From: Coniochaeta sp. PMI_546 | Lineage: Eukaryota; Ascomycota; Sordariomycetes; Coniochaetales; Coniochaetaceae | Direction: 5' to 3' | NCBI GenBank assembly: GCA_021432605.1 | Contig: MU271156.1 | Location: 1 to 64,000 of the forward strand | Length of the DNA stretch: 64,000 nt | Shown: piece by piece, positions 1 to 64,000 of the stretch | How the letters are laid out: the number at the start of each line of letters is the position of its first letter | How positions within the stretch are numbered: the first letter of the stretch is position 1 | Position numbers and translations under genes: made by a program | Notes under the pieces: model-generated | Told to the model about the DNA's origin: nothing | Databases searched by the model: none | The model's input: the letters and a program-made list of their open reading frames with translations, nothing else

Positions 1-93
1 ACCAGAGTGAAGACTGCTTGTTACACCTTAACTTACTTACCCTAAGTAACAGAACTCACCTTCTGATCCTTAGCCCGTCTTGGGATCGTTACA
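1..93 (-). repeat. Edge of an LTR, same family as 924-1315, inverted and not RIP-mutated
   Basis: Read on the minus strand, these bases match the first 93 bases of the LTRs at 924 and 7313, beginning TGTAACGATCC. All differences I see from those two copies are transitions of the RIP type, and this copy keeps ordinary CpA and TpG. The terminal dinucleotide is TG, as expected for an LTR end. The rest of the LTR, and any element attached to it, lies left of the window. It may be a younger insertion or solo LTR in older mutated DNA, since bases 94 onward are heavily mutated. Confidence 0.85.
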
Positions 94-923
94 ATATATT
101 ACGATCGACGTTTATTCGCGGTTTATTATCTAGTTTTACGTTGGTATTTTAGTTCGAATAGTACGGAACGTCTTTATATAATATATTATAGTTACGAAAA
201 TTCGAGGTTATATACCCTTTTACTTCCGATTAGATCTAGGTACCGAAACCTTCTTTTTCGTTATTATATACTATTATCTTTCGACGGCCGTAATTATAAA
301 AAGTCGGCGTTAACTTCGTTTAATACGATTTGTTAATAAATAAGGATATCAAATCGAACGCGACGTTATATTATAAGTTACTTTTTCGTATAATAATATT
401 TATTTTAATTAATTATAATTTATTAGGTACGAATAAGATTTCGATAAGCTTAACCGGTTATAAGTTTTACTATTCGATAACGAAGATTTTATTAAAAACG
501 ATTTTCTTCGAGAAGAACTATAAAACGTATAATAAGTTAATATAATACCGTTTGATATTAATTTAAACTAATTACCGGTAATCGATAATTAATTATTTCT
601 ATAATAACGTCGTTCGGTTTCTATTAATATTATCGATAATCGATAGCGACGTTTAATACGTTCTCCTTTATTCTTACGTTAGAAATCAATACCGCTTCCT
701 AACCGTCGAACTTAACCCCGTCCGAACTTAAAAAAACGTTATCGTACGAGGTTTAACCTTCGTATATAAAATATATCAAATTTAATACGGCGTAAACGTT
801 TAGTATTTCGTAATTACTTTATTTACGGGCGAAATATTAATAATATTAAGATCGAACGGTAATAGAGATCTTTATATTAAGATCGGGTATAGTTTTGGAA
901 AGTAAGGTTACTATTTGATAATA
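94..923. other. RIP-mutated DNA of unknown origin
   Basis: This stretch is AT-rich, has almost no CpA or TpG, and keeps many CpG, the pattern left by RIP. Short open frames exist (for example 330-545, plus strand) but look like chance frames in mutated DNA. I recognise no family. It is probably the left part of an older repeat into which the 924-7704 element inserted, because the target duplication TAATA ends at 923 and starts again at 7705. Confidence 0.6.
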
Positions 924-1315
924 TATAACGATCCTAAGACGGGCTAAGGATTAGAAGGTAAATTCTATTACTTAGGGTAAGTAAGTTAAGGTATAATAAG
1001 TAATCTTTATTCTAATATCGTTAAGATAAGTATCTTACTTAATAATAACCTCGATTGAATATTTAGATTGATTATTAGATAATTAAGAACTATCTATAGC
1101 GGAGTTTAGAAAGATTCTTTCCTATATACTTGTAAAGACTATGGTAATAGACGTATTAAACGTCTATCCGATCTATCGTAATAGATACGATCGATACCGA
1201 TCTTATTTATCAGTTACGTAACTTAAGGTCCCTAACCTATATATTACGATAAGCCTCGTATATATATTCCTTATCTATTAGCGGGGTACCTTCCGTCGCC
1301 TATAGGTTCGTAATA
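924..1315. repeat. Left LTR (3' LTR of the element)
   Basis: This is a direct repeat of 7313-7704, with the same length of 392 bases. Mismatches between the two look like RIP-type transitions. The ends read TATAACG and CGTAATA, consistent with an original TG...CA pair after mutation. It is flanked on the left by TAATA (919-923). Confidence 0.9.
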
Positions 1316-4300
1316 TTATCCCCCTCTTCCTTTGGCTATTGTCCCTAAGGCCTAGTACTTCTTATAAATAGTACTAATAGCCTATATAAGTTACGTCCGA
1401 AGGTTTCCCCTTTTTTATCGTTATTATATCTAACCGTAATATATAAAAGCAAAAGAAATCTTCCAAGTTATCGACTAACCGTAAAAACGCCTTGTTACGT
1501 ACTATCTTTAAATCTTTTATCGAGATACCCGAATATTCTTCCTACGAACGACTAAGTCTTACCTATCGCGCCTCGCTTAGTAATTCTTCGAGGTATTCCG
1601 AATATATTCGTAATAATCGTTTAAAATACGACGTATTTAGTCCTTCCAACGAGGATCTCGTAAGGATCGGCGATTAGTTCCGTCGCCTCGAAAAAGAAAT
1701 GGAAGCCGTCGAAATTACCTAACGAAAGACAAACGTTCGCGTATAACGTTTACGAAAACAAAAGAAAATATAATTCGAGAAAATAATACGTATTATCCGT
1801 AAAAGTATAACGAGTATAGAGGAATTAGAACGGGTCGAGAAAAAGGAAACCGATCGTAAAGTAACGAGAGTTACCGGGAATCGTCCGCCTTCTATTACGT
1901 CCTTTTCCTTTGATAACGACTTTATTTTAGGCTAAGACGTAGTTTACGGCGACGTAATATTATCCCTTTCGACTTTTAAGGTAATAATATTATTATAGTA
2001 CGGAACTTTTATAATAATTGCTAATAGTTCGTAAGATAAGCTTCCGGTTCCTACGTATTTTCCGAATCGTCGTAATTCTTCTATTTAACGTAATAAAAGT
2101 TTACGTTTCCTTCCTTTTTATACCTAAGGATCTTTTCTATTTCGTATTCTTATATTAGTTCGATTTTAATATTTATTATTAACTTCGCGTTCCTAGGTAT
2201 TAGTTCGAAAAGCGAGATATAAAATACTAGGTAAATACGTATATTCGTTAGTAGTTGGAATTTATAGTTCAAATCAAATAATTTTTTCTTGATCTTGAAC
2301 GGTCCGATTTTCTTCTAGTCTAATTTGTCGTTTGGTCGTTTTATTTTAATATTTCGTCGTACGAAGTAGATTTTATCTCCTTCTTATAAGGTTAGTCCTT
2401 TTAACCTTTTTTGGTTTACGTATCGTATTATTCGTAAGTTAAATAGTTTTATATGTCTACGAAGTCTCTTATAAAATAGTTTTATTTATTCCGCGGTATA
2501 TCTTACTTATAATAGCTCCGGATCCGACGGTATTGGTCCGTCTCCTAGTATTTCCCTTATAGTAGGCTTATAACCGTAATTGATAAAGAACGGTAAGTAT
2601 CCGTTTAACGTTTCGCTAAGTATATTATTATAAGCCTATTATACTATTAGTAACTACCTAACCTAATCATCTTGTTTTTTATTGATATATATCTTTAGAT
2701 ATTATTTAAAGGTCTAGTTCGTTCGTTTTATTTGCTTATTTGTCTACGGGTAAAACGATATCGACAACTTATATTTGACTCCGATTTATCGTATTAATAT
2801 CGTCTAGAACTTTAAAATAAATAACTTATTTCTATCGGTAACAAGCTATTTGGGTAGTTTATATTAGCTTATTACTACTTTCAAAAAGGCGTAGGTTATA
2901 TCTTCCGTTATATTTGTTTCCTTATACGGTATAAAGTACGCGTATTTGGAGAATTTATTTATAATTACCTATACGTTATCGTAAGTAACCCTAATTACGG
3001 GTTCCTTCGATATTAGTAGTTTGACGATAAAGTCTATCGTAACTATTTCCTATAGTTTCCCCGGTAGTTATATAGGTTGTAATAGCCCGTACGGCTTATA
3101 TCTATTTGACTTGGCTTTATTATACTTATCGTATTCGTTAATAACTTATTTAATTACCTTATCCAATCCCGGAAAGTCGTAAGTCCGCCGTACGCGTTCT
3201 TTAGTCTTATAGATTCCTTAGTATTTATATAACGGATATTTATAGAATTCCTTTACCAATTCTTTCTATAGTTTATCAGGTACGTATACCTTATTCCTAA
3301 ACTATAGTAAGTTATAATATGATAGAAGTATAAAGGTAATATCTTCTTTTGCTTTTTCCTTCCGATATTTCTTAATCCTTTCCGCCTATTATTTTTCGGG
3401 TTCTACGTTCTATATTATTCCGATTTATATATCGAGCTTAAGGTTTCTTTGTTAGTTAGTCCTAAGGAAGTTCGCCGAACGTATTTCCTTTTTTAGTCTT
3501 AGATCTTCTCGTCGATTAAGAACGTCCGTTCTATTATTTTTACTTCCTTTCCTATATATAATTTCGAAGTCGAAATCGGTAAGGAATTTATACTATCTGA
3601 TTTGTCGCTTATTAAGTTCTTTCGTAGAAATGAACGTAATAAGATTTTTGTAATCCGTTAAGATTTTTACTTTATATTTTATTCCTATAAGGTAATATTT
3701 CTATTCCTTAAACGCCTTAATAATAGCTATTAGTTCCTTATCTAATATATTATAGTTAAGTTCTAATCTATTTAGCTTTTTCGAGAAGAATGTTATTAGG
3801 TACAATCTCCCTTATTTATCCTTTTATCCTAACTAGTTTCCGAATACGAATTCCGACGTATCGGTTTCTATTTCGTAAAATTTCTCGGGATCCGTAATAA
3901 TTAATATTAGCTAGTTTAAGATCTTCTTCTTGAGTTTTTAGAACGCCTCTTCCTCTTTCGAAATCTATTCGAACCTTAAATCTTTCTTAGTAAAGTTGGT
4001 AAAAAGTATTACGATCTTATTATAATCCTTGATAAACTTCCGATAGAAGTTAGTAATCCTTAGAAAAGTTCGTATTCCCGTAACCGTTTCTAATACGGGC
4101 TATTCCTTAATAACTTTTAACTTATTTGGGTTTATTTCGAACTAGCTTAGTAATATAACGTAACCGAGAAATTTTATTTTTTGCTAGTAAAATTCGTATT
4201 TCTCGGGTTCGACTAATAAATTCGCGTCTTATAATACCTATAAGACGAGGTAGACGTGTTTCTTATATTATTCGAGGTCTTCCGAATAGATTAAGATATT

Positions 4301-7300
4301 ATCGAGGTACGCGACGACGAAATCGTCTAACTACTTTCGAAATACGTAGTTAATTATCTTTTGGAAAGAAGCCGGTACGTTAGCGAGCCCGAAAGGTATA
4401 ATATAATATTCGTATTATCCTAGCTTAGATCGTTATACCGTCTTCTATTTATTTCCTTCTTTAATTCGTATTAGGTTATATATTCTTTTAAGGTCTAGGG
4501 TAATAAACTATCGGGCTTTATATAGCCGATCTCTTAATTCGGATATAAAAGGTAGTAGTTTTCGATCTTTGATAATAATATTGTTAAGCTATCGATAGTC
4601 TATAACGAAACGTAACTTCCCGTTTTTCTTAAGTATAAATAGGATAGGGTATCCTACTAGTAATTATAATAGTCAAATATAACTTTTCTTTAGATTCTTA
4701 TCAATATATTCTCTTAACGTTTATAATTGTAAATCGTTAAAAGGGTAAATCTTATAAAATCCGGGTTCCTTACCTAGTTAAAAATTGATTTCGTAATCCT
4801 AACGGTTATATTTAGGTAGTCTTATCTCAAGCTCGGGTTTGAACAATTTATTATATCGATAGTATTCCTTTGGAATCGTTCGCGTCGATATAAACTAAGT
4901 TTCTATAATCGTTTCGTAGATTATTAAAGCTCTTCTAAAGTTACGTATAGGCTTTTCTTCGTAAAGTTTATTCTTTATAAAGGCTAACTCTCTTTTTAGC
5001 GTATCCTATTAAAATTAGCCTATTTTCCAATTAATTCGGGGATTATTCGTTCGTAGTTAAGGTATCCCTAATATTATACCGTACGATAAAATTTCCGTAA
5101 TATCGAACGTTATCTTTTGATTATAACTTTAGATAGTAATTTAAAAGGGCGTAGTCTTTATATTTACTAGTCCTTATCTATAATCGATAAGGTTTCTATT
5201 AATAGTTTTAAATCGGTAGGGTTCGTCTTTTTTTTTCTAAGGTAATCGTAATATATTAACGAGATTTGGCGAGATATAATTTCCTTATATTCCGTTATCT
5301 ATTATTACTTGGGTATTATTCCCTTATATATTAATCGTAATTCATAAGTATTCAATTCCCTCGGTCGTATATAAGGATCTTTCTATATTACGTCGATATA
5401 ATCCCTTTATAGTCGACGTTTATCGTTTTTTAACCGTTTTTCTAATCTTCGGAGCGAAATACCGTAATATTTAAGTTTATCCTTAGCCTTTGAAAAAGGT
5501 TCTAACGGTTCTCCGTTCTCCTCCTTTTCTATTTCCGGCTCGGGGCCTAGTAATCTATTTAAGCGTTTATTTATTTGGTCCGTTTCTTATACTAACTTTT
5601 CGACCTTTTTTTATATTTGTAACTTATAGCCCCGGTAATTCGCTAAGTACGTATTAACTTACGCGTTAATACGGTATTATTATATTTAGAACTCTTCGGT
5701 CGATTTTCTTCCCGTCGTAGTTTATATTACGATTTCTAATACCGAGTATCCTAATCGTCCCGTTTGTCTTACCGAGTTCTCGGGTAGGTAAATAGCTTAT
5801 ATTTGGTTCCTATTTTCGATTCTTCGTCTAGGTTCCGTTATTATTAAGAACTCTTATCCCGTTAGGTTAAGTTATAATTATATAGTTCCGGGCGGCGTTA
5901 GTAATAGGTATTATCCGTTCTTATATACTTCCTCGTATCTTTCGATATCTTTAAGTTTATAAAGGTAAAGTATCGGTTTAGTTATTAGTATTCGTACTAG
6001 TATCTATTTGTAATCTAGTTTTTCCTATATATATTAAATATAACGGTAGAAAACGTACGAATTCTACGAAATCTAGTTATAGTAGACCGAGTTAATATAA
6101 ACCGACTCGTAATCTTTATATAAAGGTATTCGTTTTTCTTCGATTTCGTCCTATTCTCGATCTAATAGGTTAACTAGATACGTTACGTCCGTAATATCGT
6201 ATCTTAATATTATTACTAAATCGACTTCTTTTCCCGGTAGTTTAAGAAATACCTTATATTGTTATTCTCTACGTATTATTACGATAGCGTAAGATTCTCT
6301 ATCCTTTGTTACCGCCTAAACTTTGTTTTCGGGGACTAGTTTCTAAGCTTTTTTAAATTATCGATATTTATTAGCGAAATATCCTTACTTACCGTAATTA
6401 AAATATTTCTTGTTTTTTTTAAAATTGTCCTTCCGGGTAACGTCCAATTTTATTAATCCAAAGTAATTATTATAGGCGGTAAACCTCTTTTGGCTAATAT
6501 TCGTAATATTATTATTATTAGACCGTCTTTATATAACTCCTTTTCGTTTCTTTTCCAACTATCGTTTATATAATCGATTATCGATTAGGATAGCTTATAT
6601 AACGTATTTATAGAGAGTTTTGGGCCTATCGGTCTTATTAAGTTCGTCCTTAACGTTATTACGAAGTCTTCCGTAGAATTAAATTATAAAAGCCGTTTCC
6701 CCTAAATCGAATTTCGTAAAAAAGCGTTTGAATTCGGCCGTATAGGTTCTTACCGATCCTTTTTACCTTAGGTTTATCAACTATCGTTCGGCCGTTCGTA
6801 TCTTATTAGGACTTCCGAATATCTCGCGGAATTTCTCTTAGAATTTATCGAGACTATTGAATAGTACTTTAGTTTCGGGTTTACGATCGTTAGTAATATT
6901 ATCTATCTAATCGCGTAACGTTAGTTCGTACTATTCCGTAACTCTTCCCCTTAATATTCTTATTACGTATATTACCTTTTCGTACTCGTAAACGAAAACC
7001 GCCTTATTAATCGAAAGGTACGTATTAGTTTGGGTAATAAAGGCTTATAACCTTTCGCGGTTCCCGTCGTAAGGTTCCGGCCGCGGGGCTTTGATCTTGG
7101 CCGTTCGTTCCGTAGTCTTAGGGTCGTTTTTAGGTTCCGCCGATCTAGATTTCAATTCTTTATATTCGTTCTTCAACTTTTCCAATTCAACTCCGAACTT
7201 AATAACCTACTAAATAAGTTCTTCTTTAGATATAGTTGTAACGGTTCCTTTTATCGATATAATTATTAGCTATTTGGTATAAGGTTAACTTACCGAATAG

Positions 7301-7312
7301 GAGTAATCAAAA

Positions 7313-7704
7313 TATAACGATCCTAAGACGGGTTAAGGATTAGAAGGTAAGTTTTATTATTTAGGGTAAGTAAGTTAAGGTATAACAAGTAGTTTTCATT
7401 CTAATATCGTTAAGATAAGTATCTTACTTAATAATAATCTCGATTGAATACTTAGATTGATTATTAGGTAATTAAGAATTATTTATAACGGAGTCTAAAG
7501 AAACTCTTTCCTATATACTTGTAAAGATTATAGTAATAGATATATTAGACGTCTATCCGATCTATCGTAATAAATACGATCGATACCGATCTTATCTATC
7601 AGTTACGTAACTTGAGGTCCCTGACTTATATATTACGATAAGCTTCGTATATATATTCCTTATCTATTGGCGGGGTACCTTCCGTCGCCTATAAGTTCGT
7701 AATA
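7313..7704. repeat. Right LTR (5' LTR of the element)
   Basis: This is a direct repeat of 924-1315, followed by the second copy of the TAATA target duplication at 7705-7709. Because the element is coded on the minus strand, this is its promoter-side LTR. It is mutated as heavily as the left copy, at partly different sites. Confidence 0.9.
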
Positions 7705-7709
7705 TAATA

Positions 7710-9690
7710 CTTGATATATAACTAATATTATCGATTATAAGAATATTTTCTTTATCTTAGCTATATTAGCTTGTTCGAAAAGGTAAAATAAATAGACCGT
7801 ATTATATTACTTTATATCTATATACTTATCTTTCGTATAAAGTTTACCAACTTTATAATATTATAAAATAATTATACGATCCGTAAATAAAAGGGAAAGG
7901 ACTATATAATAAATAACAAACCTTTTGTCTTTTATTATCTATATCTTATAGTAATAATCCCGGATTTTAAAATAATAGTCGAAAGCGAAAAATAATAGAA
8001 AGTATAGGTTATCGTCGAATAAAATAATATCGATTTGGAAGAATATTTACTAACGATAACGATATAGATTTACGATTTACTTATTCGATTATTCGGCGGT
8101 ATTTTTCAGATAGTTCCTATTGCCTAATTGATAACGCCGTATATTAATTAATATCGTAAGTTCCGGATCGAACTAGCGTATTACGTATACGAAAAGCGAG
8201 AATTATAGTTAGAAGAATACGGACGAGATATATTAAGTATTAATAATATCCGTATATTTTTTAATCGGTTCGGGATTAATATTGATATTAAAAACGATAT
8301 TATATTAGAATAAAAGAGAGATTAAAGCCAAACGAATATAATTTATCAAAGTAATAAAAATAAACTTATTATCAAATAAAAGAATTGAATATTATTAAAA
8401 CTTAAATATCGTTAGATAACCTTATACGGCTTCGTTTTTATATTATACGTCGAATATTTATTTCGAAAAGGATTTCGACTTTAAGATTATTAATATTCTT
8501 AACCGTTTGATTTCGGATATCTAACTTTTCGACTTTATCGTAATATTGATTATTTTCGAATATATTTATAAAAGACTTAGAAAAGTCGTCGTTTTCGAAA
8601 AGAAATTTGATATTGGTCGAAAGGTTTAGTTTTATTTTAACTAGTATCGATAAATAAAATTTAAGTTTAATCGGTTTCTCGTTATCGGATTTATTTTTAT
8701 ATATTTGTTCCTTTTTAATCAAAAGTTATATAGATAATTCGATATCGGATAATTCGTTTTCGTAATCGGACGCGGTACGATATTTCCTTTTAGCTTTTTT
8801 ATAAGGTAGTTTAGTTTTAGGTTTTTCGATAAGAAATTGTTCTTCGGTATTAAAGATAAGATAAAACTTATACGTATCGCAAGGGGTATTAGGACTAGTT
8901 AGATAAAACTCGTTTAGGATTTATTTAAATATAAACGATCTTAAAAGCCTTTGAATAGGAATAAAAGTATTGAATCTTCGTTAATTAATATTGACCGCCG
9001 TAATTATAAAGAATTTATAATTTTGGAAGTCCGGGTATTAGGTATAGACGCGGAATTGGAAAAGGATTTGGTTAGTAAAAACTTCGTACGACGAAAATTA
9101 AATTGTAAGCGGTAATTGTAAAGGTCCGATCGGTTGGAGTTTTTCGATCGATCTAAACTTCTCGAGTTTATACGTATCCTAATTAAATATATATACCGTT
9201 CTAAAGTAAAACGTTAGAAATATCGTAACTTTAGGCCGTTTTGGTAAAATCCGTATATTTTTAGAAGTTTCAATACGAGCTTATATTATAATATTCGTTA
9301 TTTTAATAAGGTTAATCTTACGTTTAGAAAGCTTTTAAAGAGGTACACGGGTTATACGATTAGTTAAGACGACGAATACTTAAGGAAGGCCGAGACGTAA
9401 ACAATTTGGCGAGTTTATAAGGTTAATAACCTTAGGCGGCGGGGAAGTTATCGTTAAAGTATAATACTTGGTTACTATTATAAAAGGATAAATAAAATCA
9501 GATAATTTTGTACGAGATCGATTAAATATATACGAGGATCTATAGGGTCTTAAGGTTTATAATTAGTATACCGTTTATTTATATATCGGTCTATATTAAT
9601 ATAATTAACGTTATATTATAAAGCCGTAGATCTATATTATAAAAGTATATACGCCCTTAGCCAATTGGTATAAGTATAGAGGTCGGATTT
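7710..9690. other. RIP-mutated DNA of unknown origin, right part of the repeat island
   Basis: The composition matches 94-923: AT-rich, CpA/TpG-poor, CpG kept. The longest open frame is 8438-8722 on the minus strand, rich in Lys, Asn and Ile, which is what mutated DNA of this composition gives. I recognise no protein family. The mutation pattern stops sharply near 9,690, and from there normal single-copy-like sequence leads into the first gene. This is probably the other half of the older repeat interrupted by the retrotransposon. Confidence 0.6.
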
Positions 9691-9888
9691 TCAATTGAGA
9701 AAGTGCTCGCTATCGGCCGCCATAGCTACTTTAACACCTGTACGACCTCGACTGTACTATCTCGGTCCAAATGCCCCAGAGGTTGATCGATATGATATCT
9801 GGAAGCCGTTTCGCCAAACAAGTCTCATGTACAGAACCAAAAAGATCTTTGCCATCGGTATAATTGCATCTTATGATACATTTACTTG

Positions 9889-12191
9889 ATGATGAAGCCG
9901 GTCTCGGACGAAAGGGCAGCCAAGCGAGGGAAAGTTCGCAAAGGAACACATAGTTGCTGGGAGTGCAGGCGTCGAAAAGTGAAATGCACCTTTGCATCGC
10001 CGAATGACATTATCTGCATCACATGCCACCGTCGAGGCACGAGATGTGTCAGTCAAACAGACTTTGACGTACCAAATAACAGTACGACACTTACGGGCTC
10101 AATAGCTGATGCTGATGATCAGCCAGCCAGCGTCGATGCTAGCAATACTGAACCACAACTGCGGGCCGATACCGTGATCTGTGCTCCATCTACTTCCTTT
10201 GCAGACTCTCCAACGCCAACGTTCACCTTGCAGAGCAGCTCAGCGGTCAGTTGCGAGCTCCTTTCTCGCAGCAGTATGCTAACCAAAGCACATTCCAGGA
10301 GCCAGTAGTGATTCACAGACATGAAAACCAGACCAGGCAGTCAGGACAGCTGCCCGTAATACCTGAACTATCGCCGGCGTCAGTTTCCACTTATATTCCC
10401 ATTGCAGAGACAAACACGCACCCCAATATTACACACGCCCTCCTTCGCGCCCTGCCTTCGCAGAAAGATATCGAAATTCTGCTTGGTAGCGTCACCGAAG
10501 TCTCCATGCTGTGCTGCCAGTCCAGCTATAAGTCTCGTGGGCCAGACGAAATGCCCAGAGAAGAAGTGGCAACACCCAACCTCCTGTATCCAGAAGCCCA
10601 TCCCATCCTGTTGGCAAGACAAATGTTGCTTTTTGCCGTGGCATTGCAGTCCCTCTCGCCAACTGAACCAGTCCCCGGCCTCACCAGACACCACCATGTT
10701 ATCATGGAAGAACTTGCAGAGTCAGCGATCAAGATGGTCAACGCTGATGACGGCTTACTTGGCACGCTAGAAGGTCTCGAAAACATCATCGTGGAAGGTC
10801 ACTATCACATAGATTGTGGCAACATCCGACGCGCCTGGATAACAATGCGTCGTGCTGTCATGGCTGCACAGCTGCTGGGACTACATCGTCCAGGTAGCTA
10901 TCGTTTCAAAATCATTGCCGAGCGAGGCGGTCTTAATCCTGAGGCTATGTGGAGCTCAATCGTCTTCATTGAGCGCATGTTGTCTCTTCTCTTAGGCCTG
11001 CCGACGAGTACCGGTGTTACCAGCTCTGCTACTCAGGGAGCAACTAGCTATTCTTCTCAAGGCTGCGGGCTTCCTACGGTGCTGATGAGCACAATAGCCA
11101 AGATTCTTGAACGAAACCAGATTCATGTGTCACAGCAAGCTCTTGATATCACCCGGGAAATAGATCGAGAACTAGTCAAGGCCATGGAACAATTGCCGTC
11201 CGCATTCTGGCGTCCACCAGATTTTGCAGGTATTGAGGCCAACTCGGTGGCTGCTTTTCTCGAAATCCGGCGAACCGCGGACCATATGTGCTACTACACT
11301 GTGGTGAATCAGCTTCATCTGCCATATATGCTCTGGCCAAGTCATTCCCCTCAGAGCATTTACTCCAGAATCGCTTGCGTCAGCGCTAGCCGCGAGATCT
11401 TGAGTCGAGAGATTGCAATGCGTACCTTCAACCCAATCACTCCTGGCAGTCGGATGGGCGACTTTATGGCGCTGATCGCCGGTATGACCCTGATGCTGGC
11501 ACACATTGTCAGCCACTGTCAAAGCGAGATGGAAAATTTGCTCCTGCATCAGCGATCAAGTGATCGGGCCATTGTTGAGCGAGCTCTGGAATGCATGAAA
11601 ACCATGTCTGAATTGCGCGATGATGTACTTGCTGCAAAATGTGGCATCCTGCTCAAGAATCTGTTGGCAGTCGAAGCAAATGCTGCGCAGGCGCAACGGT
11701 ACGATACGCGTGAGCTGCAGGAAGCAGATGGAGATCATGGCGACGACGATACCGTCTTGATCATCAATGTGCCATACCTTGGTGCTATCAAAATTGCCCG
11801 CAGAGGTACCATAACCATGACGCCTACCGGTAGACTGGGGCAGGAACGAGACCTCCATGAAGACGTCACTATCGGCGGCATAGGGTCTCTGCATGTCAAC
11901 AGCCCACATCTACCAGTTCCTAGTAATGTCGACGGCCCATCTGATGTTGCGGCTCCACGAACGGCAACTGCGCAGGCAATCCCAGCATCATCGACTCAAC
12001 ACGCAATGATTGCTGGCCAAGTCGGGTCAGGAGACACCGTCGCGCAGCAGGACCAGATGTTCCCTGACGCTGCTGCTAGCATGGATAGTTGGACTTTCCA
12101 AGGTTTCGACACGGCGTTCTTTGACGTGCTGATGCGAGAATCTAGAAACCAGCATCTGAACGACATCAGCGCTGCAGACTGGAATATTTAG
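9889..12191 (+). CDS. Zn2Cys6 fungal transcription factor with fungal-specific TF domain
   Basis: This is a nuclear DNA-binding regulator. Exon 1 is 9889-10245 and exon 2 is 10299-12191. The 53-base intron has donor GTCAGT, branch TGCTAAC and acceptor TTCCAG, and restores the frame, giving about 749 residues. The binuclear zinc cluster is near the N-terminus: Cys23, 26, 33, 43, 46 and 53 in the spacing C-x2-C-x6-C-x9-C-x2-C-x6-C, inside a basic stretch. The middle region around the RRAWITMRRAVMAAQLLGLH segment resembles the fungal-specific transcription factor domain. The tail is Ala/Ser-rich and low in complexity. A second ATG follows directly at 9892. The gene starts only 200 bases from the RIP island yet shows no RIP damage. 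The dehydrogenase downstream on the same strand is a possible target, by position only. Confidence 0.88.
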
Positions 12192-12913
12192 TACTTCCAC
12201 ATGGTGTTACGCTACTCCAGAAAGAACAAGACAGGAGTGATGTCCCCCTGCGCTCGGTCGATGGATACCCTGAAGTGTGCCAAAAATATGTTCGCAGCGG
12301 TGAAGGTTCGAGGTTTCAACCCGGTCTAGGATGTATTTATATGTACTTGTATGTAGTGTTCTTGGTATGAAAACCAGATTGAAGAACAGAGTACAGTAAT
12401 AAATAGTCACAAAGGGATAGCATTTACGGTTAAGGGAATTACTGTCACTTCCAACTGGTTGAAAGTTGTTTTGTGTTCCGTCCGCTTCTTGAGACTATCT
12501 TCACCCCCAGGGCTGCCCACCACCCTATGTACGAGAAGCCAAGAATGTGCCGAGCAATATCATATCCATATTCTTACCTGGTTTTGGGCTACCCCTTGGT
12601 GTCGAAGTATACGCGAGACGGCCGATACTTTTCGGCGTCCCATGCGCCGAGGCGCAAGCCAGGACCACATCTTCGGACGAAACATAAACATGGCAGTTGT
12701 ATCCCAGCGACGCTTCATGTCGGCCGAAATCACGATACGATGACCAATCGGCACGATTTGTTCGACTGATGTATCACATAGACTAGTGTGTGACGTGGTA
12801 CAGTATATAACCTGAGTTGTCTAGATCTGCGGGCAGGCTAGGTGATTCATTCTCGCTTCCTGCTTCTCTGCTTTTCTTCTTCGTCCCAAGGCTCTCTCAC
12901 ATCGTCAAACATC
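12192..12913. other. Intergenic: regulator 3' end and dehydrogenase promoter
   Basis: No gene is seen here. Short frames on both strands (around 12,460-12,770) lack features of a real protein. The last 130 bases hold the likely promoter of the dehydrogenase gene. Confidence 0.6.
12791..12810 (+). promoter_or_regulatory. Candidate promoter: TGACGTGG box and TATATAA
   Basis: TGACGTGG (12791-12798) resembles a CRE/G-box site bound by bZIP factors. TATATAA (12804-12810) lies about 100 bases before the ATG at 12914, a usual distance for a fungal TATA box. Assignment is by motif and position only. Confidence 0.4.
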
Positions 12914-13930
12914 ATGTCATCAAACCTTGAATCCCAAGCTGCTCACGAGGCAAGCTTCCTCGGTTTTCTTGGTCGCCAATTTCTGACACACCCCAAACCG
13001 ATCCCACCGTCTCTCAACCTTGCTGGCCAGACAGCTATGGTGACCGGAGCCAATGTCGGCCTCGGACTCGAATGCTTGCGAACATTCCTAGAGCTCGGTC
13101 TGTCGCATGCTATCCTGGCCGTGCGAAACCGGTCCAAAGGCGACGTGGCTGCGGCCGGTCTACGCCAGCAGTTTCCCAATGCCCAGATCGACGTCATGAT
13201 AGTCGACATGGCATCCTACGATTCTATCAGAGCCTTCATCGAAGAATGCAAAAAGTTAGATCGCCTCGACATCGCGATCCTCAATGCCGGCATGCAAGCG
13301 CCGAAGTTCGCGCTGAACGCTGACACCGGCCACGAGACCACCCTCCAGATCAACTACATCTCGACGATGTACCTAGCCGCTCTCCTGGTGCCTATACCGA
13401 AGACAAAGAAGCGCCCGGGTCATTCTGCCAGGCTATCTCTCGTGGGATCAGATTCAGCGTTCTGGGCGAAATTGGATACCACGGGCCCGATTTTCGCCCA
13501 GTTCGACAGCGCAAAGAACTTCAGCTCCTTTAAAACATACACTTGGTCCAAGCTACTTCTCATCGCGGGCATGATCAAGCTAGCTGAGCTGGTTAATTCA
13601 GACGATGTCATCGTAAACGTCGTCAACCCCGGCGCGTGTGTTGGAACAGCTTTCGGCCAAAACGGAAACAAGGATTGGCTGACCAAATATGTCCTTCCCC
13701 TGATGGCTAAGATTATTGGCAGGACGGTCAAGACTGGGGCGCTGACATACGTCGATGGTGCCATTGTTCAAGGCAAGGAATCTCATGGTAGCTACTGCAG
13801 TGACTGGACCATCAAGCCATATCCGGGCGTCCTCTACACACGGGAAGGGGAAATACTGAAGGAAAGGCTTTGGGAAGAGACATCAGAGGAACTGCACCTC
13901 GAGTCCATTTTGAACGGGTCTAAATCATGA
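12914..13930 (+). CDS. Short-chain dehydrogenase/reductase (SDR)
   Basis: This is an uninterrupted 338-residue NAD(P)-dependent oxidoreductase of the SDR superfamily. The Rossmann cofactor motif TGANVGLG is at residues 44-51, the NAG motif at 124-126, and the catalytic YxxxK at Tyr209 and Lys213, with a serine-containing strand before it. The length and the N-terminal extension before the Rossmann fold fit fungal retinol-dehydrogenase-like SDRs. The frame is open a further 24 codons upstream, but the first ATG is at 12914, in the context ATCATGTC. The substrate cannot be told from sequence. Its position just after a Zn2Cys6 regulator on the same strand suggests a small inducible metabolic pair. 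It ends 360 bases from the tail of the methyltransferase gene. Confidence 0.9.
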   Translation: MSSNLESQAAHEASFLGFLGRQFLTHPKPIPPSLNLAGQTAMVTGANVGLGLECLRTFLELGLSHAILAVRNRSKGDVAAAGLRQQFPNAQIDVMIVDMASYDSIRAFIEECKKLDRLDIAILNAGMQAPKFALNADTGHETTLQINYISTMYLAALLVPIPKTKKRPGHSARLSLVGSDSAFWAKLDTTGPIFAQFDSAKNFSSFKTYTWSKLLLIAGMIKLAELVNSDDVIVNVVNPGACVGTAFGQNGNKDWLTKYVLPLMAKIIGRTVKTGALTYVDGAIVQGKESHGSYCSDWTIKPYPGVLYTREGEILKERLWEETSEELHLESILNGSKS

Positions 13931-14290
13931 ACCTTGGTAGTAATCGAGATGGCGTTTCTTTCTTACCATGAACATATGTTGTCAAAACAAGCTGGAATGG
14001 GAAAAAGCTGGCTTGGAGTGCTAAGGCATAGTCTCAAGCCAAAAATTCCTGAAGCACGGAACAACGCAGCTTGAACAAATCAAAGGGTTGATGACGATCC
14101 AGGAAGCGCAGCTGCCATTCGCTATTGAGCTCACAATTGCAGTCAGACGGAATTGTATGTATTAGAATGTGTATCTACCTTTAAGTCATCAAATGCATTG
14201 TCTCCCAGTCCATGCAGGCTTTCCCCCCCAGCACTATATTCACCGATGCAAATGCTGTAAATCCATCCCAAAAACGGCACCCAAAGCCCA
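13931..14290. other. Convergent intergenic spacer
   Basis: Between two tail-to-tail genes; I see only 3' untranslated sequence. Confidence 0.6.
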
Positions 14291-17200
14291 TCAGTCATCC
14301 GTGAGGTCGATGACCATGTCTGTTGCCGAGTGCACCACTGCCACTCCAGAATTCGACTCTGTCATTGTCGACATAAGCGTAGCCTCTCCACTCAACGCGG
14401 ATGCGTCCAGGGCCACGCCCAGGCCGAACTGCTCGTGCTCGCCCACGATAGCTGCAGACGAGCTCACCATGGTCCATTCCGTGGCTGCCGCTGGTGGAGT
14501 GTCGTCTACAGCGACCCGAAGGTGAGCACGGCCATCATCCTCCCCCGAGACGAGCTCGGCTTGGACTCTCCGGAGCTTAGATGCGAACATGTCAACAGCG
14601 AATGACTGAGAAAATGGCCTTTTTCGGGAAACAGCGGACGGCGGGACCTTAGCCTCCATGTCAGACATGCTCGTAGCAGGTGTATCTCTCATCCCAACTC
14701 CGCCCACCACGAGCGGGGAGACATCCTGGCTGTCGCCAATAAACGAGCTGTCGGTATCGTCGTCCCACTCCGCCCCAACCTCTTGCTCCTGACTATTCTC
14801 ATCTTCAGCATCAGCTACATGTGGTTCTGCCAGCTCAGCATCGACTTCCTCCTTCGTCACAGGAATCTGGTCATCATATAGGCTACCCAACCAAGCCTCT
14901 CGGAACTGCAGCCCAAGTGCAAGCGCCACAGGTCTTGCCACACTGTTCCCTACAAGCTCATACTGCGCAGACGGACTACCGATGAGCACCTCGTTGTCCG
15001 GAAACCCTTGGGCACGCCGCGCCTCGAGGATCGTAATCGGCCTATTCTCGTGCCAGTGTAAGAACCTTCCTGTTCTAGCGTCCGTTGGCGTAACGCTTGT
15101 AGTAATGGTGTGAAAGACGCCAGTAGGCTTGATTCGGCCCCAGCCACGCGAATGTGGTCCTACTCGCGACCCTATAGGTGGGAACAATTGACGCTCGGCT
15201 AGAGTCATAGTACCATCCCCCCCATTCCACGCCTTAATGAAATTCATACCGTAGGGCTGAATAGGGATGTGGGTGTACTGGAGGCGTGACTTTGTCGTGA
15301 CACCCATACTGGTCCGGTGGTCGGGATAGCCGATGCAGTAGTCCGGCTTCGCGTCATAGATTTCCGGAATGTCAGAGGTTGCCTCGACTGCACTTACAAA
15401 TTTGAATGGTGTTGGCTCGAACAAGCGGCTGACGTAGCTTTCTCCATTCGTCATGATGCCCAGGCCTCGGCTCATCACCCCTTCGAAATGGGAGTGTGAC
15501 GGTCGTGGCGAGTCAGGTAGACGGTGGCCTGGTGCGGCAAAGTAGAGGAACACTCGGCTTCGAGACTGCGGAGCTCCGAAGGTCCATGCGTCGCCTAGGG
15601 TGAGCTGAGTCTGGTATCCCATGCCCACGATAGCACATATGAGTTGGGAAAAGGCATCCTCCTCACGATGCCGGCCGCTCTGGACGATAGTGGGAACATT
15701 CTCCAGTATGCCATACTTGGGCCGGTAAAAGTCTACAAAGGACGCGAAGGATGCGACAAGTGAGCGGTTTTTCTTTTGACGGTCATGTGTTTTGTTGGCA
15801 GTGATCTGCGAGAATCCTTGGCAGGGGCTTCCTCCGGAGATGAAATCCACATCGCCACGGCGTGGCACACCGGCGGACTGGTCTCCCTTGATAGCACGAC
15901 GGAGCAGGTCATCCACAGAGCCTAGAAAAGGCTTGGTATGGTGCGAAGAATTGACCATATAGGTGTGAATGGCCTCTGTCCAGATGTCGTTGGTCCAGCA
16001 CATGTCGATGACGCCGCCTTCTTCCAGTCCCCGACCAAAGTTGCCGCTGCCGCAGAACAGGTCGAGTCCTTTGAGTTTCTCCACGCGTCGTTTCGGATCG
16101 AAACCTTGTCGCATGGTGCCAGGTCGATTATGATCAGATATGGGGACACAAGTCCCGTTTTCCAGCTTCTGAGTAATGAAAAAGACATTTGCAGTACCGT
16201 TCCGGTCATAAGGGCAAAGTAATGGCTCGTTCTCCTCAAAGAACCGGACCACACATCTGCCTAGGATTCGCTGAAACTTCGTGACGACTGTTTGGTCAGT
16301 GTAAACAAGTTCGTTGGGCCGAAATGTAGTATCAGGCGGATATGCTTCAAGCTCATTCCTCCGTACTAGGCGCCGCAGGCGAACAAACCTATGACTGCCC
16401 TGCTCAAACACCTTGACAACCTCGTATGCATCGGCCCGGCCCTTTTCAGCTGAAATGGCAGCGAGAACAGTATCTCCTGGCCTGTAATCAATCCGCTGCG
16501 ACTTGTTGTGGTCACAGATCATATGCTTCTGCTCAAGCGTAACCCATCGCCTTTGTTCGACCTGGTATGTTTGGCGCACAAAGAACTCGGCAGTACTGGT
16601 CTCCGGACAGCCAAACCAGTCGACATTATGGACAGCTATGACCTCATGTTCGGCCACTCTTGCAACCCGGCCTTCCTCGCACGTGCAATGGTCGGACAGG
16701 AAGAGCTCCTTGCTCCAAGGATACACCATTTTGCAACATGGGGTATCCACCGGGCGATAAAGCCATATCACGTCAAATGCCCGCCTTCCGGTCCTTGGAG
16801 ACACATGGACTCGCTGAACCCGTCCAAACCATCTATGCTCGTCAGTTGCGCCTTTGGCCACCTCGTTCTTCCATTTGGTACCCGTATCAGCGCCGTCGGG
16901 GGGAGTAGAAATTGTATCGCCTATCTTGATGCTGGCGATCGTTCTTTTGCGGGTCGCGGTGAGCGATGTCTTGGTGTACCGAGTTGGTTTTTCGGCACCC
17001 CTAGTGTCAGAAGCCACGAGGCCTTCCACAATAGCCACCTCCGCTTTCTCGAGCTCCTCGGCCGTCCTGAAATCCGGCTCGTTTTCCCTTGCAATGTCAC
17101 TGTTCTGTGGCTGCAAAATTTCAAGGAGTGTTCCAAACTCCGAATGTCCGAAGCACTTGAAAATGTACGGAGTTACAATGGTAGACGGCTGATCCGGATT

Positions 17201-18280
17201 TCGCTTGTCGCCCAAAAGTGACTCGAATGGTCGATATTGAGTCAGGTGTTTTATCTCTTTGAAGACCTGCAAAGAGCTTACTAGCCGGTGCTGAAGAACA
17301 CCGTATACCTCCTTCCAGATGAAAGCCACGTTGGCCGTAACAGCACTTCGAAAATCGTCGCTTCCATGAGCTTGGTGCCATTGTCGAAAGGCGGGGGACT
17401 TCTTGTGCGTTTTTTTGAGCCAGGTCAAAAATCTCTGCTGGAAATCTCGGAGTATGACTACCTGGTTTCTCCTAGTCATGTAATCGCAGAAGTCGACCAC
17501 ATGTTTAGCAAGATCTGCTATCCAGATAAATGGAGTGTGAAAGCGCTCATATTCTGTCGCAGGATTCTTTAGCTTATAGTAGATTTCCTTTCTACCATTT
17601 GTTTTAGATCGAATCCAGATCTGGTCACCGACCGAGGCGTGAGACGTTCCATAGTTGCCGATGGGCAGCTCGCTAAACGCAACGCGCTCCACGTAAAATT
17701 TGAGGTCTCCGCTGCCGAGCACGCCGTTAAAGAAGAACTCGTCCGGGCCCCTGGTGGAGAGATGGTGTAGAGGTCTCAGTTCGCATGGATAGCGGGTCGA
17801 CTCTGCGTACACTGAGAACTTGTCAAGTTCGAATTCGATGAAGTCTCCTTTGGAGGTCGGACCTGCTTGGGAGTTCAAATTTTCCAGGAGCAAGGCGAGA
17901 GCCGTATGCTGATTTGCTCGAGGAGCGGGTGGGGTCCATCCATCATAAAGACCCCTTGGTCTGACCATGGTTGACCTAGGGATGCGAACCTCTAGATTCT
18001 GTTGTGGTCGCTGAGCTGCGGCGAAAGCGGAAGCGTTACACGTTAGAGGACCTGTGTTCGATCGGGAAACGGAGCTGGAGCGAGATTTTGAGCGAGATGA
18101 TGCCGGTGTGGACTGCTGAGGTGTTGTTGTCGACAGTTCTCGACCGCGTATTGGAAAGTCCAGCAGGTCTACCTCATCTTCACAAGCGTCTTCCGCGGGC
18201 TTAAGCTGATGCTCCGAAAGAAATGGCTGGGAAGGGATGTCCTCAAGAGGATCCCCAAAGTCAGAGAACCATGGTGGCAT
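14291..18280 (-). CDS. dim-2: DNA (cytosine-5) methyltransferase, DIM-2 type
   Basis: This protein methylates cytosine in DNA; in Neurospora the DIM-2 class is responsible for methylation of RIP-mutated repeats. It is one exon of 1329 residues, close to the length of N. crassa DIM-2. Catalytic motifs, in order, are DLFCGSGNFG at 740-749 (AdoMet binding), GGSPCQGFS with catalytic Cys820, ENV at 860-862, QSRSRVF near 905, ARRAQGFP, and a C-terminal motif X (ELVGNSVARP). Two BAH-like regions precede them at about 450-560 and 598-700. The N-terminal 100 residues are Ser-rich and disordered. They include LEVRI at 96-100, which loosely resembles the PxVxL-type motifs used to bind HP1. The last seven residues, VIDLTDD, look like a SUMO-interacting motif. 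The RIP enzyme RID is the main alternative, but it is shorter and lacks BAH regions. The start ATG is at 18280. Confidence 0.9.
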   Translation of the reverse strand: MPPWFSDFGDPLEDIPSQPFLSEHQLKPAEDACEDEVDLLDFPIRGRELSTTTPQQSTPASSRSKSRSSSVSRSNTGPLTCNASAFAAAQRPQQNLEVRIPRSTMVRPRGLYDGWTPPAPRANQHTALALLLENLNSQAGPTSKGDFIEFELDKFSVYAESTRYPCELRPLHHLSTRGPDEFFFNGVLGSGDLKFYVERVAFSELPIGNYGTSHASVGDQIWIRSKTNGRKEIYYKLKNPATEYERFHTPFIWIADLAKHVVDFCDYMTRRNQVVILRDFQQRFLTWLKKTHKKSPAFRQWHQAHGSDDFRSAVTANVAFIWKEVYGVLQHRLVSSLQVFKEIKHLTQYRPFESLLGDKRNPDQPSTIVTPYIFKCFGHSEFGTLLEILQPQNSDIARENEPDFRTAEELEKAEVAIVEGLVASDTRGAEKPTRYTKTSLTATRKRTIASIKIGDTISTPPDGADTGTKWKNEVAKGATDEHRWFGRVQRVHVSPRTGRRAFDVIWLYRPVDTPCCKMVYPWSKELFLSDHCTCEEGRVARVAEHEVIAVHNVDWFGCPETSTAEFFVRQTYQVEQRRWVTLEQKHMICDHNKSQRIDYRPGDTVLAAISAEKGRADAYEVVKVFEQGSHRFVRLRRLVRRNELEAYPPDTTFRPNELVYTDQTVVTKFQRILGRCVVRFFEENEPLLCPYDRNGTANVFFITQKLENGTCVPISDHNRPGTMRQGFDPKRRVEKLKGLDLFCGSGNFGRGLEEGGVIDMCWTNDIWTEAIHTYMVNSSHHTKPFLGSVDDLLRRAIKGDQSAGVPRRGDVDFISGGSPCQGFSQITANKTHDRQKKNRSLVASFASFVDFYRPKYGILENVPTIVQSGRHREEDAFSQLICAIVGMGYQTQLTLGDAWTFGAPQSRSRVFLYFAAPGHRLPDSPRPSHSHFEGVMSRGLGIMTNGESYVSRLFEPTPFKFVSAVEATSDIPEIYDAKPDYCIGYPDHRTSMGVTTKSRLQYTHIPIQPYGMNFIKAWNGGDGTMTLAERQLFPPIGSRVGPHSRGWGRIKPTGVFHTITTSVTPTDARTGRFLHWHENRPITILEARRAQGFPDNEVLIGSPSAQYELVGNSVARPVALALGLQFREAWLGSLYDDQIPVTKEEVDAELAEPHVADAEDENSQEQEVGAEWDDDTDSSFIGDSQDVSPLVVGGVGMRDTPATSMSDMEAKVPPSAVSRKRPFSQSFAVDMFASKLRRVQAELVSGEDDGRAHLRVAVDDTPPAAATEWTMVSSSAAIVGEHEQFGLGVALDASALSGEATLMSTMTESNSGVAVVHSATDMVIDLTDD

Positions 18281-20462
18281 CTTGAAATCCCTTGCCTGGC
18301 ATGAGCGAGGGTTACCAGCTCGTTCTCAGACCGTCGGCGACGACCAGTTACTGAAGGACGGTCATAGCTAAGAGATATCTTGGAGTGGTCAGTAAGAGAC
18401 AGGAGGTTGGGCAAGATCAGATGCAACAACTGACTGTAATAATCTACCAAATGGTGCGGACTGAATCACGACAACCTCAACTGTCCTTACTATACAGTCG
18501 AACGTCTGAAAAAGTGCCTAGTATTTGGTAAGAATAACTTGAGGCGAGGTCAATAGGACCAGGAGCGAAACACATCGTCAGTACCTAGTATATACAAACA
18601 ATAACAGCGATATGCACAGCCAAGGAATGGGCTATCGTACAGCGCAGAGGCGAAGTAAACCTGTTTGCAGGCAAGGTGCAGGCAAGGTAAACGAACCGTT
18701 AATTGAAGTCGCGTGCAAAAAGTTCACGAGAACGCGAGCTTATTAAGGGGGAGGAATATTGAGCTGGCCAATGATAGAAGGGGAGCTATTCCAATCTGGG
18801 TGCTGTGGTCTACCTACTGTAGGCTAGTCTAGTCAAGGCCTACATTGCTGCCAAGCTCGCACTTGGAATTGGAAATGGAAATATATCGACAACACCTTTA
18901 CGTCGGGCCTAAGGTACCTTAGTCTAATAAGTGTAACTTGAGATCAAATTTTCAGATGTTGAAATTCCAAAAACAGATGGATTCACCCAGGCGTTGATTC
19001 TTTCTTGACGGACAAGCGTTGCTACATCTCTGGTGTGCTCAGTTCTGTCTGACTTCCACGAATTCAACTGCTGACTGTCCCCAAACTGAAAAGCACAACC
19101 ATCAACCCCGCGTCTTCAACTCACTCAGATGCTCTGTGATCCGTCCCGAGGCAGAAACGTGATGTTTCTACTCTCCTATTTCAAGCTAGGACGCTTTATG
19201 CGAGCCTCTTCTCCAGGGCTTCCAATGTGCTGGCCGGAGATCCTTTTGAGCAGGTCGCTCACGCCCGCGGTTAGCCGCGTCTCTACACTCTTGATCATCA
19301 AATCCGTGTCCCTCATGGCACGTTTACACAGATCATTCTTCTCGATCAGGTATATTTGTATTCTACTTGAGACTACCAAACAATGAATGAGTCTGCATCA
19401 ATAGTCCCATGGATGGTGCATGGCAAAACTGATGCGTGTTCTCGTCATGGCTGCTGAAAATACCTGTGTGCACAACGAAGCCAATAACCACATGGCGAGT
19501 GATTTTAAGAATATGGGGTGGTGGGAAAAACGACGCCGGAACTGCATATGAGGCCATGTAATCCTAGTTCGCGTTCACTACAAGATAGAGTCTCAAATGC
19601 CTCGGCCCAGATAATAAGCACGAAGCGGTATAACGGTGACAGTGTGGCGTTTGAATGCAGTCAGCAACAAGGTGAGAAGCTAGGCCGTTTTCACTGACAA
19701 TCTTAAGCGTTGGCTTGTCAAAATGTGTCTGAACTCATGTCGCAACGACCGTCGTTTCTACATAAGTGTAGACTAATAGTTCCGTCATCACTTAACCACG
19801 AATCAACGACATGAGAATCACAAACCGGGGTAGCTAAGTTAAGCTTCTACATGTTCTACTAGCTGCTCGGCACGGTCCTAATGCTTGTCTAATCCTCTTA
19901 TTCCCCCTCCCCAGCTCTCGACTTCGTCCCACGAGTGTTTTGGACGATGGTCCTCCTAATTATCCTAACACAGCTCACCCATGTGGTGATGACCTTGCGT
20001 CAAAGCTTGGCATCACAATGAGAGCATTACATATGGTTTAGTCAACCCAAATCTTCGCCAGATGTGCGTAACTACTGTGACTCAGCCCCACAGGTAATCA
20101 CTTGCTCCCCCAGCTCATGGTCAGAGAAACCCTGGCGAACACTTTTTGGCGCCTGTGAAGCATCGGTACCCATAGCACCGCTAGGGGCACAGCAAGGATC
20201 TCGAGTAAGGTGAGATACCAGTAATGTAGCCTTGGGTTGACTGCCATGAAAGTCTTTTCGAATATTGATGTCCATGGTCAAGTATTCCGGACTCCATGCC
20301 ACACTGGTCACAGATCTCGCGCAACGCTAAGCCTGTCCTATGCCTGATGAAATCGAGACTTTCCAAATCGTCTCGTCGGGCTCGTCGGATAAGGACAACC
20401 ACGAATATCGGGGGCAGGCTTCGTGTCAGAGCCTTGATTCAGCGGCAACTGCCCCTGGTGCT
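18281..20462. other. Long intergenic region between two minus-strand genes
   Basis: This holds the methyltransferase promoter on the left and the 3' side of the glycosyltransferase gene on the right. AAGGTACCTT at 18911-18920 is one copy of a palindrome seen elsewhere in intergenic DNA here. A minus-strand frame at 19176-19379 has somewhat coding-like codon use and a charged helical composition, but I can find no start exon or family for it; it may be a relic exon. Nothing else is supportable. Confidence 0.5.
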
Positions 20463-22079
20463 TCAGCAATCAGGCGCACACTGCGGAAACTGATACCTCT
20501 TGTTCATCTGATTCCGCACTGCGGCATCCACAATCCCCAAGAACTGGTCGTCAGTCATGTATGTCCACTCAGCCGTCTGCCACCCGACGGGATCTTTAGG
20601 CGGAATCCATCCCTCCGGCAGAGGGACGCCGTTGACCGTGTTGTTCCACTCCTCCGGCCACATGCAATTCATGCCAAAGTGTGCCAGCCCTCGCATCCGC
20701 GCCAGAGATCGAAAGCCTCTCATTGGAAATACGGGCGGCAGGATTTCGACGACTGCTGCCTCCGGCGGGAGAAAGATGGTGTGCGTCATCGCTGCGCCGT
20801 GGTGACCCACGAAGACGTCGGTTTCCTGCACGAGGCGGAGCTGCTCTTGTAGTGAGATGGCGGCGAAGTCGACAACCGTAATGTTGGATTTCGGGTACCG
20901 GGATCTGAGGGTTTCGACCCAGCGGTCCAAGCTAATGAACTTGCGCGTCTTTGCTCGCTCGACAATGGTTATGGTTGGATTGGCATGAACTTCAGTTGCA
21001 GGGCGCGGTGTGACCTCCAGGAAGTTAAAGACGCGACGGACCCAGGCGCTCAGCAGAGTTTGCGTGCGGCACGTCTCGTGGTAGACGTCTTCAAGGAGAG
21101 CGGTCCAGAATGGGCTGCTTGAGCCGGCGAGAGGGATGATGACGTTACCGAAGCAGGTGTCGGGCTCGAGCGAGCTCATCCGGATAGGCGTGTTGCCTGT
21201 TGCTACCGTCCAGAGGTGGTCGAACGGCTCCTGGCGGTCATCCTCAAAGACTACGGTTACCGCAGCCGCCTCCTCTGCTGTCAGCCACGGGCGGCCTGTC
21301 TCAGGATTGACGGACATTCGGAGCGCATCGATCGTGTGGCGCGCCTGCCAGATTTCTGTTATCTTGTGCCAGATGTTCGTGTTGTGCTCTCGACGCGCAA
21401 TCAGAATCCATTGACTGTTAGCGTTGTCTTTTGTGCAGCCGGCTGCATCACCGCGGTTTCCGAAGTGCCAGGACCGGAAGGTCGGCCCAATCCCGGTGTC
21501 GAACCAATATGTTGGCATATCTTGGAGTTCAGGAAAGCCTCTCAACTCCTCTGCGGCCGCCTCCGAGGTCTGCGCCTCACGTGTAATGTTTCTGGCATCG
21601 CATTGCAGTGCAAATCGCACACCCTGTTTGCCGTCAACAGGCAGTATGTTTGGAGTACCAAAGTGGACGCCTTGGGCAACACATAAGGTATCATTTTGCC
21701 AGTCGCTATGCCATGGAGCTGGGTGCCGTGGAGCCGTGAAACACTGCAGGCTTCCTAATGACTCGGGTTTACAGTAAGGCTGTTGGTGTGACGCGATATA
21801 CTCTAGGTATGGAGTTCCAAATAGCTGCTCGCAGAGTTTCTGGTCTTTGCTCTCGAACAGATATTCGGATGGGACGTCCAATATGGATGGCAGGACTGAG
21901 GCCGGCGTCGGTGAAGTTGAAGTTTCGCATGTTGTGTTCGATAGTGGGGGGCTTGTTGCCCCGGGCCGTGCTATACTGTCCCAAAAGCCGTCTTCATGTC
22001 TCCAGAACAGATACCACGACGTCAAACACAAGGCCAAGCCAAAGGCGGCAGCCCAGGTAAACAAGGGCCGCCTAAACAT
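20463..22079 (-). CDS. GT61-family glycosyltransferase, type II membrane protein
   Basis: This is a single-exon protein of 538 residues, beginning MFRRPLFTW at 22079. A hydrophobic signal-anchor at about residues 6-26 is followed by a Ser/Thr/Pro stem and a lumenal catalytic region, the usual layout of a Golgi glycosyltransferase. The C-terminal third contains VGHHGAAMTHTIFLPPEAAV, matching the conserved region of family GT61 (DUF563), which includes plant xylosyltransferases and animal EOGT. Several Cys and N-x-S/T sites fit a secretory-pathway protein. The sugar and acceptor cannot be inferred; fungal members are mostly uncharacterised. The frame extends 14 codons further upstream, but without an ATG. 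The gene is divergent from the pepsin-fold gene, sharing a 657-base spacer. Confidence 0.85.
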   Translation of the reverse strand: MFRRPLFTWAAAFGLALCLTSWYLFWRHEDGFWDSIARPGATSPPLSNTTCETSTSPTPASVLPSILDVPSEYLFESKDQKLCEQLFGTPYLEYIASHQQPYCKPESLGSLQCFTAPRHPAPWHSDWQNDTLCVAQGVHFGTPNILPVDGKQGVRFALQCDARNITREAQTSEAAAEELRGFPELQDMPTYWFDTGIGPTFRSWHFGNRGDAAGCTKDNANSQWILIARREHNTNIWHKITEIWQARHTIDALRMSVNPETGRPWLTAEEAAAVTVVFEDDRQEPFDHLWTVATGNTPIRMSSLEPDTCFGNVIIPLAGSSSPFWTALLEDVYHETCRTQTLLSAWVRRVFNFLEVTPRPATEVHANPTITIVERAKTRKFISLDRWVETLRSRYPKSNITVVDFAAISLQEQLRLVQETDVFVGHHGAAMTHTIFLPPEAAVVEILPPVFPMRGFRSLARMRGLAHFGMNCMWPEEWNNTVNGVPLPEGWIPPKDPVGWQTAEWTYMTDDQFLGIVDAAVRNQMNKRYQFPQCAPDC

Positions 22080-22736
22080 GTTGGAGAGGGGCGGCTTGGT
22101 GCAAATTTGAAAGAAAGTCAAAAAGTCAAGAGTCGAGAGATTTAAGCAGCAACACGGAGAATCTCTATCCCTTAGGGATGGATAAGCGCCCTGAACCGCT
22201 GTTTGGCGATGATGGTTTCGGTGTGGCGTGTTGTGATTGGGGCTTTTTCGGGCACAATGTTACACTGAAGCGCCCGGCCAGGTCGACCCGTTCCGCAACA
22301 TTTGTTGACTTCTGAGTTCAGAACTCAGGTCCAGGAACACGGCTAACCATATGAATTCCTTGCGCCACGGTGCACCACGACGTTGTCTGTTGCCCACCTT
22401 CTTATTCAAGACGCTCTCGTGCAGGTCTGGTACTCATTCGGCTAAGATTGTCCAATCGACGGTCAGGTAGAAGTTTAGAACCAACAGTCACTGTACTCAT
22501 TGGCTTGTTGGAACCAACAGCTTGGTTGCAATGCGAAGCTAGTGTTTCGCCACGCCGCGGAAGGCTCTCTTCCCATCTTTCATCTCTTACAGACAGTCTA
22601 CGATGCTACGCTATTTCCCGCTGACCATATGAGCAGCTGCTGGTAAGATGTTTGCCCTTTTCTGTTGTTCTTGGTCGGTCTCTTCCATGTCGTCCATGTC
22701 TCACATTTTTGTTCGTTGTTTGCGTTCGTGTTCTCG
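22080..22736. other. Divergent promoter region, GT61 gene and pepsin-fold gene
   Basis: This separates two genes that point away from each other. I see no gene and no clear TATA box on either side. Bases 22,640-22,736 are pyrimidine-rich, typical of a fungal 5' leader of the plus-strand gene. Confidence 0.55.
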
Positions 22737-24602
22737 ATGGGTTCCGTAATCCCCTTCGTCTTAACGTTCTCTCTACTCTTAGCTTCTCTCATTCTCGCAT
22801 CACCTGAACCTCGGCCTTTGACTTGGTCTAACAGAGCTTACGGACCAGACGGGCCATGGCAAGCTGTTCGGGTTCAGTTCGGTACACCCGGACAAGCCAT
22901 CGATGCCTACCCTGGAGGTGTTTGGGAATCACTGCTCTTCTCCCCTGAGACCTGCTCCTACCCAGAGTCGGGACCCATCTGCTATGCCCAACAGGCAGGC
23001 GTGTACGAACCGAGAAACTCGTCAACAGCATACCAGCTCAACTACCGTCAGATCGTGAACGAGACCTTCTTCGGTACGCAGATGCTGACCGGCGATGGAA
23101 CATTCTACTTCGACACCCTCACGATGCTAGGGACGGACCTGATCCCCAACTTTGCGTTACCAAGCTTAACTACATTACTAGTTACTCGCGGTTACCGGAC
23201 TCTTCCTAATGGCACGACGTACTCTGCGGCGGTTGGAAACATCGCACTCGGGGCGCAAGCGAGCAATATGTCATTTAGCACTGGCAGTAGTAGTGTGAAT
23301 GGCTCCCTCCTTACCGGGTTTCTGGCAGACCACAACGTTGTTCCCTCGAGTTCCTTCGGTCTACACATCGGTTCCGCCTCTCTGCGCATATCCGGGTCAT
23401 TATGGATTGGTGGCTATGACCAGTACCGCATCGTCGGACCTGTCTCGTCACAGAGCTACTCCCAGAACGGGTTTCCAATCGATCTCCTCGATGTGAGCAT
23501 AGGAGTCGCTGTTGGGGAGTCCCCTTTCAACACCAGTTCTGTGACAGGTCTTCTCGCCCAGGGAAACTCATCCCTCATTCCCAGTCTTTCTGTTGAAGTC
23601 GACTCCAAAGAACCGTATCTGTACCTTCCAGAAAGCACATGCCAAGCTATCGCCGCCTGGCTGCCAGTAACATACAATCCCGACCTGGGTCTGTACCTGT
23701 GGAACACACAGGATCCCCTATACCAACGTATTATTGCCTCGCCAGCGTATCTCGGCTTCACATTCCGCCTCAACAACGCCGCGGTGCAAAATATGACAAT
23801 CAAAGTCCCCTTCAAACTCCTGAATCTGACTCTCACTGAACCACTCGCACATGTTCCAACGCCTTACTTCCCATGCAGCTTACCCTCCCTGCCAGAGTAC
23901 CGCCTCGGTCGAAGTTTTCTGCAAGCCGCTTTCATGGGCGTAAACTGGATGACCGACAACCACGGCGTGTGGTTTCTGGCCCAGGCTCCTGGGCCAAACA
24001 TTGGCTCCCAGCCTCAAGTCACACGCATTGAAGCACTTGACACTGTCTTACAACCATCACAACAGAAGTGGGAAGATACATGGCAAGGGATTTGGGCACC
24101 GATTGCCAAGAACGGGGAGCAGCCAACGCCGACCCTCGCACCGACGTCGAATACACCCGCGCCTGAATCATCGGGTCCTCCAGTTGGGTTAATCGTCGGT
24201 GTTACCGTTGGCTTGTTGGCCGTTGCGGCTATAGCTGTTGCTGTTTTCTTAAGGATAAAAAGACGAAAGCGGAGGATGGCACAGGACGCGATCGTATCTC
24301 CGCCAAATGCATCTTCAGCGGACGAGAAAACGTTCCAGCCCGGGCTGATCGAACATATGCGAAGACACCATCTCTCTGTCCCACGCGAGTTGACTGCTGA
24401 GGAAGTTGCCGCAGAGCTTGCTGGGCATATGCCACAACCGATCCCAACAGAACCTGTCGAACTTCACGGCGAGCTTGTCCATCAGGCACCAAGGCAGGCA
24501 CCAACTAGTCCGGTAGAGCTCGATGGTGACGAGGTGCATAGAAGCCACAACTGGGGACCTAGGACTGTCCAACATTCCCGCCTGGGCGACAATGCGATAT
24601 AG
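22737..24602 (+). CDS. Membrane-anchored pepsin-fold (A1) protein with degenerate active site
   Basis: This 621-residue single-exon protein has a signal peptide (about 1-21), a bilobed aspartic-protease-like ectodomain with many N-glycosylation sites, a Pro/Thr-rich stalk, a transmembrane helix at about 483-507 followed by a KRRKRR-type basic stop, and a cytoplasmic tail of about 110 residues. The fold is suggested by VRVQFGTPGQ near the N-terminus and by a second-lobe match, VEVDSKEPYLYLPEST. Active A1 peptidases carry DTG and D[ST]G. Here the first motif reads DAY (Asp56) and the second DSK (Asp289), so catalysis is doubtful although both Asp residues remain. A non-catalytic surface binding or sensing role is an inference. 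The first ATG in frame is at 22737. The ectodomain-stalk-helix-tail layout resembles fungal surface proteins. Confidence 0.8.
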   Translation: MGSVIPFVLTFSLLLASLILASPEPRPLTWSNRAYGPDGPWQAVRVQFGTPGQAIDAYPGGVWESLLFSPETCSYPESGPICYAQQAGVYEPRNSSTAYQLNYRQIVNETFFGTQMLTGDGTFYFDTLTMLGTDLIPNFALPSLTTLLVTRGYRTLPNGTTYSAAVGNIALGAQASNMSFSTGSSSVNGSLLTGFLADHNVVPSSSFGLHIGSASLRISGSLWIGGYDQYRIVGPVSSQSYSQNGFPIDLLDVSIGVAVGESPFNTSSVTGLLAQGNSSLIPSLSVEVDSKEPYLYLPESTCQAIAAWLPVTYNPDLGLYLWNTQDPLYQRIIASPAYLGFTFRLNNAAVQNMTIKVPFKLLNLTLTEPLAHVPTPYFPCSLPSLPEYRLGRSFLQAAFMGVNWMTDNHGVWFLAQAPGPNIGSQPQVTRIEALDTVLQPSQQKWEDTWQGIWAPIAKNGEQPTPTLAPTSNTPAPESSGPPVGLIVGVTVGLLAVAAIAVAVFLRIKRRKRRMAQDAIVSPPNASSADEKTFQPGLIEHMRRHHLSVPRELTAEEVAAELAGHMPQPIPTEPVELHGELVHQAPRQAPTSPVELDGDEVHRSHNWGPRTVQHSRLGDNAI

Positions 24603-25290
24603 CAAATTCTTGATATAATATATTTCACAATTGCCTTTTATGCCAATGGTCTTGACGAACCGAAAGGCCCCTTTGCCCAAGGTCAACGCACCCAGACGAC
24701 TCGCCAACACACGTACGTGCGATAGCACTTGGGCTAAGGTAGTGTATATCGCTGCTCCAGTTGCCAACGGAGGTTCCAGCACGTCAGGATCACTACCTAG
24801 CCCGATGCCCAACTCGTACAATTTTGGTAATGACACCAAAGCCTTCTCCATGCCCTGTCATTCGACTCGGCAAAATGCATGAATCGCCAAATTCGTGATT
24901 GACAGAGCAGTCCCGCCAAACATTGCCAACCCAAATCCGTGACGAGACTCCCGGCCTTACACAGTCTTGAATTATGGGCCGTATCGCTACTCTAAGCGTG
25001 TTCTCCTCTTTTCTGTCCAGGATATTTCCAAGTATTCTGAGCAGATAGAGGGCTGGAAGCGGAGATTCAAGTGTCCGGAGTCGCAGCGACTGAACGAAAT
25101 GATATGATTTTCTGTTTCTGTGCCTGTGCGGCAGCGATCCTGCGTCTTTCATATTGCTGAGTCTCCTGTTTAGTCGTCTATCCGCATGTTTCGATACCAT
25201 AAGGGGATCTAAGAGGGAGTACAGACACACCGGAGATCCCACCAGGGTGGATGCTAACATCATTTCGTTTGGGCTACAAAGACCATGTAA
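24603..25290. other. Convergent intergenic spacer
   Basis: This lies between two tail-to-tail genes. Minus-strand frames are open at 24,315-24,851 and 24,793-25,263, but their codon use is weak, I recognise no domain, and the first runs into the antisense of the pepsin-fold gene. I do not call a gene. Confidence 0.5.
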
Positions 25291-28071
25291 CTACTCATCC
25301 ACATCATCCTGGGAATGCCTCGCCCAACCCTCCGCAATGGCCTTGACATACTGCACATCCTCCTTCTCCCGTTTCGACATCTCGCCTAGCGAAAACGGGT
25401 AGCCCTCCTCGACCAGTAGCATCCTCCTGGCCTCAATAGAAGCCACCTCATCCATCCTTCCGAACTCCTTGCCATATGCTTCCACAAACCCGAAGGCGCG
25501 TAGAAGATACGCATGGCTCGAAGTCCCGTCCTCATTCCCTCCACCGAACGCATCCCCTTCTTCCAACCTGGCCAGGACCCACCCCATCACTCTTACCATG
25601 TCGTGCACAGCGCCATACATCCCCAACACCCTCACATACGTAAAGACGTGAAACCCACCAATACCGCTGCCCGGCTTCTTCATCTCTTCAAAGGCGGCCG
25701 CGGCATCAACCCACGCCCTCGCCAGAGTCTTTCTCTCCTCCTCCCCTCCCACGGCATCGTGCTTAACCCACCATCTCTCCTTATCAGCCGCATACGCCCC
25801 TTCATGTTGTACGCCAGACCCATGCGCCGCCTTGGTGAAATTTGCCGCCATCACCCGTCCGACAGACAGACAAATAATCTCCAGCAACACAGCATCCATA
25901 CCAGTATGCGTCCGAACCCACTTGAACACGTCCAGAAAGAACCCCAGCTGCCTGCGCGCAACAGTCACCAACGCGCCGTGCGTCCTCTCCAGAATAAGCG
26001 TCCGCAAGACATCGTACCACGGCGGCTTGTACGTCCTGCCCTCTGGCGTCTCCGGCCTCAGGCGGACCGAGACAACCGCCAGCGCGCGCTGGAGGTAGCT
26101 GTTGTCCACCCGCGAGGAAACATGATCCGGGGAATTGGCAGCCGAATACACCTTCCTCTGCATCTTGCACAAAAACGATATATAAGCCCCGAATACCGTC
26201 AGCGGCACAGATTTGTAGACACTTTCCACCTCCAAGAATTGCGCCGGGGCAGGAGGACAAGATGCGTCTCGGTTCCGCACTGCCGCAGCGAAGTCTTGAT
26301 ATGGACTGTCTTGCAAGTATCGCAGGACTTCCCCTTCCGAACTCGCATTTGCAACAAGCAGCCGCAGGACCTTGCCCACTGGCTTAACCCCGGAGCGCAG
26401 CATGTCATCATACAGGTCACCGACGGTCGGGGGCTGCAACCTCCATTTCTCAAACTCGCTGAGGTTGCCTGGCTGGTAGACCGGCATGACCTCCATCGCG
26501 TTGCCAGGCACAGCCGAGGCTGGATCTGCAACCTCGCGAGCAAGCAGCTTGGCAAACATCTCCGCATACACCACAGCAGTCGGCTGTAGCCCCTCTTTGG
26601 GCGGCCGCCGGAAAATAGCCCACGCCTCCTGTGCATTCCGAGTAGCCCTGACGCGCGCAGCCCAAGTTTTATAGACGTTTTCCGCAGCACGTTTGCCCGT
26701 TGAGACCCTATACGGTCTAGTCCTTGTGTGGATAGTCGGCCCATCGCCGAGAATCGCGCCGCCGACTGCACCCAGGGCTCGGTCGAGCTCGGAGTCAGGA
26801 TAGCCGGCCTCACGAGCCAAGATGCCGGTCTTGACGGCCCTGCTTAGGTCGTCTTTCGGATGTCGCTGCTCGTCGACGCCGTCCCAGGCTTCTCTGTATG
26901 GCGGCCAGGACTTGGCTGAGCGGATTGCGACTTTTTCTTCATCTTGTGATTTCTCGCGGCCGACCATGACGGATTGAATTGCTCGGTATCCGGCTTCGTT
27001 GATGATGAGCGGTCGCTTAAGGCTGATAGAGAAGGCGAGGAGGTGCTTTTGCGCTTCCCAATTGTACTTCATGTTGGCAAACGGCCGGAGGTACGAAGTA
27101 CGGCTGAGTATTTGGAGCGCTCGGTTGAAGACGAGGCACTGTGCGGTGTATCCGTTGTCGTGGCTATTGGGTGAAACTGGTCTCGTCTTGAGGTAGGAGG
27201 TGATCATCTCAGCAATAGCCACCAGCGCCTCCGGGGAGAGCCGCAACGCCTGTGTTACCAAGCGACTCAACATCTCGATAAAATGAACCGGGGTCATGTT
27301 AAGATGTGGGTTAAGGCTGCGGTGCCCTCGTTGTGGCACAGCAGCCTGTGGTTCAGCCTGGCAGTATGTCTTGGACACGTAGTCCAGCAGAGATACGAAC
27401 AACTGCCGATCGAGAATGGAGTGGTTCTTGGCGATCATTATGAAGAGGAGGAACACAGGTTTGTAGGTGTCACCGGAGAGGAATCTCTGTACACGTTCGT
27501 CTGCCGTACTGCCCTGTAGAATCCAAACCCAGTGCTGCCGATGTTCTTCGGTTATTCCAGTGTGAGCGAGCATGGCCAGGCGCTCGTCCCAGCTTTCCTT
27601 GGATTCCCATCCATCATCATCCATAAGGCGCTCGGAGAGGCTGGTCCGTTGCGATGCCTCTTCTTGACGCAGGAGCATCTGGGCGGTCATGACAGGGAGC
27701 CTGGTGCTCCTGTTCCGCGCAATCTTCTGAAACATTTCCCATTGTTCTCTCTTCATGCGGGACCCGCGGGTGTAGAGGCGCTCCAGGATGACGGCACTCG
27801 GGGAGATGCGCGCGTAATCCCGTCGCTTGGTCCTCCATGGCGGAAGCTGACGGCCGCCCTGTACCGTCTTCACTCGGCGAACTATTGGGGATTCGACTGC
27901 TTGAGAGGACTGCAGGCGGCGAGGAACAAACAACGCAAGAGCCGGTTTCTATCCCATGTACTGTCAGTGCATGTTGAGCAAGACTTAACGGGCCTGGAAG
28001 TCACTTACTGCGCAAGCCTGAGAACAGCCGCCTATGATGCCGGAAGTGGCAGGTGTTCTCCAAGATAGCAT
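25291..28071 (-). CDS. Predicted mitochondrial helical-repeat (PPR-like) protein
   Basis: Exon 1 is 28009-28071 and exon 2 is 25291-27948. They are joined across a 60-base intron with donor GTAAGT, a CTGAC branch and acceptor GATAG, giving about 906 residues. The large exon has no ATG at its open end. The small first exon supplies MLSWRTPATSGIIGGCSQAC, and the joined N-terminus is rich in Ala, Ser, Arg and Leu with almost no acid, typical of a mitochondrial presequence. The rest is alpha-helical, with segments that resemble pentatricopeptide repeats, such as LYDDMLRSGVKPVGKVLRLL and a similar unit near the C-terminus. Such proteins usually bind organellar RNA and act in translation or processing. 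I cannot match it to a named factor such as Pet309/Cya5. It is divergent from the acetyltransferase gene. Confidence 0.72.
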
Positions 28072-28548
28072 TTACGGTAACATTCTACCATTTTGCCATC
28101 ACCAGCATGCGAGGCAATAGCTGCAATCGTCGCTGTGTGAAGGTAATTTCAAGCTGGAGTTCCTGGAGGTGTGCTGGAGCTCCAATCTCCAAAATTTCCG
28201 AGGTCGAGATACGTACCGAAGCTCCAAGCTTTCGAGATCACGTGGTTTATGCAACGCTCACGTTTGCATTATGTCCGGTAAGTGGGGATGACTTCACAGC
28301 CGGACTCCCCTCCGCGTCGCGTTATCGTGTCTATTGCTCGACTGAACTTGGGTTCATCCTATCGAACCATAGCCATCTCAAATTGACTCGATAACACCGC
28401 CTGTGTCTAGGCCCTGCAGACACTCGTCATATCAATCATGATTGTGTCGTAAAAACACCATTGTCCTCCTTCTGCGAGTCTTCCGATCCGCAGCCGTGTT
28501 ACTGTACTGTGATCGACAGGAACCACTTGTGCAACTCCGCTATCCTCG
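28072..28548. other. Divergent promoter region, PPR-like gene and MYST gene
   Basis: This 477-base spacer lies between head-to-head genes. No gene is seen, and I see no clear TATA box. A bidirectional promoter is possible. Confidence 0.55.
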
Positions 28549-30497
28549 ATGGCGCCCCTGAGGCGCAAGCGTCCTCAGGACGAGGCTCCCGCAGCCTCGG
28601 CCCCTGCTCCAGAAGCAACGACACGTCGGGCAACGCGTCAAACTTCAATTGCACCCCTCCCTATCCAGCCAGACCCTGAGCCACGGAAGCGTCGACGTCG
28701 TGCGGACGCGAACGAAGAAGAGGAGGTCGCAGAACCATCTAGACCCCTAAAGACACAACGAGCACCAGCTGGTCTGCGCGGCAAGGAAAATATACCGGCC
28801 ATGCACACAACCAAGCTGGAGCCCCTGAAGCAAGTGCGGCAGCCTGCGAGACACGGAGGGGCCCTCACCACGACAACAACCTCTACATCGGCCGTCAAGA
28901 CCAACGGTCTAAACTCTACTCCATCCTCTCACTCGACTGCTAGACAGGGGACACTCCAGTTCCATACCCCTTACACACAACCTCGACGACCCAGCGGCAT
29001 GAAACAACCACAAACCATACAGCCTCACCACCACACAGTCGGCACAACCAAGCCCATAACAATAGCAACCTCTGGCCCCCAAAGCCAACGAAAAGCGGCA
29101 CCCCACCGCGGCCACCCATCCTCTTCCGCTTCTCCCCAGAACCCCAGAGGTGCCAAACCCTCGTCAGATCGCAACATCGATAAGGTCGTGCTAGGCGACA
29201 TCTGCTTCCGGGCATGGTACCCCTCCTACTACGGCAAAGAAGTCCTAGGCGACTCGTCCACCTCCCACCATCCGCAACCGCACGAAAATGCCCACCAGAC
29301 AGATAGCAAGGACGTTACGGGCGCGAAGGGACACACCCGCCACCGCGACCCCCCGCCCATCCTCAACCGCCTCTGCGTCTGCCCCTGCTGCTTCAAGTAC
29401 AGCAAAGAACTCGTGACCTGGTGGGAGCACGTGCGCATCTGCGAAGCGCGGGGCCACATACCGGGCCGCAAGATCTACACCCATCCGAAAGGCAGCCGTA
29501 CCACCCTCGTTCCGGCGCCGGGCTCGGCTGTGCCGAAGACGGCCAAGGGCGGCAAGAGAGGCAGCGTTACGGCGAAGATGGTGGAGGAAGTCGTCCACGA
29601 TCAGGGGGAGTGGAGTATCTGGGAGGTGGACGGGGAGAAGGATGTTGTACGTTCTCTACTTACTCTAACCTCCCTACCTGTGAACTTGCCTGGATCACAC
29701 AATATACTGACAAGAGATATGCACAGCTTTTCTGCCAAAACCTCTCCCTCTTCGCCAAGCTCTTCCTAGACAATAAATCCGTATTCTTCGACGTGACAGG
29801 GTTCAACTACTTTCTCCTGGTGTACACACCTCCTCCCACGACCCCTTCCTCGGCGTCTCCCTCAGCTCCCGCTCCCGACCCCGTCGTCTCCTCTCCCGAG
29901 GGCCTGTCTCGCCCCCGTCAACACATAGTGGGCTTCTTCTCGAAGGAAAAGATGTCCTGGGACAACAACAACCTCGCCTGCATCCTCATCTTCCCGCCGT
30001 GGCAACGCAAGGGTCTCGGCGCGCTGTTGATGGGCATAAGCTACGAGATATCGCGGAGGGAGGGCGTCATGGGCGGTCCCGAGAAGCCCATCAGCGACCT
30101 GGGGAAGAAGGGGTACAAGCGCTTCTGGGGCGGGGAGATCGCCCGGTGGATCCTGTCGCTTGAGGTTAGAGATGGGGAGGAGACGGTCGTGGATGTCGAG
30201 GCGTGCAGTCAGGGCACGTGGATCGCGGTGGAGGATTGTCTGGTTGTGCTGAGGGAGATGGGGGTTGTGGAGGATGCGGGGATGGGTGTTGATCCAAGGA
30301 AGGTCAGGGATGTGGCTGAGGGTGAGGAGGAGGTGGTGGTGGAAGAGGTGAAGGAGGTACACAGGGTAAAGGTCGAGAAGGAGGCTGTTAGGAAATGGGT
30401 TGCTGCCAACGGGATTAGCTTGGAGAGGACTTGTGATCCCGGAGGGTTTGTCGAGGGGTATGCGATGAAGTTGGAGGATGAGGAGGATGAGACCTGA
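28549..30497 (+). CDS. sas2: MYST-family histone acetyltransferase, Sas2 type
   Basis: This is a nuclear acetyl-CoA-dependent lysine acetyltransferase. Exons are 28549-29646 and 29727-30497, with an 80-base intron (donor GTACGT, branch TACTGAC, acceptor GCACAG), giving 622 residues. After a disordered, basic N-terminal 200 residues comes a MYST zinc finger (CPCCFKYSKELVTWWEHVRIC pattern, spacing C-x2-C-x12-H-x3-C). The catalytic core then follows: FCQNLSLFAKLFLD, the GFFSKEK strand, the NNLACILIFPPWQRKGLG acetyl-CoA loop, and PEKPISDLGKKGY. The spliced junction gives the exact MYST order, which supports the intron. The divergent, short core with low-complexity inserts (a Pro/Ser loop before GFFSKEK and an acidic Val/Glu stretch near the end) fits Sas2-like members better than Esa1 or Sas3. 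No chromodomain is seen. Confidence 0.85.
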
Positions 30498-32670
30498 AGG
30501 TGATATGCTTTAAGGATATTTTTGTTATGATGCTACGAAGAGGCTCATGTCACGGAGACGTGTGTGAAGATTTTAGATACCAGCAGATTCAGCGATTGTA
30601 ATCACAAGCTGCACAAACACAATTTTCATCGTTTTTAAGGCCATCAGAGATTGTTTGATTGGGCTTATTCACTTTATTTAAGGGCTATACACTATGATCG
30701 AATCCAACAGTAGTGAAGCTATCATGTTGAAGACGAGTGGTGGTGATGCCATCGCCCGATTGGGAGAGCTTCAAGGGAGCTTGGGCCATCTCACGTCCTG
30801 GTAAACGCGCTCTTTGCAGCTGATTTCGGTACATTATAGTGTACACACAAGAGCTTCCAGGGGAGCATCGTAAGCCGGCAGCCTGCCGCCCAATCAGCCG
30901 GGCACATCACTTTGATTGGACAAGACATTTCAGGTCCTCGGGACGTGGCGCGGTCGCACGGATGTTCCAAGCGAGAAGGAAAAGCGCCGCGGCGACAGGG
31001 GTTCTTTCGCAGAAGTCTGACGATAGCAACATCTGGATCATGATATCGAGAACGGAGCTTCCAGAGAAATATATTTACGGGATCGAGTAAGCTGGTCGAC
31101 GGGTATCTCAGTCTCTATCACACTACAGTAGGTACTCTTAGGACACCCCTACTAGACAGCCAGCTGGCGACAACTCTGGCAGAGCTTTCGTCAACTGAAA
31201 CCTCGCTGACCGTTCGGTCAAATTTTTTGCTACCCGACATCTCCCGCATCCCTGCACCATCGCTGAAGTCGCGGTGCCACGACGGTGGCAGTGGATGGCA
31301 GGCAGAGCAGGGTGGCAGCTGGGTGGCTTGCAGCTGTGAGGCTCTAACCAAAAGAGAGCAAATGGCGCATTGATTGCAGTCTGACGTCGTTTTTGAGGCT
31401 CCCCAAGGGCTGCAAGGCACCTACAGGGGGTGTTATCGGCTTCTGTCCAACGTCGAGAGGAAAATTCTGCACCCACCGGCCAACATGCGAACAGAGACGA
31501 GAGACAAGGAATCCACCTTTCATTTCCTCCTTTCCTCCTTTCCTCCATCCTTACTAACCACCTCACTTTTTTGGTCGTTTTTCTGCCAGTCCTGTACGAA
31601 AACAGATTTTCTGGGTCGAGGATGCCATCCATCCATCCATCCATTGAACCATTGGCTTCAGGTGATCTGAGCTAATGCCAAGCTCGGCGATAGTTTGCCA
31701 GTGCAAGCTCCAGAGATCTCTCCAAACTAGGATTGAAACCTTTATTTTGTGACCAGTTTGTCGCAATGAGTTTCTCTAAGCTCTTGAAGCTGTTTCGTTG
31801 CTCACCTACTACTTACCACAGTACCGGCCCGAGGGAGTCTCTCTTGCCGACCATCATCCCACGTGCAATTTTTTGTGCGGCTGTCAGGTTCGCATGCGGC
31901 TGGCTGGGATGTGTGAAGAGTGGAGACAGTGGGGGTTCCTGTGCAAAATTACCCGGTTTGAGCCTCAAGGCAAAGACAACAACCACTGGAAAACTCTTCT
32001 CAGTCCATGTCTAGCTATTCTCATGTCTCCTTGTCTGGCATTGTTCAAAATGTATACTACAGTGTACGTGTTCGCAATTGGTGTGTGGTAAAGTTTTTGG
32101 GCTTGGCTTCATGGGGGACTTATAATGTTATTTTGAGTTTCGTCCGACGTCAGAATTCGCGGCTGCGCTCGTCATGAATCATGCCGGATGGTGGTGTGGG
32201 TAGCTGCAGATCCCTGGCCACGAATCCAGATCCGTGGATATCCTCCTGTCGTGTTCAGCAAGTGCAAACCACCCACCCGATATCGCCCGGCTGCCAGAAA
32301 ATGGCACTGCTTGAATTATCAGCATCAGACAGAAGTGAAGCCAAAGCTGGGACCAAGTCCCACAGCTGGTGAAATGAGTGGATGGAGCTAGGAAAATGCC
32401 TCTGCCCATATCAGCAATTGGCCAGTGAGAGGTCATAATCCGACGGAAACCTGGAGCCCGTTGCCCTCACCAACCCGAGGTCCCGATTCACTCCACACAT
32501 TCTCTTTCTTTCGCTCTCTCCCATCCTGCTTTTCTCTCTTTTCTCCTCCCGTCTCGTTCCAGCTCCAGCTTCCTGACGTCCATTCAGAGAAAAAGTCCCT
32601 TCCTGTCTCCTTCCTTTTCACAAGCGTCGACCGTCTTCCTTCCACCATCTCTCCCCTCACATCAGATACA
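30498..32670. other. Long intergenic region before atp9
   Basis: I find no gene I can support. A short ATCC-type microsatellite lies near 31,622-31,645. Bases 32,450-32,670 are strongly pyrimidine-rich, the long CT-rich leader usual for highly expressed fungal genes, and belong to atp9. Minus-strand open frames at 31,138-31,644 contain the microsatellite and look like chance. Confidence 0.55.
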
Positions 32671-33278
32671 ATGGCCTCCACTCGTGTCCTCGCCTCCAGG
32701 CTCGCCAGCCAGATGGCCCCCAAGGTCGCTCGTCCTGCTCTCCGCGTCCAGGTCGCCAAGCGCACCATCACCAGTAAGTTCTCGTAGCCCGCCGCCGGAC
32801 AAGAGCGCGAAAAAACTTCGAACCACGGATGGCCGAACCGAACAATTGAAGCTCACAATTGCCCTCCCTGCAGCCTCTCCTCTCCAGACCCTCAAGCGTC
32901 AGCAGATGAACTCTGTCCTCAACGCCACCACCCGCAACGCTTTCCAGACCGTCCAGAAGCGTGGCTACCAATCCGAGATCGCCCAGGCCATGGTTGAGGT
33001 CTCCAAGAACTTGGGTATGGGCTCCGCCGCCATCGGTCTGACCGGTGCTGGTATCGGTATCGGCCTCGTTTTCGCTGCCCTCCTCAACGGTGTTGCCCGC
33101 AACCCTGCCCTCCGTGGCCAGCTTTTCTCCTACGCCATTCTGGGTTTCGCCTTCGTCGAGGCCATCGGTCTCTTCGATCTCATGGTTGCCCTCATGGCCA
33201 AGTTCGTAAGTCGCGCCAAAATTTTCTTTCTCGCGCGGCACATGTCAAACAAATGCTGACAAAACGATACAGACCTAA
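32671..33278 (+). CDS. atp9: ATP synthase subunit 9 (c-ring proteolipid), nuclear copy
   Basis: This protein forms the proton-carrying c-ring of mitochondrial F1Fo ATP synthase. Exons are 32671-32773, 32874-33205 and 33273-33278, giving 146 residues, close to the length of the Neurospora precursor. Intron 1 is 100 bases (GTAAGT...CTGCAG); intron 2 is 67 bases (GTAAGT, branch TGCTGAC, acceptor TACAG). Residues 1-65 form a long basic targeting sequence, and the mature part probably starts at Tyr66 in KRGYQSEI. Two hydrophobic helices follow, joined by the polar loop ARNPALRGQ, with the ion-binding Glu130 in FAFVEAIGLF. The last exon codes only for the final Thr and the stop. A CT-rich leader precedes the ATG, in line with high expression. 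Confidence 0.97.
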
Positions 33279-35146
33279 ATGTCTCGTCCAATTATGGGAG
33301 GGATTTCTGGCGACACCTTCACTGGAGCGCTCGCCTGTGTATAAGGGGAGGGGGGTTACGAAGGGGCGTCACAGCTTGTGTGCCCGTCTCCGTCTCGTAA
33401 TTCCGAGTCGGAGAAGCGGGAGGTTGTGCATCGGATAGATGGAACGGGTTATAGAATCGCAGCATTGAAAACGGAGCATTAGAGACCATAGACCTTTCTA
33501 GAGAGGGGATATGGGGGTTCCAAATCGGCGTCGGGACTACCGACTGTGTACAAAATAGCGACTGGCGGTTCTTTGCCCATCTCGTCTCATCAAAACGAAG
33601 ACCATCCAAAGCATTTTTCTTTCTTCATACTGGTTCCCACACCGAAATGCAAATCAGAAGCAATGAATCCACATCGTGATGAATAGGCGACACGCTAGAA
33701 AAACCAAAATGGAGCCCCAGAGTCTGGGGTTTCCCGTGTTCCAGCAACTACTTCCCCGGATCTCGAGCAAGCGCGCAAAAGAATCAAATCCAGGAAGCAA
33801 AACGACAAGCCAATGAGCAGCATCACCAGCTTGGGACCACTGGGCACCCAATCTCGCGAGTTAGACTGGTACAGGCATGGAACACCGGATGGAGGGCCGT
33901 GGACGTGCGTCTGTCCACTGCTATGTTTGTGGGTATCCCGGTATCTTTGCAGCCATCTCGATGATATCGACCCACTGCTCAAAGATAAAAAAAAAAGTGG
34001 TGACATTTGTGTGCTCCACCGCACCATAATAGCTCGCGCGGGTTGCCTCGTCGACGATGTTGACGTTAATACTGCGAAGAAAACGGAGAGAGAGCAGCGA
34101 TTGATGTGAAAAGATGAAGGGAGGAGAAGAGATGAGGTTGAATTTAGCTCAGGCGCAATGAGTTGCATGGAAGGCAAAGCCGCATTACCGCTCTTGACAT
34201 TACATACTACCCCAACTGCTTCTTTTCCCCTCACGACGGCAACCCGGGACGTCAGGTGACTTCCTCCTTCTTCTGCTGCCCAAACATACAACTGGGCTGT
34301 CGACCTGTTCTCAGTTTGTTTCTGCTTTGGCTTCGATAGTGCTTTACGAAATCCACAGAGCCATCTCCCTTGTGACATTGATAGATTAGAAAGAGACGTG
34401 AGAAGAGGAGGGGATGGATACCGGCCATGTCTTCTTCTAGCCTTCGCAACCCACAGACATCGAAATGCAGCCCCGTTGCAGCTAGAGTTCTTGGGAGAGG
34501 TATCACAAGACCCCTTTATGATTAGCTTCGAGGACTGTGGACGGTGTCAGAGGCAGATGAGACCAAGACGAGTACAGAACGACATCGATAAGTTCAGTCT
34601 GCCGCTAGGGTAGGTGTCGGCAGATAAACTAGAGGTAAGGCACACTGATATGCTGTGCGGCCGGAAGACTATCTAGGTATACATTGTGGTGTAGAGCATG
34701 AGAACTTCTAGTAGGACTCTCATAAGGCCATCAATGTCAGGGCAGATTTGTAGAAGGATAAGTGAGATCGCGTCGTTCTGGAACCATTGTACTGTACATC
34801 TCGGATAGTAATCAAGGACGAAACTATGTCAAATCTCCGTCTAATGTCATTTCGAGATGCAAGCTCTCCTTGACTACAGGTACTAACGTAACCTCTACCT
34901 TCTTGTGATGTTTGCTTTCAGCCTACATACAAAGCAGTAGAATCCGGGGAAGAGCACATGTGGGGTAAAGGCCGGGGTAAGACTGATTTGCCGATGACGG
35001 AGCATCGTGCCTCGTATTGAGTCGAGCTGTATTTGTAAGTCAATAAGCTGCAAGTAAACAACCCAGCCATATCAAGTTGTCGCAGCCTTCCCCTTTCTCC
35101 AACCAACCCTTCGCAGGCGGGCACGGGCGGCGTGCCAATCTCCGTC
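33279..35146. other. Intergenic region between atp9 and the amidohydrolase
   Basis: No gene is clearly supported. On the minus strand, 33,921-34,071 reads open for 50 codons with good codon use after a possible acceptor (TTCTTCGCAG), but it contains a 10-T run that may itself be an intron tract. I could not find matching upstream exons or a family. The rest appears to be untranslated and promoter sequence. Confidence 0.45.
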
Positions 35147-36472
35147 ATGGATCTGAACAGCATAGACATCCCCGCCTACGAGGCACTCTACAAGCATCTC
35201 CATGCCCACCCGGAGCTCTCCAACCTCGAGGCGCAGACAGCCGCAACGATGGCATCGCATCTATCCAACCTCGGCTCCTTCAAAATCACCACCGGCATAG
35301 GCGGCCACGGCCTCGTGGGCGTCCTCCAAAACGGCCCAGGCAAGACCATCCTCCTCAGAGCAGACATGGACGCCCTGCCCATCAAGGAAGCCACCGGCCT
35401 CCCCTACGCCAGCACCGTGACGATGCCGGACGTCAACGGCGTGGTGCAGCCCGTGATGCACGCCTGCGGGCACGACATGCACATGACCTGTCTCCTCGCC
35501 GCGGCCGAGACCCTGCTCAGGAAGAGGGATGCCTGGAGCGGGACGTTGGTCGTGCTATTCCAGCCCGCCGAGGAGAGGGGGACGGGCGCCAGGGCAATGG
35601 TCGACGATGGGCTCTACACCAGGCACAAGATCCCCGTGCCGGATTTTGTGTTGGGACAGCACGTCATGGCCATGCGTGCCGGCAGTGTGGGATCCAAGAG
35701 GGGGACTATCATGGCCGGGGCGGATAGTCTGCGGATTACCATGTTTGGGGTTGGGGGCCACGGAAGTCAGGTAAGGGGCGCTTATCGCGAGACGAGAATT
35801 TTGGCACAAGACGGCTGACAGATGTAGCCTCATCGGACGATTGATCCAGCTGTCATGGCTGCTCACGTAGTCGTTCGTCTGCAGAGCATCACGAGTAGAG
35901 AGATCAATCCCGCCGATATTTCGGTGCTGACGGTTGGGAGCCTGCAAGCCGGCCAGACGGAGAACATCATCGCCGACAGTGCGGAGATCGGCGTCGATAT
36001 TCGCAGCGTGAGACCGGAGACGAGAGAAAAGCTACTCGCGTCCATTCGGCGGGTGGTGAAGGCCGAATGCGAGGCCAGCGGCTCGACTATCGCGCCTGTC
36101 TTCAAGATGACGAGACACCTGCCCAACACGGTCAACGACGAGAGCATGATGAAGACGCTAGAGTCGAGCTTCGAGAGGCATTTTGGCGAGCGGTATGACA
36201 GGGATATACCAACTACGACTATTTCAGAGGATTTCTCCGTTCTCGGAACGAGTGTGGGGAGACCGTGTGCGTTCTGGCATTGGGGAGGCATCGAGCAAGG
36301 ACTGTGGGATCAGAAGGTTAGGGAAGGTAGGGTTATTGAAGATGTCCCGGCGAATCATACGGCGAGGTTTGCGCCGGCGATACAGCCTACTCTACGGACG
36401 GGGATCGAAGCTCTGTGTGTGGCTGCTCTGGCATTCTTTCAGGGCGATGAGAAGGTGCAGAGTAGGATATGA
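35147..36472 (+). CDS. M20-family amidohydrolase / metallopeptidase
   Basis: This is a zinc- or manganese-dependent hydrolase that cleaves N-acyl or peptide amide bonds. Exons are 35147-35770 and 35828-36472 with a 57-base intron (GTAAGG, branch GGCTGAC, acceptor TGTAG), giving 422 residues, the normal length for M20D enzymes. Metal-site and catalytic signatures are present: HACGHDMH, the PAEE motif, HVMAMRAG, the GGHGSQ motif at the dimerisation domain boundary, and a C-terminal HTARFAP ligand region. The family includes aminoacylase/hippurate hydrolase and IAA-amino-acid hydrolases; the substrate is not evident. I see no signal peptide, so it is probably cytosolic. The open frame extends five codons upstream of the ATG but starts with GTG, so 35147 is the likely start. 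It is convergent with GPI1, 271 bases apart. Confidence 0.92.
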
Positions 36473-36743
36473 ACGTCTCTCTATTGCCAGTTATGACCAG
36501 GCATCCTCAAGGTGGCATATACCTCCAACGCACCTGTGCGCATCTGATAACCTTCAACAGAGCATGCACCAGTATCTTCTACTTCTGAGCACATTTGTCT
36601 CATCCAGCAAGTATCTTCACACGGAAAGCAGACCGGAGTAATGTGGAGGCAGCAAGATAAATGAGCAACCATCACACATTTTAGCAACATTAGGATTCTT
36701 CAGATTTTTTTGGAAACCATCGCAAACTATCCAGACCCCTATA

Positions 36744-39110
36744 TCACCCATAGCCCCTCCGCCCATAACCTCCATACCTCCTGCCATTTCCGTTCATGTT
36801 TATCCCGCCTCCATTCGCCAACGCAGGGATCATCACTGGCGGCACTCTCTTCTTTGGCGGTGGCAGGCTGTTAACCGCCTCCCACATCTCCATGATTCCC
36901 GCCCGCCGGGCCGGTAGCATGCTGTACTGCAAAGAGTAGAGGTTCTTCCTGTTGATCGGCGGAACAAACTTGCCGGTGAGCAGGCAGAGAAGCACCCGCG
37001 GAGAGAGGTAGTGCTTGCGGATGCGTGAGGCCATCTGGAAGTACTGGTGGAACATTGCCCGGAAGGATAAGGGTATCGGCTGGCGGAAGATATTAGTATC
37101 CGTTCGCAAGTGGTCTGGGAAAGAGAATGCTCACCTTGAGGTATATTACAGAGGTGTTAGGTTGGTGGTGGGAAGAAGCAATCGCTAGTCTAGTATCCGG
37201 GGTATCTCGAAGTTCAAAACGAATGCCCCCTTATGCCATTAGTATAAATATCACATAGCAAAAGTGGCAGAAAGACATACCAGGCAACCTCCTAGGGTCT
37301 TTGACCCTCAGCATAAGTGCAAACAACGGGAAGTGATTCAAGCACGAAAGCAGCGTGTCAAAAACAGCCTTGATCGATATGATAATCATGCGCGCAAACG
37401 CGAAATTGAGATAAAACACCACCACCGTTGGGAGCAGGAAAAACAGTAGAGTGAACAGGATGGTGCCCACGAGAAGCTGGTCGAGATCGTAGTCGCACGA
37501 GTCGATACGGTTGCGGAGCACGTTGTGCTTTTTACCGCGGAAGAGGTGGAAGAGCGAAATCAGGATGTTGAGCTGCCAGTGGTAGATGCGCGCCGAGGCG
37601 AGGTAGAAGGAGTAGATGTGCACCGTCAGGATGGAGAGGAGGTCGGACAACAGAGCGATCGGCATACTGGCGCCCGCGAAACTGGAGAAGCCGAGGAAGA
37701 GGATGATTTGGGGGAGGGCTGGGCGGAGAGTCGCAATGCAACCTGTTCATAGTTAGCCACGTAACGGTAAGAAGTCTTGAAAGCAGACATACTCGACCAG
37801 TAATCAATGACCCAGAGAAACAGGTCACCAAGAAACACAGCAAGCTCCTTGTTGAGCTTAAGACCGGCTGGCCAACCCATAAGCCACGAAATGCTTCTCT
37901 GCAGCGCCTCGACCGTGAACTTGGTCAGAATCAAACTGATCTGGTCAGCAACCCAGCCCGCGTTGTCAATGATGTACGATCCGAGAGCCATGCCGATAAT
38001 CACGTCATTGGCCACAAGCCACAGGCTGTTGTAGAACCGTATGTAGTCCGGATGGCTCGTCGTCACACTCTCCCAGTCGTTCTTCCGCTGCCGCAGCGTG
38101 ACATACTGCATCGGCCAGTAGCAGAACTGTTGGAGCCGTATCTCAACCTGCTGAGCGGTAGCCGAGATGTCCTTGAGTGCCGCATGGCGAGGTGTCGGCC
38201 GCCATTCCAGGACCGTAAGGAACATTTCGGCCACTATTCGGTGCGACATGAGTGCAATCACAAACCCTCTTGTGATGATAGGGAAGATATAGAGTGTGAT
38301 CATCTCCCAAATCCAGAAGAGCGCAATGTCCCTCATAGTCGTGGCCGATTCCACCACTCGCTCAGACACACTCAGGCTTCGTTTTGGCCGTGTCCCAATC
38401 CTGGACACATTCTTTTGAAGGAGCTGTTCCAGTTCCCAAGCCCAGTTGATCTGGTTGACGATCTTGGCCAAAGCCTTCTCCTTGGCAGACGGCACACGTT
38501 TGATAATGGAGTGCAACTTTATCTTTTCAACGAGTTTCTGCTGCTTCTCCTTCTTCAACCGCTCTTGCTTCTCTTCCTCCTCCTCCAGACCGTCCTGCGG
38601 CTCCAGCCTCGAATCGCCATGTTTGTCGTCGAGGGCCAAGGCAATCGGGTTCAGAGAGATGTACTGCATCCTTTCAGGATGCGGTCTTTCGAAAAGAACG
38701 ACCTGGATATTAGAGGCTCGAGCGCAGGTAACGACCGGCGTCTTGTTACTGGGACCCGTGGTCACGCGCACCCACGAGGAGTCAACTTCGACTGAGTCAG
38801 GGACATTGGCCACCCCCAAGATATGCATAGACGACTGCCCGCATAGCTCGTAGATCCTATTGACTGGATGGGGCGCATTCCGGAAGAGTGTGCCGATTTT
38901 CAGCGCAGTATCAACATTGCGCGGCTGCTACCATGTTAGTCGCCCGTCGCTGTAACGGTCATAGGAGGATCCTACCTCAACTTCTTCCAGTATAGCCACA
39001 ACAAAGACATCCGAGGCAGAATTCCTCCAGCCTACTACGACGCCCCGGAGGTCTGATCTTGGCAGGTCCGTCGGCCAGAATATACGCATCAGCCCATCAT
39101 GCTCGGGCAT
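36744..39110 (-). CDS. gpi1: GPI1 / PIG-Q, subunit of the GPI-GlcNAc transferase
   Basis: This is an ER membrane subunit of the complex that adds GlcNAc to phosphatidylinositol, the first step of GPI anchor synthesis. Five exons, 39110-38976, 38927-37793, 37742-37281, 37229-37135 and 37079-36744, give about 720 residues. Introns are 48, 50, 51, 55 bases, all GT-AG with CTAAC/CTAAT branches. Exon 2's start could be three bases later (alternative AG). Family landmarks are MRIFWPTDLP at the N-terminus, the long helical region with several transmembrane spans (LFWIWEMITLYIFPIITRGF, IYHWQLNILISLFHLFRGKK), RLPGGIRFEL and KPIPLSFRAMFHQYF. The last 25 residues are Gly/Asn/Arg-rich (GRRYGGYGRRGYG), unusual for a membrane protein. 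The start may be the ATG at 39110 or the in-frame ATG at 39089, which overlaps the stop of the gene before it. Confidence 0.93.
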
Positions 39111-39550
39111 GACAGACAGTGGAAGTTCGTAATAGCTCTCAGAACGACCCTCTCCGCCTCAACTGCTCCCTGGCCGATATGCCGAAGCCGGGCGATCGGG
39201 GGTGCTGCACGCGTGTAGCTTATTAGTGCGGATTCGAGGTGTTTGAACGGGTATGGTCGTACCAGCTTTGCTTCCCTCGTCGCGAGACGTTCGACAGGTA
39301 TGGCGATGAAGAGAAACGCCAATGTGAGGGCGCCAAATCCCTTAGCGGCTCGTGTCTGTAGCAGGTAAGATTAGGGTGGGATGGTCAAGACGGCGTGGTC
39401 CGTACGCCGAGACAAGCAGGGCAAACTTACAACGACCCCGTGGTCCCAGGCAAAGATGGCAAGCTCGTAGAGGCGTGTGACCAGATCCCATCGGGCGGTG
39501 ATGTAGCCAGCTACGAAGATACCGAGGGTGAGGACGGAGAAAGGGTGCAT
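39089..39550 (-). CDS. Small two-helix membrane protein, tightly linked to GPI1
   Basis: I do not recognise the family. Exon 1 is 39550-39431 and exon 2 begins at 39355, after a 75-base intron (GTAAGT, CCCTAAT branch, CTACAG). Read straight through, it stops at 39089 and gives 128 residues. A second plausible 58-base intron (39262-39205: GTACGA, CACTAATA, GTGCAG) would give a stop at 39139 and about 93 residues. The N-terminus starts MHPFSVLTLGIFVAGYITARW, one hydrophobic segment; a second is GFGALTLAFLFIAIPVERL. Between them is an amphipathic stretch. Both segments and the codon use look like a real protein. In the first model the frame overlaps GPI1 by 22 bases; in the second it ends 28 bases before it. 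A shared transcript, or a fused gene, seems likely. Confidence 0.65.
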
Positions 39551-40406
39551 AGAATCAGGCTTGGGCTATGACATGAGCATTCCGGAGAAGATGTAGCTTG
39601 ACTTGAAATTGCCTTGGCGGGCGGTTGACCTGGCGGCGAGGGTTGGATGGAGGGGATTGAAGCTCGGTTGGCAGAGAATGACGAGAATATCGTGGTAAAA
39701 GGCACAGTTCAGCAAGTCGCCGACATGCAGGAAAGAATGAAGCTAATGTCGTCGCTGTCAGAGATGTGATTGGTGCGCAAGGGCCGTAGCGGTCGAAATG
39801 ATAGCATGTAATCTGGGATACATCAGAGACAAGGTCGATCAACGGGACCCCCTGCTTGCAAATGCCGTGGGCAAAAAGTCTCGGCCAGCCGATTGGCGCT
39901 AAAGAGAGGTAAACACGCTTGGCCTTTCTGGTGTTTGTGGAGGGTCGCACCTTCCCGCGCAGGTGCTACATAGTACACAGCGGTAGTCACGTGGCATGAG
40001 CCGAAGTTCAGTTTGATCAGTCAGTAAAGATACAGATTAGACCCTGGAAGCAGACGATGGAGACCTTTGGACGTGATGCAAGGCTTCCATCGGAGGGGAG
40101 ATCACAACAGTTCGAGATACTATTGACATCATGTGCAGTAATTCCTGAATAGATCCATGTCCGCAGTTGTGTAGCAGGCCAACTGGACTTGAGAAGGCAA
40201 AATGTCAACGTCGCCAACACCGATAATGCGAGTAGAGAGAACCAACGCCAGACCACCCAAACCGATCATGTTAAATAATAAAAAGACATGAGTACTGTGG
40301 TATGCATCAGGACAGGGTGGTTCAAGATCGTGACATCATGGGTCCATGAGTCAAAATAGTCTGATATTGCAACTCTGTTCGCCGGTTAGCTTGGGCGACC
40401 AGACAC
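39551..40406. other. Intergenic region between the small membrane gene and MDM35
   Basis: No gene is supported. A minus-strand frame near 40,017-40,256 begins with a hydrophobic stretch but has no ATG in that frame and no recognisable family. This region should hold the promoter that serves the small membrane gene and probably GPI1. Confidence 0.5.
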
Positions 40407-40863
40407 TCAGGATCCAAACCACGAGTCCAGAAGCGACCTACATTTGCGCCCCAAGTACACAGCATCATTTTCCTTGTTGTCTTCTCGGGCTTCATCTAAC
40501 AGCTTGTCGATGCCTCGCTGCTTGAGTGCCACCTATGCCAGTCGCAGTGAGTTCGTGCAGTGCGGACACCGGCGTTATGATCGAGGGAAGTACATACACC
40601 CAAGCATTTTTGATAGTCTTTGAACAGAGTAGCACACTCGTTATTTTCACTGGAAGCTGCACCTCGTAGGTATTCTGCATCATCATGAGCAGTTGTTTCA
40701 ACGCGCGAGCTACCCTAGGTAACCTACTTTCACTGTACCATTTCAGGAAACAGGTGTCATATTTTCTGCACAAATATCAGTTTCTTCCAATTTGCAATGC
40801 TAAAGGATAAGATGGCACGCACTCCTTGACTTCGTTGCACTCAGGCGCAAGAGATGCAGACAT
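40407..40863 (-). CDS. mdm35: Mdm35, twin CX9C protein of the mitochondrial intermembrane space
   Basis: Mdm35 (TRIAP1 in animals) binds Ups1/PRELI-type lipid transfer proteins in the intermembrane space and is needed for phosphatidic acid transport. Four small exons, 40863-40823, 40765-40728, 40674-40598 and 40532-40407, give 93 residues. Introns are 57, 53 and 65 bases, all GT-AG. The protein begins MSASLAPECNEVKEKYDTCF and continues LKWYSEKYLRG, then CATLFKDYQKCLG and ALKQRGIDKLLDEAREDNKE. Both CX9C pairs are present (C9 with C19, and CATLFKDYQKC), which form the two disulphides of the helical hairpin. The exact family match across all junctions supports this model strongly. The last ten residues after the NKEND segment are less conserved, and another intron there is possible. 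Confidence 0.92.
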
Positions 40864-42128
40864 TTTGGGTGCTCTTCCAGCTTCGTGGTTAAGCTTGCGG
40901 ACCGGTTGCCACTTGATAATGGTTGTCCACTGCACTGATGGATGGAGGACGCCCGAGTAGACTTCCCAATCAGGCTAGCTCCTCCAATATGGCCGGGGTA
41001 GAAACATTAACTGTAAGTGGGTCTCGTGCCTGTAAAACACTACACTAAGGTAGCTTACCTGGAACAATGAGGAAGTGCAAGTAAACCGTGAGCTCTCTGG
41101 AAACATGGTTCCTTTCAGGCACCTACCTACATTGGCTCTAACCACGTCCATCGGATTTCAAGGGCATCCGAATGGAATATCCGGACTTACATGAGGTGGC
41201 TATCATTCACCTGTCAGTTCACCCAGGTATCAATCTGCCTGCCATCTCGGCGCACAGTGCAACTGCTAGTGCAGATTGCCGGTATATCCATCACCCTGTT
41301 CAGTGCCCGAGTGTGGGAGCGTGCTACTGGAAATGGGGGTAGGGTTGAAGATCGATATACCGATGAACGCTGAGCAAATACTTGACCAGATTCCAGCCTC
41401 GACAAGCGATGCCAACAAGTTGATCCAGGTGACAAAATGCTTCAGATAGACGCAGGGCATCGAGAAGTGGGAAGAGCTCCGTATGACTGTATGGGACATG
41501 GGAACACGGCGGGCTTATTTATTTCACGTTATTACTTTCTCATATATCCAGGAGCGCGACTGGTCACAGACCGTCATCTACATGTATACGGCTCCGAGCT
41601 CGGCATTGTCGATCTTCCAGGAACACTACCGTGATTCTATACTAGTATTCGTCTTTTTGGAACACTTGATATTGCTTTCAACGATATTGTAGAACTCTCT
41701 ACGTCAAGGGCCAGGAGATCCGTGGTGAGACGACCGACCATATTGCAGGCTCGCCTAGAACAATGTGGTTTGTGCCATAAGACGAGACATGTGAGACTTA
41801 AGTATCTATCTACCTTAAGGGACGGGAGGTATACACGTGTAGATGAGGTTAGGTACCTTATCTTCAGTACAGGGAGCTCAGAGACCGCGGCGCCAGTTTT
41901 TATCTTATAATCTTAATTTCGACGAACCTCGTAAGTACCTCTACATAAAATAGCTTGAGATTCCGGCCTAGTGAGGCGGAATGAAGTACAGATACTACTG
42001 CCTTCAGAGCACCCCACATCGCGAACCGGAATCTGGGCTTATCGGATATTTTTTCTAACCCGTCAACTTCATATTTCGCAGCGGCGCTGCAACACTCCAC
42101 ATCACCGCAAGCACAGCACCTATTCACA
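40864..42128. other. Divergent intergenic region, MDM35 and RRP6
   Basis: Short opposite-strand frames at 41,266-41,499 (-) and 41,483-41,692 (+) encode hydrophobic peptides I cannot place; they may be relics. TAGGTACCTTA near 41,850 is another copy of the recurring palindrome. The last 150 bases are the RRP6 leader. Confidence 0.45.
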
Positions 42129-44839
42129 ATGGATGCCTCGCAGGACTTCAAGTCCTTGCAGGACAAGATCCAAGGTGCTCTAGTAGCCACAACCAGATCC
42201 GCCAACGGACTCGCAAGTGAGGATCTCTCGTTCCTGCGCACTGTCGACCCTTCCGTCGCTTCCAAGCTCGATGACAACACCGCGCGCCTCATACGGCTCT
42301 CAGAGGAGCTTCTCAAGTCGGCCGGGAAGTTTGTCGGCCAGCAAGCCCCCTCAATCGAAGATGCGGACGACATAGACATCAGTTGGCGCGGTGTTGTAGA
42401 TGTCATCGACACCCTCCTGGAGAAAGCAGATACATGTCTCGACGAGTACACGGGTCTGATCAAGAGGAAGGATGCGCCAACACCAGAGGCAGTAAGTCTG
42501 CTGTTGGACCTCTAGGTTGCGCAGTGCGCACAAGACTAATGCCTTCCAGGGCCGAGCGACCAAGAAACCGAAGCCGACAAGCCAGTTAGACTGGTCAATG
42601 AAGCGAGCGAACATCATCAAGCCCCAGAATGCGTTCGAGCGCAAAGTCGACAACTTCGATACCGGTCCGTGGAAGCCACTGCTAACCACAAAACCACATG
42701 CGACTCTGCCGCTCGACAAGAGCCTTACCACATTTGTTGATGGCGAGGGCACAACACAGTATGATCACCTCATTTTCTTGCCCCTCAGTGTATACAGTTC
42801 AATGTACATGCGCCAATGTGGCGAAGCAGGCGTACGCATGAGAGAGAAGAGCAAGAAGCGCAAAGTTACGACAAAGTCAGGCAAATACCGGATTGCTAAC
42901 AGCAAATCAAGATACAAGCACCCGTACGAAACCGAGATCCTGAACCTGTCGTATCCGAAGCGTATCTACGAGAAGAAGGACCCGATCCCGTACCTCCCCT
43001 TCGAATCGACGACCGCGACTTGGGTCGATACCTACGTAGGCGTCCTCGAGATGCTCGAGGAGTTGAAGAAAGCGAAGGAGATCGCCGTGGATCTGGAACA
43101 TCATGACTTCAGGACTTACCCAGGCCTCACATCCCTCATGCAGATCAGCACGCGAGAGAAAGACTGGGTGGTAGATACCTTGGGACCGTGGCGGCACAAG
43201 CTTGAAGTCCTCAACGAGGTTTTTGCCGACCCGGATATCATTAAGGTCCATATATATCTTGTCACAGCACTGGTCGTTTACTAACATGCATAGGTCTTCC
43301 ACGGTGCGTACATGGACATCATCTGGCTGCAAAGGGACCTAGGCTTGTACATTGTCGGCCTCTTCGACACCCACTACGCATGCGACGCGCTCGATTATCC
43401 TGGGAAAGGTCTCGCCTTCTTGCTGAAAAAGTTCTGTGACTTCGACGCCGACAAGAAGTACCAAATGGCCGACTGGCGGCTACGGTTAGTAGTATCAGCA
43501 TCCCTACCATCTGCTTCTCTGACAATGTGATTGTAGCCCCCTCCCAGACGAGATGTTCTACTACGCCCGCTCCGACACGCACTACCTCCTCTACATCTAC
43601 GACATGGTCCGCAATGAACTGGTGGAGAAATCCGACCCCTCAGTTCCAGAGAAGAATTGGATGGAATGGGTCCTCCAAAAGTCCAAGGAAATATCTCTCC
43701 AACGCTACGAGACGCCCCTCTGCGACGCGGAGACGGGCAAGGGCTCGCGGGGGTGGTTCAACGTCCTCGTCAAGTCGCCGTCGGGCTTCAACAGCGAGCA
43801 ATTCGCGGTCTACAAGGCCGTCTTCAAGTGGCGGGACGACCTGGCGCGGCAAGAAGACGAGAGTCCGCATTTCATCATGGGTCAGCATGCTGTTGCTGAT
43901 ATTGCTAGAGTCCTGCCGGCGGACCCGAAAGCGCTCTGGAGCCTGCTGCCTCACGCGTCTCAGATTGTCAAGGCAAGGATGGACGAGCTGTTCAACCTGG
44001 TTCAGGAGGCGAGGGAGAAGGGCAGAGGTGGGCCGAGCATGATGGACTTTTATAGAGGGACGAATTCCGTGGCTGCGGTTGCTAGGAAGGTGTTTGGAGA
44101 CAAGGAGAAGGGCCAGAGCAAGTTTGACGAAGCAGCTCTGCCGGGGATCGAGGAGTTGAAGGCTGAGAGGAGCCAGCTCTGGGGGGATATGCCGATCAGT
44201 TCAATTTGGGAGGGGCAGAGGAGACGGAAAGAGGAGGGACAGATTGCGTTGCCGTGGACGACGTATGTCCAGGGTACGGTTGGCGAGGCGATGGATGTCG
44301 AGGAGCCGCAGAGCAACGAGGTGGATATGATTCCGCTCCAGGAGCCGGAGCCCGAGGTCGTGCCTGACGAGGATTTTACGCTCAAGCAGGGGAAGAAGAG
44401 GGGCAAGAAGAGGAAGACGGAGGAGCTAGAGGATGAGGACACAGAGCAGCCTGCGTCTGAGTCGAAGCCGACGTCGGATGGCGAAGGCGAGACACCTGCT
44501 ACGACGGAGGATGAAGAGAAGAAGGCCAGGAAAGCAGAACGCAAAGCGAAGCGCAAAGCGAGGAAGGCGGCAGAGAAACTTGCAAAGAGTCAAGGGAACG
44601 GCGCTGCTTCCACCGAAGGCGAGGGCGCAGAAGACGAAGAGGAACCTTTCGACTACAGCAAGGCCGCAACGGTGCTACACGCGCAGGGAGAGGCCAATGG
44701 TGACGGGGGCAGGCAGCGCAGGGGTAAGAAGCAGAAGGTGTTTGATCCCTATGCTGCGAAGACGCAGGATAACTCGCTCAAAGGTGCGAGGCAGATGATT
44801 TACGAGAAGGCGGGGAGGACGGCTACTTTTAAGAAGTGA
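42129..44839 (+). CDS. rrp6: Rrp6, 3'-5' exoribonuclease of the nuclear exosome
   Basis: This is the nuclear exosome-associated exonuclease (EXOSC10) that trims rRNA and snoRNA and degrades aberrant transcripts. Exons are 42129-42491, 42550-43245, 43294-43484 and 43537-44839, giving 850 residues. Introns are 58, 48 and 52 bases; the second has an atypical donor GTCCAT but a perfect TTACTAAC branch. The N-terminus matches the PMC2NT region that binds Rrp47. The DEDD-Y catalytic residues are visible: Asp302 and Glu304 in AVDLEHHD, Asp361 in FHGAYMD, and Tyr426 with Asp430 in [11 protein letters not shown]. An HRDC domain follows, including [19 protein letters not shown]. The C-terminal 250 residues are Lys/Glu-rich with nuclear-localisation-like clusters and a basic end. 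Confidence 0.97.
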
Positions 44840-46479
44840 GGTGGAGGACGGTGTAGGCATTTGGAGCGAGGTGTCACGTGGTGCTGAGCATGTTGCTTGG
44901 TCCATGCGATGGTGTTTTACAACTATCTTGGTTGTGCAGGGCTCCGGGGATGCTTTGCTACAGAGGGGCTATTCCAATATGCTGCCGGACAGTAGCTTAA
45001 ACATCTGGACAGGCATCAGTTGCCTGGGAACTAAGGCTATTTTAGTTAAAAAGGGCATTGGAAGAATGCTTACCCATTTCTAGAGGTAGAATTAAGTCTA
45101 GCACTTGGACTGAAATTATCCTGGCCTATCACTCAGAGGTAGGTATCAGCACCAGTGAGGATATTACCTTGTACTCATCTTGATGCCTTCCGTCATGATC
45201 AAGAATGCGATAAACCGGATAAGGATCCCGGACGCTCAGATAGACTCCTGCCGGAGTCGAAGATCTTGAGAGTCAAGACAATGGACCCAGTGGATCGGTT
45301 CGGTAGCTGAGCTGTCTCGCCATGAGAACGTCGACGTGGGGGTTGATCGACGTGTTAGCAAGTTAGCAAATGCACGTGTTTGGCCAGTGGATGTGTCGTC
45401 TTCCTTACTTTTATGCCTCATCCATCATCCGTCACCCACCTCATGCTGTGCTTGGCTTGGTGACACAAAAAACCGGTGAAGACGGAAGATAAGAGCGTCA
45501 TGACCATCCCATCTTTCGAAAGAGATCACCCGACCTCAGCTGACACCGGCGGACAAGAGCACTTACTAGACGTACACTCTGTTGTCCTCCGTTGTCCAGC
45601 AGTCTGCTCTGGTCACCTGTCTCCCATCTATTTGCTCTATTTGCTCTGCTTCCAGGCCCCATCCTGGGCTGGTTGTCGGACGATCCGATTAGTGTCCCTG
45701 ACGATGAGCAAACCAAGCCACGCTAGTGTCCCTGACCATCGGGCATTTCTCCGTGCATCCCAGACATTTACAGGAGGCCTAACTACTATAGTACCTTAAT
45801 CTAAGGTACCTTAGTCTTGACCTACCTTACCCAAGAGACAGACGAGAAGAAGCCGTGCGCTCCTTCCTGCAAGAGCTCTTGCAGGGTGTGGGATGGTGGG
45901 CCACTTATAGGCCAGAAGAAGGCTCCACCCCCGCTTTCTACTCGCAGTCCTGCTGCAGGTGACTCGTTCAGATGCGACTTCCGTACCGGGTAGCTTCCAG
46001 TTGGGTGAGCTTCGATGCTGCTGCTGTTCCAGGTTGCTGCCATTGCTTTGTACGGTTTTCAATATTCATTGACATAACCCTACAGAAATCCAATCGGGAT
46101 ACTTGTGCGGCATTGGGCGATCCCTCATCTTCCTCAGATAACCTCTCCGCATATCATTCTCGTGTTTCCTACACCGCACTTTCTTACCAAACTCATATCG
46201 TTCGACCTTGAGGCAGCTATCTGCTATCTAAGTACAGGTGAGACGTTCCGGCACCTCACCGTCCCTATAAGATCTCTTGCCTCCTCTGTGTCCCTCCATC
46301 CTAAACAAAAGTAACTTGAGAGCTGGTCTGTTACCATTGATCGTGAGACTCGAAGCGTCGTCACCATTCCACTTGACCTACAACAATCGTCCTCTGTGTG
46401 TTTCAGTCAAGCTGCCAGTTGCTTCACTTATAAACATCGGCACCCAACGCACTCTCACACAGTCTTATTGCAATCCAAC
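44840..46479. other. Intergenic region between RRP6 and TBCC
   Basis: No gene is supported; open frames are short and lack coding character. AAGGTACCTT occurs at 45803-45812 within CTAAGGTACCTTAGTCT, a 17-base string identical to one at 18909-18925. Bases 46,120-46,479 are the pyrimidine-rich leader of the next gene. Confidence 0.55.
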
Positions 46480-47835
46480 ATGGAAACCATAACCATGACT
46501 TGTCCCTGGGCTCACAGACTGCCTTCGGGCTCGCAGACATCCTCAATGGATCCCAAAGAACGCTTCTACCGCCAGTTCCAGACATCTGTACAAGGTAAGG
46601 CGATATATACATATATCGTTTACCAAGTCAAAGCGCAGCTCACTGACCAACTTCCAGCGCTCCAGGAGCAGATCAGCCAGCTCGGAAGCTTCGCAGCCAT
46701 CGGCGGAGAGAGACAAGATGCCATAGAGAATGTGCTGGCCGGCATCTCCAGGCTCTCGAATGAAGTAGCTGACGCCTCAGACTTTGTCCCTGCCTACGAC
46801 CAGAGGACCTACTCTCAGGTATGTCCCGTAACACCGTTCCAGCAAGCCTGCACTGACATCACCTAGACCATCAAATCCCTAACTGACCAACTCAACACCG
46901 TCACCGCCCAACTAGCCCCTAAATCACGCTTTCAATTCAAAAAGCGCACGACCTCTCCACCAGCAAATGCTCAGCCCGACGCCCGCCACATGCTCTCGTC
47001 CGGCACCGATGCACCAGCCAGCACCATCGCGGCCTCGTCACTAACAACCGAGCCATCCACCACAGATTCAGCGGCAGCTGACGCCAGCGCGAAGGAGGAC
47101 GACACAGTGACCCCGCTGCCGACGCACTTCAAGAACTACAACGAAGAGCTCTCCCGCCCCTCGTCGGGCATCCGCAAGCCCTCCTTCTCGGCGGCCCGCG
47201 ACATCGCCATCTCGGACCACACCGGCCTGCACATCATCCTGCCGCCTTCCGCAGCGCGGGCCACGACCGCTGGGCGCCTGACAGGACTCAAGAGGTGTAT
47301 AGTCGACATGTCCGTCCCGACGCTTGGGAAGTCGGCTGCGCCGTTCGCGAGTCTGTCGCTGCGGGATATCGACGGGTGTCTGATTATTGCCGGGCGGGTG
47401 AGTGGTGCGACGCACATCACCGGAGTCAGGAATAGCGTGGTCGTTGTTGCAGCGGGACAGGTACGGATCCACGAGTGTCGGAATGTGGATTTTTATCTTT
47501 GGTGTGGCAGCCATCCAATTATTGAGGATTGTATCGGGGTGAGGTTTGCGCCAATACCGGAGGTTTATGTGAGTACACATCCCTATCCCTAACCGGGGCC
47601 CCTGAGACAGAGGGAGACTGAAATGTGGCAGATGACCGATCAAGCAGAGAGGGAGAAGAACCTCTGGAACCAGGTTGACGACTTCAAGTGGCTGAAGGCG
47701 GATCAGAGCCCGAACTGGACGGTGTTACCTGAGGAGGAGAGGCTGAAGGACGAGATCTGGAGGGAGACTGTGCCGGGCCGTCCTGGCGCTGGGACCGAGG
47801 ATATCCTGAGGGAGGTCGGAGTTACGAAGACGTAA
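46480..47835 (+). CDS. TBCC: Tubulin-folding cofactor C (TBCC)
   Basis: Cofactor C acts in the tubulin heterodimer assembly complex and stimulates GTP hydrolysis by beta-tubulin; it belongs to the RP2/CAP superfamily. Exons are 46480-46594, 46658-46818, 46867-47568 and 47632-47835, giving 393 residues. Introns are 63, 48 and 63 bases with CACTGAC-type branches. A helical N-terminal part (MDPKERFYRQFQ, then LQEQISQLGSF) resembles the spectrin-like cofactor C domain. A Ser/Thr/Ala linker follows. The C-CAP beta-helix includes GLKRCIVDMSV, RDIDGCLIIAGRVSGATHI, VRIHECRNVDFYLWCGSHPI and the ending DFKWLKADQSPNW. An in-frame ATG at MDPKERF (about 46,549) could be the main start. Intron 1 has a length divisible by three and no stop codon, so retaining it would keep the frame. 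Confidence 0.93.
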
Positions 47836-48137
47836 AGACGCATAGACGAAAGACTAAGATGGCCTCTCGGGTGGGTTTGAGCCTGGAGTTTGCAGTGATT
47901 TTCATCGTTAGCCTGGCCGAAGAAGGTTATTGGCAACGATCGGTAGCAAGATATTCATATGCGATGCAATTAAACGCCTGGTCCTAATCCTGGTATCTCG
48001 TCCATCCCATTTCCATGTCCAACGCCATGTATGCTGTGATCCTGATCGTATTATCGTCCGAAGTTTTTTGTTGCCGTCCTTTTGCCATTTCCATCTTCCG
48101 CATCCGAGAACGCTTTCACAACGCTTTTCCCCGGCGC
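47836..48137. other. Convergent intergenic spacer
   Basis: Between TBCC and MED9 tails; nothing seen beyond untranslated sequence. Confidence 0.6.
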
Positions 48138-48602
48138 TCACCGCATAACCATATCCCGATCCTCGCCCTCTTGCACATGTTCCTTCTTACCCCCCTCCCC
48201 TTCATCACCGACCCCGAAATGAATACCGACCTCCCGCAACATCTTCAGCACCTCCTTCTGCTGCCGGATCCTCCCCTGCAGCTCGTCGATCTCGCGCTCC
48301 TGCTCCTCGACCGTCCGGCCTATGTCCGGCAGCGCCCTGACCTGCTGCCGTGCCCGCTGAAGCCGGTGTTTAATCGGGTCCGTGGCGGCGGGGACTTCTT
48401 TCAGGGAGAGCGGGCCCGTGGAGGCGGCGGTGGTCGGGAGGGGTGTGGCGGCCGAGGGCGTCGGTTGCGAGGCTGGGGCGGGTGAGGCGAGGGGGTTGAG
48501 AGTGTTGGAGGATGGGGGCGGGCGCAGACGGGAGAGGATTGTGGATAGTTCGGGGAGGGGGGAGAAGGCGTCTGGTGAGAGGGAGGGTGGGTTTGTTGAC
48601 AT
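48138..48602 (-). CDS. med9: Mediator complex subunit 9 (Med9/Cse2)
   Basis: This is a small nuclear subunit of the Mediator middle module, which links activators to RNA polymerase II. It is a single exon of 154 residues. The N-terminal half is Pro/Ser/Thr-rich and disordered, starting MSTNPPSLSPDAFSPLPELS. The C-terminal half is a charged coiled coil: DPIKHRLQRARQQVRALPDI, then RTVEEQEREIDELQGRIRQQ and KEVLKMLREVG, which matches fungal Med9. The short acidic tail is not conserved. It is convergent with TBCC (302 bases) and divergent from the phosphoglycerate mutase gene. Other short coiled-coil proteins could look similar, but the ALPDI-xRTxxEQExEIxxL spacing is typical of Med9. Confidence 0.88.
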   Translation of the reverse strand: MSTNPPSLSPDAFSPLPELSTILSRLRPPPSSNTLNPLASPAPASQPTPSAATPLPTTAASTGPLSLKEVPAATDPIKHRLQRARQQVRALPDIGRTVEEQEREIDELQGRIRQQKEVLKMLREVGIHFGVGDEGEGGKKEHVQEGEDRDMVMR

Positions 48603-49429
48603 TGTGGGTGGTGGGTTCTTTGTTATTGATGGGTGATGTTGAGGGTGAGGGTGAGGTTGAGATCGCGTCAGAGGTGTTGCTGTGCTGTGTGGATGTCGCT
48701 GACGTTAGGTAAATCAGGACAGGAGAACTGAAAATAGAGACTCGGTTTGTTTCTCCCGCGAACTCAGTATGTGCACACACTATATCTTGTTCCAGTTCCG
48801 AATGTTTGGATGTCGAATAAAGTTAAGTTCGGACTTCCACCGGCTCGGGTCCGCGAGTGGAGCACGGACTCTTGGCGAAGTTGTTCTCCGGGCCGTTCCT
48901 TTGAATACGGAGGTGTCTCCGGATCCAACTCACGTTTACCTGGCTAAGGTACCTGTTGTTCCCGACGTTGGGAAAAGTACTCGTATGTGGCGATTTTATA
49001 GGGACATGTTTGTAGCAATCATGTAAGTCCAACTGTGTGTTCCATCTCTAACTGGCTTGAATTTACCTACCCTACCTATATTTGACTGTGGTTAGCTGCA
49101 AAACGGGGATGTCTCTACCTGTAGAGCCACACCGTTTTGATTGGGGTCGGCTCGGCAGTTTTGACGACGTCACGGCCCGATAAGCTGGGCGTTTTGGCGG
49201 GGTCGTACAAGGAACAGCCCACCTACAGTCGGGTCACTAAAGGTACCTACGTAACAAGAAAGATGAGATGGATGGATGGAAATCTCTCAACAATCTCTCG
49301 CGATATTTTTCCATCGTAGACCTTTGTACCTCACACCTACCATACCCCTTCCCTTTCTCTTGTTCTTTTCTCTCGTTACAGATACCCAATTCGAGACCAT
49401 AGCAAGACTAGAGACATACAATCGCAATC
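48603..49429. other. Divergent promoter region, MED9 and phosphoglycerate mutase
   Basis: No gene is seen. Two partial copies of the GGTACCT motif lie near 48,948 and 49,240. The last 120 bases are the CT-rich leader of the mutase gene. Confidence 0.55.
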
Positions 49430-51227
49430 ATGGCTCCGGAACACAATGCCTGTCTGAGTACGTCCGTCCCAATTCCCCGCCAAGCTCAACGTCGCAAGCC
49501 CGACTACTTCCTGTCGGCCTGCTACTTCCTCATCTACCTCGAACTCGCATGGCTAATCTTTGTGCTGCTGCGCACCTACAGTCGTGATTGACGGCTGGGG
49601 CATCCCCTCGGAACAATCCCCCAAGGACGGCGATGCCATTGCCGCCGCCAAGACGCCCGTCATGGACGAGCTCTCCAAGAGCGCCACCGGTTTCACCGAG
49701 CTCGAGGCCTCCTCTCTCGCCGTCGGTCTGCCCGAGGGTCTGATGGGCAATTCGGAGGTCGGCCACTTGAACATTGGTGCCGGACGCGTCGTGTGGCAGG
49801 ACGTGGTCCGCATCGACCAGACGATCCGCAAGAACGAGTTTTCCAGCAACGACGTGATCAAGAAGACGCTCGAGACGGCTAGGGATACCAATGGACGGCT
49901 GCATCTGTGCGGCCTCGTGTCTCACGGTGGTGTTGTGAGTTACACTCTTTCCGATGCGATAGCATATAGTTGCTTACACAGAGACAGCACTCCAAGCAAG
50001 AGCACCTGTACGCCCTCCTCCGCGCCGCCAAGGAAGCCGGTGTCCCCAAAGTCTTCATCCACTTCTTCGGCGACGGCCGCGACACGGACCCCAAGTCCGG
50101 CGCCGGTTACATGGAGGAGCTCCTCGGGAAGCTGAAGGAGATCGGCGTCGGCGAGATCGCCACGGTGGTCGGCCGTTACTACGCCATGGATCGCGACAAG
50201 CGGTGGGAGCGCAACGAGATCGCCCTCAAGGGCATGGTCCTCGGCGAGGGCGAGGAGAGCTCCGACCCGGTCAAGACGATTAAGGAGCGCTACGAGAAGG
50301 GCGAGAACGATGAGTTCCTCAAGCCCATCGTTGTCGGCGGCAAGGAGGCTCGTATTCAAGGTATGCTCGGCCGTCCGGACCTCAGCCCCTTACAACAACA
50401 AGAACTAACGAGTTACAGATGGCGACAACGTCTTCTTCTTCAACTACCGCTCCGACCGCGTCCGTCAAATCACCCAGCTCCTCGGCGACGTCGACCGTTC
50501 CCCGCTGCCTGACTTCCCCTACCCCAAGGTCAACATCGTGACCATGACGCAGTACAAGCTCGACTACCCCTTCGAGATCGCCTTCAAGCCGACACACATG
50601 GGCAACGTGCTGGCAGAGTGGCTCGGCAAGCAGAACGTCGAGCAGGTGCACATCGCCGAGACGGAGAAGTACGCCCACGTCACCTTCTTCTTCAACGGGG
50701 GCGTCGAGAAGCAGTTCCCCCTCGAGACCCGCGACCAAGACCAGGACCTGGTGCCCTCCAACAAGTCCGTGGCGACCTACGACAAGGCCCCCGAGATGAG
50801 CGCCGACGGCGTCGCCAACCAGGTCGTCAAGCGCCTCGGCGAGCACAAGTTCCCCTTCGTCATGAACAACTTCGCCCCGCCCGACATGGTCGGCCACACG
50901 GGCGTGTACGAGGCCGCCATCGTGGGCTGCGAGGCCACGGACCGCGCCATAGGCAAGATCTACGAGGCCTGCAAGAAGGAGGGCTACATCCTCTTCATCA
51001 CCTCGGACCACGGCAACGCCGAGGAGATGAAGTTCCCCGACGGCAAGCCCAAGACGTCCCACACCACCAACAAGGTGCCCTTCATCATGGCCAATGCCCC
51101 CGAGGGCTGGAGCCTGAAGAAGACCGACGACGCCGTGCTGGGCGACGTCGCGCCCACGGTGCTGGCGGCCATGGGCTTGCCGCAGCCGGAGGAGATGACT
51201 GGACATAGCTTGTTGGTCAAGTCTTGA
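49430..51227 (+). CDS. 2,3-bisphosphoglycerate-independent phosphoglycerate mutase
   Basis: This enzyme interconverts 3- and 2-phosphoglycerate in glycolysis, in the cytosol, using two manganese ions and a phosphoserine intermediate. Exons are 49430-49457, 49582-49934, 49988-50360 and 50419-51227, giving 520 residues, the standard length. The first exon codes for only nine residues plus one base and is followed by a 124-base intron, the others being 53 and 58 bases. Motifs of the alkaline phosphatase superfamily are clear: the metal-binding Asp13 in VIDGWG, catalytic Ser67 in MGNSEVGH, the RYYAMDRDKRWER substrate loop, and the second metal site SDHGNAEEM. Codon use is strongly C-biased at third positions, as expected for a highly expressed gene. 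It is convergent with COG3. Confidence 0.97.
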
Positions 51228-51503
51228 GAGAGAGAGAGATGAAAGAGAGGAAAAGTTGTGATACCTAAGATGGAGCAGGCGAAGATAGAAGTATAGACAT
51301 GGCTGGATTAGGGAGTTAACGAATACAATGAGTCTATCATCTTGCATACATATTGCATGACAGCGTTGGTCGATAGATATCGGTCACTGATCATCACCAT
51401 TCAACAGCAAGTATGCTATTCTTCTCCCCTTTTGGTAAACCCTCTTTTCTAGACTCCTCACCTAACCTGCCCTCATTCACATCCCCCTATCTCACAACCT
51501 TCT

Positions 51504-54183
51504 TCATCTCCCCCCTCGTTTCCGCCCATCCCGTCCCTCCCTCTCCAACGCCTCGGCACTGCCCCAGACAGCCTCCTTCAGCTTCCCCACCACCTCGGGC
51601 TGGTTGGCAAACGCCCTGTCCAAGATATCCTCCAGCTCCTTCTCCACCTTCGCCAACGGCTTGGCAGTCGGCTTCTTCATCCTGGCGTCGTGGATCAGCC
51701 CTCCCCACCTGCTGGTAAAAGCATAGATGCTCTGTCTGAGCAGATCGTCCAGCTGCTCGCCGGGAGTCTTGTCCTCGCCCTGCCCGTTCCCGTTACCGTC
51801 CTTGCCTGGCGGCGGCGGTGGTGCGGGGCTGACAGAGTGCGACGAGAAGGGCCGCGGGATGTAGCTGCCCAGCCCGGCCAGGAAGCCCAGCCCGGCCTGG
51901 ACCGAGGAGGAGAGGGAGAGGGTCGAGTCCCAGATCTGGGAGAAGTGCTGCAGCCCGTCCGAGGATGGGGGGCCGGCGGCGCCGGCGGCGGGGTGGGATG
52001 AGGGGACGATCTCGAGGGACACGAGCTCGTTCTTGAGGATGAGGAGGTTCTTGATCGTGAAGAGGTCTGGGTCTGTGCCGTTGCGGGCTGAGCGGATGCG
52101 GGCCGTGGCGCGGTGGAGGGAGGCGAGGGATGCGGAGAGGAGTTTGGGGATTGGGGAGGTTGTGCGTTGCTAGACGGGGTTAGCTGAGATGAGAGAAGAG
52201 AGAAAAGGGTAGAAACGGGCCACGAGGAAGGGGAGGTGGCGGATGGGAGGGAGAGAAGACATACGCTGCGCTCTTTGGGCATGCATTGGTCGAACATGAC
52301 TAGCAGCTCCAGGGCCCGTCGGATGGGCGGGTAGGCGTTGGAGGATGCGACGCCGTTCGTGACGGGGCCGATGGTCAGTGCCTCGGGACCGACAGTGGCG
52401 CGCGAGATGGACTTGTCTATCTCGGCCTCGAAAGCCTTGTCCGTAAAGGCCCAGAGGTGCTCTGTCAGCAGCCGGGCTGTCAGCTCGCGACAATGCCGGG
52501 TGAAGCCCGTCTCGTCCTCGTCGTATTCGAGGAGGAGGTACTCGTTTGTCACCCAGCCGACGACGTTGCAGATTGTCTGTAGCGGAGCAGATTGCAGGGC
52601 CGACTGCAGGTTCGTTGCAAGGGGGACGATGTTCACTGGGTTGACCGCTGGTCTCGTGTTGGATTTGAGGACGGTGTAGACGGAGTTCGGGTCTGAGTTG
52701 TACTGCGGCTCGACGGAGAAGATCTTGGTGAAGAGATTCTCTTCGCTGTATGCGCGCTCGAAGCATTGTTTGATGAGGTTTCTGGCCGCGGACTCGATGG
52801 AACCGCCTTTCACTTCTGACTTGAAGGTGTCGAAGTCATGCTGGATGGTGGGACGGAGGAAGCGGTCCCTGGCATTCAGATATGCTTGGAATATGCTGTT
52901 GACCGTGTTCGCATAGACATCGAAGTTTGGTCCCAGCCTTGCATTTCCCGCCTGATCGTAGGCATTCAAGACAACTTTCCGTATGTTGGGCAGCAAGGAG
53001 TACGACTCGGAAATCAGCTCTTCGAAGCGGCCGTATGCCAGGGCGTGACGAGCAGACTCGGACTGGGTGGCCGCGATCTTTGGAGATATCTCGGCAGAGA
53101 CTTTCTCGAGCCGTGATTCGAAGCCCACCTCGAGTAGATGCAGGGCCTTGGTCATGAGGGACTGATACCGTGCAAGATATTGCTCTGCATCACGGTAGGT
53201 GGACTGTATGAGGTTAGCGAAAATGGTCAGGACTAGGATTGTGGGACAGTGGCACACACATTCTTCATCATGAAGGCGATGCAAGAGTCCAAGTTCTCGA
53301 GCACCTCGCCAAACGCATCGTCGTCGACCAAGCGCCCAGCGCCGGGAGCGTTTAGTCTCCTCGTCACATTATCAAGGTAGGCATAATAGTGCAAGTCGGT
53401 GCCAACCTCGTCAGCGAGCCTCTCGAGCCGGGTCTGCTCGGTAATCAGGTCGTCACACTGCGACTTGAAGGATGTCGTCTGCTCCTCGACGGCATCGAAG
53501 GATTCCGACAGAGAGGCTAGCAGCTTAAGTGCACTGTCGGTGTCTTCCAGGAGGGTGTCGAGATGCCGTTCAGTCATGGCCAGCTGTTCATGGTATAGCC
53601 TGACTCAATGTTAGTCCCAAATGATGGTACGGAGAGATATGCCACGACACCGACACGTACTGGTATTTCTGCTGGCTGGCCTGGAGCAGTTCGTCTTTGT
53701 AGAGATCGAGGAGCGGTTCCTCGGGGGCAAGAGCCGGTGCTTCCGTTGCGGGCACATCCAATGCTTCTATGCTGCAGATCTCCCTCCTCTTATTCTTTTT
53801 GCTCTTCCTTCTCCTCTTCTGAGCGGCATCCTTGTGGAGCTGTGCCTTGACAATGTCGTAGAAGTCCGAGTATGATTTGGCGCGGCGGGCGAGAGTCGGT
53901 TCGGGGGGCGAATTGGACTCGAACGGATCTTCGAAGAGATCCTCTAGTGGTTCCGGGGCATCGGCAACATTGGAAGTCTCCTACACAGCCAACACAGGTT
54001 AGCGAGAGCTGTTCCCACAGCCTCGAGGCGAGCACATGGAGGAGGAAGCAGGGTAGAGGTAGTTGGACCAACATTTGGTTGTTGCAGAAGTGACTCTGCA
54101 CGCCTGCGTCCCAGGTTCTGCGATGCGCCTCGCTTGTGCTGTTGGACGTCTGGTACAAAGCTGTACCACGAGTCTTCGTACAT
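51504..54183 (-). CDS. cog3: COG3 (Sec34), conserved oligomeric Golgi complex subunit
   Basis: COG3 belongs to lobe A of the COG tether, which works in retrograde vesicle traffic within the Golgi. Five exons, 54183-54073, 53980-53661, 53599-53260, 53203-52265 and 52169-51504, give 791 residues. Introns are 92, 61, 56 and 95 bases, each with CTAAC branches or close matches. The N-terminus begins MYEDSWYSFVPDVQQ, followed by an acidic segment and a Lys/Arg cluster. The Sec34 domain follows: LDTLLEDTDSALKLLASL, LHYYAYLDNVTRRLNAPG, LENLDSCIAFM and YRDAEQYLARYQSL. The helical C-terminal part carries a Pro/Gly-rich insert (VSPAPPPPPGKDGNGNGQ) and ends in a basic stretch. COG6 was considered, but the TRRLNAPG plus LARYQ context fits COG3. 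Confidence 0.9.
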
Positions 54184-54642
54184 TGTCGCAACAAGGAGAA
54201 AGCTGGCGAGGAGGGCAACGTCGTGGAGGTCGGAATGTTGACTTTCAGGACAGACATCCATGGCCGTCGTCGGTGTGGGGACCTTTACCAGTGTGGGGTG
54301 CCCCCCATGCAGCACCAGCGGGACGCACAGAGCCTGAGCAGGGATTAAGACTGCTAATCGTACACTAATAAGCCTCCTGTGGTTGGTATACGTAGTACTA
54401 GTAGACCTACTAAGTTACTGGTAGGACTGCAGGCAAAAGTTTGAGATCCATTCGGCCAGCGACGAGAGCTCATGATCGAAGAAGCTTTCCCCTCATCCAT
54501 AACCTCGCTCTGCTTCCTCACTCGGCTTTCTCTTGGAGACTATCTTACCTCTCTTCCGCCTGCACAATGCATGCTCGCAGCTTGACCAAGTGAAATTGCC
54601 AATTCTGCACTTGCCGAACACCACATCATACATTTGTTCATC
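54184..54642. other. Divergent promoter region, COG3 and FMP25-like gene
   Basis: This 459-base spacer lies between head-to-head genes. No gene or clear core promoter motif is seen. Confidence 0.55.
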
Positions 54643-56400
54643 ATGTCGAGCCTAGCATCTAGAGCCATGCGGCCAGTCCTCCGCAATGCCAACCTCGCTC
54701 GTATCCAGCGCATGCGATATTCCACCCCACAGACCTCCAGACGTAGCCCCTTACTGCGGATCCTGGGCCTAGCAGCCGTCGGCATAGCAGGCGCAGGCGC
54801 CGTGGTGGCCTACCCCATCCTCTTCCCAGCCGAACCACCGCCGGGACCAAAGATCGCCGAGATCGAGTTCGAGAAGCCGCGCAAGCACCCCGCCTCGAAA
54901 GAGGAGAATAGGGAGATTGTCAGCTCCCAGCACGTCCAGGTCAAGAAGAGCTGGGAGAACCCGGGCGTGTACGCATGGGGATCCAATACGGGCAAGGTGG
55001 CGGCGCCAGACTCCAACGAGACGGTCATCAAGACGCCGCGACGGATACCCTACTTTGACGGCCAGATATTGAGGGACCTGAAGCTGGATAGGAATTTCGG
55101 TGCGGCGGTCACGGAGAAGGGGGACTTGGTGCAGTGGGGTACAGGATACTCCAAAGATGACCCCAAGCCGGCTGTCACGCTGGCTGGCAAGGACTTGGTG
55201 AAGTTGTCTCTGTCGCGTGACAGGATTATAGGGCTGTCGTCGAGCGGGTCGGTATACTCTATCCCGGTAGCTCGCTCGGACCAAGCATCCGGGGAGAAGG
55301 AAACCGCTGGTTCGTCCTGGCTGCCGTTTTGGTCAAGCCCGTCGCCCGTCAGCTACAGGACGCTGAAGCCAGACTTGAAGGTGGGCGAGAAGGTGACGGA
55401 TATCAAGAGCGGGCTGGAGCACTGTCTACTACTCACTTCCAAGGGACGAGTCTTCACGGCTGCTTCGAGCTCCGAGGGATATCCTACCAGAGGCCAGCTG
55501 GGCGTTCCCGGCCTGACTTGGGCTACACGTCCCAGCGGGCCCTACGACAAGCCTCATGAGGTGGCGACCCTGAAGGGCTTCAACGTCAAGAAAATTGCGG
55601 CAGGCGACTACCACTCAATGGTGCTGGACAAGGAAGGCCGTGTCTTTGGCTTCGGCGACAACTCCACCGGCCAGCTCGGGCTCGAACCCCAGATCGAGGC
55701 ACCGTTCGTCGATGCACCCTCGCTCCTCCCGGTCAACACGCTCTACAAGGGCACCGGCCAGACGCCTCGGGTGACCTCCATCGCAGCCGGCGGCTCGAAC
55801 TCCTTCTTTACCGTCGACGCCTCGAACAAGCCCACTGGCGATAGCGCCACCAGCACCGATGTCAGCCGCGCCGGCAACAGCGCCCCGATAACAGCCGACA
55901 CGTGGGCCTGCGGCGAGGGCATCCACGGCAGCCTGGGGACGGGCCGGTGGACGCACGTGTCGCAGGAGCCGACCAAGATCAAAGCGCTGTCCAACCTGCG
56001 GGAGTTCGACGAGAAGACCAACAAGGTCGTGCCGATCCGGCTCTCCTCGCTCTCGGTGGGGAGCACCCACGCGGCCGCGGTGATGGACAACGTCACCTCC
56101 GTGTCTGCCAGGGCAAACGGGTCCGAACACGACACCAACTACGGGGCGGACGTGCTCTGGTGGGGCGGCAACGAGCATTACCAGCTCGGCACGGGGAAGC
56201 GGAACAATGTGGCGAACCCGACGTACATCGGTGCGCTGGACGAGCGGGCGGACAAGGGGAAGAAGGAGGTGGAGCACAGGTTCCAGATTGCGCCGCGGAC
56301 GACGGTTAGGCTTGGCGAGGGGGGACAGGGGAGGAGGGCGAGTGTTGAGCAGAGGGTTGAGTGTGGACGGTATGTGAGCGCTGTCTACTCGGCGGCATAG
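54643..56400 (+). CDS. fmp25: Mitochondrial RCC1-repeat protein, FMP25 type
   Basis: This single-exon protein of 585 residues begins MSSLASRAMRPVLRNANLAR, a basic, acid-free mitochondrial targeting sequence, followed by one transmembrane helix (LLRILGLAAVGIAGAGAVVA). The rest forms RCC1-like beta-propeller repeats, seen in VYAWGSNTGKV, LVQWGTGYS, HSMVLDKEGRVFGFGDNSTG, TWACGEGIHGSLGTGRW and VLWWGGNEHYQLGTGKRNN. This layout matches yeast Fmp25, an inner-membrane protein linked to complex III assembly. RCC1 folds often bind proteins rather than catalyse, and no guanine exchange function is implied. The first in-frame ATG is at 54643. Confidence 0.82.
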   Translation: MSSLASRAMRPVLRNANLARIQRMRYSTPQTSRRSPLLRILGLAAVGIAGAGAVVAYPILFPAEPPPGPKIAEIEFEKPRKHPASKEENREIVSSQHVQVKKSWENPGVYAWGSNTGKVAAPDSNETVIKTPRRIPYFDGQILRDLKLDRNFGAAVTEKGDLVQWGTGYSKDDPKPAVTLAGKDLVKLSLSRDRIIGLSSSGSVYSIPVARSDQASGEKETAGSSWLPFWSSPSPVSYRTLKPDLKVGEKVTDIKSGLEHCLLLTSKGRVFTAASSSEGYPTRGQLGVPGLTWATRPSGPYDKPHEVATLKGFNVKKIAAGDYHSMVLDKEGRVFGFGDNSTGQLGLEPQIEAPFVDAPSLLPVNTLYKGTGQTPRVTSIAAGGSNSFFTVDASNKPTGDSATSTDVSRAGNSAPITADTWACGEGIHGSLGTGRWTHVSQEPTKIKALSNLREFDEKTNKVVPIRLSSLSVGSTHAAAVMDNVTSVSARANGSEHDTNYGADVLWWGGNEHYQLGTGKRNNVANPTYIGALDERADKGKKEVEHRFQIAPRTTVRLGEGGQGRRASVEQRVECGRYVSAVYSAA

Positions 56401-57887
56401 GTACGCTTTTTTGAGGTGAGGGTTATGTGGTCATGGTTGCGAGTGACGGCATATCGGGCATGTGGTGGGATGCGGGTAGGTGGCCGGTTGTACACCAACC
56501 ACTACACCACTACGATTGCCCTGTATACGACATTTAGGATAAGGGGTGTAGGATGTAGGTACGCTGGAGTGGTGTGATAAAAGTCACACGAATGCCGGAC
56601 GCAAAGCTGGAGGCATATGCGGAGTTACGGTGTATTTTTTGGTAAACCACCCTCCTCTCTTTGGGACAGACATGGAGAGAAAGTTAATATGTACCTTGAT
56701 ACCTCTTGTATAATACAAACAATTTTAGTTGTACAGTCAGTTGGTCTTCCTTGCCGCCACTGTGATATGCAGTAAACACAGAGAGGGCTGTCCCAAGAAG
56801 AGCGAGATCCTGGTCGGTGATTGACGCCGGGCAGCGCTAATCGGCAGCGAGAAGGACAGAATACTGTCGAATAACTGGCCGGAGTCAAGGTAGAGGATGA
56901 CCACTCAGGCGACGAGGTCACACCTAGCAGTTATATTGAGCCGGGTGAGCAGGGAGGGGTGCTCTGTTTCAGGTGAGGTGTGTTGCAGCTGGTTCGCATG
57001 AGGGCTTGCAGGGTAGTCAGGCGCTTCTTTCCAAACGTCAACGTGTGTGTCTAGAGGTCCATCACGACTCTAGGGGCTGGATAACGGGCTGCTAAAGTAG
57101 TTCGCAGTACCTTATTAGACTCAAGACTTAGCCAGGGGTGGGAGTGGAGGGGAGAGAATTGGGCGTCGGGCGATTATTCTTTAAATGGAACCGAACTGCA
57201 TCATCGCTGTTAAATAAATATACCTACCTTATATAATTAATGGTGGTACCTAATGGTGATGCTCGTCATCTCGGTTTCTGATTAAGAGTCTTCTATAGCA
57301 GCTTCAATTGCGCCGCGACATTCCGACCCAAGAAAACATTCTACTTTGCGACAGGACACTACTTTTCTTGTATTCTGTTCTGTTCTATGCTTGTCTTCTT
57401 TCTTGTCTTCTTTCTTCAGTTACTGTAATTACAACCAGACAAATGCCTTACATCATCATCATCATCCCGCCCGTGTCGCGATCCACGTCTTCCAGACAGA
57501 CCAGACAGAAATAGATCCAAAGACAAGAACAACCCGGACAAGTGCTTATTATTTTCGCATTCACCCCCAACGACAAGAGGCAAAAAACCCATCACTTAAT
57601 TTAACTTGCGCATCGGTCTAGAACCACCTTGCCTCGCCTCCTCTTCTTCCTCCTCCTCCACCACACGCAGAATCGCCTCCGCCCCAACTTCCAAGACGGC
57701 AGCTCGACATCTGAGACACTCATTAAAGCTCCGAGGCGGGTCACAACCTTCGGCCCGTCTTCTGACTGCTTCATCCTCGACCTCTACCTCAACCTCTATC
57801 TCTGCCTCTACCTCTACCTTTTCGTCTCAGTCTCGAGTCTACAACACCTTGTACAACACGCCTCACCACCCTCCAAAACTCGCCGTC
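56401..57887. other. Intergenic region before the tyrosine phosphatase gene
   Basis: No gene is supported. GGTACCTAATGG near 57,245 is a partial copy of the recurring motif. From about 57,600 the sequence is CT-rich, including CTCTAC-type repeats near 57,780-57,825. It stays open in the phosphatase frame but contains no ATG, so it is read as leader. Confidence 0.5.
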
Positions 57888-59958
57888 ATGGAGAAACACA
57901 TCCAGCGCTTCCGCCGCAGCAAGAAGGACCACTCCACACCCGTAGTCCTCCAACCGCCCACCTCCAACGTTACCTCCTCCGCCTCCTCCTCCTCCCCTCA
58001 CACCTCCACAACCACCTCAACCTCTACGAGACCCGCCGCACCCCCCGGCACGCCCCCGAGCAACACCCTCTCCCTCCCCGTCTCCTCCAAACCCCCGCGC
58101 AAGCTCTCCCCCTTCCGCGGCTTCCACCTGCGGCCCAGCCACAAGCGCGCCCGCGACTCCCCTCCCGCCAGCCTACCGCACAGCCCCACCGCCTCCCTCG
58201 AGCGGCCCCGGACCGCGCACGCCTACACCGCTCCCGATGGCGGCGACTCTCTGGGAACCATGGACGGGGCGGGTGACGAGGGCCAGAGGAGGAAGAAGAG
58301 GGTCAAGATGCCGCGCTTCTTGGAGCTCAGCGACAAAGGTACGTTTTCTGCCCTGTTTTTTTTTTTAACACACCGTTCTCTCTACCAAGATCTAGCATGT
58401 CTGTACATATCTGGCAAAATTTGAAAAAAAGAGGGACAGGAAACAGCACAAAGCGAGCTAACATTTACGGTTACCCCAAAAAACAGAGATCCTGGAGAAA
58501 TTCTCCGACCTGGTCTGGCAGGAGCGCAACCGCCTCGCCCTGAGCAGCACGAACCCGAGCCCCTCCTACCGGTGGGCCAGGGTCACCGGTCCGCATCTAA
58601 GAGTCCTGGACAGGTACATCAACATCCAGCCGTGGCAGAACAACCGGGTGCGACTGAAGGTCCCCGAGGGAGGGGTGGATTACATCAATGCCAGCCCTAT
58701 TGTGCTGTATCCTACCAAGAAGATGAGGAAGAAGAAGAACAAGAACAAGATGGGTGGTACAATCGCAGGGGGGAAAGAGAATGGGCAGGGACAGGAAGAG
58801 GAAGAGGACGAGGAGGAGGAAGAGGTGCACAGGTACATCGCCATGCAGGGGCCCAAACAGAGCAGCCAGGACCACGTGTGGCGCATGGTGGTCGAGCAGC
58901 TCGAGAGCCCCGGGGTCATCGTCATGCTGACCGAGACGCACGAGGCCGGGCAGGAGAAGTGCTGGCCGTATTTCCCAAGGGAAAAAGGTGAAACCATGGA
59001 GATCAACCCGGGGGACGAGTTTGGGGACGGGTTCAGCGGGACCGTGACGTGCGAGGGGCTCGAGGACACCCCGGCCGGGGACGCCATTGAGCTGAGGAGG
59101 CTGGTCGTCCGGGTCCGGAGGAGGCGGGGGGGAGGTAGGGAGAATGGGCTGGCGACGACGACCACCACCCCGGAGCGGGAGAGGAAGGGGCTGGATATGG
59201 AGAGGTCGGTGTCCGGGGTTGGCGACGAGGAGCTGGATAAGATGAAGAGCCCGACTGCCGATATCCGGGAGGGGATCAGCCAGCTTCCCTCTTTCGGCCG
59301 GGCCGAGGCGACGGACGGGGAGGCGGCGATGCCGGTTGACGATGAGGAGGAGGAGGTGGTGGACGAGAGGGTGGTGTATCACTTCCTCTACAAGAAGTGG
59401 CCTGACTTCGGCGTCCCTGCGCTGGAGGACCTGGAGTCCTTCTTCACGCTCATGCGACTGAGCAGGGAGAAGAACGCGAGCCCGTCGAATCCGAGGATAG
59501 TCCACTGCTCTGCCGGGGTGGGGAGGAGCGGCACGTTTATCGCGCTGGAGCACCTGATGAGGGAGCTTGATGCCGGGGTGCTGGAGGACTGGGACGAGGA
59601 GGGCGATGCGAAGAAGGCAGAGGCCGAGAGGGACGGGGAGGTGCTTCCTGATGCGGACGGGCAACTGGGAGATGGGAATGGGGTAGGGTTGGAGACTGGG
59701 CATGGACAAGGGGTGGACGAGCATGAGGAGAGCGGTGTCGATGTGAATGAGGGCGAGGACCTGATCTTCAACACGGTCAATGCGCTCAGGGAGCAGAGGA
59801 GGACCATGGTGCAGGCCGACGCGCAGTACTTGTTTATCTATCAGGTTCTGAGGAAGTTGTGGATGGAGAAGTACGGCGGAGGGATGGCGGCGAGCGGGCG
59901 GGAGGGGAGCGGTGAGCCGGCTGCGAAGCGGTTGGAGTTTGATCCTTTTGTTGGATGA
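57888..59958 (+). CDS. Protein tyrosine phosphatase (classical PTP domain)
   Basis: This enzyme removes phosphate from tyrosine residues and probably acts on MAP kinase or related signalling. Exons are 57888-58338 and 58487-59958, with a 148-base intron (GTACGT, branch GCTAAC, acceptor AACAG), giving 640 residues. The N-terminal 140 residues are Ser/Pro-rich and disordered. The PTP core shows DYINASPIVL, MQGPKQSSQDHVWRMV, VIVMLTETHEAGQEKCWPYF, the WPDFGVP loop and the signature VHCSAGVGRSGTF, with nucleophile Cys491 and Arg497. Two long inserts are unusual: an acidic Glu run after DYINAS, and about 100 residues of low complexity before the WPD loop. A third acidic insert follows the signature. 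It resembles fungal Pyp/Ptp1-like enzymes. The start is the first ATG in a frame open far upstream. Confidence 0.9.
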
Positions 59959-62900
59959 GAGGGATGATGAGAGAGAGGGAGACGAGAAAGGGTTGTGAAC
60001 TGGGAGGTCTAGCGTTGATTTTTGTCAAGCATGGGACGGACACGGAAAGCTAGGAGGCATCATCGCGATGGCATGGCTGCAAGACAGCTCGTGCTGAACG
60101 GATCAAGGGCACAGGATATGTCCTTGTGTACCATTTACTGGTATTGCGGGTGTTTTCACTATGAAACGATAGGGTGCATTTCTCCATTTGAGGTCATCAA
60201 CGCGAGGTCTCTAGGCAGGAGACGGGGCTTGGACCGAGGGACACCTAAGTGACAGTTCTGCGAGACCAGAGATGAACTACTGTATACTACTAGTGTCATG
60301 GAACACACACGACTTAAGTCTAGATGGTAGGAGGAATTGACACCAGAAGGTTACGACCAGGCGTCAACCATTGCATGATTCCCAAGTCTCGACTTCATTG
60401 GAATCCCACGTGGATTTGCATTGTTCACCTTTCCCCAACTGTGTTCGGTGACATCAGCGTCGAAGGTCAACCATCACCCAAAAACCTGCAAGCGGAATGA
60501 GGTCGACCAGCTCCCGAGAGCAATTAAGCTTCATCAGAAGGCCTCGTCTTGGGTGGTGCCCAGATTCAGATTGGGGGCGGAAACACCATCCGAAATATTC
60601 TACGATTTACCCCAGACACGTCATAGCTCTGATGTCCCAGAAATATCCCGCCTAGTGTACGCTGCGCTCAGGTGTGACGGTTGCGGTCCGGGGCTTGGGT
60701 TGCCAGGGGGTTCATGTTTAGAGTCTAACGGTTCCAAATGTTACAATGTGACATCAGGCGGGACCCGGGTTCAAGGCAATCGGACCGCCGTGGCTAATAC
60801 ACAGTAGAACGGGAGCAACTTCGGTGTAACCCTTTTATTGCGAGTGTCAAATAGGTCCGTGATGGGTTGGGTGACGGACCGCGATGACATGGGTTCACGA
60901 GTTTCAGCGAGGTTCGTCTGATGTAGGACACAGGCCCATGAGCAGACGGCATATTTGGCAATGCCATGGTCTCAAGTCTTTGGCGTCCAATCCAAGAAGA
61001 GCTCCGTGGGCCTTCCTCTCATCAGACACTGTGGGTGAGCAAAAGCTTCAAGCATTGATGAATAATAAAACACAAGGGGTGAGTACGGATGTCTTAGCCG
61101 TCTGTCAACTTGAACACCAGTGCTACTATAATTGCGTCAAAATTAGGTGCAGATTCCCTGCAACGCGTGGCTGCCATGTGCCAAAGGCTTCAGTTTCGCG
61201 GCCGGTGGTGACACACGGACTGCTGAGTGGTCGTGCAGGGTTGCATTTGACGTTGCTGCTCGCTTTTCAACCGCATGTAGCGCCTCCGTGATGTTAATTC
61301 TGGTTTTATGGCTGTTGGTTTTTGTGTGACGAAGATTACCTTTGCCTCAGAGGTCGTGCGGAGAGGCCTCGGAACCCGGCGTCCTGACCTGATATGGGAA
61401 CGGGGCGTGGGCAGGAATTGTGTGATCGGTGGGCGCAGAGGTCGCAGGCGGTATATATGCACGAGCATCAGACCATCCGGTCCGTAGACTGCAGATAGGG
61501 CCGGATGATGGAGTGGTCGGAGGCGAGGGGTGCAGGTAGGTGATAGCGGTAGCGTTGTGTGCGGCACAGAATGCGTGACAGTAATCGGGAGACACACCGG
61601 TGTAAGCGCGCATCGCTGCCGGCATCATGACACAAGTTCCCCGGTGCCACCATCAAGTTAGTCTCCCGCGCTAGTCAGATGACCCCGTGACATGGGCGTT
61701 CCGAGACAAACGGACATCGATCTACTCTTAGCGGTGAGACAGAGTGATGACAGAAAAAGAAACTCGAGTGAGTGAGCAACCAAGACATCATCTGTCCGTG
61801 CTAGGCAGTTCCCCGGGGATCCCGCTGGCTGGCGATGACTAAATGTAATAAGCCATGTGTGAAGAGTGAAAGCATGAGGATCCGAGACACATGTGATATG
61901 CACGACACCCATACTTTGCAATGTCCGAGAGCAATGATGAACTAGACTAATAACTGAACAAGTCTACACTAGTCCCAGCTTTCGTCGCAAGAGGGAAAAG
62001 GGCTCGAGAATGCGCCGATGATGATGCCCCCCCCCCCCCGGATTTCAAGACGCGCTTACAAGTAGAAGTCTATCTAGGTACCTTGGTACAAAGCTGACAG
62101 AGTTCTGTGTCATTGTCTGACAAAGGTACCTCTCTACCTCTCTGGAGTTGAGAGGTGAGTATACCGGTAGAGGTAAGTATCACAGCTCGTCGGACCTTTT
62201 CCTCCAATTCCTTCTCTCTGACTGAAATAACTCCAAGTGGAAGGTACAGTACTAGGTACCTTGCAGGTTGCCATGGGACTGTGGGAAAATGGGAATTGTA
62301 TAAGTCGGGAAGGCACCACCGCGGCCCTCCTGTCCGTTGCTGCCCTCAGCCGACAGCCCGATATTTTATCGACTGCCAGTAACCGTGAAGGATTCCAGTC
62401 TTCATGATTCCCTTTCCCCCCCCGGATCTTCGCTTTCGTCGTAACTTCAGAGGAGGACAAGGCACGCGGATACTGGCATCACTCAGTTTAAACGCAAAAA
62501 AAAGAAAACGACATCAGCAGTTATCCAGAATAAGGTACTTTACCGTGCTAAGTCAGGTAAGGGAGTGTTGTCTCAAGTCGCCCAACTTGGATATCCAGAC
62601 TGCCAGAGCACTTTGAGCCACGCCGTGGAGCCCCACCATCGCTGCTTTTTGTGAGCTGATCATCCTTGCTTGTTACCGGACCCTGCTGTCATGCTTGCCC
62701 CTACTATGTAGACTACTGTCCTGCTAAGGTACTTACTTACACTTGACAGGCGTGTAGCATACACGTGGCCGACGTGTAGTTCAGTACCACACCCTGCCAC
62801 CACATTACACTACGGACCCGACCTCCCGAGTCGATACAAATCAGGCACAAGCATCTTGAATCTCGACAAGGATCATTTCCAAGGATCTGTCTGTTGGAAG

Positions 62901-63974
62901 CCGAAGCCGAAGCTGGACCGGCCCCTTTTCCTCCATCCCGGCTACACTGACTGTACAGTAGAGTTCGCGAATTGTTCTGGAACTTTGCTTTAAAGGGACG
63001 TCGTGTCTCCCCCCCTCGCGGCTTATAAGTTCAAGGATATCGCCTCCTTACGTACGTGGTCCGGACTGTCGGATTCATCAGCAAGTTTTGGGCGCATCTA
63101 GACCCGTCACTGCTCTTACGTACTGTATTCAGCTGTACTCGACGGCTTATACCTCAAAACAAACATATTGTTCGCCAAGAAATACCGTGGACGAGACAGA
63201 CATCCCAACTTTGATCTTCTCGGCAGCAAAACATTCGACACGAAGGCTTCCCCGCCAATCCACACTCCAACACCCAACATGCTTGTCATGGCACGCGACG
63301 TCTGGGTCTAAGACGCCGCCAAACTTGGGCCAATTCGGGCTCCATATTGACAAAGAGAATCCATCCCGAGTCCCAGTATTCACCTTGGTGCCCCGCCCTG
63401 AGACATTACTACTAGGCATCCTCCATCTTGGGAGCTTTTCTATTCGCAGATCGCAGCCCGTCGCAGCTGAGATCCTAACATTCCCGACAGCTTGGGATTC
63501 AGGAACCATCAGGAATCCACTCCGCTGCCGAACCGAAACCTACCTTGGGCAAAGCCAGCCGTCCAGACCTAGACAGATCACGGCCGATCACTTCTGCGGG
63601 CCGCCGCCCGTACATCTAATCCAAGACCGCCATCGTCCTTTTTTTTTAGCGCTGCTCTGTTTTCTGCTTCACGGCATTGCCCAAGTCTGGCATCGCGCAT
63701 CTGCCTCGTGCATGCTCTGGTCCCGTACTGCTGGGTTTTCAAATCTAGCAAGGACGCCGGTGTTGGCCGAGCAGACCACTGATACTTTGGACAGTTTCAG
63801 AGCCAGTGACACCTTCCTCAGCAGGCATAGGATTCCAGGTTCCTCACCGGCGCATGGCCGGCCAACGCTCAGACCCTGCGGAAACGGTCATTATATCCTT
63901 CGTCGGTGAAGCAGATAGCAGATTGAATTTAAGAGGCATCTGCACTCCTCCTGCAGCACGATAAGATATCAAGC
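59959..63974. other. 4-kb region without a supportable gene
   Basis: Several short frames exist (60,884-61,291 +, 61,190-61,597 -, 63,088-63,909 +) but none shows a domain, splice pattern or convincing start. A run of 13 C bases is at 62,027-62,039. GGTACCT-type motifs cluster at about 62,076, 62,124, 62,254 and 62,727. GCTTATAAG near 63,020 is a possible TATA-like element for the gene starting at 63,975, which would give that gene a leader of several hundred bases. I see no tRNA or rRNA gene here. Confidence 0.5.
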
Positions 63975-64000
63975 ATGACGTCGATTGTAAGTGTTTGTAT
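63975..64000 (+). CDS. Partial gene at the right edge: first coding exon
   Basis: ATG at 63975 begins a frame reading Met-Thr-Ser-Ile and is followed directly by GTAAGT at 63987, a consensus fungal donor. This suggests a very short first coding exon, with the rest beyond the window. No function can be assigned. Confidence 0.35.

Follow-up and report, generated by a model that had tools for sequence, protein, structure and literature searches.

In animals, PIG-Y and PreY come from one bicistronic mRNA. In green algae, bicistronic loci are reported to combine a weak initiation context at ORF1 with a depletion of AUGs ahead of ORF2, and mutational tests accompany that description (PMC11892635). 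Among fungi, 67 potential polycistronic transcripts are described for Cordyceps militaris (PMC6351555), and a long-read study whose criteria were applied to Neurospora crassa reports no polycistronic transcripts (PMC4503453). Extensive leaky scanning has been reported for Neurospora, and fungal ribosomal-protein genes are described as preferring A at positions -3 to -1 (PMC7049704). Here we describe a locus of Coniochaeta sp. PMI_546 that bears on these systems, at which a gene for a small, putative membrane protein is followed closely by GPI1.

The window, by which we mean the whole stretch of 64,000 nucleotides analysed, is part of a contig of 644,747 bases (C14) in a 33.5-Mb genome, and all genes discussed lie on its minus strand (Table). 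An AT-rich block occupies its beginning, with a GC content of 31% in positions 1-8000 as against 50–58% beyond 12 kb. The GPI1 protein as read here is 100% identical to that of the Coniochaeta sp. PMI_546 record P0121 and matches PF05024 at 376.1 bits against a cut-off of 22.2, which places it in the GPI1/PIG-Q family; a sequence search of the PDB (E up to 1) returned two matches for it, no Gpi1 among them. Both ORFs and the gap between them span 2467 nt after splicing.

The first-pass annotation had let the upstream frame run, with one intron, into a TGA (39091-39089) whose final A also opens an in-frame GPI1 ATG, giving TGATG, and had noted another ATG in the GPI1 frame at 39110. Read on the minus strand, both features are present. 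The one-intron model itself (128 aa, stop 39089) was rejected, as the listed relatives have the C-terminus produced by two introns. Since the two-intron protein of 92 aa equals P0001 exactly over its full length and agrees with the listed relatives, TGATG is not the stop of the small gene; in the spliced mRNA it closes the frame ATG-ATG-GGC-TGA inside the start of GPI1. With the second intron (39262-39205), which the same annotation had considered as an alternative, the upstream stop falls at 39141-39139, exactly 28 bases from GPI1, as it had stated. For GPI1 itself, 88 of 159 rows fit a pattern in which an unfused protein starts directly ahead of the MRxFWP motif, 80 of these 88 with MP, which supports the conserved ATG at 39110 as the start.

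Table. Features of the small gene–GPI1 locus and its upstream neighbour, in window coordinates.
Feature	Position	Strand	Remarks
Small gene, coding exon 1	39431..39550	-	ATG 39550-39548, U at -3
Small gene, intron 1, 75 nt	39356..39430	-	spliced protein equals P0001
Small gene, coding exon 2	39263..39355	-	gene model
Small gene, intron 2, 58 nt	39205..39262	-	excision yields conserved C-terminus SAREQLRRRGSF
Small gene, coding exon 3	39139..39204	-	stop TGA 39141-39139
Inter-ORF gap, 28 nt	39111..39138	-	between small-gene stop and GPI1 ATG
GPI1 (PF05024), 719 aa, 5 exons	36744..39110	-	ATG 39110, stop 36746-36744
GPI1 introns	38975-38925, 37792-37743, 37280-37230, 37134-37080	-	gene model
Second in-frame GPI1 ATG	39089	-	read from sequence
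Overlapping 3-codon frame ATG-ATG-GGC-TGA	39089..39100	-	its end is TGATG
Possible alternative intron, 161 nt	39102..39262	-	in-frame join of small protein to HDGLMR of GPI1
Possible 4-codon upstream ORF (MLMS, TAG)	39566..39580	-	ends 15 nt before small ATG
MDM35-like gene (PF05254, 93-aa model)	40407..40863	-	856 nt upstream of small gene

A search with the small protein finds 1101 related clusters at E up to 1; among the best 120 of these, 111 are exactly 92 aa long, with an end of their own. Mean column identity over 63 aligned members is 81%, and their C-terminus is nearly invariant. An AlphaFold model (pLDDT 88.1, pTM 0.47) has long helices at residues 3-36 and 39-71 and a short one at the C-terminus. 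Comparison with Pfam gave no convincing family for the protein, and 63 relatives searched at E up to 10 gave scattered weak matches, the best at 0.021; the PDB yielded one weak match by sequence (E 1.6) and no match to the model by fold. Scans of viral and prokaryote contigs with the small protein gave no relative, nor any fungal nucleotide sequence beyond this genome; among the genome contigs 70 stretches matched a pattern, none of which was confirmed.

Two known small subunits were considered and rejected. Neither the protein nor any of 63 relatives matches the PIG-Y/Eri1 family PF15159 or the DPM3 family PF08285, and DPM3 was found on contig C13. The sole reported PIG-Y match of the genome (88.7 bits) is on contig C4, where the domain (C4:1911512-1911745; L003:1480-2781, minus strand) forms the C-terminal end of a serine-rich open frame of 433 aa; animal PIG-Y, at about 71 aa, is much shorter. 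The parallel with animal PIG-Y that had been drawn for this locus thus holds as an analogy and does not extend to the identity of the protein. Many 92-aa records carry the name 'phosphatidylinositol glycan, class Q', which probably came over to them from fused records. By association, through its 81% identity and its linkage to GPI1, a role for the small protein in GPI-anchor synthesis at the ER is plausible.

Is the pair conserved? When the best 120 of 1101 small-protein clusters were set against 159 GPI1 rows, the longest contigs were equal in nucleotide length for 12 small/GPI1 pairs. Three of these pairs come from short 'lgn' contigs (2939, 3424 and 2704 nt); in each, both ORFs are intact and GPI1 is unfused. 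The nine others, mostly long contigs, for which equal length means that both genes share a contig and not that they are adjacent, belong to Coniochaeta hoffmannii, Thozetella, Corynascus, Hypoxylon, Echria, Clarireedia, Bisporella and Golovinomyces, plus one jgi contig. From the genus names we take Coniochaeta, Thozetella, Corynascus, Hypoxylon and Echria to be Sordariomycetes, and Clarireedia, Bisporella, Golovinomyces and also Diplocarpon to be Leotiomycetes. In Corynascus (8286/8287) and Golovinomyces (01640/01639) the small gene and GPI1 carry locus tags that follow directly on one another, and in Hymenoscyphus albidus their tags differ by two. Small gene and GPI1 are linked in two fungal classes, Sordariomycetes and Leotiomycetes; the small protein is also present in Dothideomycetes and Eurotiomycetes. 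Neurospora has the pair as well, in a fused record of N. tetrasperma (P0155).

The MDM35-like (UPF0203) gene is an upstream neighbour on the same strand. Its end is separated from the small gene by 856 nt, which leaves this neighbour room for signals of its own, unlike GPI1. An MDM35-like protein also occurs in 13 of 159 GPI1 records (12 found by pattern, and P0276); the order MDM35-small gene-GPI1 recurs in Sordariomycetes and Diplocarpon, and P0156, one of the 13 MDM35 fusions, skips the small protein.

Do the two ORFs share one mRNA? P0001 is represented by an 'lgn' ORF only, the contigs being no longer than 3122 nt. We take 'lgn' entries to be assembled read archives in which ORFs are called regardless of introns, a view in keeping with P0211 and related entries, whose frames continue through introns. 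On that assumption, P0001, intact and identical while the gene here has two introns, points to spliced RNA (cDNA). By their longest contig, 22 of the 46 small-protein 'lgn' clusters fall between 2467 and 4000 nt, with 13 shorter and 11 longer. The three short contigs of equal length compare with 0.16–0.22 expected (P about 0.001; 46 x 17 'lgn' rows, jittered lengths); they may be merged overlapping transcripts, or genomic sequence from species without these introns, and would then show linkage only. Some GPI1 ORFs lie on long contigs without intron 1, and full-length ORFs occur also on contigs of 5–11 kb. Taken together, this indirect evidence makes one shared mRNA for both ORFs probable. Among the matches listed, no paper title dealt with a dicistronic mRNA of the small gene and GPI1. 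A dicistronic mRNA read by reinitiation had been proposed in the first-pass annotation: its dicistronic half is supported, short of proof, and its stop-start half is not, given that ORF1 ends 28 nt before GPI1.

How would ribosomes reach GPI1 on such an mRNA? If they scan through ORF1 to GPI1, AUGs are expected to be avoided within ORF1. In the best 120 of 1101 small proteins, 118 have no methionine after the first, and internal methionine fills 2 of 10,919 cells over the 91 columns that follow the first Met, a depletion of in-frame AUGs. Even in 20 variable hydrophobic columns the count for these 120 is 0 of 2,400, and comparable columns of GPI1 hold 847 Met in 14,950 (5.7%; 151 of 159 rows). 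The Met-poorest stretch of 91 columns in GPI1 has 0.63%, against 0.018% in the small protein, and random draws of GPI1 columns were never as low in Met in 20,000 trials; the rows are those nearest to a Met-free query. As they are also related by descent and GPI1 is the single control protein, the size of the effect counts for more than the P value.

AUG counts over all frames were taken from this species. Between the two starts there is one other AUG, whose 24-codon frame closes well before GPI1. After its first AUG, ORF1 has 1 AUG in all frames against 2.9 expected from composition, a difference that in one gene is not significant by itself, and GPI1 has 38 against 30.3; measured against synonymous codon resampling, ORF1 of this species showed no out-of-frame deficit (1 against 0.92 expected). 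The base at -3 is U for the small gene, G for GPI1 and A for MDM35 in this species, so that the first AUG here has a weak context, judged on U at -3 alone.

The near-absence of internal in-frame AUGs favours leaky scanning over termination-coupled reinitiation. On balance we consider it more likely than not that both ORFs are transcribed as one dicistronic unit and that the second, GPI1, is translated by leaky scanning. A single promoter upstream of 39550 would drive both genes, and the spliced mRNA would carry the 92-codon ORF for a predicted two-helix membrane protein, then 28 nt, then the 719-codon GPI1 ORF. Part of the ribosomes would start at the first AUG, where the base at -3 is U, and produce the small protein; the rest would scan on, meet almost no AUG and start at the GPI1 AUG at 39110. 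The small protein may act together with GPI1, or at least in the membrane where GPI1 works.

Could the two genes instead be separate, overlapping transcription units, with the start sites of GPI1 inside the small gene or just past its AUG? We regard this as unlikely. If GPI1 mRNAs began shortly after the small AUG, the small ORF would serve as GPI1 leader and methionine would be depleted there too; because the depletion spans all 91 columns after the first Met, the GPI1 start sites would need to lie close to that AUG. The joined contigs could be assemblies of overlapping transcripts, or genomic, and for N. crassa a long-read survey reported no polycistronic units (PMC4503453), although it might have missed the pair if the gene was annotated as fused or the small gene was absent. 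Against separate units stands the recurrence of two-ORF matches of equal size in three short 'lgn' contigs.

Reinitiation on a dicistronic mRNA, with GPI1 reached after the 92-codon ORF, the 4-codon upstream ORF (39580) or the internal 24-codon ORF, appears to us improbable. The gap of 28 nt is short, as reinitiation would have it, and in yeast the fungal intergenic element IGG6 is reported to support reinitiation once a full-length ORF has been translated (PMC10352335). The two short ORFs are also placed suitably, one stopping 15 nt short of the small AUG and the other well ahead of GPI1, and the MLMS ORF (39566-39580) could let ribosomes that reinitiate bypass the small ORF and reach GPI1. 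Reinitiation after 92 codons gives no cause for a purge of AUGs, yet those in frame are nearly absent, and the TGATG stop-start that had suggested it comes from the rejected gene model.

A fused gene had also been suggested, on the ground that the GPI1 frame stays open above its ATG. A TGA at 39161-39159 closes the frame upstream, which does leave it open for 16 codons above 39110 and for 23 above 39089, and the motif of the small protein is joined to GPI1 in 62 of 159 GPI1 records, that of Coniochaeta sp. PMI_546 included. The junctions of these records are mutually incompatible. A rough sorting by pattern of the 59 that are readable gave 16 that run directly into (H/N)DGLM, 12 joined after REQLRR and 8 after HPR; 19 keep the GPI1 initiator and 4 are of other kinds. 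P0121 needs a skip of 13 nt (39148-39136) past the stop codon, and the exons so joined give the first 120 residues of P0121; to our knowledge, an intron of 13 nt would be far below the known limits. Among 21 GPI1 representatives that have 'lgn' sequence, no fusion occurs; 17 of them are 'lgn' only, P0278 is without its N-terminus, and a few could be of genomic origin. The fused models are probably artefacts of annotation. A join from 39262 to 39102, of the type seen in 16 of the 59 readable fused records, has GT-AG ends, is in frame and gives the junction of the C. ligniaria record P0122, so a minor fused isoform through it is possible. That splicing of the exon 2 donor at 39262 to the AG at 39102, always or as an isoform, explains the locus is nevertheless very improbable, in view of the incompatible junctions, the 13-nt skip, the unfused 'lgn' representatives and the 92-aa length of 111 of the best 120 relatives.

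If the dicistronic reading with leaky scanning is true, ascomycetes, where one Neurospora long-read survey reported no such units, have a conserved dicistronic nuclear gene; a very conserved family of small membrane proteins without a Pfam match would point, by association, to GPI-anchor synthesis; and the doubtful N-terminal extension on many GPI1 records would be accounted for. A bolder version, possible to our mind but doubtful, is that an ancient two-protein mRNA of Pezizomycotina ties GPI1 to a new small protein that serves the GPI-GlcNAc transferase as subunit or regulator; how leaky the first AUG is would set the amounts of both, and a spliced fusion of the two might occasionally arise.

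How does this locus compare with the systems described before? Like the leaky-scanning loci reported for green algae, it has a short ORF1, a poor AUG context, a depletion of AUGs and a conserved gene pair; unlike those mutation-tested loci, it is fungal and known from sequence comparison, its depletion is seen mainly as loss of methionine from the protein, and its all-frame counts come from one species (PMC11892635). As described for Sloth1/Sloth2 of Drosophila, a small membrane protein would be made from a first AUG that is not optimal, and the second ORF follows closely, but the Sloth proteins are paralogues that act in mitochondrial complex III assembly, whereas ORF2 here encodes a 719-aa enzyme subunit (PMC9681215). 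Tandem genes in one transcript recall the polycistronic transcripts reported for Agaricomycetes; the genes there are described as also independently transcribed, with conservation declining outside the class, and the pair studied here is found in two ascomycete classes (PMC4503453). With the animal PIG-Y/PreY mRNA it has in common that an mRNA with two ORFs would supply one subunit of GPI-GlcNAc transferase; at the Coniochaeta locus, however, that subunit is GPI1/PIG-Q, encoded by ORF2, and the PIG-Y domain, distinct from the small protein, lies elsewhere in the genome.
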